From an uncultured Eubacteriales bacterium (GTDB lineage: Bacteria > Bacillota > Clostridia > Lachnospirales > Lachnospiraceae): DNA of 56,062 bases. Both the position numbers and the translations under genes were made by a program. Of this stretch, positions 1-56,062 are shown one piece after another; the stretch's first letter is position 1, and each line of letters begins with the position of its first letter. The notes beneath the pieces were generated by a model. It was not told where the DNA came from. It saw nothing but the letters and a program-made list of their open reading frames with translations, and did not search any database. The DNA lies in NCBI GenBank assembly GCA_949289145.1, contig CASEML010000071.1, positions 1 to 56,062 on the forward strand. The letters run 5' to 3'.

Positions 1-144
1 ACGAAGTGCATTGCAACTGAAATGACACAGTTTTCGCCCATTAATGAATGCTTATCATTGTTTGTGACTTTATCAACCATTGCACAAATGGCTAAAATAA
101 AGGCTTTTTTGTGCAAAATAAATAAGAAAGTGTAGAGAGAAATT

Positions 145-1185
145 ATGCGTAAAATATTATTAAAAGCGAAAATGCTGCTATGTATTTTAACAATGAGCTT
201 GGTGATTTTTATTTTGGCATTTTCAGCTTTGCTTTTTCCAAAATATAATAAGGTGAAAGATGTAGAGTTTTTGTCAAATGATTATTACACTGTAACCTTT
301 AGAGATAGTAATATTTCTATTGGAGAATTTTATGGGAATTTTAACAGTGAGTTCTTTGAATATATAATAGCAAACTATCAATGGGCAAAAATAAAGGCCA
401 TTCCTTTTGGTGAGAAGGAATTAGAACAATTAGGAATAGATTCAGAAGTTTTGCAGAATAGAAAAAAACAGGAAGATATCGCTGTAATCAACGAAAAATA
501 TTTGAAAATATGTTATGAGGAGAATAATACATATTATATTGAAAACCAAGGGGTTATTTATGAAGTCATTGGAACATTTTCTGATGATAAAGACGATGAT
601 TTGAAGGAAACTTCATGTTATTTAAATTTAAATGCGAATGGCTTAAAAAGTAATAATAAATATGATTGCTTATTCTTAGATATTTCAAAAAACTATGATG
701 CAGAGCAGTTAGTAAAATCAATTAAAAAGAAATACCCGGAAATTGATATAAAAAAATGGTCAGGAACACAATATAATACATTTAGCAATAATGTGTATCT
801 CTTTGTAGTTACATTGGTATGTGCCCTATTGCTTTGTATGAATTGTGTTGCTTTCACAGAGGCATGGCTTAGTTCGCAAAAAGGAGAATTGGGAATCAGA
901 AGGTTAGTAGGAGCGACTATAAAAAATAACAATTGTTATATTATAAAAAGTTATCTGGAAATCTTTGGTATTTCGTGTGGAAGTGCAGTTTTAATTTCTT
1001 TTTTAGTTTTTGGCTTTCTAAAACGGATAGAGTTATTACGGGCCACAAGAGAATTGTTTGGAACATCATTACATATAGGTCCGTTGCTTTTAGCCGTAAT
1101 TGTTGTATTTGTAATAGGCGGTATTACAATCCAATTGCAATATTTAACCATAATGAAAAAAGAAATATTAGAGATGATGAGGTGA
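145..1185 (+). CDS. FtsX/MacB-like ABC transporter permease (first of two)
   Basis: Membrane subunit of an ABC exporter. One hydrophobic segment lies near the N-terminus (about residues 10-32), followed by a polar extracytoplasmic stretch of about 180 residues and then three hydrophobic segments (about 215-240, 265-290, 310-330). This 1+3 layout is that of MacB/FtsX-type permeases. A 7-nt gap separates it from a second permease of the same layout, and the ATPase follows directly, so the three form one operon. The gene is extremely AT-rich (13 of 60 bases are G/C at 601-660), unlike the genes from 3127 onward, which suggests transfer. The substrate cannot be told; peptide or antibiotic export is a family-level guess. 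The 144 bases upstream show no gene. Confidence 0.75.
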   Translation: MRKILLKAKMLLCILTMSLVIFILAFSALLFPKYNKVKDVEFLSNDYYTVTFRDSNISIGEFYGNFNSEFFEYIIANYQWAKIKAIPFGEKELEQLGIDSEVLQNRKKQEDIAVINEKYLKICYEENNTYYIENQGVIYEVIGTFSDDKDDDLKETSCYLNLNANGLKSNNKYDCLFLDISKNYDAEQLVKSIKKKYPEIDIKKWSGTQYNTFSNNVYLFVVTLVCALLLCMNCVAFTEAWLSSQKGELGIRRLVGATIKNNNCYIIKSYLEIFGISCGSAVLISFLVFGFLKRIELLRATRELFGTSLHIGPLLLAVIVVFVIGGITIQLQYLTIMKKEILEMMR

Positions 1186-1192
1186 GTAATAA

Positions 1193-2353
1193 ATGATTAG
1201 GAATTTAAGATTTTCCATAGAAGCAATGGGAGATAAAAAAATTGAAATGTTTTTGAGATGGGTTCAGATTGTGATTTCATTTGTGTGCCTCTGCTTTATT
1301 TTCCAGACATTTTATGATTTTCAAAGTATTAATGAAAAAATAGAATATCTAGCCGGCACATCAGAAATATATGTGTTACGGGATTTAAATACAGATGCCT
1401 GGTATGAGGAATTATGTAACAATGATGAGTTAACTTGGAAATTTCAAAAAATTGTAGATGTGATTAATCAAACAGAGGTAGAAAAGATAGTATTAAATAA
1501 CAATTACGAAACAACGAAAGATCAGCAGAGTATAGAGCTGATTTCCGTTTCCAAGAATTTTTTTGAGAAATATGGAGTGAATGGGAATTTTGAGGAGGAG
1601 GTGTTTTCTGATTTCGAATTACGGACACTATCAAATGAAGAATGGAGTAATGAAATTTGGCCTGTAGTGGCAGGGTATAATTATACCCATAGTTATGATT
1701 TGGGTGAAGTGATTCAGGATGATTATGGTCAGAAATATAAAATTGTAGGTTTTCTTTCTAAAAATACTACCTATACACTGCCGATGCAAAGTAAGGATTT
1801 AGAGTGCTTAGACGCTGCATTTATTATTCCGGTGAATATAGATAAGAATGATAATGGAAATATGATAGAATATATTTTTTCGTGTCAATTTATTACGGAT
1901 CAAAAAGAGGCATTAAGCAGTATTGAGAAAACAAATCGGGAACTTCAATTATTGGATATGTATTTTGATAATTATACGAATCAATTAGAATATGTGAAAA
2001 ATGATACAATAGAGTGTATGGTTCTATTCGGCAGTTTTGGTGTTGTTTTGATGGTATTCTCCATGATCGGTATTGTGTGTATGATTATTCAGTTGATTGC
2101 GAATTATGAATATGAGTATGCCATTAATATGTTATGTGGAGCAAATTTCGGAGACATTTATTTTCGTGTGGTCTTTCAAAGTGTCTGCTTAATAGGTAGT
2201 AGTGTGCTGATATCTTTTGCATTCTTTGGAAACACCAAGGCATTTAGAAATATAGTAGTAATTTCTGGGGTTTGTTTGGCGGGACTGTTTATATTTAGTT
2301 TTTTAAAATTGAAATCGGAGACAATAATTAACAAAATAAGAATAAACGGGTGA
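1193..2353 (+). CDS. FtsX/MacB-like ABC transporter permease (second of two)
   Basis: Second membrane subunit of the same exporter, 386 aa. It has a hydrophobic N-terminal segment (about residues 24-42), a large polar extracytoplasmic region to about residue 275, and three hydrophobic segments near the C-terminus (about 278-305, 330-348, 353-370). It has no obvious sequence identity to its 346-aa neighbour beyond this layout, so the pair probably forms a heterodimer. Its stop codon overlaps the GTG start of the ATPase gene by 4 nt, which fits translational coupling. It shares the strong AT bias of the upstream gene. The family assignment rests on topology and neighbours, not on a signature motif. 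Confidence 0.72.
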   Translation: MIRNLRFSIEAMGDKKIEMFLRWVQIVISFVCLCFIFQTFYDFQSINEKIEYLAGTSEIYVLRDLNTDAWYEELCNNDELTWKFQKIVDVINQTEVEKIVLNNNYETTKDQQSIELISVSKNFFEKYGVNGNFEEEVFSDFELRTLSNEEWSNEIWPVVAGYNYTHSYDLGEVIQDDYGQKYKIVGFLSKNTTYTLPMQSKDLECLDAAFIIPVNIDKNDNGNMIEYIFSCQFITDQKEALSSIEKTNRELQLLDMYFDNYTNQLEYVKNDTIECMVLFGSFGVVLMVFSMIGIVCMIIQLIANYEYEYAINMLCGANFGDIYFRVVFQSVCLIGSSVLISFAFFGNTKAFRNIVVISGVCLAGLFIFSFLKLKSETIINKIRING

Positions 2354-3039
2354 AATGGATGAAAAATATAGAATTAAGGAATATAACAAAAAAATATGGA
2401 AAAGGTGAAAATAAGACTTGTGCTTTAAATAAAGTAAATATTGGAATAGATGAGGGAGAAATGGTGGCTATTATGGGGACCTCAGGTTCCGGTAAAACTA
2501 CCTTACTGAATATTATTGGGACAATTGATTCTTGGACGGAAGGAGAGTATTATTTAAAAGGAAAAAATATTAGAGATTACAGTGAAAAGGAAAAAGCTGT
2601 TTTGCGAAATCAAGTGTTTGGATTTGTAGTGCAGGATTTTGCATTGGTTCCACATTATAAGGTGGAAAAGAATGTGGAGTTACCCTTATATTATACAAAA
2701 TACTCTAAAAAGAAGCGTAAGGAAAAGACGGATCATGTTTTAGAAAGACTTCATTTAATAAACAAAAAGCATTGCTATCCGGCAGAACTTTCAGGAGGTC
2801 AAAAACAGAGGATTGCCATTGCCAGAGCCCTTGTGAATGAAGCTGAAATTTTACTTTGTGATGAACCTACCGGTGCACTGGATTCAAAAACTACAAAGGA
2901 AATAATGGATATATTTGTTATGCTTAACAGGTCGGGAAAAACAATCATAATTGTTACTCATGATATGGAAGTAGCTAAGTACTGTAGGAGGCTTGTTAAA
3001 ATAGAAGATGGGAACATAATAGAGGATGTTTATAAATGA
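2350..3039 (+). CDS. ABC transporter ATP-binding protein (MacB/LolD type)
   Basis: ATPase that powers the exporter made by the two preceding genes. Visible motifs: Walker A GTSGSGKTT (near residue 43), Q-loop in VVQDFAL, signature LSGGQKQR, Walker B ILLCDEPTGALD and H-loop VTHD. At 229 aa it has the length of the single-domain LolD/MacB-N subfamily, and the DEPTGALD form is typical of it. The GTG at 2350 overlaps the previous stop; an in-frame ATG at 2359 is an equally possible start, as neither has a strong Shine-Dalgarno site. No regulator or two-component system follows, so control of the operon must lie upstream of the window. Confidence 0.93.
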   Translation: MKWMKNIELRNITKKYGKGENKTCALNKVNIGIDEGEMVAIMGTSGSGKTTLLNIIGTIDSWTEGEYYLKGKNIRDYSEKEKAVLRNQVFGFVVQDFALVPHYKVEKNVELPLYYTKYSKKKRKEKTDHVLERLHLINKKHCYPAELSGGQKQRIAIARALVNEAEILLCDEPTGALDSKTTKEIMDIFVMLNRSGKTIIIVTHDMEVAKYCRRLVKIEDGNIIEDVYK

Positions 3040-3054
3040 TTATGGATTTATCTC

Positions 3055-3083
3055 TTGCAATTTATCTGTATATAGTCTAGACT
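3055..3083 (+). promoter_or_regulatory. Possible sigma-A promoter for aguA-aguB
   Basis: TTGCAA (3055-3060), 17 nt, TAGACT (3078-3083). The -10 box lies in a perfect 10-nt palindrome (AGTCTAGACT), and several other AT-rich -10-like hexamers follow at 3085-3097, so the exact start is open. The abrupt rise in GC content begins just downstream. Confidence 0.35.
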
Positions 3084-3126
3084 CTATATTATATAATATA
3101 GAAAAAATCATACGAGGAGAGTGCAG

Positions 3127-4224
3127 ATGAAGATTTTACACAGTCTTCCCAGAGAAGATGGCTTTTTTATGCCGGCAGAATTTGAACCCCATTACGGATG
3201 CCTGATGATTTGGCCAGAACGGGCAGATTCATGGCAGTATGGAGCAGTTGCGGCAAGACGTGCTTTTTGTGAAGTGGCAAAGGCCATTGCCGAAAGTGAA
3301 AAAGTCATTATGCTGGTAAGCTTTGAACAATATGATACAGCAAGAGAAATGCTGCCGGAACATATCCGGGTGGTGGAAATGTCAACAGACGATTCATGGG
3401 CAAGAGACTGCGGTCCTACTTTTGTAAAAAATAAAGAGGGAGAAATTCGGGGAATTGACTGGGGATTTAACGCATGGGGCGGTCTGTATGACGGATTGTA
3501 TTTTCCATGGGATAAAGACAATAAAGTGGCAAGAAAAGTCTGTGACTTACTGGAAAAAGATACTTACGATGCAAGAGATTTTATTTTAGAGGGCGGTGCC
3601 ATTCATTCTGACGGTGAAGGTACGGTGATGGTGACAGAAAGCTGTCTTTTAAGTAAGGGAAGAAATCCTGAACTTACGAAAGCTGAAATTGAGCAGAAGT
3701 TAAAGGATTATCTGAATGTAGGCAAGGTACTGTGGCTTCCTTGTGGAATATACAACGATGAAACCAACGAGCATATAGACAATATTTGTGCCTTCACATC
3801 TCCGGGGCATGTGGTACTGGCATGGACGGAAGAAAAAGAAGATCCTCAATACCAAATGTCAAAGCAGTGCCTTGACTATCTTATGCAGGAGACAGATGCA
3901 AAAGGAAGAAAGCTACAGGTGCATAAATTGCCCCTTCCGGCTCCTGTGTATATCACAGAGGAAGAATGCGAAGGGCTGATTCATTGGGATGGAGAACCTA
4001 CCAGAACAGATGGAGAACGTCTGGCGGCTTCCTATGTGAATTTCTATATTGCCAATAAAAGCATAGTGATGCCTGCCTTTGGCGATGAAAAAGACAAAGA
4101 TGCAAAACAGAAATTAGAGCAGCTATTTCCTGAACGCAAAGTGGTACAGGTAAGTGCCAGAGATATTCTTATTGGCGGTGGAAATATTCATTGTATTACA
4201 CAGCAGATTCCCAGATGGAAATAA
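3127..4224 (+). CDS. aguA: Agmatine deiminase
   Basis: Hydrolyses agmatine to N-carbamoylputrescine and ammonia. This is the first of two steps from agmatine to putrescine. The protein is 365 aa, the normal length of the family (PAD-like pentein fold). Conserved family segments are visible: [16 protein letters not shown] near the N-terminus, [11 protein letters not shown] at about 88-98, and the C-terminal GGGNIHC that carries the catalytic cysteine (about C356). A GTG at 3121 is also in frame, but GAGGAG at 3114-3119 sits about 7 nt before the ATG at 3127 and almost touches the GTG, so 3127 is chosen. The aguB gene follows after 40 nt. No arginine decarboxylase is in the window, so agmatine must come from elsewhere. 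Confidence 0.95.
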
Positions 4225-4264
4225 ATTGTAAAGCAGAGGAAAGAAGAAAGGAAACGGACAAGCA

Positions 4265-5128
4265 ATGAGAAAAGTGATAGCAGCGGCAGTTCAGATGCAG
4301 TGTGATAGATCCAGAGAAAAAAATATCAAAAAAGCAGAGGAAATGGTGCGAAAAGCAGCAGAGAAAGGAGCAAATATAATCCTTTTGCCGGAATTGTTTG
4401 AAAATCTGTATTTTTGTCAGGAAAAACGATATGATTATTATGAATTAGCAGAGAGCGTTCAGGATAATAAGGCTGTTCAGAACTTTAGAAAACTGGCAAA
4501 AGAATTAAAAGTGGTACTTCCTGTCAGCTTTTACGAAAAAGATGTGAATAGTTTATATAACACGGTAGCAATGATTGATGCAGATGGAGAGATTCTCGGT
4601 ATTTATCGGAAAACACATATCCCGGATGACCACTTTTATCAGGAAAAATTTTATTTTACGCCGGGGGATACTGGATTTAAAGTTTGGGATACCAGATACG
4701 GAAAAATCGGCGTGGGTATCTGCTGGGATCAGTGGTTTCCGGAATGTGCAAGAAGTATGGCAGTGCAGGGAGCAGAGCTGCTTTTTTATCCTACAGCCAT
4801 TGGCTCGGAACCGATTTTACAGTGCGACAGCATGCCTCATTGGCGCAGATGTATGCAGGGACATGCCGGTTCTAATCTAGTGCCTGTGATTGCGGCAAAC
4901 CGGGTAGGAGAGGAAAAAGTAACACCTTGTGAAGAAAATAACAATCAGAGTTCCGCACTGCTTTTTTATGGTTCTTCTTTTATTACCGATGAAACGGGAG
5001 AGCTCAAACAACAGGCAAACAGAACAGAAGAAACGGTACTGCTGCAGGAGTTTGACCTTGATGAAATTGCAGAGAATCGTTTAAGCTGGGGCTTATTCCG
5101 TGACCGCCGCCCAGAATATTATGGATAA
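4265..5128 (+). CDS. aguB: N-carbamoylputrescine amidase
   Basis: Nitrilase-superfamily amidase that converts N-carbamoylputrescine to putrescine, CO2 and ammonia, completing the pathway started by the upstream aguA. The Glu-Lys-Cys catalytic triad is visible: E43 in LLPELFE, K116 in YRKTHIPDD and C153 in GICWDQWFPE. At 287 aa the length is normal for plant-type and bacterial AguB. The GICWDQWFPE form is characteristic of this subfamily rather than of other nitrilases. A purine-rich stretch (about 4237-4256) precedes the ATG. It is co-oriented with aguA, and no terminator is evident between them. Confidence 0.95.
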   Translation: MRKVIAAAVQMQCDRSREKNIKKAEEMVRKAAEKGANIILLPELFENLYFCQEKRYDYYELAESVQDNKAVQNFRKLAKELKVVLPVSFYEKDVNSLYNTVAMIDADGEILGIYRKTHIPDDHFYQEKFYFTPGDTGFKVWDTRYGKIGVGICWDQWFPECARSMAVQGAELLFYPTAIGSEPILQCDSMPHWRRCMQGHAGSNLVPVIAANRVGEEKVTPCEENNNQSSALLFYGSSFITDETGELKQQANRTEETVLLQEFDLDEIAENRLSWGLFRDRRPEYYG

Positions 5129-5158
5129 CTAAAAAGTAAATAAACTTATGGAAAGTGG

Positions 5159-5187
5159 TTGCGAAAAAGCCATAATTGGACTATATT
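5159..5187 (+). promoter_or_regulatory. sigma-A promoter for the DUF6465-like gene
   Basis: TTGCGA (5159-5164), 17 nt, TATATT (5182-5187). It lies inside what would be coding sequence if the upstream in-frame codon at 5159 were used, which supports the internal ATG at 5234 as the true start. Confidence 0.55.
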
Positions 5188-5233
5188 ATTAGATGGAGAA
5201 AAAGAGATAAATAGTTTACAGAAAGGGAAAAGT

Positions 5234-5566
5234 ATGAAGAAAGTAAGTGGAAAAGCGACAGCAAAACATACAGCAGCTAAGGTGGCAGCTAAGGCGGCAG
5301 CAAATTCAGCAGTAAATGATGCAGCAGTTACAGAAGTAAAGGAAGAAGTTATGAAGAAAAATGAAGTGAAACCGGAAGTCACCGTACAGTATCGCCATTA
5401 TGAGGCGGATATGGAAGCGGTGATACAAAGAGTAAAAGAGGACGTGGAAGTCAGAGGAAACCGTGGTGTAGAGATTGAAAAAATGCAGATTTATGTTAAA
5501 CCGGAGGATTTTGCCGCTTATTATGTGATCAATGATGGCATTGTAGGAAAGGTAAACTTATTCTAA
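5234..5566 (+). CDS. Small Ala/Lys-rich protein, DUF6465-like
   Basis: Protein of 110 aa with unknown function. The first 40 residues are rich in Ala and Lys (repeats of the AAKVAAKAA kind) and look like a disordered, histone-like tail. The last 60 residues are a compact mixed alpha/beta domain ending in YYVINDGIVGKVNLF, which resembles the DUF6465 family of Clostridia; that family call is from memory. The ATG at 5234 is preceded by GAAAGGG at 6 nt. An earlier in-frame start at 5159 would lie within the promoter. The gene stands alone between aguB and spoVAD. The basic N-terminus could bind nucleic acid, but nothing here shows it. Confidence 0.7.
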   Translation: MKKVSGKATAKHTAAKVAAKAAANSAVNDAAVTEVKEEVMKKNEVKPEVTVQYRHYEADMEAVIQRVKEDVEVRGNRGVEIEKMQIYVKPEDFAAYYVINDGIVGKVNLF

Positions 5567-5586
5567 AGGTACATACTCACATTAGC

Positions 5587-5615
5587 GAATAAATTTTAAA
5601 AAACCTCTTATACTA
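5587..5615 (+). promoter_or_regulatory. sigma-G-like forespore promoter for spoVAD
   Basis: GAATA (5587-5591), 17 nt, TATACTA (5609-5615). This compares well with the sigma-G consensus GNATR, about 18 nt, CATNNTA, with one mismatch in the -10 box. A start point about 7 nt downstream would fall near 5622, in the loop of the hairpin at 5598-5649. The fit to spoVA biology is good, but the match was made by eye. Confidence 0.45.
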
Positions 5616-5649
5616 TCCATAAGAAGACAGGATAGATAGGAGGTTTTTT
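5598..5649 (+). terminator. Hairpin burying the spoVAD Shine-Dalgarno site; terminator-like
   Basis: The arms 5598-5607 (AAAAAACCTC) and 5640-5649 (GAGGTTTTTT) pair perfectly. 5608-5611 pairs with 5636-5639, with one G-U pair and a bulged A at 5612, and 5613-5618 (CTATCC) pairs with 5630-5635 (GGATAG). The loop is 5619-5629. The 3' arm contains the AGGAGG ribosome site (5638-5643) and ends in six T directly before the ATG at 5650. It can act both as terminator for the upstream gene and as a block to translation of read-through RNA. Confidence 0.7.
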
Positions 5650-6669
5650 ATGGATAATAATATTGTGCAGCAGGGAAAACAGAGCCTTTCCTTTGTCAAT
5701 GCACCGGAGATTCTTTCTAGTGCTTCCGTGGTTGGAAAAAAAGAAGGAGAAGGTCCTTTGGGAAATATGTTTGATATGGTGGGGGAAGATCCTATGTTTG
5801 GTTGCGAATCATGGGAAGATGCAGAAGCCACATTACAGAAGGAAGCCTTTACTCTTGCTATTGGAAAATCTCGTATTGAAAAATGGCAGCTTCGTTATAT
5901 ATTTGCGGGTGATCTGTTGGGGCAGGAAATGGCAAGTTCTTTTGGATTGGCTGATATGCAGGTTCCTTTGTTTGGCGTTTACGGTGCTTGCTCAACCGCC
6001 GGGGAGAGCCTGTCTTTGGCAGCATTGAGCGTTGCTGCCGGCGCAGCAGATTATGTGATGGCAATCACTTCCAGTCATTTTGCCAGTGCAGAGAAGCAGT
6101 TTCGTTTTCCTTTGGCCTATGGGAATCAAAGACCACCATCTTCCACATGGACGGTAACTGGAAGCGGAGCTTTTGTAGTTGGGAAAGAAAAAGGACTTGC
6201 TAAGATCACTGGAGTAACAACCGGTAAGATTGTGGATTTTGGAGTGACAGATTCCATGAATATGGGGGCTTGTATGGCACCTGCAGCCTGCGATACCATA
6301 TACTGGAATTTTATGGATTTTTCCTGTGATGAACAGCAGTATGATAAAATTATTACAGGGGATTTGGGTGATGTGGGGTATGAAATTCTGATTGACTTAA
6401 TGAAAGACAAGGGATTTGATATCAGTGGGAAATTATTGGACTGCGGAAGGATGATTTTTGATAAAGAAACACAGGGAACCAATTCTGGAGGCAGCGGCTG
6501 TGGATGTTCTGCCACCGTTTTGTCTGCATTAATTCTGCAAAAAATCAAAGAAAAGAAATGGAACAAGGTATTGTTTGTGCCAACAGGAGCACTTCTTTCA
6601 CCGGTATCCCACAACGAAGGCCTAAGTGTACCGGGGATAGCCCATGGGGTGGTATTAGAAAGCTGCTAG
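5650..6669 (+). CDS. spoVAD: Stage V sporulation protein AD
   Basis: Thiolase-fold protein of the SpoVA channel, which moves Ca-dipicolinate into the forespore and out during germination. It is 339 aa, the usual length. Recognisable segments are FVNAPEI near the start, GPLG..FD, W..AE, the GACSTAGES loop with the cysteine at the thiolase position (C114) and the C-terminal SHNEGLSVPGIAHGV. In most Firmicutes the gene sits between spoVAC and spoVAE. Here spoVAC is not adjacent, and spoVAE lies about 4.7 kb downstream behind three unrelated genes. The stop overlaps the convergent AraC gene by 4 nt. The start follows AGGAGG at 6 nt, inside a strong hairpin. Confidence 0.95.
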   Translation: MDNNIVQQGKQSLSFVNAPEILSSASVVGKKEGEGPLGNMFDMVGEDPMFGCESWEDAEATLQKEAFTLAIGKSRIEKWQLRYIFAGDLLGQEMASSFGLADMQVPLFGVYGACSTAGESLSLAALSVAAGAADYVMAITSSHFASAEKQFRFPLAYGNQRPPSSTWTVTGSGAFVVGKEKGLAKITGVTTGKIVDFGVTDSMNMGACMAPAACDTIYWNFMDFSCDEQQYDKIITGDLGDVGYEILIDLMKDKGFDISGKLLDCGRMIFDKETQGTNSGGSGCGCSATVLSALILQKIKEKKWNKVLFVPTGALLSPVSHNEGLSVPGIAHGVVLESC

Positions 6670-7562
6670 CGTTCCATTTCCGTTAACAGCTTTCGGTACT
6701 GGCTTGGTGTCATCTTGAATTTGGATTTAAACACTTTATTAAAATAAGAGATATTATTAAATCCGGTATCCAAAGCAATCTCCATAACAGAGTCATCTTT
6801 TTCCTTCAGCATTGCGGATGCTACGTCAAGGCGGTAATTGTTAATGTAGTCGATACAGGTCATGCCAACGTGCTTTTTGAAGAAGCGCATAAAATGATAT
6901 TCGCTGAAATCGCATATGGCAGCCAGATCTGCTACGGTAATATGCTCTGCATAATTGGTATGAATGTAATTGATTACATTCTTTAAAAGTTCGGAAGTAT
7001 GCTGGATATGAGAGTGATTTTTATCTTTGGAAAGGATATTGTAATGAAACAGTTGGTAAAATAAGAGCATCAGGTGAGATTTCACCGCCAGCTCATAGCC
7101 AGCTGTTTGTTCTTTATAAGCTCTATGAAGATTTAAAAAACAAGTGATGATCTCATCGTAGCCGGGAGTATCTTTATGGATTACCATGGGAGAAGTAATT
7201 TCACCATGCATTAAAGGCACAAAATATTGAATGGCGCAGGCATCGGTAAGCAGACTGTTTAACATATTCAGATGAAATACAAAAGTTTGGGTTTTTAAGT
7301 GGTTAGTGTCTTCTAACTGGTAAGCATGAAGCACTCCCGGTGGAATAATTAAAAAGTCTGTACTTTCTACAGGATATTCTTTCAGATCCAAATCATAAGT
7401 GCCATGACCAGAGCAGAGAAAAGTAATTTCCATTTCTTCGTGCCAGTGCATAGGCAAAACAAAAGTACCATTTTCCGCATTTAATTCGTAATAAGATATA
7501 GGAGAGAGGAAATCTCCATGAGTGGTTAATTCCTTTAGTCGTAAATATTCCATGTATTCCAT
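6666..7562 (-). CDS. AraC-family transcriptional regulator (cupin + HTH)
   Basis: Likely activator of the divergent alpha-glucosidase gene. The N-terminal 150 residues form a cupin-like sugar-binding domain (HWHEEMEITFLCSG, then PPGVLHAY). The C-terminal 100 residues are a typical AraC double helix-turn-helix (ITVADLAAICDFSEYHFMRFFKKH, then A..TGFNNISYFNKVFK and TPSQYRK). A TTG at 7586 is in frame, but GGAGG lies directly upstream of the ATG at 7562, giving a 298-aa protein. The intergenic space to the GH31 gene is 138 bp and holds a -10 box with no good -35 box, as expected for an activator-dependent promoter. The inducer is probably a sugar or oligosaccharide, by context only. Confidence 0.92.
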   Translation of the reverse strand: MEYMEYLRLKELTTHGDFLSPISYYELNAENGTFVLPMHWHEEMEITFLCSGHGTYDLDLKEYPVESTDFLIIPPGVLHAYQLEDTNHLKTQTFVFHLNMLNSLLTDACAIQYFVPLMHGEITSPMVIHKDTPGYDEIITCFLNLHRAYKEQTAGYELAVKSHLMLLFYQLFHYNILSKDKNHSHIQHTSELLKNVINYIHTNYAEHITVADLAAICDFSEYHFMRFFKKHVGMTCIDYINNYRLDVASAMLKEKDDSVMEIALDTGFNNISYFNKVFKSKFKMTPSQYRKLLTEMER

Positions 7563-7626
7563 AAGAACCTCCAGAGTATATTTCAAAAATGAGCAGAATC
7601 GTGTTAGTTTAAAGCTATATTTTGCA

Positions 7627-7640
7627 AGAAAACGTTTGAT
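7627..7640. promoter_or_regulatory. cre/LacI-operator-like site upstream of the GH31 gene
   Basis: AGAAAACGTTTGAT, centred on CG with AAA/TTT arms, matches about 11 of 14 positions of the CcpA cre consensus TGNAANCGNWNNCA. It lies just upstream of a TATACT -10 box (7649-7654) that lacks a good -35 box at the right distance. A related site lies at 9788-9801. Confidence 0.3.
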
Positions 7641-7700
7641 AAAACAAGTATACTACTAATTAAAAGAAAAAGAAAGCATAGAATTATGAAGGAGGCAGAA

Positions 7701-9773
7701 ATGATTAAAAAATATAGTTTTGGAAAAGTGTTTGATACAGAAGCAGTAGTAAAGAGCATAAAGGCAGCCAGAGGAAAGATGCCTTTCTTTCAGCAGCAGG
7801 ATAATGATACAAAAGAGGGACTGCTGTTTACCTATGAAATGGAAAAAGAAGATAAGGTGTATGGGCTGGGAGAACAGGTCAGGGGAATCAATAAAAGAGG
7901 ACATTTGTATATCAGTAATTGTGCAGATGATCCGGTACATTCCGAAGAAAAGAATTCTCTTTATGGGGCACATAATTTTATTCTGGTAGACGGTAAGGAA
8001 AGATTTCTGGTATTCTTTGATACCCCGGAAAAAGTAACTTTTGATATTGGGTATACGGATATGGATGTACTTACGGTAGAAACGGCAAAAGATGTGGACT
8101 GCTATGTGATAACCGGAAATAAATTGTTGGATATAATCAAAGAGTTTCGTGAAATCATTGGCCAGAGTTACATTGCACCACTTTGGGCATTCGGATACCA
8201 GCAGTGCCGCTGGAGCTATATGAACGAAGAAGAAATCAGAGAAGTAGTGAAAGGGCACAGAGAAAATCATATTCCCTTAGATACCGTTTATATGGACATT
8301 GATTATATGGATTCCTATAAAGATTTTACCATCAATGAAAAAGCCTTCCCTAAATTTGAAAAATTTGTGGAAGAAATGAAGAAAGAACATATCCGCCTGA
8401 TTCCGATCATTGATGCGGGGGTGAAAATTGAAAAAGGTTATGATGTATATGAAGAAGGTGTAAAAAATAACTACTTCTGTAAAGATGAAGAGGGCAAGGA
8501 CTTTGTAGGGGCAGTATGGCCGGGAAAAGTACATTTTCCTGATTTCTTAAATGAAGATGCCAGAAAATGGTTTGGAAAGAAATACAAGTTTTTATTGGAT
8601 CAGGGCATTGAAGGCTTTTGGAATGATATGAATGAACCGGCAATTTTTTATTCTGATAAAGGCTTGCAGGAAGCCTTTGATTATGTGGACAGCGTGAAAG
8701 GAACTAACATTGATATTAATGCTTTCTTTACATTGAAAGATAAGGTGCTAGGAATTGCTAATTCACCGGCAGATTACAAAGCTTTCTATCACAATACAAA
8801 GGCAGGCAGAATTCGTCATGACAAGCTGCATAATTTATATGGATATAATATGACCAGGGCAGCAGGAGAAGCCTTCGATGAGATGGTTCCGGACAAGCGT
8901 ATTTTGATGTTTTCCAGGGCTTCCTATATTGGAATGCACAGAAACGGCGGTATCTGGCAGGGAGATAATCTGGCATGGTGGTCACACTTATTGATGACCA
9001 TAAAAATGCTACCATCTTTGAATATGTGTGGTTTCCTTTACACTGGTTCTGATATTGGCGGCTTTGGCGCAAATACCACAGAAGATCTTGTTCTGCGTTG
9101 GCTGGAGTTTGGAGTATTTACACCTTTGATGCGTAACCATGCGGCACTGGGGACCAGAAAGCAGGAGGCATATCAGTTTAAAAATGTGGAAGATTTTAAA
9201 AATATCATTGGTATCCGTTATGGTTTGATTTCTTATATTTATAGTGAATATATGAAAGCCGCATTAAATAATGAAATGTATGCAAAACCGCTGGCATTTG
9301 TTTATGAAGATGATGCATATGCGAAAGAGGTGGAGGATCAACTGATGATTGGAGATTCCATTATGATTGCACCTGTATATACACAGAATGCTAAGGGAAG
9401 GTATGTATATCTTCCGGAAGAAATGATGGCAGTGAAAATGAGAAGCCTTACAGAATATGACTGCAAAGTACTGCCGGCGGGACATCACTATGTGGACGTG
9501 GCTCTGAATGAGATGATTTTCTTTCTTCGGCCAAATTGCTTAGTGCCGGTTACCTATGGCGGAGAATCCACCGAAGAAGTGGATTTTACCACGTTGAAGG
9601 TGTTTGGATTTGTAAAGAAAAATACAACTTATAAACTCTATTTGGATGACGGTGTAAGCAAAGATTACGGAAAAAAAGAAAATTATATGGAGATTAAGGC
9701 AGACAAAAAGGGCAGCGTAACAGTGAACAGTGATAAGATAACCATCAGAGAAAGTGTAATTTTAAACAAATAA
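7701..9773 (+). CDS. Glycoside hydrolase family 31 alpha-glucosidase
   Basis: Cytoplasmic alpha-glucosidase or alpha-xylosidase-like enzyme of 690 aa, without signal peptide or membrane segment. The retaining GH31 machinery is visible: nucleophile D309 in GFWNDMNEP and acid/base D422 in IWQGDNLAWW, with SDIGGFG and PLMRNHAA further on. An in-frame ATG at 7686 exists, but AAGGAGG at 7689-7695 is well placed for the ATG at 7701. It lies divergent to an AraC regulator and is followed after 71 bp by a MATE transporter, so the three may form a sugar-responsive locus. Exact specificity (maltose, isomaltose, sulfoquinovose and so on) cannot be read by eye; W/F and D at the active site are those of ordinary alpha-glucosidases. 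Confidence 0.93.
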   Translation: MIKKYSFGKVFDTEAVVKSIKAARGKMPFFQQQDNDTKEGLLFTYEMEKEDKVYGLGEQVRGINKRGHLYISNCADDPVHSEEKNSLYGAHNFILVDGKERFLVFFDTPEKVTFDIGYTDMDVLTVETAKDVDCYVITGNKLLDIIKEFREIIGQSYIAPLWAFGYQQCRWSYMNEEEIREVVKGHRENHIPLDTVYMDIDYMDSYKDFTINEKAFPKFEKFVEEMKKEHIRLIPIIDAGVKIEKGYDVYEEGVKNNYFCKDEEGKDFVGAVWPGKVHFPDFLNEDARKWFGKKYKFLLDQGIEGFWNDMNEPAIFYSDKGLQEAFDYVDSVKGTNIDINAFFTLKDKVLGIANSPADYKAFYHNTKAGRIRHDKLHNLYGYNMTRAAGEAFDEMVPDKRILMFSRASYIGMHRNGGIWQGDNLAWWSHLLMTIKMLPSLNMCGFLYTGSDIGGFGANTTEDLVLRWLEFGVFTPLMRNHAALGTRKQEAYQFKNVEDFKNIIGIRYGLISYIYSEYMKAALNNEMYAKPLAFVYEDDAYAKEVEDQLMIGDSIMIAPVYTQNAKGRYVYLPEEMMAVKMRSLTEYDCKVLPAGHHYVDVALNEMIFFLRPNCLVPVTYGGESTEEVDFTTLKVFGFVKKNTTYKLYLDDGVSKDYGKKENYMEIKADKKGSVTVNSDKITIRESVILNK

Positions 9774-9787
9774 TAGAAAGCAGGCTT

Positions 9788-9801
9788 TGCAAACGTTTTA
9801 C
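9788..9801. promoter_or_regulatory. cre-like site between GH31 and MATE genes
   Basis: TGCAAACGTTTTAC matches 12 of 14 positions of the CcpA cre consensus. It lies in the loop of an imperfect hairpin: AGAAAGC (9775-9781) and CTTTG pair with CAAAG and GCTTTCT (9822-9828). It shares AAACGTTT with the site at 7627-7640. Confidence 0.35.
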
Positions 9802-9844
9802 TGTCATAAATACCAAAGTGCGCTTTCTAAGGGGAGGAAGGGCA

Positions 9845-11209
9845 ATGGAGAAAAACAGGAAAAATCAAGATATTAACATTGATGATTACACAATGAAACG
9901 AATGGCTGTCATGTCCATACCGATTTTTATGGAATTGTTTTTGCAGCTGTTAGTGGGAAATATGGATCAGATTATGATCAGTCGGTATTCTCAGAATGCA
10001 GTGGCGGCCATCGGCAATGGAAATCAGATTATGAGCATTCTGATTATTTTCATGAATGTGGTGGGGTCGGGTACTACCATAGTGCTGGCCAAGTATTTAG
10101 GTGCCAACAATAAGGAAAAGGTGGCAGAAACTTGTACAGTATCTATTGCGATGATTACCATTGTGGGATTTATTGCAAGTTTTATCCTTGTGGTGTTTCA
10201 TATGCCCATTTTCCGTCTTATGAATGTGCCGGAAGAAATTTTGTCAGATGCCTCTAAGTATATGTCTATTATTGGAGTTTGCGTGATTGTACAGGCAATA
10301 TATATTGGATTTGGAGCTATTTTGCGAAGCTATTCTATGAACAGTACCATAACGGTAATTTCCTTTACTATAAATATAGTGAATGTAATTGGAAATGCAA
10401 TTTTAATTTATGGCTTGTTTGGTTTGCCGGCACTTGGTATCGTGGGTGTAGCCATCTCTACGAATATCAGTAAGTGCGTAGGTTTGATCATTATGCTGAT
10501 CGTATTTAAGAAAAAGCTGGAAATTAAGCTTTCTTTCAAGTACTTGAGGCCGCTCTCTACAGACACCATCGGAAAAATTCTTGCAGTGGCGATTCCGTCA
10601 GGGGCAGAAGGAATATCTTACAATATTTCTCAGATGGTAGTTCTTGGAGTGGTGAATACTTTTGGAACCTATGTGGTGAATACTAAGGTCTACGTGGGGA
10701 TGGCAGCAAATGTGGCATACATTTATTCTGTTGCCATTGCCCAGGCACTGCAGGTAGTCATTGGCTATGTGATAGGTGCCGGAAGGAAAGATTTGGTAGC
10801 TAAAAAAGTCTGGTCAGTACAATTGGTGGCAACGGTGGTATCTGTAGGTTTAAGTATTCTTTTATATTTTAACTGCAGGGCATTTGTGGGCTTGTTTACT
10901 CATGACGAACGAGTATTGGCACTGGCGCAGCAAGTATTGCTGGTGGAAATCATACTGGAAGTGGGAAGGTCTATTAATCTTGTAATGGTAAAGGCATTGA
11001 TTGCCACCGGTGATGTGAAGTTTCCGGTAGTTTGTGGTATTATTTGCCAATGGGTGGCAGCAGCGTTGTTTTCCTATATTTTAGGAAGCGTTTTGGGGTT
11101 AGGGTTAGTAGGCGTGTGGATTGCACTGACCATGGACGAATGCAGCCGGGGATTTATCTATGTGATTCGGTTTAAAATGGGAAAATGGAAACAAATAAAT
11201 ACAACATAA
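9845..11209 (+). CDS. MATE family efflux transporter
   Basis: Polytopic inner-membrane antiporter of the MatE/NorM/DinF superfamily, 454 aa with about 12 hydrophobic segments. The paired MatE repeats are visible (IPIFMELFLQLLVGNMDQIM near the N-terminus; AIPSGAEGISYNISQMVV at mid-protein). Such proteins expel cationic compounds or metabolites using Na+ or H+. A GTG at 9818 is in frame, but GGGGAGG at 9831-9837 favours the ATG at 9845. It follows the GH31 gene and probably shares its transcript, although a hairpin with a cre-like loop lies between. A strong terminator follows at once. Export of drugs or of sugar products are both possible. Confidence 0.92.
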   Translation: MEKNRKNQDINIDDYTMKRMAVMSIPIFMELFLQLLVGNMDQIMISRYSQNAVAAIGNGNQIMSILIIFMNVVGSGTTIVLAKYLGANNKEKVAETCTVSIAMITIVGFIASFILVVFHMPIFRLMNVPEEILSDASKYMSIIGVCVIVQAIYIGFGAILRSYSMNSTITVISFTINIVNVIGNAILIYGLFGLPALGIVGVAISTNISKCVGLIIMLIVFKKKLEIKLSFKYLRPLSTDTIGKILAVAIPSGAEGISYNISQMVVLGVVNTFGTYVVNTKVYVGMAANVAYIYSVAIAQALQVVIGYVIGAGRKDLVAKKVWSVQLVATVVSVGLSILLYFNCRAFVGLFTHDERVLALAQQVLLVEIILEVGRSINLVMVKALIATGDVKFPVVCGIICQWVAAALFSYILGSVLGLGLVGVWIALTMDECSRGFIYVIRFKMGKWKQINTT

Positions 11210-11242
11210 TTTAAGCTGCCCAATATGGCAGCTTAAATTATG
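11205..11242 (+). terminator. Rho-independent terminator after the MATE gene
   Basis: Perfect 16-bp stem (11205-11220 with 11227-11242) with a six-base loop CAATAT, followed by TTTCT. The 5' arm includes the MATE stop codon. It isolates spoVAE from the sugar locus. Confidence 0.8.
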
Positions 11243-11326
11243 TTTCTAGTACATATTTTATACAGGTTTGGAAATACTACCCTTAGAAAATCGTTTTTGC
11301 ATGATGCAGAAGGGAGTCAGATTAGT

Positions 11327-11686
11327 ATGATGGATTATGTAAATGCTTTTTGGGTTGGAGGGCTGATCTGTGCATTGATTCAGATATTGATGGATAGGAC
11401 AAAGCTGATGCCTGGAAGAATTATGGTGCTTCTAGTTTGTACTGGAGTGGTACTTGGTGCCTTAAATTTATATCCTCCATTGGTGGAATTTGCAGGTGCC
11501 GGAGCCAGTGTACCATTGCTTGGTTTTGGAAATACCCTTTGGAAAGGAATCAGGGAAGCTGTGGACACAGATGGTTTTATTGGAATTTTTATGGGCGGCT
11601 TTACATCCAGCTCAGTGGGAATATCAGCGGCTCTGATTTTTGGATATATAGCAAGTTTGATTTTTAAACCGAAAATGAAAGAATAA
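11327..11686 (+). CDS. spoVAE: Stage V sporulation protein AE
   Basis: Small membrane protein of the SpoVA dipicolinate channel, 119 aa with about four hydrophobic segments. It has the typical features AFWVGGLICALIQ, DRTKLMPGRIMVL, the GVVLGALNLYPPLVEFAGAGA segment with its conserved glycines, GFGNTLWKGI and the C-terminal FGYIASLIFKPK. A longer reading from 11240 would run through the MATE terminator; the ATG at 11327 has AAGGGAG about 10 nt upstream. It is cut off from spoVAD by the AraC-GH31-MATE genes and has its own terminator, so it must be transcribed separately. I did not find a convincing sigma-G promoter in front of it. spoVAC is not in the window. Confidence 0.92.
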   Translation: MMDYVNAFWVGGLICALIQILMDRTKLMPGRIMVLLVCTGVVLGALNLYPPLVEFAGAGASVPLLGFGNTLWKGIREAVDTDGFIGIFMGGFTSSSVGISAALIFGYIASLIFKPKMKE

Positions 11687-11697
11687 AAGAATAATAG

Positions 11698-11740
11698 AAG
11701 CGGTACAGAGAACTCCTAAGAAGACAGCTCTGTACCGCTT
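11698..11740 (+). terminator. Terminator-like hairpin after spoVAE
   Basis: AAGCGGTACAGAG (11698-11710) pairs perfectly with CTCTGTACCGCTT (11728-11740); the loop is 17 nt. The following sequence ATTGTCTGTT is only moderately T-rich. Confidence 0.6.
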
Positions 11741-11781
11741 ATTGTCTGTTATACAAATGCAAAAATATATAACATATGTTC

Positions 11782-11810
11782 TTGACATTACTTTCCTAAC
11801 TGTATATAAT
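11782..11810 (+). promoter_or_regulatory. Consensus sigma-A promoter for the GntR-ABC operon
   Basis: TTGACA (11782-11787), exactly 17 nt, TATAAT (11805-11810). This is a full match to both hexamers and would be very strong unless repressed, which fits control by the first gene of the operon. Confidence 0.85.
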
Positions 11811-11831
11811 CTGTATCAAGATGAATAATAC

Positions 11832-11856
11832 ACTTAATAAAATAGTACAATTAAGT
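11832..11856. promoter_or_regulatory. Candidate operator for the GntR (YtrA-type) regulator
   Basis: Inverted repeat ACTTAAT (11832-11838), 11 nt, ATTAAGT (11850-11856), about 20 nt downstream of the -10 box and just before the Shine-Dalgarno site. The position suits autorepression. Confidence 0.45.
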
Positions 11857-11870
11857 AGAAAGGAAAAAAT

Positions 11871-12245
11871 ATGATTATTATTGATTACAAAGATAGAAGA
11901 CCTATTTATGAACAAGTAATTGAACGATTTCAAGACTTAATTGTCAAGGGTGTCTTAAAGCCTGACAGTCAGCTGCCTTCTGTGCGCAGTCTTGCCATGG
12001 AATTATCCATCAATCCTAACACGATACAAAGAGCTTATACAGAACTGGAACGTCAGGGGTATATTTATTCTGTAAAAGGCAGAGGCAGTTTTGTGAGTTT
12101 TAATGAAGAATTGTTGGATTTGAAACAAAAAGAAGTGAAAGAAAAGCTCCAGAAGATTATTGAGCTTGCCAAAAGTGTTCAGATTCCGGAAATACAAGTG
12201 CAAGAAATTGTAAAGGAAAGTTATCAGAGGGAGGAGATAAAATGA
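11871..12245 (+). CDS. GntR-family transcriptional regulator, YtrA subfamily
   Basis: Short GntR regulator of 124 aa. The N-terminal winged helix is clear: RRPIYEQVIERFQDLIVKG, LPSVRSLAMELSINPNTIQRAY and LERQGYIYSVKGRGSFV. A short dimerisation helix of about 45 residues follows, rather than a ligand-binding FadR or UTRA domain, which defines the YtrA subfamily. Such regulators repress their own operon with ABC genes and often respond to cell-wall antibiotics. The stop overlaps the ATPase start (ATGA), and a strong promoter with an inverted repeat lies upstream. Confidence 0.93.
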   Translation: MIIIDYKDRRPIYEQVIERFQDLIVKGVLKPDSQLPSVRSLAMELSINPNTIQRAYTELERQGYIYSVKGRGSFVSFNEELLDLKQKEVKEKLQKIIELAKSVQIPEIQVQEIVKESYQREEIK

Positions 12246-13144
12246 TAGAAGCAGCTGAAATCAGCAAAAGCTTTGGAGACATTAAAGCAGTAGATCATAT
12301 TTCTCTAACTATAAGAGAGGGAAACGTGTTCGGGCTGGTAGGAACCAACGGAGCAGGAAAAAGTACTTTTATGAGAATGATGGCTGGCGTTCTGTGCCCT
12401 GATCGGGGAACGATTTTAGTGGACGGCATACCGGTATATGAATCCGAGGAAGCGAAAAGAAAACTTTTTTATATTTCGGATGATCAGTTCTTTCTTTTGA
12501 ACTCCACACCAAAAGACATGGGATGTTTTTATAAAACCGTCTACCCGGAGTTTGACGAGAATAAGTATCTGGACTGTTTAGAGAAATTTTCCATGGATGC
12601 CAAAAGAAAGATTGCAACTTTTTCTAAGGGAATGAAAAAGCAACTTTCTATTTTGCTTGGAATCTGCGCCGGAACAAAATATCTTTTGTGCGATGAAACC
12701 TTTGATGGGCTGGATCCTGTGATGCGTCAGGGGATAAAAAGTCTGTTTGTTAGAGAAATGGGAGATCGGGGACTTACACCTGTAATAGCTTCACACAATT
12801 TAAGAGAGTTAGAAGATATCTGTGACCATGTGGGCTTGCTGCATAAAGGCGGTGTGCTTCTCTCAAAGGACTTATTGGAGATGAAGTGCAACATATTTAA
12901 AGTACAGTGTGTTTTCAATGATTCTATTATGGAATATGAAGCAGTTACAAAACTGGATGTATTGAAGCATGAAAGAAGAGGTTCTTTGGTCACATTGACT
13001 ATTCGGGGAGATCAGGAGGAGATTATGCATAGGATACAGAGTGCAAATCCTGTATTTAGTGAAATTCTTCCGTTATCTTTAGAAGAGATTTTTATCAGTG
13101 AAACGGAGGTAGTAGGATATGATATCAAAAAGCTCATTTTCTAG
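12242..13144 (+). CDS. ABC transporter ATP-binding protein (YtrB/YtrE-like)
   Basis: ATPase subunit of the regulator-linked ABC system, 300 aa. Walker A GTNGAGKST (about residues 37-45), signature-like FSKGMKKQLS, Walker B YLLCDETFDGLD and H-loop ASHNLRE are visible. The signature lacks the usual LSGGQ form (FSKGM), which is common in this drug-exporter-like subfamily. The last 80 residues form the typical C-terminal extension. The start has GGGAGGAG directly upstream, and its 3' end overlaps the permease gene by 26 nt, so the two are translated together. Confidence 0.92.
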   Translation: MIEAAEISKSFGDIKAVDHISLTIREGNVFGLVGTNGAGKSTFMRMMAGVLCPDRGTILVDGIPVYESEEAKRKLFYISDDQFFLLNSTPKDMGCFYKTVYPEFDENKYLDCLEKFSMDAKRKIATFSKGMKKQLSILLGICAGTKYLLCDETFDGLDPVMRQGIKSLFVREMGDRGLTPVIASHNLRELEDICDHVGLLHKGGVLLSKDLLEMKCNIFKVQCVFNDSIMEYEAVTKLDVLKHERRGSLVTLTIRGDQEEIMHRIQSANPVFSEILPLSLEEIFISETEVVGYDIKKLIF

Positions 13145-15203
13145 TTTGTTAAAAGAAGATATAAAGACAAAAATGTGGCTTGTTTTAGTGAATGTTATTT
13201 TATTGTTTCTAAATTTTCCTGTTGTTATGGCAATACAGGTACAGAATGTGGCGGAACATGTTAGAGCAGGTGCATACACAAAAGATCAGGTGGTTGATAT
13301 ATTAGTTTACTATATTGGCGGAAAGAATATGGCAACCATACTTCTTACATTGCTGATGGGATGTGTAGCGGGGGTGGCGCAGTTTGGATATTTATATCAC
13401 AAAAATCAGGTGGATTTTTATCATAGCCTGCCGATCCGCAGACAGAAATGTTTTTTGATACGCTTTGTAAATGGAATGTTAATGTATTTTCTGCCATACA
13501 TATTATTTTGCTTGATGGGGATTGCAGTGGTCTGCGCTTTTGGATATGGGCAGATGGCAATCATACGGGCGGCATTTTTAGGATTCCTAATAAATATGAT
13601 AGGTTATTTATTGTGTTATGCTACTGCAATACTGGCAGTATGTCTGACAGGGAATCTGTTTAGTGGAATTTGTGGAATCGTGACTTTTCAGGGGTACGGC
13701 ATTTTGACAGCGTTGTTTGCCAGAAGCATGATGAGTGAATATAGTGAAACTTATATGCCCGAATATGGAAAACTGGGGCAATTGTGTAATTTTATTTCAC
13801 CTATAGGTGCTTACAATCAATTATCTGATGTAATGAATGGGGATGGTTCTTCCAGTCCGCTGCTGTGGCTTTTGGGGTGCATGATTGCGGCTGTTTTACT
13901 AACAATGATATCATTCTGGGTATATCTTAACAGAAAGTCAGAAAGTGCCGGAAAGTCCATTGCATTTGAGAAAAGCAAGGGAATCATTAAAGTCTTTTTA
14001 ATGGTACTTATACTTGGGTGTGGAACCTTGTTTTTCCGATCCATGGGTTATAACGCAACATTTATCTGGTCGATGATTGGGTTTGTGATTACTTTTGTTT
14101 TAGCTCATATTATGGTTCAGATTGTTTTTGAAATGGATGTAAAAGCGGTAAAGCAGGGAATAAAATCGGCTCTTATGTCAGTAATTATTTCTATTGCGAT
14201 ATTTGGCGGATTTTATGTGGGAGGTCATTACTACGATAGTTACCAGATCGACTGGGACAAAATGGAGTATGCGGCAGTATATTTGGAGAATTATAATGGA
14301 TATGATGAAAGTTATTATGATGCGGAGCAAGGCTGTTATATCAGTTGTGAAGAATATATTTTTAAGCACATGAAGGTGAGAGATAAAGACTTAATCAAAA
14401 ACTTTACAAAGGACTGTATTGACAGCGGAAAGAAAGAAGGAGAGTTGGTTTCTGTTAACTTGAAGTACACATTGAAAAATGGGAAGGAAGTTTATAGAGC
14501 CTATAAAATAGAACATAATCTAATAAAAGATTATATTTTACAGCTTCTTGATAATAAAGAATACCGAATAGGAACAGTACAGATATTCAGTATCAATCCA
14601 GAAGAAGTTACGCAGATAAAATATTATGATGAGTGGTCAGACTATCAATATTTGAATATGTCACAAGAAGAAACGACAAATCTGATCGAAACTTATAAGG
14701 AAGAATACTTAAGTGCCACTGTGGATCAGTTGAATCAAAATGCACCTGTTATGAGCTTTATTCTGGCTACAAAAGAGGATAATATGGAATGGGATTTAAC
14801 AACGGTTTATGTTTATCCATCCTTTGAAAAGACCATTTCTATGCTGGAGAGTAAGGGCATGGAAGCAAAAACAATGGAAGATACCAATATTACAGAAATT
14901 ACAGTATCATGGTGGAAGGAGATAGAAGATGGAGTAATGGAGCCGTTGGAAGTAACATATACAGAACCAGAAAAAATTCAGCAATTAAAACAATTGTTAT
15001 CCTTTGCAGAGTATGGTTATTATACAGCATTTGATTGTGATTATACTCTGAAACAGGATTATACTATCGTACTGGAACTGGAAGATGAAGATAGGGGCAT
15101 TTCCCAGCAAAGTGCAGTATTTATCAAAGAAATACCGGAATGGCTGCAGGAGGATTTGAAAAATACGGAAATCCAGCAGGAGATAGAAGGGACAGCCCAG
15201 TAG
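13119..15203 (+). CDS. ABC transporter permease with large C-terminal extracytoplasmic domain
   Basis: 694-aa membrane protein. The first 370 residues hold seven or eight hydrophobic segments. From about residue 375 the protein is polar and acidic, rich in Tyr, Glu and Asp, with no further membrane span, so it probably projects outside. This architecture resembles permeases carrying a DUF6449-type C-terminal domain in Clostridia; that name is from memory. The gene overlaps the ATPase gene by 26 nt, and GGAGG lies about 13 nt before the ATG. With the GntR regulator it forms a sensing or export unit, perhaps for peptide antibiotics. The function of the outer domain is unknown. Confidence 0.82.
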   Translation: MISKSSFSSLLKEDIKTKMWLVLVNVILLFLNFPVVMAIQVQNVAEHVRAGAYTKDQVVDILVYYIGGKNMATILLTLLMGCVAGVAQFGYLYHKNQVDFYHSLPIRRQKCFLIRFVNGMLMYFLPYILFCLMGIAVVCAFGYGQMAIIRAAFLGFLINMIGYLLCYATAILAVCLTGNLFSGICGIVTFQGYGILTALFARSMMSEYSETYMPEYGKLGQLCNFISPIGAYNQLSDVMNGDGSSSPLLWLLGCMIAAVLLTMISFWVYLNRKSESAGKSIAFEKSKGIIKVFLMVLILGCGTLFFRSMGYNATFIWSMIGFVITFVLAHIMVQIVFEMDVKAVKQGIKSALMSVIISIAIFGGFYVGGHYYDSYQIDWDKMEYAAVYLENYNGYDESYYDAEQGCYISCEEYIFKHMKVRDKDLIKNFTKDCIDSGKKEGELVSVNLKYTLKNGKEVYRAYKIEHNLIKDYILQLLDNKEYRIGTVQIFSINPEEVTQIKYYDEWSDYQYLNMSQEETTNLIETYKEEYLSATVDQLNQNAPVMSFILATKEDNMEWDLTTVYVYPSFEKTISMLESKGMEAKTMEDTNITEITVSWWKEIEDGVMEPLEVTYTEPEKIQQLKQLLSFAEYGYYTAFDCDYTLKQDYTIVLELEDEDRGISQQSAVFIKEIPEWLQEDLKNTEIQQEIEGTAQ

Positions 15204-15234
15204 AAAGAATAGCTACCATATTTTATAAATAAAG

Positions 15235-15264
15235 AAATGGCACGAACGAATGTTCGTGCCATTT
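15235..15264. terminator. Bidirectional terminator between convergent genes
   Basis: AAATGGCACGAAC (15235-15247) pairs perfectly with GTTCGTGCCATTT (15252-15264) around a GAAT loop. It serves the ABC operon on the plus strand and the secreted-protein gene on the minus strand. Confidence 0.75.
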
Positions 15265-15270
15265 GCCATT

Positions 15271-16353
15271 TTACTTTATATAAACAATTCTTGTTATATT
15301 ACCTTTTTGATTTATCACATCCTGCAAGGTCTTGTTAGAATATTTGCCTGGATCAAAAATTAAAAATTTATCTGCGGAAATACTTTTGCCTCCGGAATAT
15401 CCATAAACTGTTACCCAATGCATACCGCCTGAAGAATTCTTCAAACATACAGATGCCATTTTACCTTTGGAAAGTAAGGTGTATAAGCGATTTAGTGCCA
15501 CAGTGCCGCTGTAATATTCCTGAGCCCACGTATTTGGCAGGCTGCCCCAAATCAGCAAACCACCGGAGGTATAGAGGCGTGTATTTTGTGCCAGTTCCTT
15601 TGGAAGAGTATTTGTTCCATTGTATGCCATGATTAATGCTATATTGCAAGTAAGACAGCCGGAACGTGCAAGGGAATAAGAAGAGTTTCCAAGCATGACT
15701 TTTTGATAGGCGGCTTGTGTCTGAACATAAGGAAAAGCATTGTACTGACTTTGTGTCATGGAATAGTCTTTTAAAACAATTTTCGGGTACAGATAATCCC
15801 AATGGGCATATAAAGTGGTTGTTTTGGTGATTTTAACCTTGCTGGTGGATAGTATCCGAGTGCCGCCGTTTTTTTTGGTGTACCAGCCAAGAAAGGTGTA
15901 GCCTTTTTTAGTTGGAGTAGCAAGCTTTCCATAAGTAGAAGCGTAAGTCACTTTATAGCTGGATTTAGAAACTTTACCGCCGTTGGCATTTAATTTTACC
16001 TTGTAGTTTTTTGCCTTCCAGTGCGCATATAAAGTGTGATTTTCTAAACTGGTTACGAGAGTAGCAGATTTTATTTTGGTACCTTTCTTGGCTGAGGTAT
16101 ACCATCCTTGAAAAGTGTAGCCTTTTCTGGTAGGTTTGGGAAGTTTTCCGTATTTTTTACCAGTGGTCACCAAAATATCGTCGTATTTGGCTGAAGTTTT
16201 GTAATTCAAATTAAAACGAACGGTAATCTTTGAATTTGGTGTAACCGCAGATGTGGGTGACACAGAGGATGCCTTGGCTGTAGTGCTAAAAGTAACAAGC
16301 GTTAAGCAAAGCAGGCTTAATAAAAATAAAGTACTCTTAAATATCTTTGTCAT
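15271..16353 (-). CDS. Secreted C39-like cysteine peptidase with two InlB repeats
   Basis: 360-aa secreted protein. Residues 1-28 form a signal peptide (TFSTTAKASS at the cleavage region). Two Listeria-type InlB B-repeats (Flg_new) follow at about residues 42-112 and 116-187, each with GYTFxGWYT and LYAHW. Residues about 200-360 resemble a C39-like papain fold: Cys in SGCLTCNIALIMAY, His in GMHWVTVYGY and Asp in FLIFDPG could form the triad. InlB repeats usually act as spacers or bind surfaces, so this may be a surface-acting peptidase. There is no LPXTG or membrane anchor, so it is released or held non-covalently. It is monocistronic with a GAAGGGGAA ribosome site. Confidence 0.8.
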   Translation of the reverse strand: MTKIFKSTLFLLSLLCLTLVTFSTTAKASSVSPTSAVTPNSKITVRFNLNYKTSAKYDDILVTTGKKYGKLPKPTRKGYTFQGWYTSAKKGTKIKSATLVTSLENHTLYAHWKAKNYKVKLNANGGKVSKSSYKVTYASTYGKLATPTKKGYTFLGWYTKKNGGTRILSTSKVKITKTTTLYAHWDYLYPKIVLKDYSMTQSQYNAFPYVQTQAAYQKVMLGNSSYSLARSGCLTCNIALIMAYNGTNTLPKELAQNTRLYTSGGLLIWGSLPNTWAQEYYSGTVALNRLYTLLSKGKMASVCLKNSSGGMHWVTVYGYSGGKSISADKFLIFDPGKYSNKTLQDVINQKGNITRIVYIK

Positions 16354-16459
16354 ATTATATTCCCCTTCATATGTATTTTCGACATTTATCGCATGTATCT
16401 ATGATAACCTTTCAGAGACATTGGTGCAAGTGAAAATAATTGCCAAAAAACAAAAAAAT

Positions 16460-16476
16460 CTTAAGATTTTCTTAAG
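16460..16476 (-). terminator. Intrinsic terminator of spoVB
   Basis: On the minus strand CTTAAGA, AAA, TCTTAAG is followed by a run of T (plus-strand A run 16451-16459). The stop codon of spoVB lies inside the stem. Confidence 0.7.
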
Positions 16477-17771
16477 GAATACAAATGAAGCAGACTGATT
16501 AAAATTTCACTGGCAAGAATTCCCCACAAATATCCGGTAATTCCCACTGTGGGAATGGTAAAAAACACAAACAAGATACGAATAATCAGCCCGATAATGT
16601 TGTGAAGAAAGGAGGTCATTGTTTTTCCAAGACCATTTAAGATACTCTCTAAAGTGGTAGCGAGACATAAAAATGGGGACAGAAAAGAAAGAGTACGTAT
16701 AAAATGTCCTGCCAGTGTACTGTGAAAGAAAAATTCCCCAAGAAAAGAACCTAATATCAGAAATCCTGCTGTGAGCAGGAAACCAAAGGCAATACTTAAG
16801 GAAAAGGACTTATAAATAAGAGAGCGGATCAGCTTTTGATTGTTGGCGGCCTTTGCTTCTGAGATGGTAGGCAGCAGTAAGGTGGCAATGGAATTGGTAA
16901 TGGCAGAGGGAAAAAGAATGAAAGGAAGTGCCATTCCGGTTAATGTACCATATACCTGCAATGCTTCTGAACTTTCTAATCCGAAAGAAGCCAAAGAGAG
17001 GGGAAGAAGTATTGCCTCTAAGCTTTGCAGCAGATGAAGTGCTAAATGGTTAAAACTAAGAGGGAGACTTAAGCGTATCAGTGGGAAAAAGCGCAATCTA
17101 TCCATGCTTTTGGGCATTGCCACACTGTCATGTCCAAAGACAGTCAGGCAAAAGAGCATGGAAACTATTTCACCTAATACAATACCCATCACAGCGACAG
17201 AAATGTCTGCCTGAGAGTTCCTGCTTTCTAAAATGTGACAGATTAAGAAGACAGAGCCTACGCGAATCACTTGTTCTACCAGTTGGGAAACGGCAGGAAC
17301 TGAGGTCTGCTTTTTTCCAAAATAATAACCGCAGATACAAGAATGTACAGCGGAAAAAGGCAGGGATAAGGCAATAATTTTGAATAAAAGTCCGCAGCGT
17401 GGTTCGTTATAAATATGTACTGCTAGTGTATCAGCAAAGTTCATTAAAAGTGTTCCTGTGAGAATAGAAAGCCCGGTGGATATGATCAAACCGCTGAATA
17501 ATATGGATTTAGCACCGGCTTCATCTTTCAGAGCATGTTTTTCAGCACCTAATTTAGAAATGGCGGTGCCCAGCCCGCCAATAGTAATGGCATGGCATAT
17601 GGCAACTACAGGGAAGATTAATTGATAAATTCCCATTCCCTCTGCACCAATTTTGTTGGATAAGAATATTCTATAAAAGAAACCAATAATTTTATTGATA
17701 AAACCTGTCATGGTCAGAATGAAAGTTCCTTTTATAAAAGCAGCTTTTTTACCTGATATCATCATTTTCAT
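16461..17771 (-). CDS. spoVB: Stage V sporulation protein B-like lipid flippase (MurJ/MVF superfamily)
   Basis: Polytopic membrane protein of about 436 aa with 12 or more hydrophobic segments. The N-terminus KGTFILTMTGFINKIIGFFYRIFLS...GAEGMGIYQLIFP is the signature of SpoVB, the sporulation-specific member of the polysaccharide-transporter family needed for spore cortex synthesis, probably by flipping a lipid-linked precursor. In-frame TTG at 17786 and ATG at 17771 and 17765 are candidates; AGGG just upstream weakly favours 17771. It is divergent from the cysteine desulfurase gene, with about 100 bp between. Clostridia often have several paralogues, so the exact role (SpoVB or YtgP/MurJ) is inferred from sequence flavour. 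Confidence 0.85.
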   Translation of the reverse strand: MKMMISGKKAAFIKGTFILTMTGFINKIIGFFYRIFLSNKIGAEGMGIYQLIFPVVAICHAITIGGLGTAISKLGAEKHALKDEAGAKSILFSGLIISTGLSILTGTLLMNFADTLAVHIYNEPRCGLLFKIIALSLPFSAVHSCICGYYFGKKQTSVPAVSQLVEQVIRVGSVFLICHILESRNSQADISVAVMGIVLGEIVSMLFCLTVFGHDSVAMPKSMDRLRFFPLIRLSLPLSFNHLALHLLQSLEAILLPLSLASFGLESSEALQVYGTLTGMALPFILFPSAITNSIATLLLPTISEAKAANNQKLIRSLIYKSFSLSIAFGFLLTAGFLILGSFLGEFFFHSTLAGHFIRTLSFLSPFLCLATTLESILNGLGKTMTSFLHNIIGLIIRILFVFFTIPTVGITGYLWGILASEILISLLHLYSLRKS

Positions 17772-17873
17772 TACCCTAAAACCCAAAAGTTAATATAGTA
17801 TATGGAAAATAAAAATAAGATATACATGAATTTGCGGCGGAAAAACATCAAAGCTATAGAAAGAGAGGAGAAT

Positions 17874-19025
17874 ATGGACCAGATTATTTATATGGATAAT
17901 GCAGCAACAACAAAACCGAGAAAAGAGGTTGTGGAGGCAATGATGCCTTATCTGGAGGAATATTATGCCAATCCCTCCAGTATCTATGGCATTGCTATGG
18001 AAAATCAAAAAGTAATTCAGGAAAGCAGAAAATTTATTGCGGAAACCTTGGGTGCGGAACCAGAGGAAATTTATTTTACGGCAGGGGGAAGTGAGGCGGA
18101 TAATTGGGCATTGAAAGGGGTGGCACACGCTAACCGCGAAAAAGGACGGCATATTATTACCACAAAAATAGAACATCATGCAGTGTTGAATTCTTGTCGG
18201 TACTTGGAGGAAGAAGGGTATGAAATTACTTATCTGAATGTGGATGAAAAGGGGAGAATTTTTTTAAATGAGCTAGAAGAAGCAATACGAGAAGATACCA
18301 TATTGGTTTCTATTATGGCTGCCAACAATGAAATCGGAACTCTGGAACCTATCAGGGAAGCAGCAAGCATCGTAAAAGCTAAGGAGGTATTGTTTCATAC
18401 GGATGCAGTGCAGATGTATGGGCAGATGCCATTAGATGTCAATTATCTTAAAACAGACTTATTGAGTGCCAGTGGTCATAAATTCAGAGGACCCAGAGGA
18501 AGCGGATTTTTGTATGTGAGAAAAGGAACCAAAATCAGTCCTTTTATAAATGGCGGAGGTCAGGAGCATGGTATGCGTGCAGGTACAGAAAATACTGCTG
18601 CTATTGTGGGAATGGCAAAGGCGGCAGAATTAGCTTTTCGTACCATGAATTATCGAATGCGTAAGGAAACGTACCATAGAAATTATCTGATTCGCAGGAT
18701 ATTAAACGAAATACCATGGGTCAAATTAAATGGTCATCCCTATTACCGGCTGCCGTCTAATGCAAATTTCTGTTTTGAGGGCATTGAGGGAGAATCGCTT
18801 TTGATTCTTCTGGATATGAAGGGAATCTGTGCATCTGCAGGTTCTGCCTGTACTACCGGAAATACAGAGCCGTCTCATGTATTAAACGCCATCGGTTTAG
18901 ATGATAAGACGGCAGATGCTTCGCTACGGCTTACGCTTAACGAAGATATCACAAGAAAAGATTTGGACTATGTAGTAGAGGTTTTGAAAGAAAGTGTTCA
19001 ATCTCTGCGGGAAATGTCGGGTTGA
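17874..19025 (+). CDS. Cysteine desulfurase (NifS/IscS family)
   Basis: PLP enzyme, 383 aa, that removes sulfur from cysteine for Fe-S clusters, thio-modified tRNA or other acceptors. Visible are MDNAATTKP at the start, the His of KIEHHAVLNS, the PLP-binding K203 in SASGHKFRGPRG and the active cysteine C326 in SAGSACTTGN. The short loop after the cysteine and the GSACTTG form suggest the NifS-like group I. The GTG/ATG region upstream (17802) is in frame, but GAGAGGAG precedes the ATG at 17874. No nifU, iscU or thiI gene is adjacent, so its sulfur acceptor is not shown by context. Confidence 0.95.
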   Translation: MDQIIYMDNAATTKPRKEVVEAMMPYLEEYYANPSSIYGIAMENQKVIQESRKFIAETLGAEPEEIYFTAGGSEADNWALKGVAHANREKGRHIITTKIEHHAVLNSCRYLEEEGYEITYLNVDEKGRIFLNELEEAIREDTILVSIMAANNEIGTLEPIREAASIVKAKEVLFHTDAVQMYGQMPLDVNYLKTDLLSASGHKFRGPRGSGFLYVRKGTKISPFINGGGQEHGMRAGTENTAAIVGMAKAAELAFRTMNYRMRKETYHRNYLIRRILNEIPWVKLNGHPYYRLPSNANFCFEGIEGESLLILLDMKGICASAGSACTTGNTEPSHVLNAIGLDDKTADASLRLTLNEDITRKDLDYVVEVLKESVQSLREMSG

Positions 19026-19051
19026 CATACCAAGGAAATATGAATTATAAT
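19022..19051 (+). promoter_or_regulatory. sigma-A promoter for nrdR
   Basis: TTGACA (19022-19027) overlapping the desulfurase stop codon, 18 nt, TATAAT (19046-19051). It gives nrdR its own transcript. Confidence 0.7.
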
Positions 19052-19095
19052 GAAACAAAAAGTGGAAATAATGTTGCATGATTTTGGAGGAAAAA

Positions 19096-19545
19096 ATGAA
19101 GTGTCCATTTTGCAATAATCAAAATACAAGAGTAATTGATTCTAGACCGGCTGAGGATAACAGTGCTATTCGCCGGAGAAGAATGTGTGATGAATGTGGG
19201 AAACGTTTTACTACCTATGAAAAAGTAGAAACCATACCATTTGTAGTGATTAAAAAGGATAATAATAGAGAACCCTATGAAAGGTCAAAGATAGAAGCCG
19301 GAGTTATGAGAGCCTGCCATAAAAGACCTATTTCTGTGCATGAAATTAATGCATTGATCGATGAAGTGGAAACAATCATTTTTAACCGGGAGGAGAAAGA
19401 GATTGAGAGTAAGGAAATCGGTGAACTGGTAATGGATAAATTAAAGGATTTAGAGGCAGTAGCATATGTTCGTTTTGCTTCGGTTTATCGAGAGTTTAAG
19501 GATGTAAACACATTTATGGATGAATTGAAAAAAATGTTGACATAA
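19096..19545 (+). CDS. nrdR: Transcriptional repressor NrdR
   Basis: 149-aa repressor of ribonucleotide reductase operons. The N-terminal zinc ribbon has C3, C6, C31 and C34 (CPFC...CDEC). An ATP-cone domain follows from about residue 48 (VIKKDNNREPYERSKIEAGV), which senses ATP/dATP. The length and order are those of the family. GGAGG lies 6 nt before the ATG at 19096; an in-frame start at 19078 would lack a ribosome site. No nrd genes lie nearby, so it acts on distant NrdR boxes. I saw no clear NrdR box pair in the window. Confidence 0.96.
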   Translation: MKCPFCNNQNTRVIDSRPAEDNSAIRRRRMCDECGKRFTTYEKVETIPFVVIKKDNNREPYERSKIEAGVMRACHKRPISVHEINALIDEVETIIFNREEKEIESKEIGELVMDKLKDLEAVAYVRFASVYREFKDVNTFMDELKKMLT

Positions 19546-19571
19546 TATTTTGCTAAGTAAAGAAAAGGAAA

Positions 19572-19605
19572 AAATATCCGTTGAAGAAATTCAACGGATA
19601 TTTTT
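19572..19605 (+). terminator. Rho-independent terminator after nrdR
   Basis: AAATATCCGTTGAA (19572-19585) pairs perfectly with TTCAACGGATATTT (19590-19603) around a GAAA loop, followed by T residues. Confidence 0.85.
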
Positions 19606-19648
19606 GGATTCATAATACATAACAGATAATAATAGAAAGGAAAAAAAG

Positions 19649-20947
19649 ATGGAATTACCGGTACAATTTTTAATACGCATGAAGGAGATGCTAGGAGCTG
19701 AATATGAGGCGTTTCTTGCCTCCTATGATAAAGAACGGGCATACGGAATGAGAATAAATACATTAAAAATGGAGAAAGAAGAAGCGCTGAAGTTGCTGCC
19801 TTTTTCTTTGGAGCCTGTTTTGTGGTGTGAAACAGGATTTTATTATCAGGAGGAGGAACGACCTGGAAAACATCCATTTCATGAGGCTGGATTGTATTAC
19901 ATTCAGGAGCCCAGTGCTATGATTACGGCAGAGCTGGAAGAAATTACACCGGGGGAGCATGTGCTGGATCTCTGTGCGGCACCAGGGGGAAAAAGTACAC
20001 AGTTAGCCTGTAAAATGCAGGGAAAAGGTGTACTGGTTTCCAATGAAATTAATGCTCAGAGAGCAGCCATATTATCACAGAATATAGAACGGATGGGGAT
20101 TAAAAATGCCATTGTAACCAACGAAAGTCCTGAGAAACTCAGCAAATTTCTGGGGGCATTTTTTGATAAAATCGTGGTGGACGCACCTTGCTCCGGAGAA
20201 GGAATGTTTAAAAAAGAACCTTTGGCAGTCAGTGAGTGGAGTGAAGAAAATGTAGAAAATTGCAGCAGACGGCAGCGGGAAATTCTATCGTATGCCTCTG
20301 CCATGCTGAAACCGGGAGGTCGTATTATTTATTCAACTTGTACTTTTTCAAAACAGGAAAATGAAGATGTGGTGCAGGGCTTCCTGTCAGAACATGCGGA
20401 GTATAAAGTTGTGCAGATGCATAGAATTTGGCCTCATAAAGCAAAGGGTGAGGGGCATTTCGCAGCAGTGCTGCAAAAAGCAGGAGAAAGCACGAGACAG
20501 AATACATTTGAGAAAGCAGAAAAATTAGAAAAAGGGAAGTTAGCTCAATTAGAGGAATTTATCAATTCTACGTTAAAGATAAATCTGGAGGGCAGTTTCG
20601 TTACCTTTGGAGAAAATTTGTATTTGCTGCCGGAACAGGCACCGAATTTAAAGGGATTAAAAGTACTTCGTCCGGGACTTCACTTAGGAAGCTTTAAAAA
20701 GAACCGTTTTGAGCCGGCACATGCGCTTTCTCATGCCCTTAAGGCGTCGGAATGCAGACATGTGCTGGATTTATCCAGGGATCAAAGGGAAGTGGAAGGC
20801 TTTTTAAGAGGTGAAACGATAGAAGCAGTAGCGGAAGAAAAGGGCTGGTATTTGGTTTGTATAGAGGGGATACCCCTTGGATTTGCAAAATACAGCAATG
20901 GAATGTTTAAAAATCATTATCCCAAAGGACTTCGCATTGTGGGATAG
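19649..20947 (+). CDS. RNA (cytosine-5) methyltransferase, RsmB/RsmF (NOP2/Sun) family
   Basis: Class I SAM-dependent methyltransferase of 432 aa that makes m5C in rRNA, most likely 16S. The core is at about residues 75-290, with SAM motif LDLCAAPGGKST and two catalytic cysteines, C181 in VDAPCSGEGMF and C231 in YSTCTFSKQENE. The C-terminal 130 residues look like the extra RsmF/YebU-type RNA-binding domain (ending in PLGFAKYSNGMFKNHYPKGLR). This length and C-terminus fit RsmF-like enzymes of Firmicutes rather than RsmB, which has an N-terminal NusB domain. It lies between two terminators and is probably transcribed alone. Confidence 0.92.
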   Translation: MELPVQFLIRMKEMLGAEYEAFLASYDKERAYGMRINTLKMEKEEALKLLPFSLEPVLWCETGFYYQEEERPGKHPFHEAGLYYIQEPSAMITAELEEITPGEHVLDLCAAPGGKSTQLACKMQGKGVLVSNEINAQRAAILSQNIERMGIKNAIVTNESPEKLSKFLGAFFDKIVVDAPCSGEGMFKKEPLAVSEWSEENVENCSRRQREILSYASAMLKPGGRIIYSTCTFSKQENEDVVQGFLSEHAEYKVVQMHRIWPHKAKGEGHFAAVLQKAGESTRQNTFEKAEKLEKGKLAQLEEFINSTLKINLEGSFVTFGENLYLLPEQAPNLKGLKVLRPGLHLGSFKKNRFEPAHALSHALKASECRHVLDLSRDQREVEGFLRGETIEAVAEEKGWYLVCIEGIPLGFAKYSNGMFKNHYPKGLRIVG

Positions 20948-20989
20948 AACCAGAACATTTTTAGAAAGCAGTAAGAAGGGGGAAAAGAA

Positions 20990-21052
20990 ATGAAAAATTC
21001 ATGGAAAAATATGGGGGAAAGTAATATAATGAGAACAAAGAATAAACGCTAG
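20990..21052 (+). CDS. Possible 20-codon small ORF upstream of the GGDEF-EAL gene
   Basis: ATG at 20990 to TAG at 21050-21052 encodes a 20-residue polar, basic peptide (MKNSWKNMGE...). AAGGGGG lies about 6 nt upstream, a good ribosome site. It sits in the gap between the methyltransferase and the GGDEF-EAL gene. No known homologue is recognised, and it could be chance in AT-rich DNA. Confidence 0.22.
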   Translation: MKNSWKNMGESNIMRTKNKR

Positions 21053-21073
21053 ATAAAGAGGGGGACTTATTTT

Positions 21074-22636
21074 ATGGAAAGTGAAGTGAAACCACACAGC
21101 AATCGGAAAGTGTTTAGATATGCAGTCATTGGAGTGGGAATCTTTTTGGTGGGTTTGCTTATCGGGCTAAACTATGTGTACGGTATATTAGAGCAGCGGC
21201 TCATTGAACAGGGAGTATTGGAAGAAACCGTAAAAGGGATTATGAGTTTGTTATATGGTGTCAGCGGGGGAGGTTTTGTTGTTGCAGCAATCTTATTTGG
21301 AATTTTGTGCTGTTTACTGGTAAAAAGTAATCAGGAGTTGGAAGAATTTGTTTTTGTGGACAGTATAACCGGGGGAAGTACTTATGTAAAATTCAGGATG
21401 GATTTGGAAGACTATTTAAAGAAAAATACCCGTCAGGATTACGCTGTACTCAGCATAGATATTGACAAGTCCAAGTATATTGAAGAAATTTTCGGAAATG
21501 ATGAATACATGAAAGCCATTCATTATGTATGGAATGTTTTAAGTGAAGAAACGGCAGAAAACGAATTTTGCTGTCATAAGGATGCAGATCATTTCTATGC
21601 CTTGTTTCAATATAAAGATGAAGAACGGATCAAACAGCGCATTGAAGAGATGTACGATGATATCCGGGAGAAAATTGAACAGGGTGAGATTTATTACGAT
21701 TTAAAAATTTCTGTAGGTGTATATATATTAAATAACAGAAAGCATGGAGTAGAACGTATCTTGTCTAGAAGTGATGTTGCCAGAAAGACCATTAAGGGGC
21801 AGCATGACAGGCTGTATGCCTTTTATACCGAGGAAATGAAAAAGAGTCAGGTGAAAAACAAAGAAATAGAAGACAGAATGGAAAAAGCGCTGGAGAAAGG
21901 TGAATTTTATGTATGCTATCAGCCAAAATTCAGTACTCAGGAGAAAAAGATTGTGGGTGCGGAAGCATTGGTCAGATGGCGTATGAATGGTGAAAATATC
22001 ATTCCGCCTTCGGAGTTTATTCCATTGTTTGAAAGTAACGGTTTTATCAAGGAATTGGACAAGTATGTATTTGAGCAGGTGTGTAAAGATGTAAGTGGAT
22101 GGCTGGATAAAGGTCTGGATGTGAAACCAGTATCTGTTAATCTGTCACAAATGCAGCTCTATAATACTAATTTCATTAAAGAATATGCAGAGATTCTGGA
22201 ACGTTATGATTTAGATTCTAAATATGTGCAGTTGGAGTTAACAGAAACAGCATTGTTTGATAATCCGGTCGTGTTGGCTAAGATAATCAACCAGCTTCAC
22301 AATATGGGCATTGAAATACTGATGGATGATTTTGGAAAAGGATATTCTTCCTTAAATATGTTAAAAAATGTGGAAGTGGATACAGTAAAAATTGATAAGA
22401 GTTTTGTGGATGATATTGGAAATAATAAGAAGGTAGAGCGAATCATTGCAACCATCATTTCGCTGGTACGTTCTCTAAATATGCATGTGGTGGCTGAGGG
22501 CGTGGAAAACGAGATGCAGTATAAGTTTTTAAATCTGGTGGAATGTGATGAAATTCAGGGATTTTATTTTTCTAAGCCGATTGGAGTCAGTGAATATGAA
22601 GAATTGTTAAAGAAAAATACAGATGAAAAAGTATAA
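21074..22636 (+). CDS. Membrane-bound GGDEF-EAL protein, probable c-di-GMP phosphodiesterase
   Basis: 520-aa signalling protein. Two hydrophobic segments (about residues 15-37 and 57-82) bracket a short outer loop. A GGDEF-like domain follows (about 95-250) whose signature is replaced by HKDADHF (about residue 160), so it probably cannot make c-di-GMP but may bind GTP. The EAL domain (about 270-515) keeps all usual residues: AEALVRW, NLSQMQ, ELTET, MDDFGKGYSS, KIDKSFV, VAEGVEN and GFYFSKP. It should therefore hydrolyse c-di-GMP. GAGGGGG precedes the ATG. A c-di-GMP riboswitch about 32 kb downstream shows that the cell uses this messenger. Confidence 0.93.
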   Translation: MESEVKPHSNRKVFRYAVIGVGIFLVGLLIGLNYVYGILEQRLIEQGVLEETVKGIMSLLYGVSGGGFVVAAILFGILCCLLVKSNQELEEFVFVDSITGGSTYVKFRMDLEDYLKKNTRQDYAVLSIDIDKSKYIEEIFGNDEYMKAIHYVWNVLSEETAENEFCCHKDADHFYALFQYKDEERIKQRIEEMYDDIREKIEQGEIYYDLKISVGVYILNNRKHGVERILSRSDVARKTIKGQHDRLYAFYTEEMKKSQVKNKEIEDRMEKALEKGEFYVCYQPKFSTQEKKIVGAEALVRWRMNGENIIPPSEFIPLFESNGFIKELDKYVFEQVCKDVSGWLDKGLDVKPVSVNLSQMQLYNTNFIKEYAEILERYDLDSKYVQLELTETALFDNPVVLAKIINQLHNMGIEILMDDFGKGYSSLNMLKNVEVDTVKIDKSFVDDIGNNKKVERIIATIISLVRSLNMHVVAEGVENEMQYKFLNLVECDEIQGFYFSKPIGVSEYEELLKKNTDEKV

Positions 22637-22641
22637 AAGAT

Positions 22642-22678
22642 AAGAGCAGCCAACTGACGGGATTGACTGCTCTTTTTG
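22642..22678. terminator. Terminator between the GGDEF-EAL gene and rpsT
   Basis: AAGAGCAG (22642-22649) pairs with CTGCTCTT (22667-22674) and is followed by TTTG on the plus strand. It probably also serves rpsT on the minus strand. Confidence 0.7.
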
Positions 22679-22696
22679 TTTACATTTTATTTTTAA

Positions 22697-22960
22697 TTAA
22701 GCAATAGAATTAACAGCTTTTGCTAAACGAGAAACTTTTCTGGCAGCGTTGTTCTTGTGGTAAATACCTTTAGAAGCAGCCATTTCAATTTTCTTTGTTG
22801 TAACAACTAAGGCCTCTTTCGCAGCAGCAGCATCTTTTGCAGCTACAGCAGCCTCAACTTTTTTAATGTAAGTTTTAACTTCAGACTTAATTGCCTTATT
22901 TCTTTCTGTTTTTGTTGCAATAACTTTAATTCTCTTCTTAGCTGATTTAATGTTAGCCAA
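22697..22960 (-). CDS. rpsT: 30S ribosomal protein S20
   Basis: 87-aa basic primary 16S rRNA-binding protein. The sequence ANIKSAKKRIKVIATKTERN, the Ala/Lys-rich middle and the C-terminal GIYHKNNAARKVSRLAKAVN are those of bacterial S20. The start codon is TTG (22958-22960) with GGAGG 9 nt upstream; no ATG lies between. A UUG start is also found in Escherichia coli rpsT, where it is tied to autoregulation, so it may be meaningful here. The gene is divergent from gpr, the usual order in Firmicutes. Confidence 0.98.
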   Translation of the reverse strand: MANIKSAKKRIKVIATKTERNKAIKSEVKTYIKKVEAAVAAKDAAAAKEALVVTTKKIEMAASKGIYHKNNAARKVSRLAKAVNSIA

Positions 22961-23060
22961 ATCCGTACACCTCCGTAAGATTTTTATAAATGATCACTTG
23001 TTTCAATACGTTTTGGTTTGCATTAAACGGACACGGACGTTAATGTAAACACACTAAATT

Positions 23061-23089
23061 ATAATAGAACAAACATCTTTTTGTGTCAA
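23061..23089 (-). promoter_or_regulatory. sigma-A promoter for rpsT
   Basis: On the minus strand TTGACA (23084-23089), 17 nt, TATTAT (23061-23066). It gives a leader of about 95 nt that contains repeated TCCGT units before the ribosome site. Confidence 0.6.
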
Positions 23090-23158
23090 TACATATTTTT
23101 GTATTTTTTGCAAAAAATATCCATCAGAAGAAATCAAGGAGAAAGAAGGGATCAGAAA

Positions 23159-24115
23159 ATGAGTGAATTTAGAGTTCGAACGGACTTGGCAGTAGAGGCA
23201 AAAGAAAGCTTTGAAGAGGATAACGTTGAGATTCGGGGAGTGCGGATTGATGAGGATTATGATAAGAAGCATGAGATAAACATTACCAGAGTTGTAATAG
23301 AAACAAAAAACGGTGCCAAAGCCATGGGAAAGCCAATGGGAACTTATATTACTTTAGAAGCGCCTAATATGGCAATTCCCGATGAGGGATATCATAGGGA
23401 GATATCTGAAGTGCTGTCTAAATATATCAGAGAACTGTTGGGAGATTTTTCCAAGGAACATTCCGTATTGATCGTGGGACTTGGAAACAGGGAAGTAACA
23501 CCGGACTCTTTAGGACCTTTGGTGGTCAATAATCTGTTGATTACAAGGCATGTTGTAAAAGAATATGGAAGATACGCTATGGGAAAAGAAAAGGTTAACT
23601 CAGTCAGCGGAATTGTTCCTGGTGTAATGGCTCAGACAGGAATGGAATCAGCAGAAATCGTAAAAGGTGTGATTGAGGAAACAAATCCGGATCTGCTAGT
23701 GGTGGTGGATGCACTAGCGGCAAGAAGCACCAAACGTTTGAATCGTACAATTCAGATTACAGATACCGGAATTAATCCAGGCTCCGGTGTGGGAAACCAC
23801 AGAAATGCCATTAATAGTGATTCTATGGGAATACCGGTAATTTCCATCGGAGTTCCTACCGTAGTGGATGCGGCAGTAATCGTAAATGATGCTATGGAAA
23901 ATATGCTCCATGCCATGGAAGGGGCAGAAAGTTTAAAAAGTATAGGAAATGTGCTGAATACTTTTAATGTGGCAGAGAAACAGGAATTATTTCGGGAGCT
24001 TTTATCACCACAATTAAATACCATGTTTGTGACACCGAAAGATATTGATGAAACCATGAAGCGTTTAAGCTTTACCATATCGGAAGCATTAAATATGGTA
24101 TTTCAAACCGCCTAG
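23159..24115 (+). CDS. gpr: Germination protease GPR
   Basis: 318-aa protease that degrades small acid-soluble spore proteins early in germination. Segments typical of GPR are visible: FRVRTDLAVEAKE near the start (including the zymogen processing region), VGLGNREVTPDSLGP, SGIVPGVMAQTGMES and VVDALAARS. GTGINPGSGVGN-like and GVPTVVDAAV segments follow. It belongs to the conserved order rpsT, gpr, spoIIP, lepA, hemW. The ATG at 23159 follows GAAGGG. An earlier in-frame ATG at 23081 would overlap the rpsT promoter region. Expression in the forespore is expected, but I found no convincing sigma-G box. Confidence 0.97.
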   Translation: MSEFRVRTDLAVEAKESFEEDNVEIRGVRIDEDYDKKHEINITRVVIETKNGAKAMGKPMGTYITLEAPNMAIPDEGYHREISEVLSKYIRELLGDFSKEHSVLIVGLGNREVTPDSLGPLVVNNLLITRHVVKEYGRYAMGKEKVNSVSGIVPGVMAQTGMESAEIVKGVIEETNPDLLVVVDALAARSTKRLNRTIQITDTGINPGSGVGNHRNAINSDSMGIPVISIGVPTVVDAAVIVNDAMENMLHAMEGAESLKSIGNVLNTFNVAEKQELFRELLSPQLNTMFVTPKDIDETMKRLSFTISEALNMVFQTA

Positions 24116-24180
24116 GTGCATATAATAAAGAGGTGGATAAGTTTGAATTATGATAATCATAGTTGGCGTGGGGGAATGGT

Positions 24181-25437
24181 ATGGACAAGAAAAAAAAGCA
24201 CAGAAGTATGGAAATTATTATCCTGATGCTTGCGGCAGTTTTTTTGATTGAAGTAATACAAGTGTCTGTAGAGCAGGGGTTTGACATTAACATAGAAAAT
24301 ATAAAAAAATATATGGAAAATAAGGTGGCAGCAGAGATTGTGGAAACGCTGTCACCTAATCTTATGTTTTCTCTGCGGGATGGGACGGCGCAGGAATATA
24401 CAAGGCTAGAGACATGGATTTTAAAGCAGTATCCTTTGTTAGAGTACAGTATGGAGGTTTATGAGTATGAAACTGCCGTGGAAAATGAAGGGGCATATGA
24501 ATTGATACTAAAAGGCGAGGCCAACGATGAAAATTTTGTTGATGAAGATGGCAATGTGGTGATCGTGACGGAAACAACGGAGGAAGAAAGTAAAGACGTG
24601 CAAAAAGAGGACGAGGCAGAAGAAGAAGCAAAAACCGATAACACAGAGGTGACTGTTCAAAAACAGGAAATTAATATGGAATTGTTAAAAAATGAAGACT
24701 ACATAAAAAATACTTATTATACCATAGACAGCACCACCTATGTGGAAGCAGGAGAATTAAGTGCTGATAAGCTTTTGGGAAAGGATATGAAGCTGAAAGG
24801 AGATAATAGTGCACCTCAGATTCTGATTTTTCATACCCATTCTCAGGAGGCATTTGCAGATTCTATTCCAGGAGATACCAGTACAACCATTGTAGGGGTA
24901 GGCGAATATCTGGCACAGCTGTTGACAGAAAAATATAATTTTAATGTAATACATAATACGACCACTTATGATCTGATTGACGGAAAACTAGACAGAAACA
25001 AAGCATATTCTCTGGCAGAACCGGATATTCAGGCGATTCTCGATGCCAATCCATCTATTGAAGTGGTATTAGATATTCACAGAGATGCCATGGATGAACA
25101 GACACATTTAGTGACTGATATTAACGGAAAGCCTACGGCAAGATTTATGTTTTTCAATGGAATGAGCAGAACAAGGAAATTAGGTAATATCGATTATTTA
25201 CCTAATCCTTATAGGGAGGATAACATGTCTTTTGCTTTTCAGATGCAGCTAAAAGCGGAAGAATACTATCCGGGACTTACCAGAAGGATTTATTTAAAAG
25301 GCTATCGTTACAATCTCCATTTGATGCCTAAGACTTTGCTGGTGGAGGTAGGTGCACAGAACAATACGGTGGAGGAAGAAAAAAATGCTATGGAGCCTCT
25401 TGCTCATATGCTTTCTATGGTATTAAACGGAGAATAA
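24181..25437 (+). CDS. spoIIP: Stage II sporulation protein P
   Basis: Peptidoglycan amidase/endopeptidase of the DMP complex (SpoIID-SpoIIM-SpoIIP) that drives engulfment. The protein is 418 aa. One transmembrane segment (about residues 14-32) anchors it in the mother-cell membrane. An acidic linker (about 105-165) precedes the catalytic amidase-like domain (about 205-418), with zinc-site motifs FHTHSQEAF, VLDIHRDAM and the C-terminal LLVEVGAQNNT carrying the catalytic glutamate. A TTG at 24163 is in frame, but GTGGGGGAA before the ATG at 24181 sets the start. It follows gpr after about 65 bp, which is normal synteny. Confidence 0.96.
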   Translation: MDKKKKHRSMEIIILMLAAVFLIEVIQVSVEQGFDINIENIKKYMENKVAAEIVETLSPNLMFSLRDGTAQEYTRLETWILKQYPLLEYSMEVYEYETAVENEGAYELILKGEANDENFVDEDGNVVIVTETTEEESKDVQKEDEAEEEAKTDNTEVTVQKQEINMELLKNEDYIKNTYYTIDSTTYVEAGELSADKLLGKDMKLKGDNSAPQILIFHTHSQEAFADSIPGDTSTTIVGVGEYLAQLLTEKYNFNVIHNTTTYDLIDGKLDRNKAYSLAEPDIQAILDANPSIEVVLDIHRDAMDEQTHLVTDINGKPTARFMFFNGMSRTRKLGNIDYLPNPYREDNMSFAFQMQLKAEEYYPGLTRRIYLKGYRYNLHLMPKTLLVEVGAQNNTVEEEKNAMEPLAHMLSMVLNGE

Positions 25438-25440
25438 TAC

Positions 25441-25469
25441 TTCACGAAAGTTTTATCTTATGTTATACT
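25441..25469 (+). promoter_or_regulatory. sigma-A promoter for lepA-hemW
   Basis: TTCACG (25441-25446), 17 nt, TATACT (25464-25469), with TGT just before the -10 box (extended -10). It separates vegetative lepA-hemW expression from sporulation-stage spoIIP. Confidence 0.55.
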
Positions 25470-25540
25470 GTGAGAAGATGTTATACTTGTAAAAAGAGCG
25501 TTTGCAGGAATATTTACTGTGAACTGACAGGAGGAAAGTC

Positions 25541-27355
25541 ATGGCACATATTGATCAGAGTAAAATTAGAAATTTTTGTATTGTGGCACATATCGATCAC
25601 GGTAAATCCACATTGGCAGATAGAATTATTGAAAAAACCGGGCTGCTGACCAGCAGGGAAATGCAGTCTCAGGTGTTAGATAATATGGATCTGGAGAGAG
25701 AACGTGGCATCACCATTAAGGCACAGGCAGTGCGTATTGTATATAAGGCGGAAGACGGGGAGGAGTATATCTTCAACCTGATTGACACTCCGGGGCATGT
25801 AGATTTTAATTATGAGGTTTCTAGAAGTCTTGCGGCCTGTGACGGCGCTATTCTTGTAGTAGATGCTGCTCAGGGAATCGAAGCCCAGACACTGGCAAAT
25901 GTGTATCTTGCATTGGATCACAACTTAGATGTGTTTCCGGTGATTAATAAAATCGATCTGCCAAGTGCAGAACCTCAGCGTGTCATTGATGAAATTGAAG
26001 ATGTGATTGGTATTGAAGCCCAAGATGCACCGCAGATTTCAGCCAAGGCAGGCATTAACATTGAACAGGTGTTAGAGCAGATTGTAAGTAAGATTCCGGC
26101 ACCACAGGGCGATCCTGAGGCACCACTTAAGGCATTGATTTTTGATTCGCTCTACGATGCCTATAAGGGTGTGATCGTATTCTGCCGTATCAAAGAAGGA
26201 ACTGTTAAGAAAGGTACCCAGGTACTTATGATGGCAACGAAAGCCACAGCAGAAGTGGTAGAAGTAGGTTATTTTGGTGCAGGTCAGTTTATTCCATGTG
26301 AAGAATTAAGTGCCGGAATGGTAGGATATTTCACAGCCAGTATCAAAAATGTAAAAGATACCAGAGTAGGTGATACGGTGACAGACAAGAACAATCCATG
26401 TGCAGAGCCGCTTCCGGGGTATAAAAAGGTAAATCCTATGGTGTTTTGCGGTCTTTATCCGGCGGACGGAGCAAAATATCCTGATTTAAGAGATGCTTTA
26501 GAAAAGCTTCAGTTAAATGATGCTTCCTTACAATTTGAAGCAGAAACTTCCATTGCCTTAGGTTTTGGATTTCGCTGTGGATTTTTAGGACTATTGCACT
26601 TAGAGATCATTCAGGAGCGTCTGGAGCGTGAATACAATCTGGATTTGGTAACCACAGCGCCGGGAGTTATTTATAAAGTACACAAAACCAATGGAGATGT
26701 GATTGAACTGACCAATCCTTCCAATTTGCCGGATCCTTCTGAAATCGATTATATGGAAGAACCTTTTGTGACTGCAGAAATCATGGTGACAAAGGAATTT
26801 ATCGGTCAGATCATGGACTTGTGTCAGGAGCGCCGTGGTATTTATATCAGTATGGAGTATATTGAGGAAACAAGAGCACTGATCAAGTATGAACTGCCGC
26901 TGAATGAAATTATCTATGACTTCTTTGATGCCTTAAAATCCCGTTCGAAAGGTTATGCTTCCTTTGATTATGAGATGAAGGGATATGTACAGTCTTCCCT
27001 TGTGAAGTTAGATATTCTGATCAATAAGGAGGAAGTGGATGCATTATCCTTTATCGTGCATGAAAGCACAGCTTACGAACGAGGAAGGAAGATGTGTGAA
27101 AAGTTAAAGGAAGAAATTCCAAGACATTTGTTTGAAATTCCTATTCAGGCAGCGGTGGGAAATAAGGTTATTGCCAGGGAAACGGTAAAGGCAATGCGTA
27201 AGGACGTGCTTGCGAAATGTTACGGGGGTGACATTACCCGTAAGAAAAAACTTTTGGAAAAACAAAAGGAAGGAAAAAAGAGAATGCGTCAGGTGGGCAA
27301 TGTAGAAATTCCACAGAAAGCATTTATGAGTGTGTTGAAGTTAGATGATAAGTAA
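25541..27355 (+). CDS. lepA: Elongation factor 4 (LepA), translational GTPase
   Basis: 604-aa GTPase that acts on ribosomes during translation stress and assembly. G motifs are clear: G1 [14 protein letters not shown]3 DTPGHVDF and G4 NKIDLPSA. The elongation factor domains II and III follow ([13 protein letters not shown]), then the LepA-specific C-terminal domain with [24 protein letters not shown]. Length is normal. AGGAGG precedes the ATG. Its 3' end overlaps hemW by 11 nt. This neighbourhood (spoIIP-lepA-hemW) is widespread in Firmicutes; the hrcA-grpE-dnaK genes that follow in Bacillus are missing here. Confidence 0.98.
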
Positions 27356-28532
27356 AAAGTTAGGGTTATATATTCATATTCCTTTTTGTATCAGAAAATG
27401 CGGTTACTGTGATTTTTTATCCTTCACTGCTTCAGATCAGGTGAAGGAACAGTATGTGCAACAATTAATAAGAGAACTACAAGTGCGTTCTGCTGCCTTT
27501 AAGGACTATTTTCTAGATACAGTCTTTTTAGGAGGCGGGACGCCTTCTGTTTTGGAGGGAAGACAGATTGCCGAGATTATGGAGGCGGTACAGGGAAATT
27601 TTAAATTAGAAAGAAATGCAGAGATTACAATGGAGATGAATCCTGGGACAGTAAATGAAGAAAAGCTTATAGCATATCGTAAAGCAGGAATCAACCGCAT
27701 CAGTTTCGGCGTGCAGTCTATGCAGAATAAAGAGTTAGAACTTCTAGGGAGAATTCATACGGTAGAAGACTTTTTACAAAACTATAAGGCAGCCAGAAAG
27801 GCTGGATTTTCGAATATTAATATGGATCTGATGTCGGCTCTTCCAAATCAGACATTAAAGGATGTGAAAAAGAACTTGACAGAGGCGGCAAAACTTTCAC
27901 CGGAGCATTTGTCCTGTTACGGACTGATGATTGAAGAAGACACACCATTTTATCAGGTATATGAGGAACAGGAACTTCGCCGGCAGGCAGGAGAGGAACG
28001 ACAGGAAGATGCTCTGCCTACGGAACAGTCAGAACGAGAAATGTATCAGTGGATCAGTGATTTTTTGGAAGAACAGGGATATGTGCATTATGAAATATCC
28101 AATTATGCAAAGCCTGGCATGGAATGCAAGCATAATTTGAAATATTGGGAGCAGAAGGAATACCTAGGAGCAGGTTTGGGAGCAGCCTCTTTTGTGGGAG
28201 ATATCCGTTGGAGCAATCTGAGAACTATGGAAGAATATCTGCAAGCAGATATTGAACAGGAGCCGGAAAAACTTGTGGAAGAGCGGGAGGTTGTTAATGA
28301 AATCTCTGCTATAGAGGAATTTATGTTTTTAGGACTTCGCACAATACAGGGGATTTCAAAAACTGAATTTTATCAAAGCTTTGGAAAGGAATATATGCAG
28401 GTTTACCAAACGGTACATCATAAAATGATAAGTCAGGGATTACTGGAAGAGGAAGGAGACAGGGTTCGGTTGACGAAACAGGGGATAGATGTGAGTAATT
28501 ATGTGATGGGGGAGTTTATGCAGGTATTATAA
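27345..28532 (+). CDS. hemW: HemW, radical-SAM heme chaperone (coproporphyrinogen oxidase-like)
   Basis: 395-aa radical-SAM protein of the HemN-like group. The cluster motif C15-x3-C19-x2-C22 ([11 protein letters not shown]) is present; the fourth cysteine found in true HemN is a Phe here, which marks HemW rather than coproporphyrinogen dehydrogenase. The SAM GGGTPS segment and the C-terminal HemN domain ([13 protein letters not shown]) follow. HemW is thought to handle heme transfer. A charged insert of about 20 residues lies near 205-225. The gene overlaps lepA by 11 nt and is translationally coupled. Confidence 0.95.
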
Positions 28533-28587
28533 CCAAATCGTATTAAGTGTTTTATACAATGCAGCAAGAAACATAACGTAAACAGCA

Positions 28588-28625
28588 GTGGGGAGATTCT
28601 TTCAGAACTCCCCACGTAGTTTTTT
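28588..28625. terminator. Bidirectional terminator between hemW and sigK
   Basis: GTGGGGAG (28588-28595) pairs with CTCCCCAC (28608-28615), with TTTTTT at 28620-28625 on the plus strand. The sigK stop codon (28602-28604) lies in the loop. Confidence 0.75.
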
Positions 28626-29228
28626 CAGTGCATGTTTTTCAATTCTGGAAACATAAGAACGGGAAATTCCCAGTTCATCAGCGATTTCCTGCTGGGTTTT
28701 TGTTTTTTGATTATATAGTCCGTACCGCATGGAAATCACATATTGCTCCCTCTCATTGAGTATTTTTGGGAGGATATCATAGAGTTTTTTCGTATCCTCA
28801 TTTAAGGTAACTTTGTCAAAGATATCGGGTTCATCTGAAACAAATATTTCCATAATGTTTATCTCATTTCCTTCTTTGTCTGTGCCGATAGGTTCGTACA
28901 GGGAAACATTTTTGGTATGTTTTTTGCGGTTACGGAAAAACATTAAGAGCTCATTGTCAATGCATCTTGCGGCATAAGTGGCAAGACGACAGTTTTTTTC
29001 AGCGTTAAAGGTAGAAATTGCCTTTATCAGGCCGATGGTGCCTACCGAGATTAAATCTTCGTTATCTTCTGGGGCAAAGGGATACTTCTTGACAATATGT
29101 GCGACCAAACGCAAATTTCGCTCAATTAGTATATTTTTTGCTTCAAGGCTGCCTTCTTGGTATTGGTTCAGATAGTAAGCTTCTTCGGAAGCAGACAATG
29201 GTTTTGGAAAAGTCTTCAAAAAAAGCAC
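28602..29228 (-). CDS. sigK: RNA polymerase sporulation sigma factor sigma-K
   Basis: Late mother-cell sigma factor, 208 aa. The order KTFPKPLSASEE, IERNLRLVAHIVKKY, region 2 with EDLISVGTIGLIKAISTF, region 3 and region 4 helix-turn-helix TQQEIADELGISRSYVSRIEK is that of SigK. The reading frame is intact, with no skin-type element. There is no pro-sequence: an in-frame stop lies only about four codons upstream of the GTG, so sigma-K is made directly in mature form, as reported for Clostridioides difficile. Start is GTG at 29228 (overlapping AGAGG) or TTG at 29219, which is better spaced from it. Confidence 0.95.
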   Translation of the reverse strand: MLFLKTFPKPLSASEEAYYLNQYQEGSLEAKNILIERNLRLVAHIVKKYPFAPEDNEDLISVGTIGLIKAISTFNAEKNCRLATYAARCIDNELLMFFRNRKKHTKNVSLYEPIGTDKEGNEINIMEIFVSDEPDIFDKVTLNEDTKKLYDILPKILNEREQYVISMRYGLYNQKTKTQQEIADELGISRSYVSRIEKHALKKLRGEF

Positions 29229-29280
29229 CTCTAAGCCTATTTAATACATTCTATGTAAAATTGGGCTGATTGGTGCTTTT
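29221..29280 (-). repeat. Inverted repeat around the sigK start
   Basis: AAAAGCACC (29221-29229) and GGTGCTTTT (29272-29280) are perfect inverted copies 42 nt apart. In the sigK mRNA the 3' copy covers the GTG start and is followed by a T run. With so long a loop the stem may be weak. CATAGAAT inside the loop resembles a sigma-E -10 box (CATACANT), but I see no good -35 box. Confidence 0.35.
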
Positions 29281-29309
29281 CCATATGGGGAAAATTTCCC
29301 TAAACCGAT

Positions 29310-30890
29310 TTAACCTTTCCGGTTGGCAGGTTCGATGTTGATTTCTTTCCCTTTGATCTTCACATGTTCCATAGCATTTAATACTTCGGAAGCAAATTCT
29401 TTTGGAACCTCTACAAAGGTGTATTTGTCGAATATGTCGATTGTTCCAACTAGCTTTCCAGGCATACCACTCTCACCAGCAATGGCGCCTAAAATATCGC
29501 TTGGACGTACATTTTGTTTTTTACCGATATTGATAAACAGACGTACCATGCCGTCTTTGGCACCAGTATCTCCAAAATCAATGGTCTGCTCAGTCTGGTC
29601 GCTGCCCAGTGCGGTTTTTAAGAAAGCGGCGGCAAGTTCTAGACTGCTGTAATCCTCATTGTTAATGTGATCTTCAATGACATTTACCATGGAAGTTAAG
29701 TCTTCGTTGGCGATTACATCGCTTAAACGTTTTAAAATTTTTTCTGTTTTTGTATTGTTTACATCATCTAAAGATGGAACAGGCTGTGCTTTAATCTTGG
29801 TTTTGCAGTAGCGCTGGATATCTTTTAACTTGTAGACTTCTTTGCCCCAGATAAAATTGAACGCAACACCACATCTGCCGGCTCGCCCAGTACGTCCGAT
29901 ACGATGTACATAATATTCTTCATCCTGCGGCAGATCATAGTTAAACACGGCTTCCACGTCGTCTACGTCAATACCTCTGGCAGCCACATCGGTAGCCACT
30001 AAAATTTCGGTTCGTCCGTTTCGGAAGCTGTTCATGACGCGGTCACGTTGGGACTGTTTTAAATCCCCGTGCAAACCTTCGGCAAAGTAGCCCCGTCCCT
30101 TTAGGGCAGATACTAATTCGTCTACTTGACGTTTGGTATTACAGAATACCAAAGAAAGCTTTGGATCATAAATATCTAGTAGACGGCAGAGAACCTCTTC
30201 CTTTTTTCTAGGTCGCACTTCATAATAAAATTGATCGATATTTGGAACGGTAAGTTCTTTTTTTACTACTTTTACAATTTCAGCATCTTTTTGAAATTTT
30301 TTGGTGATTTCTAAGATTGGCTGTGGCATGGTAGCCGAAAATAAAATAGTCTGTCGCTGTTCTGGAACCTTAGAGAGAATAGTTTCCATATCTTCCCGAA
30401 AGCCCATATTTAACATTTCATCGGCTTCGTCCATAACTATAGTGTGAACAAAATCAAATTTTACAGTTCTTCTGTCCATGTGGTCTATAATACGTCCCGG
30501 TGTTCCGATTACTATTTGGACACCGCTTTTTAAAGAGCGGATTTGTTTTACGATATCCTGACCGCCATATACAGGAAGAATTTTAAGACCGTGCATAAAT
30601 TTGGAAAGATTTCGAAGTTCATCTGCCACCTGAATGGCAAGTTCTCTGGTAGGGCAGAGCACGATTGCCTGCAGATGTTTGGTAGAAATATCAATTTTCT
30701 GGAGCAGCGGTATTCCGAAAGCCGCTGTTTTACCGGTACCCGTCTGCGCCTGTCCCAGCACATCACCGCCTTTCATAATCAAAGGAATGGCTTTGGTTTG
30801 TATAGGTGTTGCTTCTTCGAATCCCATTTCTGTTACACCTCGAAGAATTTTTGGTTCTAAATCTAGTTCGTCAAATCTAACTGTTTCCAT
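29310..30890 (-). CDS. DEAD-box ATP-dependent RNA helicase with DbpA-type RNA-binding domain
   Basis: 526-aa RNA helicase. The core is complete: Q motif ATPIQTKAIP, motif I AQTGTGKTAAF, Ia PTRELAIQ, II DEADEML, III SAT, V ATDVAARGIDV and VI HRIGRTGR. The C-terminal 80 residues (VRLFINIGKK...IKGKEINIEPA) look like the DbpA RNA-binding domain found in DbpA/YxiN and CsdA helicases, so a role in 23S rRNA maturation or cold-adapted RNA turnover is likely. An in-frame start at 30944 exists, but AAAGGAG precedes the ATG at 30890. The transcript has an 85-nt leader with a terminator-like hairpin at its very start. Confidence 0.95.
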   Translation of the reverse strand: METVRFDELDLEPKILRGVTEMGFEEATPIQTKAIPLIMKGGDVLGQAQTGTGKTAAFGIPLLQKIDISTKHLQAIVLCPTRELAIQVADELRNLSKFMHGLKILPVYGGQDIVKQIRSLKSGVQIVIGTPGRIIDHMDRRTVKFDFVHTIVMDEADEMLNMGFREDMETILSKVPEQRQTILFSATMPQPILEITKKFQKDAEIVKVVKKELTVPNIDQFYYEVRPRKKEEVLCRLLDIYDPKLSLVFCNTKRQVDELVSALKGRGYFAEGLHGDLKQSQRDRVMNSFRNGRTEILVATDVAARGIDVDDVEAVFNYDLPQDEEYYVHRIGRTGRAGRCGVAFNFIWGKEVYKLKDIQRYCKTKIKAQPVPSLDDVNNTKTEKILKRLSDVIANEDLTSMVNVIEDHINNEDYSSLELAAAFLKTALGSDQTEQTIDFGDTGAKDGMVRLFINIGKKQNVRPSDILGAIAGESGMPGKLVGTIDIFDKYTFVEVPKEFASEVLNAMEHVKIKGKEINIEPANRKG

Positions 30891-30924
30891 TGAATACTCC
30901 TTTCTAGAGTGCTGCGAAAAAACC

Positions 30925-30970
30925 GCAAAAAAATAGGGGTACATTCTGCCTTTTCAGAATAACTTACCCC
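30925..30970 (-). terminator. Attenuator-like hairpin in the helicase leader
   Basis: On the minus strand GGGGTA (30965-30970) pairs with TACCCC (30936-30941), and ATTCTG (30955-30960) pairs with CAGAAT (30943-30948). A run of seven T follows (plus-strand A run near 30926-30932). No minus-strand gene lies just upstream that needs ending, so it probably controls the helicase mRNA itself. Confidence 0.6.
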
Positions 30971-30981
30971 AATATTTCATT

Positions 30982-31010
30982 ATCATAACAGAATTGTAGG
31001 AGATTTGCAA
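30982..31010 (-). promoter_or_regulatory. sigma-A promoter for the DEAD-box helicase
   Basis: On the minus strand TTGCAA (31005-31010), exactly 17 nt, TATGAT (30982-30987). The expected start near 30975 lies just before the hairpin at 30936-30970. Confidence 0.6.
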
Positions 31011-31033
31011 GATGGAGATTCTTAAAAAAGTAT

Positions 31034-31119
31034 AAAGGGGTAGCAGTTCAGTCCTGGTAACCGTCAAGCCTGAACTATTACTAAAAGATACTACAACCTG
31101 CAATATACCCCTTTTCAAA
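31034..31119. repeat. Intergenic repeat copy A (CAGTTCAG / CTGAACT)
   Basis: GCAGTTCAG near 31042 and CCTGAACT near 31069 are inverted ends of a small hairpin. The right half (TCCTGGTAACCGTCAAGC, then CTGAACTATTAC) matches the copy at 43728-43776 with about five differences over 30 nt. Outer arms AAAGGGGTA and TACCCCTTT enclose it. It lies directly upstream of the degV remnant. Confidence 0.55.
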
Positions 31120-31181
31120 CGCGTATAATTATGTTATCATAAGTAGTAATGAAAACCACGTAAAAAGGAAGGGAGATTTCT

Positions 31182-31295
31182 ATGAGCTACAAAATTATTG
31201 TAGATAGTTGTGGTGAATTGACAGAAGAAATGAAAAATAGCGGAAAGTTTGAGAGTATTCCGCTGACGTTACAGATAGATGGTATGAACTTATAG
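31182..31295 (+). pseudogene. degV: Truncated, frameshifted degV remnant
   Basis: ATG at 31182, with a strong AAGGGAG site, opens a 37-codon frame (MSYKIIVDSCGELTEEMKNS...) that matches the N-terminus of DegV-family fatty-acid-binding proteins and stops at TAG (31293-31295). Inserting one base after 31283 restores YELIDD, the continuation expected of DegV, so a single-base deletion broke the frame. The similarity ends about 20 nt later, and the remaining 240 or so codons are missing. Sequence up to the fluC start (31386) shows no coherent gene. A TATAAT box at 31124-31129 may be the old promoter. Confidence 0.75.
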
Positions 31296-31386
31296 ATGAT
31301 ACCCATTGTAATTGTTCAGTTGATGGCGGTAATATTATTGCTGTGTAAATGGGCATTTGTGTTGCTGTAATAATTGGAGGAATTTG

Positions 31387-31764
31387 ATGTTAGATTGTAT
31401 TGCTGTGGGAATAGGAGGGTTTCTTGGTTCAGTGGGGAGATATCTCATTGGGAAAATCCCCATGAAAAATCCTACCTTATTTCCCATTACAACGTTATTG
31501 ATTAATATAGCAGGGTCATTTTTGATTGGCTGCATTATGGCAATCGCTGCAAAGAACAGTAATATAAACCCAAGACTGATACTTTTTTTGAAGGTGGGAA
31601 TATGTGGCGGTTTTACAACTTTTTCCACATTTTCACTGGAAACAAGTGAGTTAATAAATTCAGGAGAAATATTAACAGCGTTAATTTATGTTATTGCCAG
31701 TGTAGGTTTTGGATTGCTTGCAGTTATATTGGGACAATATGTCATTGGCAATGGTGCGGTCTGA
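31387..31764 (+). CDS. fluC: Fluoride channel FluC/CrcB
   Basis: 125-aa membrane protein with four hydrophobic segments, forming a dual-topology dimer that exports fluoride. Signature segments are GGFLGSVGRYLIG near the start, the pore Asn in TLLINIAGSFLIG and GGFTTFSTFSLE. GGAGG at 31376-31380 favours the ATG at 31387 over an in-frame start at 31357. Many Clostridia carry two fluC genes in tandem; only one is intact here. It follows the degV remnant directly, so it may use the old degV promoter. Its stop codon lies inside a copy of the CTGAACTG repeat. I saw no fluoride riboswitch upstream. Confidence 0.93.
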   Translation: MLDCIAVGIGGFLGSVGRYLIGKIPMKNPTLFPITTLLINIAGSFLIGCIMAIAAKNSNINPRLILFLKVGICGGFTTFSTFSLETSELINSGEILTALIYVIASVGFGLLAVILGQYVIGNGAV

Positions 31765-31772
31765 ACTGTCAC
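31758..31772. repeat. Half-copy B of the CTGAACTG repeat
   Basis: GGTCTGAACTGTCAC differs from the right end of the element at 35848-35861 (GGCTGAACTGTTAC) by two substitutions in the shared core. It supplies the fluC stop codon TGA (31762-31764). No left end lies close by; the nearest is copy A at 31042. Confidence 0.45.
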
Positions 31773-31801
31773 GACTGAGGTTTAAATTCCCATTTAGGGT
31801 G

Positions 31802-31830
31802 TTGACGAATTGTCGGAAATGTCCTATTCT
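31802..31830 (+). promoter_or_regulatory. sigma-A promoter for glf
   Basis: TTGACG (31802-31807), 17 nt, TATTCT (31825-31830). Confidence 0.6.
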
Positions 31831-31875
31831 TAATATGATTGATTATTTAACATGAAAGATAGGAAAAGGAAAGTT

Positions 31876-32985
31876 ATGAGTAAAAAGTATGATTATTTAG
31901 TAGTAGGAACAGGATTATTCGGAGCGATTTTTGCATATGAGGCTAACAAAAGAGGCAAAAAGTGCCTTGTGATTGACAAGCGTCCAAATGTGGCCGGAAA
32001 TATTTATACGAAGGAAATGGAAGGAATTCAGGTGCACCAGTATGGAGCGCATATTTTCCATACCAGCAACAAAGAAGTATGGGATTATATTGGACAGTTT
32101 GCAGAATTTAACCGTTATACCAACTCACCGGTGGCAAGGTATAAGGATGAATTGTACAACCTTCCGTTTAATATGAACACATTTAGTAAAATGTGGAATA
32201 TCAAAACGCCGAAGGAAGCCAAGGAAATCATTGCAAAGCAGATTGCAGAGGCTAAGGTGGAAAATCCAAAGAACTTAAAAGAACAGGCAATTTCTTTGGT
32301 TGGTAAGGATATTTATGAAAAATTGGTGGAAGGTTATACAGAGAAGCAGTGGGGCAAGCGTGCTACAGAACTTCCGGCGTTTATAATTAAAAGACTTCCG
32401 GTTCGTTTTACTTATGATAACAATTACTTTAACGATAAATATCAGGGGATTCCTATTGGCGGTTATACCCAGATTATTGAGAAAATGTTAGAGGGTATTG
32501 AAGTTCGCCTGAATACAGATTTTTTTGCTGACAGAGAAAACTTAACAGCAGAAGCAGAAAAAATCGTGTTTACTGGTATGATTGATGAATTTTATGATTA
32601 TAAGTTTGGCGAATTAGAATACAGAAGCCTTCGGTTTGAAACAGAAGTGTTAGACGAAGAAAACTATCAGGGAAATGCGGTAGTGAATTATACAGAATAC
32701 GAAGTGCCATATACAAGAATTATTGAACATAAGCATTTTGAATTGACGGAACAAAATCCAAATAAGACTGTAATCACTAGAGAATATCCTGCCACATGGA
32801 AAAAGGGTGATGAACCCTACTATCCAATGAATGATGAAAAGAACAATGCATTATATGCAAAATATAAAGAATTGGCAGACAAGGAAGAACATGTTATTTT
32901 CGGTGGAAGACTGGGAATGTACAAGTATTTTGATATGCACAATGTGGTAGCAGAAGCTTTGAAATGTGTGCAAGAAGAATTGTAA
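31876..32985 (+). CDS. glf: UDP-galactopyranose mutase
   Basis: 369-aa flavoenzyme that interconverts UDP-galactopyranose and UDP-galactofuranose, the donor for galactofuranose in surface glycans. The FAD-binding start YLVVGTGLFGAIFAYE, the GNIYT and QYGAHIFHTSNKEVW segments, and C-terminal GRLGMYKYFDMHNVV are characteristic. The ATG at 31852 is in frame, but AAGGAAAG before the ATG at 31876 fits better. It has its own promoter and terminator, and no glycosyltransferase or flippase is adjacent, so the polysaccharide it serves is encoded elsewhere. Confidence 0.96.
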   Translation: MSKKYDYLVVGTGLFGAIFAYEANKRGKKCLVIDKRPNVAGNIYTKEMEGIQVHQYGAHIFHTSNKEVWDYIGQFAEFNRYTNSPVARYKDELYNLPFNMNTFSKMWNIKTPKEAKEIIAKQIAEAKVENPKNLKEQAISLVGKDIYEKLVEGYTEKQWGKRATELPAFIIKRLPVRFTYDNNYFNDKYQGIPIGGYTQIIEKMLEGIEVRLNTDFFADRENLTAEAEKIVFTGMIDEFYDYKFGELEYRSLRFETEVLDEENYQGNAVVNYTEYEVPYTRIIEHKHFELTEQNPNKTVITREYPATWKKGDEPYYPMNDEKNNALYAKYKELADKEEHVIFGGRLGMYKYFDMHNVVAEALKCVQEEL

Positions 32986-33013
32986 TCATATAACTAAAAA
33001 AAGAAAAACAGGA

Positions 33014-33054
33014 AAGGAGCCGTGGCTTTTCAGCGTTAAAAGCCACAGCTCCTT
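33014..33054. terminator. Bidirectional terminator between glf and the PHP gene
   Basis: AAGGAGC (33014-33020) and TGGCTTTT (33023-33030) pair with AAAAGCCA (33038-33045) and GCTCCTT (33048-33054); a 2x2 mismatch interrupts the stem. Confidence 0.7.
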
Positions 33055-33098
33055 GCTGTATCTATGTAACATAATAAAAGGTTCCCTAAAGTCATCTG

Positions 33099-33926
33099 CT
33101 ACTGTTTTAAATTGTTCCAAACTTCATCAGGCACCTTAAGGTTGCCGCGGCCTACGCCCAAATCAATATAAGGCTTATTTTTTCCATGAAAATCAGAGCC
33201 GCCGCTAATGGTAAGATGATATTTTTTGGCAAGCTGCCGGATCACTGCTTCATCTGCCCGGTTGTAGGTAGAGTAGATAGCTTCAATACCAATTAAACCA
33301 TGTTTGGCCAGATATGCCACTAATTCTTCTAATTCTTTCACCGGAAGTTTATACAAAATCGGGTGAGCAAGAACCGGAATGCCTTTGGCTTCTAAAATTA
33401 AACGAATTGATTGTACCGGATTTACTTTTTCACGGGGTACATAACAAGGTCCGTTATCACCGATATATTTGTTAAAAGCAGTTTCTAATTGTGAAATATA
33501 TCCTTGCTCTAACAGAAACCGGGCGAAATGAGCTCTGGTAATGACAGAATCAGGAAAACGTTTTTTAAGCTGCTCCATGGTTACGGGAAGTCCCTTTTCT
33601 GTCAGAAGTTTACACATCTTTTCGTTCCTAATATCTCTGGAATCTGTAAACCGTTTCAATTTCTCAACAAAACAGGGGTTTTCGAAGTCAATGTTCAAAC
33701 CAACAATATGAATATCTTTTCCCTTATATTCCGTAGAAAATTCAATTCCGGGTATCAATTCTAAGCTGGTTCCCTCTGAAGCCTTTAGAGCTTCTTTTAA
33801 CCCTCCGATGGTATCGTGGTCAGTGACAGCTAAAGCGGAAAGTCCTTTTTCTACTGCATATGCTACCAGTTCGGCAGGAGAAAAAGTACCATCGGAAGCA
33901 GTGGTATGTGTATGCAAATCAACCAT
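33099..33926 (-). CDS. PHP-domain phosphoesterase (nucleoside 3',5'-bisphosphatase-like)
   Basis: 275-aa metal-dependent phosphoesterase of the PHP superfamily. The metal ligands are visible: DLHTHTTASDG (H5, H7, D12) at the start, VTDHDT, PGIEFS and the C-terminal GSDFHG. This single-domain form resembles YciV/RnmAM, which acts on 3',5'-nucleoside bisphosphates and 5' ends of small RNAs; that substrate is inferred from the family. GAGG lies before the ATG. It follows the ABC-F gene on the same strand after 12 nt, so the two are one operon. Confidence 0.9.
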   Translation of the reverse strand: MVDLHTHTTASDGTFSPAELVAYAVEKGLSALAVTDHDTIGGLKEALKASEGTSLELIPGIEFSTEYKGKDIHIVGLNIDFENPCFVEKLKRFTDSRDIRNEKMCKLLTEKGLPVTMEQLKKRFPDSVITRAHFARFLLEQGYISQLETAFNKYIGDNGPCYVPREKVNPVQSIRLILEAKGIPVLAHPILYKLPVKELEELVAYLAKHGLIGIEAIYSTYNRADEAVIRQLAKKYHLTISGGSDFHGKNKPYIDLGVGRGNLKVPDEVWNNLKQ

Positions 33927-33938
33927 AACAGTACCTCA

Positions 33939-35576
33939 TTAATTATCGTATTCTTCATTATCCACAGTGAAAATCTGACGCTTTTTCGCCATTTCATCAC
34001 TTTCTAAGTATTCATCGTAAGTAGTCATTTTATCAATTAATGTACCATCCGGAATAATTTCCATAATGCGGTTTGCAGTTGTCTGCACAAATTGATGGTC
34101 ACGGGAGGAGAATAAAATAACCCCAGGAAATTTAATTAAACCATTGTTTAAAGCAGTAATCGATTCCATATCCAAATGGTCTGTAGGTTCATCAAAAATA
34201 AGAACATTCGCACCGCTGATCATCATCTTAGATACCATACAACGTACTTTTTCACCACCAGACAATACATTTACTTTTTTCACCCCATCATCACCGGAAA
34301 ATAACATCCTTCCAAGGAAACCGCGGACATAAGTAACATCTTTGACAGGAGAATACTGTGTCAGCCAGTCAACGATTGGAAGGTCGCAGTTGAATTCTTC
34401 TGTATTATCCTTTGGAAAATAAGCCTGAGAAGTAGTAACCCCCCATTTAAAGGTCCCCTCATCTGGTTCCATTTCTCCAGCAAGTATTTTAAAGAGGGTA
34501 GTTTTTGCCAGTTCGTTTCCGCCTACGAAAGCCACCTTATCTTCGCGTCCGATAATAAAGGAAATATTGTCTAAGACCTTCACTCCATCAATAGTTTTGG
34601 AAAGATTTTCCACCATCAGCACATCATTACCGATTTCTCGTTCCGGACGGAAGTCAATATAAGGATATTTACGGCTGGAAGGTTTAATTTCATCTAATTG
34701 GATTTTTTCTAAGGCTTTTTTTCTGGAAGTAGCTTGCTTGGATTTGGAAGCGTTAGCGCTAAACCTTGAAATAAAGTCCTGTAATTCTTTAATTTTTTCT
34801 TCTTTTTTCTTATTGGCTTCCTTCATCTGTTTTATGAGAAGCTGGCTGGATTCATACCAAAAATCATAATTTCCGGCATAAAGCTGGATTTTAGCATAGT
34901 CAATATCTGCAATGTGGGTGCACACTTTGTTTAAGAAATAACGGTCATGAGATACCACAATCACAGTGTTTTCAAAATTAATTAAAAATTCTTCCAGCCA
35001 TTCAATAGCATTTAAATCCAAATGGTTGGTAGGTTCATCCAAAAGAAGGATATCAGGATTTCCAAACAATGCCTGCGCAAGTAATACTTTGACTTTTTCA
35101 CTGCCCTTTAAGTCACCCATAAGGGAGTAATGCAGTTCTGTGGGGATTCCAAGACCATTTAAAAGAGTGGCAGCATCAGATTCCGCTTCCCATCCATTCA
35201 TTTCCGCAAATTCACCTTCTAATTCACTGGCGCGGATACCATCCTCGTCAGTAAAGTCTTCTTTTGCATATATGGCTTCTTTTTCTTTCATAATGTCATA
35301 TAGGCGCTGATTTCCCATGATGACCGTATCTAATACGGGAAATTCATCATATTTAAAGTGATCCTGCTGTAAAAAGGAAAGACGTTGCCCCGGAGTGATA
35401 ATAACTTCACCATTGGTGGATTCAATCTGTCCGGATAATATTTTCAAAAATGTGGATTTACCGGCACCGTTGGCACCGATTAGACCGTAGCAGTTTCCTT
35501 CTGTAAATTTAATATTTACATCTTCAAACAAAGCCTTTTTCCCGATTCGTAATGTTACGTTACTTGTACTAATCAT
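33939..35576 (-). CDS. ABC-F family ATPase (YkpA/YbiT-like)
   Basis: 545-aa soluble protein with two ABC cassettes and no membrane part, acting on ribosomes. Cassette 1 (about 1-240) has Walker A GANGAGKST, Walker B ILLLDEPTNHLD and VSHDRYF. The linker (about 240-320) is charged. Cassette 2 (about 320-530) has LSGGEKVRC and LIFDEPTDHLD. Unusual points: the first signature is LKGSEK, the second Walker A is GGNELAKTT (Ala in place of the last Gly) and the second H-loop reads SSRDHQ with Arg in place of His. These may be subfamily traits of clostridial YkpA-like proteins. An antibiotic-resistance role is not indicated. Confidence 0.92.
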   Translation of the reverse strand: MISTSNVTLRIGKKALFEDVNIKFTEGNCYGLIGANGAGKSTFLKILSGQIESTNGEVIITPGQRLSFLQQDHFKYDEFPVLDTVIMGNQRLYDIMKEKEAIYAKEDFTDEDGIRASELEGEFAEMNGWEAESDAATLLNGLGIPTELHYSLMGDLKGSEKVKVLLAQALFGNPDILLLDEPTNHLDLNAIEWLEEFLINFENTVIVVSHDRYFLNKVCTHIADIDYAKIQLYAGNYDFWYESSQLLIKQMKEANKKKEEKIKELQDFISRFSANASKSKQATSRKKALEKIQLDEIKPSSRKYPYIDFRPEREIGNDVLMVENLSKTIDGVKVLDNISFIIGREDKVAFVGGNELAKTTLFKILAGEMEPDEGTFKWGVTTSQAYFPKDNTEEFNCDLPIVDWLTQYSPVKDVTYVRGFLGRMLFSGDDGVKKVNVLSGGEKVRCMVSKMMISGANVLIFDEPTDHLDMESITALNNGLIKFPGVILFSSRDHQFVQTTANRIMEIIPDGTLIDKMTTYDEYLESDEMAKKRQIFTVDNEEYDN

Positions 35577-35642
35577 GCTTAATTTACCTTTCTATGTGTC
35601 ATTTTCAAAAGTTTTTCAAAATTTGTAAATTCTACGCTTACT

Positions 35643-35670
35643 ATTTTACCGAAAATCCGTTATTTTGCAA
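35643..35670 (-). promoter_or_regulatory. Promoter for the ABC-F/PHP operon
   Basis: On the minus strand TTGCAA (35665-35670), 16 nt, TAAAAT (35643-35648). Confidence 0.45.
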
Positions 35671-35690
35671 GTGGTTTTGAAAAATAATAT

Positions 35691-35881
35691 GTGAATCGGT
35701 AACAGTTCAGCCATGGCATGTCATACAAGTGTATTATGCTGGCATAAAATGCACTTGTATGACATACCATGAACGGAACGCCTGTATAGGAGCAAAAGTA
35801 GCTACAAAGCAGCGGGAAGCACGTAGTGCGATTTTGCGAATGGCGTGGGCTGAACTGTTACGTGAACCAGTAACAGTTCAG
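35691..35881. mobile_element. MITE-like intergenic element (copy C) with 14-bp terminal inverted repeats
   Basis: GTAACAGTTCAGCC (35699-35712) and GGCTGAACTGTTAC (35848-35861) are perfect 14-bp inverted ends of a 163-bp non-coding element. Inside, 35713-35732 and the segment around 35752-35770 form a long hairpin (TGTCATACAAGTG with CACTTGTATGACA). A 20-nt direct repeat, GTGAAYCRGTAACAGTTCAG, starts at 35691 and again at 35862, so a second left end follows the first element. No transposase is encoded. The rest of 35577-36070 holds only the promoters listed and a weak hairpin near 35890-35925. Confidence 0.6.
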
Positions 35882-35956
35882 ATTTATTGCTTAGAAGGAC
35901 GCTCATAAGTGCTGTTCTTCGAAGCCGATAGGTGTGAATAATTTACATTTTAGAGT

Positions 35957-35985
35957 TTGCTTAGGAACCGTTTACATGATATGAT
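35957..35985 (+). promoter_or_regulatory. Possible promoter for the purine nucleoside phosphorylase gene
   Basis: TTGCTT (35957-35962), 17 nt, TATGAT (35980-35985). A TATAAT at 36033-36038 without a good -35 box is an alternative. Confidence 0.4.
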
Positions 35986-36070
35986 TAACATATTAGTTGT
36001 TTTTTGATACGTTAATTTAGATTTGGGAAAAGTATAATATGAAAACAAAAAGAAAGGCAGTGAGTCGTCT

Positions 36071-36892
36071 ATGAGCAGAGTATACGAATCCCTCAATAAA
36101 TGTTACGAGGAGATCAAAGATAAGATTCCGCTAAAGCCAAAGTTAGCATTGATTTTAGGTTCGGGGCTGGGAGATTTTGCGGATACCATTGAACTTAAAG
36201 GTGAGATTTCCTATAGGGATATCGAAGGTTTTCCGGTTTCTACCGTGGCAGGACATAAGGGAAGATTTGTATTTGGATATGTAGGGAAGGTTCCGATAGT
36301 AATCATGCAGGGAAGAGTTCACTATTACGAAGGTTATTCTATGGAAGAAGTGGTAATGCCGGTCCGCTTAATGAAACTTATGGGAGCGGAAATTTTATTT
36401 CTTACCAATGCGGCAGGGGCTATAAACCCTAAGTTTCATCCGGGAGATTTCATGATGCTTACAGATCATATTGCGGAATTTGTACCCTCCCCCCTGATTG
36501 GAGAAAATTTGGAGGAATTGGGAGTACGTTTTCCGGATATGAGCAATGTGTATGATTTATCCTTGCAAGAACATATAAAAAAATGTGCAGACAATTTAAA
36601 TATTCCAATCAAACAGGGAGTGTATATTCAATTTACCGGACCAGCTTACGAAACGCCTGCAGAGATTCGCATGTGCGGTGTGATTGGAGCTGATGCAGTG
36701 GGAATGAGCACTGCCTGTGAAGCGGTGGCGGCCAGACATATGGGAATGCGGGTATGCGGTATCTCCTGTATTTCCAATATGGCCAGTGGAATTAGTGAAG
36801 TTCCTCTGTCTCACAAGGAAGTGCAGGAAACCGCAGACCGTGTGGCGCCTCAGTTTAAAAAATTAGTAGAAAATATTATTGAGACCATATAG
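36071..36892 (+). CDS. punA: Purine nucleoside phosphorylase (inosine/guanosine type)
   Basis: 273-aa trimeric-type PNP that splits inosine and guanosine to base and ribose-1-phosphate. Characteristic segments: ILGSGLGDFAD, VAGHKGRFVFG, QGRVHYYEGYSMEEV, TNAAGAINPKFHPGDFMMLTDHI, GPAYETPAEIRM and the C-terminal ISCISNMASGI. The substrate-binding stretch reads GMSTACEAVAARH rather than the common GMSTVPEV, a small variation. Cytidine deaminase follows after 30 bp, so the pair forms a nucleoside-salvage operon. Confidence 0.95.
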   Translation: MSRVYESLNKCYEEIKDKIPLKPKLALILGSGLGDFADTIELKGEISYRDIEGFPVSTVAGHKGRFVFGYVGKVPIVIMQGRVHYYEGYSMEEVVMPVRLMKLMGAEILFLTNAAGAINPKFHPGDFMMLTDHIAEFVPSPLIGENLEELGVRFPDMSNVYDLSLQEHIKKCADNLNIPIKQGVYIQFTGPAYETPAEIRMCGVIGADAVGMSTACEAVAARHMGMRVCGISCISNMASGISEVPLSHKEVQETADRVAPQFKKLVENIIETI

Positions 36893-36922
36893 AAATCTAA
36901 CAAAAAAGAAAGGGAACAGCAG

Positions 36923-37330
36923 ATGGAGAATGAAATGTTAATAAAGGAGGCTTTTGGGGCAAGAGAAAAATCTTATGCCCCCTATTCTCATTTTCATGTG
37001 GGAGCAGCATTGCTTACCAAAAATAGCAAAGTTTACACAGGCTGTAATATTGAAAATGCAGCCTTTTCTCCAGCCAACTGTGCAGAGCGTACCGCCATAT
37101 TTAAAGCGGTAAGTGAGGGGGAAAAAGACTTTGTAAAAATTGCCATTGTGGGTGGCGCAGAGGGAAAAACAATGGAATATTGTCCCCCCTGCGGCGTGTG
37201 TCGACAAGTGATGCGGGAATTTACTGTACCAGAGAAATTTGTGATCGTTTTGGCAAAAAGTCTTAAAGAGTACAGGGAATATACATTGGCGGAGTTATTT
37301 CCGGAAGGCTTCGGACCAGAGAATTTGTAA
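36923..37330 (+). CDS. cdd: Cytidine deaminase
   Basis: 135-aa homotetrameric zinc enzyme that converts cytidine and deoxycytidine to uridine forms. The zinc and catalytic residues are visible: NCAERTA (Cys-Ala-Glu, with Glu as proton shuttle) and PPCGVCRQ (two Cys). The N-terminal YAPYSHFHVGAALL and GCNIENAAFSPANCAE are typical. GGGAACAG precedes the ATG. It shares an operon with the PNP gene upstream; no pyrimidine phosphorylase is adjacent. Confidence 0.96.
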   Translation: MENEMLIKEAFGAREKSYAPYSHFHVGAALLTKNSKVYTGCNIENAAFSPANCAERTAIFKAVSEGEKDFVKIAIVGGAEGKTMEYCPPCGVCRQVMREFTVPEKFVIVLAKSLKEYREYTLAELFPEGFGPENL

Positions 37331-37347
37331 TTATCTTGGAAAAAGTA

Positions 37348-37376
37348 TTGCGGAAAGTACGGGAAATCATTATAAT
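37348..37376 (+). promoter_or_regulatory. sigma-A promoter for hisS
   Basis: TTGCGG (37348-37353), 17 nt, TATAAT (37371-37376). The leader is short, and no T-box is visible. Confidence 0.6.
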
Positions 37377-37409
37377 TGAAAGAAAAATATCAGAGTAAGG
37401 ATGTAAAAA

Positions 37410-38648
37410 ATGAAAGTTAAAAGTGTAAAAGGAACAAACGATTATTTACCGGAGCAGGCAAGAATACGGGATTACCTGCAGAATAAGATTTTAGAAGTGT
37501 ATACAGAAAATGGGTTTGAGCATATTATCACACCAGCCATTGAGGATGCAGAAAATTTGGATAAGAGTGAGGGCGGCGAAAATTTAAATCTTATCTTTAA
37601 AATTTTAAAGAGAGGGGACAAGCTGGCGAAGGTAATTGAAGAAGGAAATATGGAGCAGCTGTCAGATATGGGACTTCGCTATGATCTGACGCTGCCCTTG
37701 AGCCGTTATTATGCCAACAATAAAAATGAACTGATTTCTCCGATGAAGTGTATACAGATTGACCGTGTATATCGCGCAGAACGTCCACAGAAAGGACGTT
37801 TGAGAGAATTTATTCAGTGTGATATTGATATCTTAGGTACTTCCTCCATTAATGCAGAAATTGAATTAATCTGTACTACCACAAAGGCACTGCTTGCCAT
37901 TGGAATGGAGGAATTTACTGTAAAGGTCAACGACAGAAGAATTCTGCGCGCTGTGCTTTTGTACATGGGCTTTGCAGAGGAAGAGTTAGACAGTGTGTGC
38001 ATTATTTTTGATAAGATGGATAAAATCGGTGCAGAGGGCGTAGAACGTGAATTAGAGGAAAAAGGATATGCTTTAGAGGTGATTGGAAAGTTTGCAGATT
38101 TTCTGAAAGACGGAGATTTTTCACTGGAACGCATTGAGGCGATGATTGGCGAGAATGAAGCCATTGGTAATGTAAAGAAGATTATGGACATAGCAGCACA
38201 GCTTTCGGAAGGAAAATATGATTTGAAATATGATATTTCGCTGGTGAGAGGTCAGGGATATTATACAGGAACTGTATTTGAAGTAGAAAGCAATAAGTTT
38301 AAGGGTGCCATTGCCGGCGGCGGAAGATATGACAACCTGATTGGAAAATTTTTACATGAGGATGTTCCGGCAGTGGGATTTTCCATTGGATTTGAACGTA
38401 TCTATGCAATTCTTAGTGAACAGGGAATCAAAGAAGAAGAGTCTAAAAAACGGGTGGCAGTGTTGTACGATGCAGATGATATTGTTGCGGCATACAAGAA
38501 GGCGGAGGAACTGCGCAAAGAATATGCAGTAACATTATTTGAAAGACCGAAAAAGGTAGGAAAATTCTTAAACAAACTGGAAGAGAAGGGATACTATGGC
38601 TTTTATCAGTTAGGACAAAGTGAAGAAATTTCTGTTATGAGACAGTAA
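37410..38648 (+). CDS. hisS: Histidine--tRNA ligase
   Basis: 412-aa class II aminoacyl-tRNA synthetase. Motif 1 region VKGTNDYLPEQARIRDYL, motif 2 YRAERPQKGRLREFIQCDIDILG and motif 3 GFSIGFERIYAIL are visible. The histidine-specific loop reads LVRGQGYYTGTVFE instead of the usual RGLDYYTG, and the anticodon-binding domain after residue 335 is short (about 75 residues). This is not HisZ, because an anticodon-like domain with VAVLYDADD is present. The variant resembles a HisRS type found in Clostridia, possibly a second copy. aspS, its usual neighbour, is absent. Confidence 0.88.
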   Translation: MKVKSVKGTNDYLPEQARIRDYLQNKILEVYTENGFEHIITPAIEDAENLDKSEGGENLNLIFKILKRGDKLAKVIEEGNMEQLSDMGLRYDLTLPLSRYYANNKNELISPMKCIQIDRVYRAERPQKGRLREFIQCDIDILGTSSINAEIELICTTTKALLAIGMEEFTVKVNDRRILRAVLLYMGFAEEELDSVCIIFDKMDKIGAEGVERELEEKGYALEVIGKFADFLKDGDFSLERIEAMIGENEAIGNVKKIMDIAAQLSEGKYDLKYDISLVRGQGYYTGTVFEVESNKFKGAIAGGGRYDNLIGKFLHEDVPAVGFSIGFERIYAILSEQGIKEEESKKRVAVLYDADDIVAAYKKAEELRKEYAVTLFERPKKVGKFLNKLEEKGYYGFYQLGQSEEISVMRQ

Positions 38649-38660
38649 TACTATGGATAG

Positions 38661-38693
38661 GAACCTTGCATGAACATGCAGGGTTCTTTTTAC
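38661..38693 (+). terminator. Rho-independent terminator after hisS
   Basis: GAACCTTGCAT (38661-38671) pairs with ATGCAGGGTTC (38676-38686), with one G-U pair and a GAAC loop, followed by TTTTT. Confidence 0.85.
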
Positions 38694-38797
38694 AAAAACT
38701 TTACAAAAGCAGAGCAAATATAATAGAAAATCCATTGAAAGAAATAGCGAAATAGCTTAAAATAGAAAAGAATATATAAGTGGGAGGCGATAGGAAC

Positions 38798-40339
38798 ATG
38801 AAGAAGGTTATTTTTGCGGCAATTTATATTCGATCCTACGAAACAGGCATGAAGATATTCGAGTTTTCGGGACGAAGTGGCATGAAGGAAATAAACAGTG
38901 TCATTAACCACCTAGAATTGGGGACAGATGCATTTACAAAAGAAAAAATTAGTCAGGAAATGATTGACAGACTTTGCAAAACCTTAAATGATTTTAAGGG
39001 CTTTATGAAAGAATATGGAGTGGAAGAATACCGGGTATGTGCCACTAGTGCTTTGCGAGAGGTGAAAAATACAAGGATTTTGTTGGAACAGATCAAGGTG
39101 AGGACCGGGTTTCAGATAGAAATATTAAGTAATTCAGAACAGAGGTTTATCGGGTATAAATCCATTGCTTCTAAGTGGAGCGAATTTAATGAAGTGATTA
39201 AAAAGGGAACAGCTATTATTGATGTGGGCGGCGGCAGTATTCAGGTGTCACTGTTTGATAAGGACAGTCTGATTACTACCCAAAATATTAGGCTGGGATC
39301 TTTGAGAATCCGTGAAACTTTATCAGCATTAGAAAACAGAAGTACCCATTATGGTCAGTATGTGGAAGAATTAATAAGCACAGAACTAACACATTTTAAG
39401 AAGTTTTATTTAAAGGACAGAAATATAAAAAATATTATTATCACAGGAGAGTTTATCACTAATCTTATTGCAAGGACAGACAATAATTTCATCAATGGCT
39501 GTGCAACTTATCAAGAATATATGAAAATATATGAGAAGATATCAAAACTGACTCCAGAGCAGGCAGCAAAGAAATTGGATGTTCCCACGGAAAATGCAAG
39601 ATTGATTTTTCCTTTTGCCATAATATATAAGAGGTTTTTAGAGATTATGGAAGCAGAAACCATCTGGGCTCCTGATAGAGACTTAGGTGACGGAATTGCT
39701 TTCGATTATGCAGAGCGAAGACAGTTAATTAAATCAGAACATAATTTTGAAGATGATATTATTGCATCGGCTAAAAATATAGCAAAGCGGTATATGTCAG
39801 GGAAAAATCATATAAATGTAATGGAAGAGCTGGCGGTATCTCTTTTTGATGTGACAAAGAAAGTGCATGGATTAAGCAAAAGAGAAAGATTATTACTGCG
39901 TATCGCGGTGATTCTGTGTGATTGTGGAAAATACATTAGTATGTCAAGAAGTGCGGATTGTGCCTATAATATTATCATGGCAACAGAAATTATCGGCTTA
40001 TCCCACAAAGAAAGAGAACTTGTGGCTTATGTAGTGAAGTTCAATACAGAAGAATTTGAATATTTTGATACAATTTCTTCCTATACTAGACTTGGGGAGA
40101 AGGAATACTTAGTGATGGCAAAATTGACAGCCATGCTTCGGTTGGTGAATTCTATGGACTACAGTAATAAACAGAAATTTAAAAATGCCAGATTCACAGT
40201 ACGGGAAAAACAGTTGGTCATTTCCGTTGCGTCTAATGATGATATTATGCTGGAAAAAGAAAAAATTCGGGAAACGGCTGAATTTTTCGAAGAAATATTA
40301 GGAGTTTCACCGGTAGTAAAGCAGAAGAAAAGTATTTAA
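38798..40339 (+). CDS. ppx: Ppx/GppA-family protein, divergent exopolyphosphatase
   Basis: 513-aa protein of the ASKHA phosphatase fold with a C-terminal HD-like helical domain. VCATSALREVKN, the second phosphate motif AIIDVGGGSIQVSLF and IIITGEFITNL are family marks. The first phosphate loop, normally IDxGSNS, reads IYIRSYET, so the usual Asp and Gly are lost. The HD motif of the C-terminal domain reads CDCGKYIS instead of HDIGKYIS. It may therefore be inactive or regulatory, although it sits 12 nt upstream of ppk1. GGGAGG about 10 nt before the ATG at 38798 sets the start; a GTG at 38780 is less likely. Confidence 0.85.
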   Translation: MKKVIFAAIYIRSYETGMKIFEFSGRSGMKEINSVINHLELGTDAFTKEKISQEMIDRLCKTLNDFKGFMKEYGVEEYRVCATSALREVKNTRILLEQIKVRTGFQIEILSNSEQRFIGYKSIASKWSEFNEVIKKGTAIIDVGGGSIQVSLFDKDSLITTQNIRLGSLRIRETLSALENRSTHYGQYVEELISTELTHFKKFYLKDRNIKNIIITGEFITNLIARTDNNFINGCATYQEYMKIYEKISKLTPEQAAKKLDVPTENARLIFPFAIIYKRFLEIMEAETIWAPDRDLGDGIAFDYAERRQLIKSEHNFEDDIIASAKNIAKRYMSGKNHINVMEELAVSLFDVTKKVHGLSKRERLLLRIAVILCDCGKYISMSRSADCAYNIIMATEIIGLSHKERELVAYVVKFNTEEFEYFDTISSYTRLGEKEYLVMAKLTAMLRLVNSMDYSNKQKFKNARFTVREKQLVISVASNDDIMLEKEKIRETAEFFEEILGVSPVVKQKKSI

Positions 40340-40351
40340 AGGGGGAAAAGT

Positions 40352-42514
40352 ATGGAAAAGAAAAATTTCGGAAAACCAGAATATTATAAAAACAGAGAGT
40401 TAAGCTGGATTTTATTTAATACCAGAGTGTTAGAAGAAGCAAAGGATAAAACCAACCCGCTGTTTGAACGTATCAAATTTTTAAGCATTACTTCTTCTAA
40501 TTTAGATGAATTTTTTATGGTCAGGGTAGCTTCTTTAAAAGATATGGTAAATGCAGAGTATGATAAAAAAGATATTGCGGGAATGACACCTCAGGAGCAG
40601 TTAACAGAGATTAGCAAAGAGACCCATAATTTTGTGACTTCCCAGTATAACACATACAATCGGTCACTGCTGCCGGCTTTAAAGGCAGAGCATTTGCATT
40701 TAATATCTTCTCATGAAGAACTGAACGAAGAGCAGAAAGACTTTGTAGATATTTTTTTTATGGAAAATGTGTATCCGGTGCTGACACCTATGGCAGTGGA
40801 TTCCTCCAGACCGTTTCCTTTGATTCGAAACAAAACTTTAAATATCGGGGCATTGCTGTCAAAAAAGGAAAACGGCGAAGAATTAGAGTTTGCTACGGTG
40901 CAGGTTCCGGCAGTGATTCCTAGAATTGTGCCGCTTCCTGACAGTAAAGATGGAGAGAAAAATATTATTTTGCTGGAAGAGGTAATTGAAAGAAATATTG
41001 ACAAATTATTTCTTAATTATAATGTTATCTGTGCTCATCCTTACAGAATCATGCGCAATGCGGACTTAAGCATCGACGAAGATGAAGCAGAAGATTTATT
41101 AAAGGAAATCGAACGGCAGTTGAAAAAGCGCCAGTGGGGTGAAGCAATTCGGTTAGAAGTGGAAGAACGGATGGATAAACGGCTGTTGAAGATTCTAAAA
41201 AAGGAGCTTCGCATCAAAGAAGAAGATATTTTTAAAATAAATGGACCTCTTGATCTGACCTTTTTAATGAAGTTATACGGAATGGAGGGATTTGAGCAAT
41301 TAAAATATCCTAAATATAAGCCCCAGCCGGTACCGGAAATTGATGAGGGAGAAAGTATTTTTCGTCAGATTCGAAAAGGAGATATTCTCCTTCATCACCC
41401 ATATCAGACCTTTGATCCGGTAGTGAATTTTGTAAAACAGGCGGCTAGAGATAAGGATGTACTGGCAATTAAGCAGACCCTTTACCGTGTCAGTGGAAAT
41501 TCGCCGATTATTGCAGCATTGGCTCAGGCGGCAGAAAACGGAAAACAGGTTTCTGTACTGGTGGAATTAAAAGCAAGATTTGATGAAGAAAACAACATAG
41601 GCTGGGCAAAAATGCTAGAAAAAGCCGGTTGTCATGTAATTTACGGTCTGGTGGGCTTAAAAACCCATAGCAAGATTACGCTGGTAGTCAGAAAAGAAGA
41701 AGATGGAATCCGACGTTATGTACATTTGGGAACGGGGAATTATAACGATGCCACCGCAAAGTTGTATACAGACTTAGGACTTTTGACTTGTTCAGAGCGG
41801 ATTGGTGCAGATGCCACCGCAGTGTTTAATATGTTGTCCGGCTATTCAGAACCAAAGGCGTGGAACTGCCTTTCGGTAGCGCCAATCTGGCTTCGTGATA
41901 AGTTTGTCAGTTTGATTGAGCGTGAAAGAGATAATGCGCGGCAGGGAAAAAAAGCACATATTATTGCAAAGATGAATTCCCTTTGTGACAGAGGTATTAT
42001 TGAAAGTCTGTATGAAGCGTCGGCAGCAGGGGTGAAAATCGAACTGATTGTTCGCGGGATCTGCTGTTTGAAGGTGGGGATTCCGGGAGTCAGTGAAAAC
42101 ATTACCGTACGTTCCATTGTGGGGAATTTCCTAGAACACAGCAGAATTTATTATTTTTATGACAATGGAAATGAAGAAATTTATATGTCCAGTGCTGACT
42201 GGATGTCTAGAAATTTGGACCGCAGAGTAGAGATATTGTTCCCAGTGGAAGATGAGAAGTTAAAGAAAAAAGTAATGCATATTTTAGAGATTCAGTTGGC
42301 AGATACGCTGAAAGCCCGGGTGTTGAAAGCAGGCGGTACCTATGAAAGAGTGGACAAACGGGGAAAAGCGTTGCTCAGTTCCCAAGACTATTTCTGTCAG
42401 GAAGCTGCAAAATTAAATGAAGCAGAGAGTGTTACTAAGATACAGCGAGTATTTATACCAGAAGAATCCATAAAGGAAAAGGAAGTAGAAGATGATGAAA
42501 GCATGCATATTTGA
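40352..42514 (+). CDS. ppk1: Polyphosphate kinase 1
   Basis: 720-aa enzyme that makes and reverses inorganic polyphosphate from ATP. The N domain (YYKNRELSWILFNTRVLEEA), the head domain and two phospholipase-D-like C domains are all present. The phospho-accepting His lies in YVHLGTGNYND, and the second active His is in GLKTHSKITLVVRKE. Typical late segments are SSADWMSRNLDRRVEILFP. Length is normal. AAGGGGG precedes the ATG. It forms an operon with the Ppx-like gene upstream and overlaps the HAD phosphatase gene by 23 nt. Confidence 0.97.
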   Translation: MEKKNFGKPEYYKNRELSWILFNTRVLEEAKDKTNPLFERIKFLSITSSNLDEFFMVRVASLKDMVNAEYDKKDIAGMTPQEQLTEISKETHNFVTSQYNTYNRSLLPALKAEHLHLISSHEELNEEQKDFVDIFFMENVYPVLTPMAVDSSRPFPLIRNKTLNIGALLSKKENGEELEFATVQVPAVIPRIVPLPDSKDGEKNIILLEEVIERNIDKLFLNYNVICAHPYRIMRNADLSIDEDEAEDLLKEIERQLKKRQWGEAIRLEVEERMDKRLLKILKKELRIKEEDIFKINGPLDLTFLMKLYGMEGFEQLKYPKYKPQPVPEIDEGESIFRQIRKGDILLHHPYQTFDPVVNFVKQAARDKDVLAIKQTLYRVSGNSPIIAALAQAAENGKQVSVLVELKARFDEENNIGWAKMLEKAGCHVIYGLVGLKTHSKITLVVRKEEDGIRRYVHLGTGNYNDATAKLYTDLGLLTCSERIGADATAVFNMLSGYSEPKAWNCLSVAPIWLRDKFVSLIERERDNARQGKKAHIIAKMNSLCDRGIIESLYEASAAGVKIELIVRGICCLKVGIPGVSENITVRSIVGNFLEHSRIYYFYDNGNEEIYMSSADWMSRNLDRRVEILFPVEDEKLKKKVMHILEIQLADTLKARVLKAGGTYERVDKRGKALLSSQDYFCQEAAKLNEAESVTKIQRVFIPEESIKEKEVEDDESMHI

Positions 42515-43142
42515 TCTGGATGGCACATTGACAGACTCCGTAAAATCATTGGCATATTCTGTGAATCTTACCTTAAAGGATTTAGGATATGAATCTCAGC
42601 CCGAGGAACGGTTTAAACAGTTTGCAGGTGATGGAAGCAGCGTCTTGCTGGAGCGGGCACTGCAGGCAGCCGGTGATACAGCTTTGGTACATAAGGAAGA
42701 AGCCATTAGGATATATGATGGATATTTTAGCAAGTACAGTATGTATCAGGTAAAACCATATGAGGGTATCGTAGAAACCTTAAAAGCATTAAAGGAACAG
42801 CAGATAAAACTGGCAGTGCTTTCTAATAAAGCAGATACAGAAGCTGTAAAAGTGGTAGAAACAGTATTTGGCAGAGACACCTTTCAGATCGTCAGAGGGC
42901 AGCGTGACGGAGTGCCAAGAAAGCCGGATCCTCAGGGAGCTATTATGATCGCCAAGGAGCTGCAGGTACCGGTCAGTGAGTGCCTCTATATTGGCGATAC
43001 TAATACAGATATGAAAACCGGCAACAAAGCAGGTATGAATACTGTGGGAGTTACCTGGGGATTTCGTGACCGGAAAGAATTAGAAGAGAACCATGCAAAA
43101 TATATTATAGATTTTCCAAAGGAACTGCTTGCATTGCTGTAG
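42492..43142 (+). CDS. HAD-family hydrolase (phosphoglycolate phosphatase/PpaX-like)
   Basis: 216-aa HAD phosphatase. Motif I FDLDGTLTDS near the start, motif II AVLSNK, motif III lysine in PRKPDP and motif IV YIGDTNTDMKTG are clear; the cap is helical (about residues 17-85). The family includes phosphoglycolate phosphatase Gph and pyrophosphatase PpaX. The overlap with ppk1 (23 nt) makes a link with polyphosphate or pyrophosphate metabolism plausible, but the substrate cannot be read. Either of two adjacent ATG codons (42492, 42495) could start it. Confidence 0.9.
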   Translation: MMKACIFDLDGTLTDSVKSLAYSVNLTLKDLGYESQPEERFKQFAGDGSSVLLERALQAAGDTALVHKEEAIRIYDGYFSKYSMYQVKPYEGIVETLKALKEQQIKLAVLSNKADTEAVKVVETVFGRDTFQIVRGQRDGVPRKPDPQGAIMIAKELQVPVSECLYIGDTNTDMKTGNKAGMNTVGVTWGFRDRKELEENHAKYIIDFPKELLALL

Positions 43143-43204
43143 ATAATAGTGTATGGTATAAATAGAAGGATAAATGCAGAAGTTATAAGGAAGGAAGCGA
43201 AATA

Positions 43205-43675
43205 ATGACGCAGGAGCAGATGATTGCATTCAATGATTACATGGATGAATTACTTGCAGATGAGAAAATCAAACAAATGTCAGAATTTATTCAGCATGGG
43301 GACACCACCTGTTTGATGCATTGTAAGGCAGTGGCGTACGAAAGCGCAGTATTAGCATACAAATTCAATATTAAGGTGGATATGAAGAGCCTTATTCGCG
43401 GAGCCTTGTTGCATGATTACTTTTTGTATGACTGGCATGATCAGAAATTGGGAAGCTTTCATGGATTTTACCATCCGGGCATTGCACTGCGGAATGCCAT
43501 GAGGGATTATGACTTAACGGAAATTGAAATAGATATTATAAGAAAGCATATGTTTCCGTTAACTATTTATCCGCCAAAGTATCGGGAAACCATCATAGTA
43601 TGTTTGATGGACAAATATTGTTCTTTAAGAGAAGTTTTTGGAAAATTATTTCGGAAAAAATTGTGTAATGCATAA
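43205..43675 (+). CDS. HD-domain protein, putative phosphohydrolase
   Basis: 156-aa protein with an HD-type metal site: His in MHCKAVAYESAVLAY, HD in GALLHDYFLYDWHD, then FHGFYHPGIAL and KHMFP. Such small HD proteins act on nucleotides or phosphate esters. GGAAGGAAG precedes the ATG. It is the last gene of the polyphosphate cluster, separated from the HAD gene by 62 bp and closed by a strong terminator. No specific substrate is suggested by the sequence. Confidence 0.85.
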   Translation: MTQEQMIAFNDYMDELLADEKIKQMSEFIQHGDTTCLMHCKAVAYESAVLAYKFNIKVDMKSLIRGALLHDYFLYDWHDQKLGSFHGFYHPGIALRNAMRDYDLTEIEIDIIRKHMFPLTIYPPKYRETIIVCLMDKYCSLREVFGKLFRKKLCNA

Positions 43676-43723
43676 AAATTTTCCCCTTGTTCTGTTTGTA
43701 GGCAGAGCAAGGGGAAAATTTTT
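43674..43723 (+). terminator. Rho-independent terminator of the ppx-ppk1 cluster
   Basis: AAAAATTTTCCCCTTG (43674-43689) pairs perfectly with CAAGGGGAAAATTTTT (43708-43723), an 18-nt loop between. Its 5' arm overlaps the last stop codon. Confidence 0.9.
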
Positions 43724-43727
43724 GTAT

Positions 43728-43776
43728 CAGTTCAGCCTTATGGGCGTCCTGATAACTATCAAGGCTGAACTGTTAC
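43728..43776. repeat. Intergenic repeat copy D, flanked by 12-bp direct repeats
   Basis: AGTTCAGCCTT (from 43729) pairs with AAGGCTGAACT (to 43771), with a 21-nt loop; the outer end GTTAC matches copy C. The 49-bp unit lies exactly between two identical 12-mers AAATTTTTGTAT, at 43716-43727 and 43777-43788, which look like a target-site duplication. The unit supplies the last bases and the TAA stop (43773-43775) of the minus-strand dehydratase-activase gene. Confidence 0.6.
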
Positions 43777-46700
43777 AAATTTTTGTATGCTGTAGAAAGC
43801 ATCAATTTGATTCTGTTTAACTGATTTACTTCACTGGCACCGGGATCGTAATCAATAGCAACAATATTGGACTTAGGGTAACGGTGGCGCAGTTCTTTAA
43901 TAACACCTTTTCCCACAATATGGTTCGGCAGGCAGGCGAATGGCTGAGTACAAACAATATTTCCAGCACCAGAATGGATTAATTCCAACATTTCACCGGT
44001 TAAGAACCAACCTTCACCGGTCTGGTTACCGCAGGAAACAATCTCTGATGCCATTTTTGCCAAATCTTCAATATGAGCCGGAGCATCAAAGTGAACACTC
44101 TTTTCAAATTCTTTTCTGGCAGCAGATCGGAACCATTCCAATGCTTTAATACCAAGGTTGGCATAAACGGCAGTAGATTTCTTCATACCAAGTTTTTCGT
44201 ATTTAAAGTTAGCATTGTAGAAGCAGTACAGGAAAAAGTCTAATAAGTCAGGAACCACGGCTTCTGCACCCTCCGCTTCCAGTAGATCTACCAGATAGTT
44301 GTTGGCAGCAGGCATAAATTTAACCAGAATTTCTCCAACCACACCAACACGAGGCTTTTTGACATCTTTTCTTGGTAAAGCATCAAACTCTCTGATAATT
44401 TCCCGGCAGATTTTTTTGTATTTGGAATAGGAGGGATAATTTTTCTTAGTAACAAAGTCAATACATTTTTGTTCCCATTTTTTGTGAAGGGCATTGGCGG
44501 CACCTTCTTCCGCTTCATATGGTCTTGTTGCATAAAGACAACGCATTAAAATATCACCAAATTCTACGGCGTACATTCCTTTTAAGGCAAGTTTCGGAGT
44601 AATCTTAAATCCAGGATTCTTTTCAAAACCGCTTAAGTTTAAGGAAAGCACCGGAATGTCCGGATAGCCTGCCTTTCTTAAAGCACGGCGGATAAAGCCG
44701 ATATAATTGGTAGCGCGGCAGCCGCCGCCGGTCTGGGTGATAATTACTGCAGTTTTGGTTAAATCATATTTTCCGGAAAGTATAGCTTCCATAATCTGTC
44801 CAACCACCATTAAGGACGGGTAGCAGGCATCATTATTTACATACTTGAGTCCCACATCCACCGCCTGTTTACCATCGTTGTTCAGCAGTTCGATATTGTA
44901 TCCGCAGCTACGAAAAGCAGGTTCTACGATAGAAAAGTGAATTGGCGACATCTGCGGGCAGAGAATCGTGTAATTATCACGCATTTCTTCGGTGAAGATC
45001 ACACGCTCAAAGTTGGCAGGAACAATGGTGCGCTGTATGTTGCGCTGCTTTCTTACACGGATGGCTGAAAGCAGGGAGCGAATACGGATTCTGGCAGCAC
45101 CAAGCGAATTTACCTCATCAATCTTTAAGCAGGTGTAAATTTTTCCCGAGTCATTTAATATGTCACTGACCTGATCGGTAGTTACGGCATCCAGACCGCA
45201 CCCAAAGGAATTTAACTGAATTAAATCCAGATTGTCCTGAGTTTTTACAAAGTTGGCAGCGGCATAAAGCCTTGAGTGGTACATCCACTGGTCCATAACA
45301 AGCAGAGGCCGCTCTACTTTTGCTAAATGAGATACGGAATCTTCTGTAAAGACAGCGATACCATAAGAAGTAATCAGTTCCGGGATACCATGGTTGATTT
45401 CCGGGTCGATATGATAGGGACGTCCGGCAAGCACGATACCATGTCTTCCTGTTTCCTTTAAATAAGCAAGCGTCTCTTCGCCCTTTTGCTGCACTTTTAA
45501 ATGGACTTTCTGCATTTCATGCCATGCAGTTTCACTAGCTTCCTTAATCTCTCCGGCAGAAATAGAAAACTGTGTGCTGAATTCCTCCACCAGACGTTTC
45601 GTTAATACTTCTAAGTTAGTAAACGGAAGGAATGGATTCATAAATAAAATATCAGGATTTTTCAGCTCATCGATATTATTTTTAATATTTTCTGCATAAG
45701 AAGTGACAATGGGGCAATTATAATGGTTGTTGGCATCTTCAAATTCTACTCGTTCGTAAGGAATACAAGGATAGAAGATAAAGTTAATGCCCTGATTTAA
45801 AAGCCACATAACATGTCCGTGGGCTAATTTGGCAGGATAACATTCCGATTCACTTGGAATGGATTCGATGCCAAGTTCATAAATCTTACGGTTGGATTCC
45901 GGGGAAAGTACCACACGGAATTTTAATGCCTTGAAAAATTCTGCCCAGAAGGGATAATTTTCATACATATTTAGAACACGCGGAATACCTACAGTGCCAC
46001 GAACAGCTTCAGTTTCTGATAAAGCTTCACGGTCAAATAATAATTTTGTTTTATATTCAAACAGATTAGGAATATTGTCTTTATTTTTCTGACCGCCGAT
46101 ACCACGTTCACAACGGTTTCCGGTGATAAACTGTCTGCCGCCGCTGAAACGGTTGATAGTCAAAAGACAGTTGTTGGTACAGCCCTTGCAGCGTGACATA
46201 CTTGTACTAAATTCCAGTGAATTGATTTTATCAATGGAAAGCATAGTAGTGGTCTGGCTTTCCTGAAAACGTTCTCTGGCGATCAGTGCGGCGCCAAAAG
46301 CCCCCATAATACCGGCTATATCTGGACGGATAGCTTTACAATCTGCTATTTTTTCAAAGCTTCTAAGGACGGCATCGTTGTAGAATGTACCTCCCTGCAC
46401 TACGATGTGGCTTCCTAATTCCGCCGCAGAACTTACTTTGATTACCTTATATAAAGCATTTTTGATAACAGAGTAGGCAAGCCCCGCTGAAATATCGGAA
46501 ACTTCAGCTCCTTCTTTCTGAGCTTGTTTCACTTTGGAGTTCATAAATACAGTACAGCGTGTTCCAAGGTCAATTGGATTCTTGGCAAATAAAGCAGCCT
46601 CCGCAAAGTCCTGTACGCTGTAATTTAAAGATTTGGCAAAGGTTTCGATAAAGGAGCCACATCCAGAGGAACAAGCCTCGTTTAATTGTACACTGTCTAC

Positions 46701-48026
46701 GGTCTGATTTTTAATTTTAATGCACTTCATATCCTGACCGCCGATATCTAAGATACAGTCAACTTTTGGGTCAAAAAAGGCAGCGGCATAGTAGTGGGCC
46801 ACAGTTTCCACTTCTCCTTCTTCCAACATTAATGCGTTTTTAATCAAAGCCTCTCCGTAACCGGTGGAGCAAGAGTGAACAATATGTGCCTTTTTAGGCA
46901 GTTTCGTATAAATATCTTTGATGGCACGGATGGTGGTTGCTAGCGGACTTCCGTTGTTATTGCTGTAAAATGAATATAATAAATCACCGTTTTCGCCTAC
47001 TAAAGCTGCTTTTGTAGTAGTGGAACCGGCGTCAATACCAAGATAACAATTTCCTTCATAAGAAGCTAGATCTCCGGTAGTGACAGAGTGGCTCTGGTGG
47101 CGTTCTTTGAATTCCTTATAATCTTCTTCAGAACGGAACAAAGGCTCTAATCGCTCTACTTCGAATTCCATTTTAATATCGCCGGAAAGTTTTTTTTCTA
47201 AAGAAGAAAGTGTCAGTGTCAGTTCCTTGTTGGCATTTAATGCAGAACCAGCAGCGGCGAAAAGATGAGAATTATCTGGAGTGATACTGTGTTCATCATC
47301 TAATTTTAAGGTGCGGATAAAAGCCGCTTTTAACTGGTCAAGGAAGTGAAGGGGACCGCCTAAAAAGGCTACGTGTCCGCGAATTGGCTTTCCGCAGGCC
47401 AGTCCACTGATGGTTTGGTTTACTACCGCCTGAAAAATGGAAGCGGATAAATCTTCCTTTGTGGCCCCTTCATTGATCAAAGGCTGGATATCTGTTTTGG
47501 CAAACACACCACACCTTGCAGCGATAGGGTAAATTGCCTTGTAATTCTTGGCATAATTATTTAATCCGGTGGCATCAGTCTGTAAAAGGGAAGCCATCTG
47601 ATCGATAAAGGAACCGGTACCGCCGGCACAAATACCATTCATACGCTGCTCCACATTACCGCCTTCAAAATAGATGATCTTAGCATCTTCACCGCCAAGT
47701 TCAATGGCAACATCAGTCTTTGGGGCGTATTCGGCCAGGGCAGTGGAAACGGCAATCACTTCCTGCGTAAAAGGAATACCTAAGTGGTTTGCCAGTGTAA
47801 GCCCGCCAGAACCAGTAATCACAGCAGAAACAGTGATATCACCAAGCTCTTTTAATGCTTTGGAAACCAGTCCGTAAAGAGTTTCTTTAATATTTGCAAA
47901 GTGACGTTCATAATCTGAAAATATAATTTTATTTGCATCATTTAAAATTGCAATTTTTACAGTTGTGGAACCGATATCGATTCCTAATGTATAAAAGTTT
48001 GGATTATTCATAGCATGTTCCGGCAA
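43773..48026 (-). CDS. Giant 2-hydroxyacyl-CoA dehydratase activase fusion (BadF/BadG-DUF2229-HgdB-like)
   Basis: 1417-aa soluble protein. Two BadF/BadG-type ATPase domains come first (about 10-265 and 330-590), with [14 protein letters not shown] and [22 protein letters not shown] and DIGGQDMK, and the cluster-binding CAGGTGSF and CSSGCGSF. A cysteine-rich segment, RCKGCTNNC, lies near residue 610. A DUF2229-like region (about 670-880) and a region like HgdB/FldB dehydratase subunits (about 980-1390, with [10 protein letters not shown]) follow. Such activases inject an electron into dehydratases by ATP-driven conformational change. Having both parts in one chain is a known but poorly studied clostridial design. 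Start is TTG at 48026, 11 nt after GGAGG; ATG at 48011 is an alternative. Confidence 0.88.
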
Positions 48027-48144
48027 TGTTATGCCTACCTCCTAACTAAATATGACTTTTAACTATATGCTCGTAAATAATGAAAAAACACTTTTAATTT
48101 TTTGCTCTGCTTACATTACGAAGTAAATCTTCAAAGCATGTTTC

Positions 48145-48173
48145 ATTATACGACAAGAAATTTTAAAATACAA
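48145..48173 (-). promoter_or_regulatory. sigma-A promoter for the dehydratase-activase gene
   Basis: On the minus strand TTGTAT (48168-48173), 17 nt, TATAAT (48145-48150). The leader would be about 110 nt. Confidence 0.55.
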
Positions 48174-48268
48174 CAAAAAAACTCGAAAAGTGCAAGCTGT
48201 ACCAAAGGATTCATATGGAATTTATGAAAATTTTATCCAAATCTAAACAGAATTCATAATTTCTTTTG

Positions 48269-48297
48269 TTTACAATTAAAAAGAATAATGTTAAACT
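48269..48297 (+). promoter_or_regulatory. sigma-A promoter for the corA transcript
   Basis: TTTACA (48269-48274), 17 nt, TAAACT (48292-48297). It gives a leader of about 170 nt that holds a 25-codon ORF and two hairpins. The stretch 48174-48268 shows nothing else. Confidence 0.5.
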
Positions 48298-48337
48298 TAT
48301 AAGGCATGTAAAGTCAAAGAAAAGGAAGTGTTATTCT

Positions 48338-48415
48338 ATGGAAAGTGGGCCTAGTAAGACACGAGAGTGTCGATTTAGGAATGAAAAGTTAAAGAAAAGA
48401 AAAAACCAATTCTAA
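48338..48415 (+). CDS. Possible 25-codon leader ORF upstream of corA
   Basis: ATG at 48338 to TAA at 48413-48415 encodes a highly basic 25-residue peptide with the sequence MESGPSKTRECRFRNEK, then a Lys/Arg-rich tail. GGAAG lies about 9 nt upstream. A small hairpin, GACAC-GAGA-GTGTC, lies inside the ORF. The ORF sits in the 5' leader of a magnesium-transporter gene, the position of regulatory leader peptides such as corL in Salmonella. No homologue is recognised. Confidence 0.35.
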   Translation: MESGPSKTRECRFRNEKLKKRKNQF

Positions 48416-48433
48416 GGCTTACTTTTTGACCTG

Positions 48434-48460
48434 TTCAAATGCCTGGAATTGGCATTTGAA
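48434..48460 (+). promoter_or_regulatory. Hairpin directly before the corA ribosome site
   Basis: TTCAAATGCC (48434-48443) pairs perfectly with GGCATTTGAA (48451-48460), loop TGGAATT. The Shine-Dalgarno AAAGGAG starts at the stem's last bases (48458-48464). There is no T run, so translational control is more likely than termination. Confidence 0.5.
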
Positions 48461-48475
48461 AGGAGTTTATAAATC

Positions 48476-49417
48476 ATGATGAAAATATTCAGAACTATGG
48501 AAGAAGGAATCAGGCAGGTAAGTGAGATTCAGGAGGGGTGTTGGGTTGCATTGTCTGATCCAACTGCATCTGAAATTCTTAGTATTTCCAATGAGTATGG
48601 GATTGATATGGAAGACCTGCGGGCACCTTTGGATGAAGAAGAACGTTCCCGTATTGAGGTGGAAGATGATTATACATTGATTCTTGTGGACATCCCTGTG
48701 ATTGAAGAACGCAATGATAAAGAATGGTATGTTACGATTCCTTTGGGCATTATATTGACAGACACTTTGATTTTTACCGTATGTTTGGAAGAGACCACTA
48801 TTCTTACAGCATTTATGGACGGCAGGGTTAGGAATTTCTATACTTACAAGAAAACAAGGTTTATTTTGCAGATATTATATAAAAATGCAACACTTTTCCT
48901 TCATTACCTAAGAATTATTGATAAGAAAAGCGAAGTGATTGAAAAAAACCTTCTTGAATCCCAGAAAAATTATGAGTTGATTGAACTTTTGGATTTAGAA
49001 AAGAGTTTGGTTTATTTTACTACCTCTCTTCGTTCTAATGAAGTGGTTTTGGAGCGTCTGCTGAAAAGTGAAAGTATTAAAAAATATCCGGAAGATACGG
49101 ATTTGCTGGAAGATGTTATTATTGAAAATAAGCAGGCTATTGAGATGGCAAACATATATAGTGGAATTTTAAATGGTATGTTGGATGCTTTTGCCTCAAT
49201 TATTTCTAATAATCTCAATATTGTAATGAAGTTTTTAGCTACAGTTACTATTGTTATGTCAATTCCGACTATGATATTTAGTGCATATGGAATGAATGTT
49301 TCCGGAGTGGGAATGCCGTTTTCTGAAAGTCCCTATGGCTTTGTCATTGTCATTGCTATATCATTACTATGCAGTATCGCTGTGGCAATTATTTTTTCAA
49401 AAAAGAATTTGTTTTAG
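48476..49417 (+). CDS. corA: CorA-family magnesium/divalent cation transporter
   Basis: 313-aa homopentameric cation channel. The N-terminal 240 residues form the cytoplasmic alpha/beta funnel (acidic, with a long helix around 150-245). Two transmembrane segments follow at the C-terminus (about 247-268 and 283-305), with the family signature YGMN (in FSAYGMNVSG) at the end of the first. Magnesium is the most likely ion; Co or Zn transport occurs in some members. AAAGGAG lies 11 nt before the ATG. The long structured leader suggests post-transcriptional control. Confidence 0.93.
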   Translation: MMKIFRTMEEGIRQVSEIQEGCWVALSDPTASEILSISNEYGIDMEDLRAPLDEEERSRIEVEDDYTLILVDIPVIEERNDKEWYVTIPLGIILTDTLIFTVCLEETTILTAFMDGRVRNFYTYKKTRFILQILYKNATLFLHYLRIIDKKSEVIEKNLLESQKNYELIELLDLEKSLVYFTTSLRSNEVVLERLLKSESIKKYPEDTDLLEDVIIENKQAIEMANIYSGILNGMLDAFASIISNNLNIVMKFLATVTIVMSIPTMIFSAYGMNVSGVGMPFSESPYGFVIVIAISLLCSIAVAIIFSKKNLF

Positions 49418-49482
49418 TTATATTTTAGTTAACGGATGATATCATAATGATAAATGGATTAGGTATAAAGAAAGGTGAGACA

Positions 49483-50316
49483 ATGAACTGGTTGAACAAA
49501 TTGGAAAGGAAATTTGGGAAGTTTGCAATTACAAATCTTTCCATATGGCTGATTGGGTGTTATGTGATAGGATATATACTGAATTTTATTGCACCAAATG
49601 TGTTAGGTTATCTGACGTTAGAACCTGCATTTATTATGCGCGGACAGGTGTGGAGAATAGTCACATGGCTCTTAATTCCGCCATCAAGTTTTAGTATTTT
49701 TACATTTATTATGTTATTCTTTTACTACTCCCTTGGGACAACACTTGAAAAGACCTGGGGAACTTTTCGTTACAACGTGTTCATTTTTTCAGGTGTGTTG
49801 TTTACTATTCTTGGAGCATTTGTATTGTATATCATAGGAAAAATCGGGGGCGTAACACTGGTAGGAATGGGTTCGGCATTTAGTACTTATTATATTAATA
49901 TGTCAATTTTCCTTGCTTTTGCGGCATCTTATCCTGATATGAAAGTTATGTTATACTTTATCATTCCGCTGAAAATTAAATGGCTGGCCTACTTTGATGC
50001 AGCATACTTACTTTATATGGCGTTTATTGGCAGTTGGGCAGACAGAGTGGTAATTGTTGCTTCCATTTTGAATTTTTTGGTGTTTTTTTTCAGTACAAGA
50101 AATTATCAGAGAATTTCCCCGTCGGAAATCAAAAGAAAGCGTACTTACAAAAAGAAAGTGGAATATTCAAACGGAATTACAAAGCATAAGTGTGCGATTT
50201 GCGGAAGAACAGAACTAGATGGAGAACATTTGGAATTTCGCTTTTGTTCTAAGTGTGAGGGGAATTATGAGTATTGTCAAGATCATCTTTTTACACACCA
50301 ACATAAAAAGAGATAG
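49483..50316 (+). CDS. Rhomboid-like membrane protein with C-terminal zinc-ribbon
   Basis: 277-aa membrane protein with six hydrophobic segments (between about residues 15 and 205) arranged like a rhomboid: the L1 loop region ...RGQVWRIVTWLLIPPSS matches the rhomboid QxWR pattern. The catalytic GxSG motif is not clear; the corresponding region reads VGMGSAFSTYY, and no catalytic His is obvious, so it may be a non-protease rhomboid. A soluble tail carries CxxC...CxxC plus further Cys and His residues (CAICGRTELDG, FCSKCEGN, YCQDHLFTHQH), probably binding one or two zinc ions. AAAGGTGAG precedes the ATG at 49483. Confidence 0.75.
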   Translation: MNWLNKLERKFGKFAITNLSIWLIGCYVIGYILNFIAPNVLGYLTLEPAFIMRGQVWRIVTWLLIPPSSFSIFTFIMLFFYYSLGTTLEKTWGTFRYNVFIFSGVLFTILGAFVLYIIGKIGGVTLVGMGSAFSTYYINMSIFLAFAASYPDMKVMLYFIIPLKIKWLAYFDAAYLLYMAFIGSWADRVVIVASILNFLVFFFSTRNYQRISPSEIKRKRTYKKKVEYSNGITKHKCAICGRTELDGEHLEFRFCSKCEGNYEYCQDHLFTHQHKKR

Positions 50317-50333
50317 AGATTATGGAGGAAGAT

Positions 50334-51050
50334 ATGGATCAGGAAAGCTTTGCCAATGCCATTAACGGTCTGAAAGATATGGCAGAAACTTATGAGAATA
50401 TGCTGGCGGTTGAAGATATCAAAGAAGAATTAAAGGGTTTGAATTTGTCGGAAGAACAGTTACATGCAGTCTATGATTATTTAATAGAAAATAAAATTCA
50501 AATTGTAGATTATGTAAAAGAGAAAAAAGAGGTGTCCAAGGAGAAGGAAGAAGATTCCCGATTTCTAAAAATGTATATGGAGGAAATTGAAGATTATCCA
50601 GAAATTTCTAAGAGCCGTTTGCAGGAAATCTTTTGGAAAGCGGTTAAGAATGATGAAATTGCAAAAGAAGAGTTGATTACCGGATATTTGAAGCGGATTG
50701 TAGATTTTGCAAGAATTTATCGTGGACAAGGGGTTTTGCTGGAAGATTTGATTCAAGAAGGAAATATGGGGCTTTTAAATGGTTTATATGCGGCGGAAGA
50801 ACAGCCGCAGATAGAAGAGATTGAAAACTATCTTATGGAGCATATATGTCAGAGTATGGAAACTGCTATTTATGAAATGGAAACAGAAAATAGGGCGGAA
50901 GAGTACATTGTAAAACAGATAGATGAAGTGGATAAATGTATCAACGCGTTTGAAAAGCAACATAACAGAAAGCCTTTTGCAGAAGAATTGGCAGAGTTGC
51001 TGAAAAAGGAAACAGAAGAAGTGAAAGACATTATGAGATACTTAAAATAG
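50334..51050 (+). CDS. Sigma-70-like protein lacking promoter-recognition regions
   Basis: 238-aa acidic protein. Residues about 30-60 (LNLSEEQLHAVYDYLIEN) resemble sigma-70 region 1.1. Residues about 120-150 (YLKRIVDFARIYRGQGVLLEDLIQEGNMGLLNGL) match regions 2.1-2.2, which bind the beta' clamp. The last 45 (INAFEKQHNRKPFAEELAEL...) resemble region 3. Regions 2.3-2.4 and 4, which melt DNA and read the -10 and -35 boxes, are missing. It might bind core polymerase without initiating. GGAGG 5 nt before the ATG at 50334 sets the start; an ATG at 50322 is also in frame. It follows the rhomboid-like gene by 17 bp. Confidence 0.7.
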   Translation: MDQESFANAINGLKDMAETYENMLAVEDIKEELKGLNLSEEQLHAVYDYLIENKIQIVDYVKEKKEVSKEKEEDSRFLKMYMEEIEDYPEISKSRLQEIFWKAVKNDEIAKEELITGYLKRIVDFARIYRGQGVLLEDLIQEGNMGLLNGLYAAEEQPQIEEIENYLMEHICQSMETAIYEMETENRAEEYIVKQIDEVDKCINAFEKQHNRKPFAEELAELLKKETEEVKDIMRYLK

Positions 51051-51154
51051 TTGCAAAAAGAGATTTTTTGCCTAAAACAATAAAGAAAATGAGCCGATAT
51101 ACAGAAACAGTAATAGTCTTTTGTCAGGAAAAAGAAAGAAAAAGAGGGAAAAGA

Positions 51155-51451
51155 ATGAACGAATTTAATGAACAAGGTGTTAAAAATGTTATGGAAGATA
51201 TTGTATATCAAAAGATGGAATCAATTATAGATTCGTTAGGATGCTGCACTTGCGATAAGTGCAAAGCGGATATTGCAGCATATGTGTTAAATCATGTAAC
51301 ACCAAGATATGTTGCCTCAGAAAAAGGAGAATTATTTTCTAAGGTGCAGGAATTAAATCAAAATAGTAATACAGATATTTTGATGAAAATTGTCAGTGCT
51401 TCCGAGATTATTAAAGAAAGGCCGCGTCATGAAAAAGAAAGAATTTATTAA
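51155..51451 (+). CDS. comFB: ComFB-family protein
   Basis: 98-aa soluble protein of the late-competence ComFB family. Typical features: N-terminal helix GVKNVMEDIVYQKME, the cysteine cluster CCTCDKCKADIAAYVLNHV and the PRYVASEKGE turn. In Bacillus the gene lies in the comF operon without an essential role in uptake; ComFB homologues have more recently been reported to bind cyclic dinucleotides (from memory). No comFA or comFC is adjacent here. AGGGAAAAG precedes the ATG at 51155; the in-frame 51068 start lacks a ribosome site. It overlaps the deacetylase gene by 23 nt. Confidence 0.85.
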   Translation: MNEFNEQGVKNVMEDIVYQKMESIIDSLGCCTCDKCKADIAAYVLNHVTPRYVASEKGELFSKVQELNQNSNTDILMKIVSASEIIKERPRHEKERIY

Positions 51452-52439
51452 AAGGATAAATAAGATTTTTCAAAATATATTAATTTGTGGATGTGGGGCA
51501 GTGATTCTGTCAGGTTGTGGGAATGAAGATACTGTTGGTAATGTAAGCGTAAACGATATGGAAATGGAAGCAGGAAGCGTGATTACAGAAGAAGCTCAGG
51601 TTACACAACAGCCAGCCCCCACATTTAAGGAACAGGAACCCATTAACGAAGAAGAACCGGATTATGTCATATCCACAGAGGAAGAAGACGATACAGAGAG
51701 AAGCCCTCTTTTTAAGGAACCGGAGAAAGTGCCTACCGATGAAGAATTGCAGGTTATGTCCACAGAATCTAGTGGCTGGGGGCAAGGAACTCAAGTAGAT
51801 GATTTGAATCGCCCGGTAGGATGTATTCAATATCAGGAGAAGTATGGCAGTCATTCCGTAAGATTTATTATGAATGACAGTGAAGAAAAAAATATATATC
51901 TTACTTTTGATGAAGGATATGAAAACGGATATACAGCGCAGATTTTGGATGTCTTAAAAGAAAAAAATGTAAAAGCAGTATTTTTTATTACTATGGATTA
52001 TGCGAAAAAAGAGCCGGAATTGGTGCAGCGTATGATAGAGGAAGGTCATGTAGTTGGAAATCACAGTGTGACGCATCCTTCCGCTGGTGTATCATCCCTT
52101 TCCTTAGAGGAACAGGAAAATGAAATCATGGAGCTTCATAATTATGTGAAAGAAAATTTTAATTATGAAATGTACTTATTCCGCTGTCCTGCAGGAATTT
52201 TCTCGGAACAGTTTTTAGGTGTGATGGATAAGTGCGGATATACGGGTGTGTTTTGGAGCTTTGCATACCATGACTGGGATCCGGAGAATCAGATGACATA
52301 TGAAGAGGCATTGAAAAAGACAACAGATTGCCTGCATCCGGGAGCTGTTTATCTGCTTCATGCAGTGTCTTCTACGAACACGGCTATTTTAGGGGAATTT
52401 ATTGATAACGCTGTAGCACAGGGTTACACATTTAAATAA
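51429..52439 (+). CDS. Polysaccharide deacetylase lipoprotein (NodB/PdaA-like)
   Basis: 336-aa exported enzyme. A hydrophobic leader (about residues 15-30) ends in a lipobox-like LSGC, so it is probably a lipoprotein. An acidic, Glu/Pro-rich linker of about 100 residues follows. The NodB domain (about 135-336) has YLTFDEGYENGYT (PdaA-type, with Glu in place of the second Asp), the metal HxxxH in GNHSVTHPS and RCPAG. It resembles PdaA/PdaB enzymes that deacetylate peptidoglycan sugars, often for spore cortex. AAAGG 7 nt before the ATG at 51429 supports this start. It overlaps comFB by 23 nt. Confidence 0.92.
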   Translation: MKKKEFIKRINKIFQNILICGCGAVILSGCGNEDTVGNVSVNDMEMEAGSVITEEAQVTQQPAPTFKEQEPINEEEPDYVISTEEEDDTERSPLFKEPEKVPTDEELQVMSTESSGWGQGTQVDDLNRPVGCIQYQEKYGSHSVRFIMNDSEEKNIYLTFDEGYENGYTAQILDVLKEKNVKAVFFITMDYAKKEPELVQRMIEEGHVVGNHSVTHPSAGVSSLSLEEQENEIMELHNYVKENFNYEMYLFRCPAGIFSEQFLGVMDKCGYTGVFWSFAYHDWDPENQMTYEEALKKTTDCLHPGAVYLLHAVSSTNTAILGEFIDNAVAQGYTFK

Positions 52440-52444
52440 TTTAA

Positions 52445-53929
<1,485 letters not shown>

Positions 53930-53945
53930 TATAGGCGGAATGATT

Positions 53946-53975
53946 ATTACCACTCTTCTTATGCAGAGTGGTAAT
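53946..53975 (+). terminator. Terminator-like hairpin after eno
   Basis: ATTACCACTCT (53946-53956) pairs perfectly with AGAGTGGTAAT (53965-53975), 8-nt loop. The T run is missing, so it may be weak. AT-rich direct repeats (AAATATATTTAT) lie at about 54060-54088, before the next gene. Confidence 0.55.
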
Positions 53976-54095
53976 ATAATGCTGTAAAAAAATGTTGAAA
54001 AAAGTGAACACAGCAGCTTGCAAGACTTTTGTTTAAATAGTAGAATATTATTTAATATTAAAATATATTTATTTAAAATATATTTATCAGGCAAA

Positions 54096-54560
54096 ATGAA
54101 AACAAGGGGGATGAAATTGGTAAAGAAGCTGTTGCGTTTTATAAAGTATAATGGGGAAAAAGGAGTGACCATTAAGGTATATTTTTATGCGGCATATTTC
54201 CGAATGTGTATTTTGATTTTAAACAAGAAGCATAATGAAAGATTAGAAAAAATGCTGGGACAACGGGGAAAGGAATCTTCCTACGAAGAAACAAAGGAAA
54301 ACTATCGTATTGCCAAACAGATTTCTAGACAGGTTAACCGTATTGCGGAGCATACTCCTTGGGAAAGCAAATGTATGGTAAGGGCAATGACAGCCCAAAA
54401 ACTTTTAAATGAAAAAGGAATTGAAACTACAATTTATCTTGGCGTAGGTACAAATGAACAGGGCGGTATGCGGGCTCATGCATGGCTGCGTTGTGGAATC
54501 TACTGTGTTACCGGAGGAGGAGATGCAGAATGTGCTGTTGTGGCAAAATTTAAAAAGTAG
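54096..54560 (+). CDS. Lasso-peptide B2-like transglutaminase-fold protein (standalone)
   Basis: 154-aa protein matching the pattern of the lasso peptide B2 protease (McjB C-terminal, Transglut_core3): catalytic Cys in WESKCMVRAMTAQKLLNEKG, then TTIYLGVGTNEQGGMRAHAWLRCG with the catalytic His, and GGGDAE near the end. Lasso B2 cleaves leader peptides together with B1 (a PqqD-like protein) and C (cyclase), but none of these nor a clear precursor is in the window. It could be an orphan peptidase or process another peptide. Start is uncertain: ATG 54096, ATG 54111 or TTG 54117, the last being best placed after AAGGGGG. Confidence 0.75.
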   Translation: MKTRGMKLVKKLLRFIKYNGEKGVTIKVYFYAAYFRMCILILNKKHNERLEKMLGQRGKESSYEETKENYRIAKQISRQVNRIAEHTPWESKCMVRAMTAQKLLNEKGIETTIYLGVGTNEQGGMRAHAWLRCGIYCVTGGGDAECAVVAKFKK

Positions 54561-54635
54561 GGAATGTAGTACTAAATTCTTATAGAAATTTTTGGAAAAT
54601 TTAGATATAATACATACAAATTTAATAAAATAATG

Positions 54636-54717
54636 TGTTAATAGCAAACTTATGGAAACATAAGGACGCAAAGCTGAGGACCTTAGACGTAATAACGTTA
54701 TGGTAGCCGGTTGCCGA
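54636..54717 (+). ncRNA. Cyclic di-GMP-I riboswitch (GEMM)
   Basis: The conserved core of the GEMM/c-di-GMP-I aptamer is plain: GCAAAC at 54644-54649, a hairpin TTATG-GAAA-CATAA with a GNRA loop, GGACGCAAAGCTGAGGACC (54664-54682), a second stem capped by ACGTAATAACGT, and TGGTAGCCGGTTGCCG closing the motif. The GAAA loop and its receptor, and the GACGCAAAGC stretch, are the best-conserved parts of the family. A TATAAT box lies at 54606-54611. A terminator and a secreted-protein gene follow. Confidence 0.95.
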
Positions 54718-54738
54718 AAATAAATGTAATTCAAAAGG

Positions 54739-54791
54739 ATTGCCGATTTTTGTTTGCTATTTTTGATAGCGGAGAAATCGACAATTTTTTT
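54739..54791 (+). terminator. Riboswitch expression-platform terminator
   Basis: ATTGCCGATTT (54739-54749) pairs with AAATCGACAAT (54775-54785), one C-A mismatch, with an inner stem GCTAT/ATAGC (54756-54760, 54766-54770), followed by seven T. AATAGCAAAC of the aptamer (54640-54649) is perfectly complementary to GTTTGCTATT (54752-54761) in this hairpin, giving an alternative antiterminator pairing. Confidence 0.85.
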
Positions 54792-54911
54792 ATGTTAAGG
54801 AAATACTACCAAAAGTCCTGGCAAAATTTATGTGAAAGAAGTTGTGGAAGTTGTACCAAGGAAAAGAATATCTGAATAAGCTATTAGTAAAACAGGACAG
54901 GGGGTTTGAGC

Positions 54912-56062
54912 ATGAAACAAAACAGGACAGGATTTTTGAAAAGAGTAACAAGTACGGTGTTAGTGGGAGGGATTATGGCAAGTACTATACCGGTTATTAA
55001 TGTGCAGGCGGCAACTTCTGCTGCTCAACAGGAATTTCGAAAAGAGTTTGCTAATATGCTGTGTTCTGGAGATGGACAAGTTCACAATATTAGGAAATAT
55101 AATTTAACTTGGAGTGAATATTATGATATTTGTCAGGAAGTACTGGAAAATGAGGGGAAGATCGCATATGAATGTTATATGAACCAGACTACCAATTCCA
55201 CTAAAGATGGAATGTATATGGATACATTTTGGCTCATTAACAGTGATTCTGGCTTTCAGGAACGGTATGCCAGTATGTTGAAATCCATTGAGGAAGTACA
55301 GTCTACTTTGGATGAGAATATGAATGAAGTGGAAAAGGCTTTGTGTATACACGATTATGTTGTAAAACATACAAATTACAGTTTGGATACTTTTTCATGG
55401 ATAGCCGGTGGACCGCTAGGATTGGGATATGGAGTGTGTACAGGATATGCGCGAGCTGTAATTCTGCTGCTGGAATTAGAAGGGATTGAATGTAAGCTGG
55501 TATCAAACAACGGACATGCGTGGGTTGCGGCAAAACTAGATGGAGAATGGTACCATATTGACCCTACATGGGATGATACGAGAAGTACGAAGCCGGGAGT
55601 GGTAACGTCTCACGAATTTTTTGTAAGAAATGATAATGAATTTAGAAATGATCCGAAAAATCCTCATATTGGCTGGTCAGGAAATATATCCAGTTCTGAA
55701 AAATATACAGACTGGTATGTACATGATATTTCAGGGGATATGTTGTATGCTGGAGGATATTGGTATTATGAAAAAAATGGATCTATTGTAAAAAATGACA
55801 TTGAAGGAAATTCCTATCAACTGGTAATCTGCGGTAGTGATTTGAAAATAAAATCCATAGAGAATGGAATATTATCTTACTCAGAAAATGGAAAACTATA
55901 TACAACACAGGTGGATAAATCGACAGCTACGGAATCTACTACAGAAGGAGAAATGATAGAACCAACGGTAACAGTAAATCCGACGGTGACAGCAGTACCG
56001 ACAGAGACAGTCATCCCAACAGTAACGGAAGCTCCCACAGCGACGATAATACCAACAGAGGA
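54912..56062 (+). CDS. Secreted transglutaminase-like protein with Thr/Pro-rich repeats (runs off window)
   Basis: At least 383 aa; the 3' end lies beyond the window. Residues 1-33 form a signal peptide ending in NVQA. A transglutaminase-like (CYK3/YebA-type) domain spans about 35-230: catalytic Cys in GYGVCTGYARAVILL, His in NNGHAWVAAKL and Asp in YHIDPTWDD. A repeat-like region with DWYVHDISG and YWYYEKNGSIVKN follows. From about residue 350 comes a Thr/Pro/Val-rich linker (VTVNPTVTAVPTET and so on), typical of wall-spanning stalks. AGGGGG precedes the ATG. The gene is controlled by the c-di-GMP riboswitch, so it is probably a surface factor linked to attachment or sessile life. Confidence 0.9.
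   Translation, partial: MKQNRTGFLKRVTSTVLVGGIMASTIPVINVQAATSAAQQEFRKEFANMLCSGDGQVHNIRKYNLTWSEYYDICQEVLENEGKIAYECYMNQTTNSTKDGMYMDTFWLINSDSGFQERYASMLKSIEEVQSTLDENMNEVEKALCIHDYVVKHTNYSLDTFSWIAGGPLGLGYGVCTGYARAVILLLELEGIECKLVSNNGHAWVAAKLDGEWYHIDPTWDDTRSTKPGVVTSHEFFVRNDNEFRNDPKNPHIGWSGNISSSEKYTDWYVHDISGDMLYAGGYWYYEKNGSIVKNDIEGNSYQLVICGSDLKIKSIENGILSYSENGKLYTTQVDKSTATESTTEGEMIEPTVTVNPTVTAVPTETVIPTVTEAPTATIIPTE

Follow-up and report, generated by a model that had tools for sequence, protein, structure and literature searches.

A c-di-GMP-I riboswitch likely acts as an OFF switch for a transglutaminase-like enzyme gene in a paeninodin-like lasso-peptide locus

A transcriptional c-di-GMP-I riboswitch of the OFF type likely controls a probably secreted transglutaminase-like cysteine enzyme of a paeninodin-like lasso-peptide locus in an uncultured Lachnospiraceae bacterium. 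The riboswitch and the first part of the enzyme gene lie near the end of the 56,062-nucleotide stretch of DNA that we analyzed, referred to as the window herein. The new element is the module itself, a c-di-GMP-I riboswitch with a transglutaminase-fold enzyme inside a lasso locus, which we did not find in the literature searched. A c-di-GMP switch on an enzyme beside lasso genes in several genera would tie lasso peptides to the decision between sessile and motile life, and the module provides a regulator that can be tested, an extracellular enzyme candidate, and a means of recognizing further clusters of this kind.

Results

Riboswitch and antiterminator

The features of the window locus to which we refer throughout are as follows.

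54018-54560, + strand: B2-like lasso leader peptidase gene (transglutaminase fold), immediately preceding the riboswitch (NF033537, PF13471)
54583-54611, + strand: promoter-like site TAGAAA-17-TATAAT, upstream of the aptamer (10/12 consensus letters)
54633-54718, + strand: c-di-GMP-I (GEMM-I) aptamer (RF01051, 79.2 bits)
54640-54649, + strand: 5′ aptamer strand AATAGCAAAC, antiterminator strand 1, including the conserved core G and C (exact complement of 54752-54761)
54715-54721, + strand: aptamer 3′ edge, antiterminator strand 2, predicted to pair with 54746-54752 in the ligand-free intermediate (minimum-energy fold of 54630-54770)
54726-54743, + strand: linker hairpin 54726-54732/54737-54743, antiterminator helix 3, using the base of the terminator 5′ arm (folding)
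54733-54791, + strand: intrinsic terminator hairpin with T run 54785-54791 (folding)
54752-54761, + strand: GTTTGCTATT, switching strand in the terminator (exact complement of 54640-54649)
54912-56060, + strand: first 383 codons of the transglutaminase-like gene, truncated at the contig end, with a signal-like N-terminus, PF01841 core, and Thr/Pro stalk (Pfam and sequence)
55437-55562, + strand: catalytic triad codons Cys176 (55437), His202 (55515), and Asp217 (55560) (invariant in 12/12 aligned sequences)

An Rfam covariance scan aligned the aptamer with the full RF01051 model (positions 1-87) at a score well above the gathering score of 35, bearing out the complete c-di-GMP-I core that had been claimed in the original prediction. 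At gathering thresholds, this was the sole Rfam match in the window, and it was also the sole c-di-GMP-I match in the bacterium's own genome (G000), which is 88% complete. Read by sequence, the AGCAAAC motif places a G at 54644, and we take this G before CAAA to be the selectivity position (G20 of Vc2) that favors c-di-GMP over cGAMP. Five GGDEF matches were found in the genome, one of them inside the window, which makes c-di-GMP plausible as the ligand, and we infer that it is the ligand of the riboswitch in this species. The same window encodes a GGDEF-EAL protein at 21074-22636 (EAL 233.9 bits, GGDEF 46.9 bits). The promoter-like site upstream of the aptamer is weak since three such sites occur in the region when 1.7 are expected.

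Folding resolved the terminator into three helices (54733-54742/54782-54791, 54744-54750/54774-54780, and 54753-54761/54765-54773) with a run of seven T at 54785-54791. A T-run terminator had been predicted 20 nt downstream of the aptamer; the terminator stood, and the distance was revised, as its stem begins 15 nt past the aptamer end. A consensus terminator scan reported no terminator at the switch, nor the hairpins after the enzyme gene that are discussed below, whereas direct folding shows both. The switch terminator was probably missed because it has an internal loop and because part of its T run falls within the stem.

The perfect 10-nt complementarity that had been noted between 54640-54649 and 54752-54761 is exact. 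When we folded the RNA ending at 54770, a fuller antiterminator of three helices was found in the minimum-energy structure (54640-54648/54753-54761, 54715-54721/54746-54752, and 54726-54732/54737-54743). These helices engage both aptamer ends and occupy 23 bases of the 29-base 5′ arm of the terminator, and alignment to RF01051 showed that they disrupt conserved G-C pairs of the aptamer core. Until the antiterminator emerges, the core G-C pair of the ligand-free window RNA has a predicted pairing of only 0.20 to 0.25. In the full-length RNA, folding favored the terminator even without ligand, implying that switching must be kinetic.

A helix spanning GCAA as good as that of the window did not arise in any of 500 dinucleotide shuffles of the downstream 60 nt (p 0.002), and by a looser measure over 160 nt the pairing had a p of 0.015. 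The core pairing recurred at all four same-genus aptamers that precede the enzyme gene, namely those of G000, G003, G004, and G001, where the best GCAA-spanning helices were 10, 10, 7, and 12 bp with p values of 0.002, 0.006, 0.098, and 0.002, respectively (combined 3.6e-6). At four loci of other genera, the strict pairing test was not significant (L143, 0.79; L144, 0.15; L220, 0.15; L221, 1.0), which suggests that the exact antiterminator is a trait of the window's own genus. That genus holds seven c-di-GMP-I aptamers in five genomes, and the three that do not precede the enzyme gave p values of 0.065, 0.72, and 0.35 by the looser measure. A 5′-strand antiterminator as a general design was rejected, as one of 62 scored aptamers, that of the same-genus G001, reached p ≤ 0.01 by the looser measure (69 surveyed, five without the motif and two too short).

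We also folded growing transcripts. At all four same-genus loci, GCAA-to-downstream pairing stood at 0.94 or more at +40 from the aptamer. By +60 to +70, when the terminator 3′ arm emerges, it had fallen to no more than 0.13, and it partly recovered at some later lengths (0.45 for G000 at +90). A stricter folding measure, the antiterminator probability, was 0.92, 0.93, 0.85, and 0.69 for G000, G003, G004, and G001. Values above 0.5 recurred in 41, 39, 26, and 8 of 200 shuffles of these loci, respectively, and in 12 of the 64 scorable aptamers (of 69), the four same-genus ones included. This measure is therefore weak on its own, and the pairing test is the stronger evidence.

Lasso-peptide locus

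The gene directly upstream of the riboswitch matched the NCBIfam lasso_biosyn_B2 model NF033537 at 74 bits (cut-off 33) and Pfam PF13471 at 69.4 bits (cut-off 26). The lasso context was absent from the original prediction, though this gene lies within the window. In G003, a single contig carries enolase, B2, riboswitch, enzyme, asparagine-synthetase-like cyclase C, a 50-residue precursor, HprK-like kinase, ABC transporter, sugar transferase, and PqqD-like B1 in that order. The bacterium's own genome holds the same lasso genes divided among the window contig C71 and contigs C22 and C139, with the cyclase, precursor, kinase, transporter, and RRE past the end of the window contig. Lasso linkage likewise spans contig ends in G001 and G004, and it is contiguous in G003, L143, L144, L220, L221, and L145. 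The contig overlaps of 33 nt (C71/C22) and 60 nt (C26/C23) fall in stalk repeats, and C113/C133 have no overlap. A further member of the genus, G002, was found without the riboswitch, a close enzyme, a close cyclase, or a strong B1.

For cyclase C, the best NCBIfam model of the G003 orthologue was NF033535 (1.4e-80, 271.7 bits, below the cut-off of 525), and the own cyclase gene on C22 is 62% identical to that orthologue. The RRE protein B1 encoded on C139 had as its best lasso model NF033536 at 1.4e-20 (73.2 bits, below the cut-off of 80) and matched Pfam PqqD at 72.6 bits (cut-off 23.4). All seven aligned precursors share Thr-Ala near the leader end, core Gly1, and Asp9, and the same was seen by eye in the five of L220 and L221; Gly1 and Asp9 are as expected for a nine-residue ring. 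The NCBIfam paeninodin precursor model NF033524, which spans 30 leader positions, matched 10 of 12 precursors tested, one of which exceeded the cut-off of 27 (L143, 27.4 bits), and it gave no match to the own precursor. Since this model is mostly under its cut-off and the cyclase and B1 models are under theirs, we term the cluster paeninodin-like rather than file it as a member.

Several other features of these loci were observed. The lasso locus of G001 contains a 112-residue ORF (L053, 10007-10345) with a lasso-like leader, MKKAWSQAKIEALDIENTQGAG, and a long Gly/His/Cys-rich tail ending DPSFS; it had no Pfam match and is perhaps a second kind of precursor. The lasso cyclases of L143 (12588-15686) and L144 (6095-9073) each carry a fused family 2 glycosyltransferase. 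The enolase beside the lasso genes (window 52556-53929; L055 10439-11887) varies in length within the genus (457 versus 482 residues), and that of G004 has a charged insert. Lastly, window positions 49447-50316 encode a 289-residue protein with a Cys-rich C-terminus and no Pfam match, for which look-alikes were seen by eye in G001 and G004.

Transglutaminase-like enzyme

The enzyme frame starts with ATG at 54912 and is interrupted by the contig end at 56062. Its PF01841 core scored 44.8 bits (cut-off 23), and the twelve aligned sequences in which Cys176, His202, and Asp217 are invariant include that of the window. Together with the stalk read from the sequence, these results support the Cys-His-Asp transglutaminase-like protein that had been proposed, and its N-terminus, judged by eye to be signal-like, suggests that the enzyme is secreted. 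An AlphaFold2 model of residues 34-336 was confident (pLDDT 87.9, pTM 0.87). The sole solved relative by profile at E ≤ 0.01 was Streptococcus pyogenes TglA (PDB 9crn, E 4.3e-12), which was also the best fold match to the model (E 2e-6), although the TM-score was only 0.41 by query length with 15% identity. Our literature search found no publication on TglA.

The window contig stops within the stalk, and C22 overlaps it by 33 nt and carries the matching 3′ part of the gene. Reading this part by eye revealed no LPXTG, and Pfam returned no match at E ≤ 0.1; no wall anchor was found, and the C-terminus, again by eye, ends with neither LPXTG nor a membrane anchor of the sortase type. A description of the C-terminal domain as LamG-like was dropped, as no Pfam match supported it.

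Distribution of riboswitch, enzyme, and lasso genes

We scanned named genomes with the enzyme alignment and kept the best 80 of 300 loci. Lasso-gene profiles detected B2, C, or B1 at seven of these best 80 of 300, comprising four genus loci, L143, L144, and L145; in L143 and L144 the riboswitch, enzyme, and cyclase are consecutive. Among 150 sampled genomes of the family, six, the own one included, had cyclase matches at E ≤ 1e-60. The other six cyclase loci comprise two with the enzyme (L220 and L221), each with a riboswitch directly upstream of it, and four (L222 to L225) with neither enzyme nor riboswitch. The enzymes of L220 and L221 matched our own profile at 5e-70 and 3e-73 and are below the Pfam cut-off (22.6 and 17.5 versus 23 bits).

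There are thus nine loci with both enzyme and lasso genes (G000, G001, G003, G004, L143, L144, L220, L221, and L145), and in eight the riboswitch lies directly upstream of the enzyme, the sole exception being the strain KH1P17 (L145), which has no riboswitch. Among homologues without lasso genes, it lies directly upstream in two of the 21 searched (L147 and L153). This control set consists of L137, L140 to L142, and L146 to L162, with L163 to L214 (52 of the 80 loci) left out; L149, which has a weak kinase match only, was excluded from the lasso loci. With loci treated as independent, Fisher's test gave p 6e-5 for 8/9 versus 2/21 and p 0.0014 for 5/6 versus 2/21 when the genus was counted once.

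The two aptamers of the control set (L147, 9737-9820; L153, 9410-9493; Oscillospiraceae and Ruminococcus records) each lie directly ahead of an enzyme homologue that looks secreted (683 and 711 residues, respectively), and the lasso genes B2, C, and B1 were not found close by. Approaching from the riboswitch side, we reached more distant enzyme-like genes in G046 (two), G006, G048, and G058, again with no lasso genes nearby, the G058 contig being only 3.5 kb. Because riboswitch and enzyme also pair at these loci, c-di-GMP control of this enzyme type appears from sequence comparison to be wider than lasso loci and strongly enriched in them. Our survey found 69 c-di-GMP-I aptamers in 31 of 61 genomes, and 9 of 65 first downstream ORFs matched the enzyme profile, four of the nine being the profile's own seeds. 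Second enzyme copies without their own riboswitch were present in the lasso loci of G001 and L220. The L220 copy (11256-13361) is an enzyme-profile match with no Pfam family at E ≤ 0.01.

Discussion

Since the antiterminator and the aptamer are mutually exclusive, an OFF switch appears to be the best reading of the riboswitch, and comparison and folding both support the antiterminator pairing and ligand-bound OFF logic of the original prediction. Without ligand, the growing RNA would form the three-helix antiterminator, taking up most of the terminator 5′ arm and both aptamer ends, and the enzyme gene would be transcribed. With c-di-GMP bound, the aptamer would retain its strands, allowing the terminator to form and the enzyme gene to go off, such that the enzyme would be made at low c-di-GMP. 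This direction agrees with the class I switches of Clostridioides difficile, which are OFF according to the available portions of PMC11477304 and PMC9262584. The Cd1 (C. difficile flgB) and ppep-1 riboswitches share the class I aptamer, the terminator, the OFF logic, and a metastable antiterminator that destroys binding, as described in those portions. The Cd1 antiterminator is built there from strands T, A, and H and not from the 5′ strand P (PMC9262584), whereas at the window the 5′ strand with the GCAAAC core joins the antiterminator, and the target gene lies in a lasso locus and encodes a transglutaminase-like enzyme.

We considered other readings of what the switch does. Close GEMM-I relatives go both ways, with Cd1 OFF and the cGAMP-sensing pilM switch ON in the accessible text of PMC9262584, but an ON switch at the window, in which ligand binding promotes read-through, is highly improbable given that the core G and C, together with the aptamer 3′ edge, are drawn into the antiterminator, which thereby excludes the bound state. 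The reach of the switch is less clear-cut. If it controlled the lasso operon from the enzyme through the cyclase and onward, c-di-GMP would gate lasso-peptide production itself. Such control fits the L144 lineage, where 3 nt separate the enzyme ORF from the cyclase ORF after it and where the switch probably governs the cyclase too; it also fits the order of riboswitch, enzyme, and cyclase in L221, the second enzyme gene of G001, which runs into the cyclase with 28 bp between, and L220, in which the enzyme is followed by two precursor genes. We nonetheless regard it as rather unlikely as an account of the system. In G000, G003, and G004, folding reveals terminator-like hairpins with T runs between the enzyme and cyclase genes, so in these genomes the enzyme is probably its own transcription unit and the only gene under the switch. 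In the genus and in L220, the B2 gene comes before the riboswitch, and promoter-like sites, which are no commoner than in shuffles, precede the cyclase in G000 and the precursor in G003.

An OFF switch on the enzyme leaves its role to be considered. To our knowledge, little has been learned about what gut and rumen lasso peptides do in nature, and many transglutaminase-fold proteins are proteases. By association, the likeliest target of the enzyme is the lasso peptide, or a polysaccharide or surface made by the same locus. The surface transglutaminase first proposed, which would cross-link or cleave surface or host proteins, draws on the transglutaminase core and triad and on a choline-binding repeat found above cut-off in L137, a homologue without lasso genes. 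It is not supported by the 3′ part of the window gene, in which neither LPXTG nor a Pfam match was seen, and we judge it very unlikely. It is quite possible, if short of probable, that the enzyme is a bystander in the lasso locus, acting as a secreted PPEP-1- or LapG-like protease that releases surface adhesins at low c-di-GMP. The regulatory sense would be that of C. difficile PPEP-1 (PMC11477304, in the portion available), LapG (PDB 4fgo) appeared as a weak match in the fold search (rank 45, E 0.13), and in L147, L153, G046, G006, G048, and G058 aptamers stand before transglutaminase-like genes for which no neighboring B2, C, or B1 gene was found. Against this stands the far greater frequency of the riboswitch beside lasso genes among the homologues found by sequence, by either Fisher comparison. 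Still more speculatively, and as an unlikely proposal on present evidence, c-di-GMP may gate an extracellular step of the lasso system, whereby the secreted enzyme, made only at low c-di-GMP, would trim the peptide or couple it to the surface or exopolysaccharide. If true, c-di-GMP, which sets sessile or motile life, would also decide whether the lasso peptide is free or bound.

The pairing of c-di-GMP-I with a transglutaminase-like gene is already known. In the section available to us, a 2025 survey (PMC12452182) lists COG1305 (yebA, transglutaminase-like) among the genes targeted by contiguous c-di-GMP-I riboswitches in Bacillota (1.08E-34), of which 94% are two in a row and 6% three. With this listing, the 9/65 downstream ORFs, and the L147 and L153 pairs, the original description of such an enzyme as an uncommon output is too strong. 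In both the survey and the window, c-di-GMP-I stands before a transglutaminase-like gene; unlike the contiguous aptamers, that of the window is single and sits in a lasso locus, and the accessible section of PMC12452182 names no such locus. Paeninodin-like lasso clusters occur within capsule loci (PMC13381572), and rumen Lachnospiraceae lasso clusters come with HPr kinase, nucleotidyltransferase, and glycosyltransferase genes (PMC7533575, which also lists the KH1P17 precursor), as reported in the parts of these papers at hand. The window locus resembles them in its B2, putative RRE and cyclase, HprK-like kinase, nucleotidyltransferase, transporter, and polysaccharide or glycosyltransferase genes and differs from them in that those parts describe neither a riboswitch nor a separate secreted transglutaminase; the word riboswitch occurs 0 times in PMC7533575. 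Our literature searches returned no report joining riboswitch, lasso peptide, and c-di-GMP, and, judged by title, none on riboswitches and lasso peptides concerned a lasso-embedded module.

Other aptamers in these genomes precede different genes. Two further genus aptamers in G004 (L057 and L058) stand before secreted-looking proteins that are Ig-like by eye and are possible adhesins, and the lasso locus of G143 (L221) has a second c-di-GMP-I aptamer at 580-665, before an ORF with Pro/Thr/Glu repeats.
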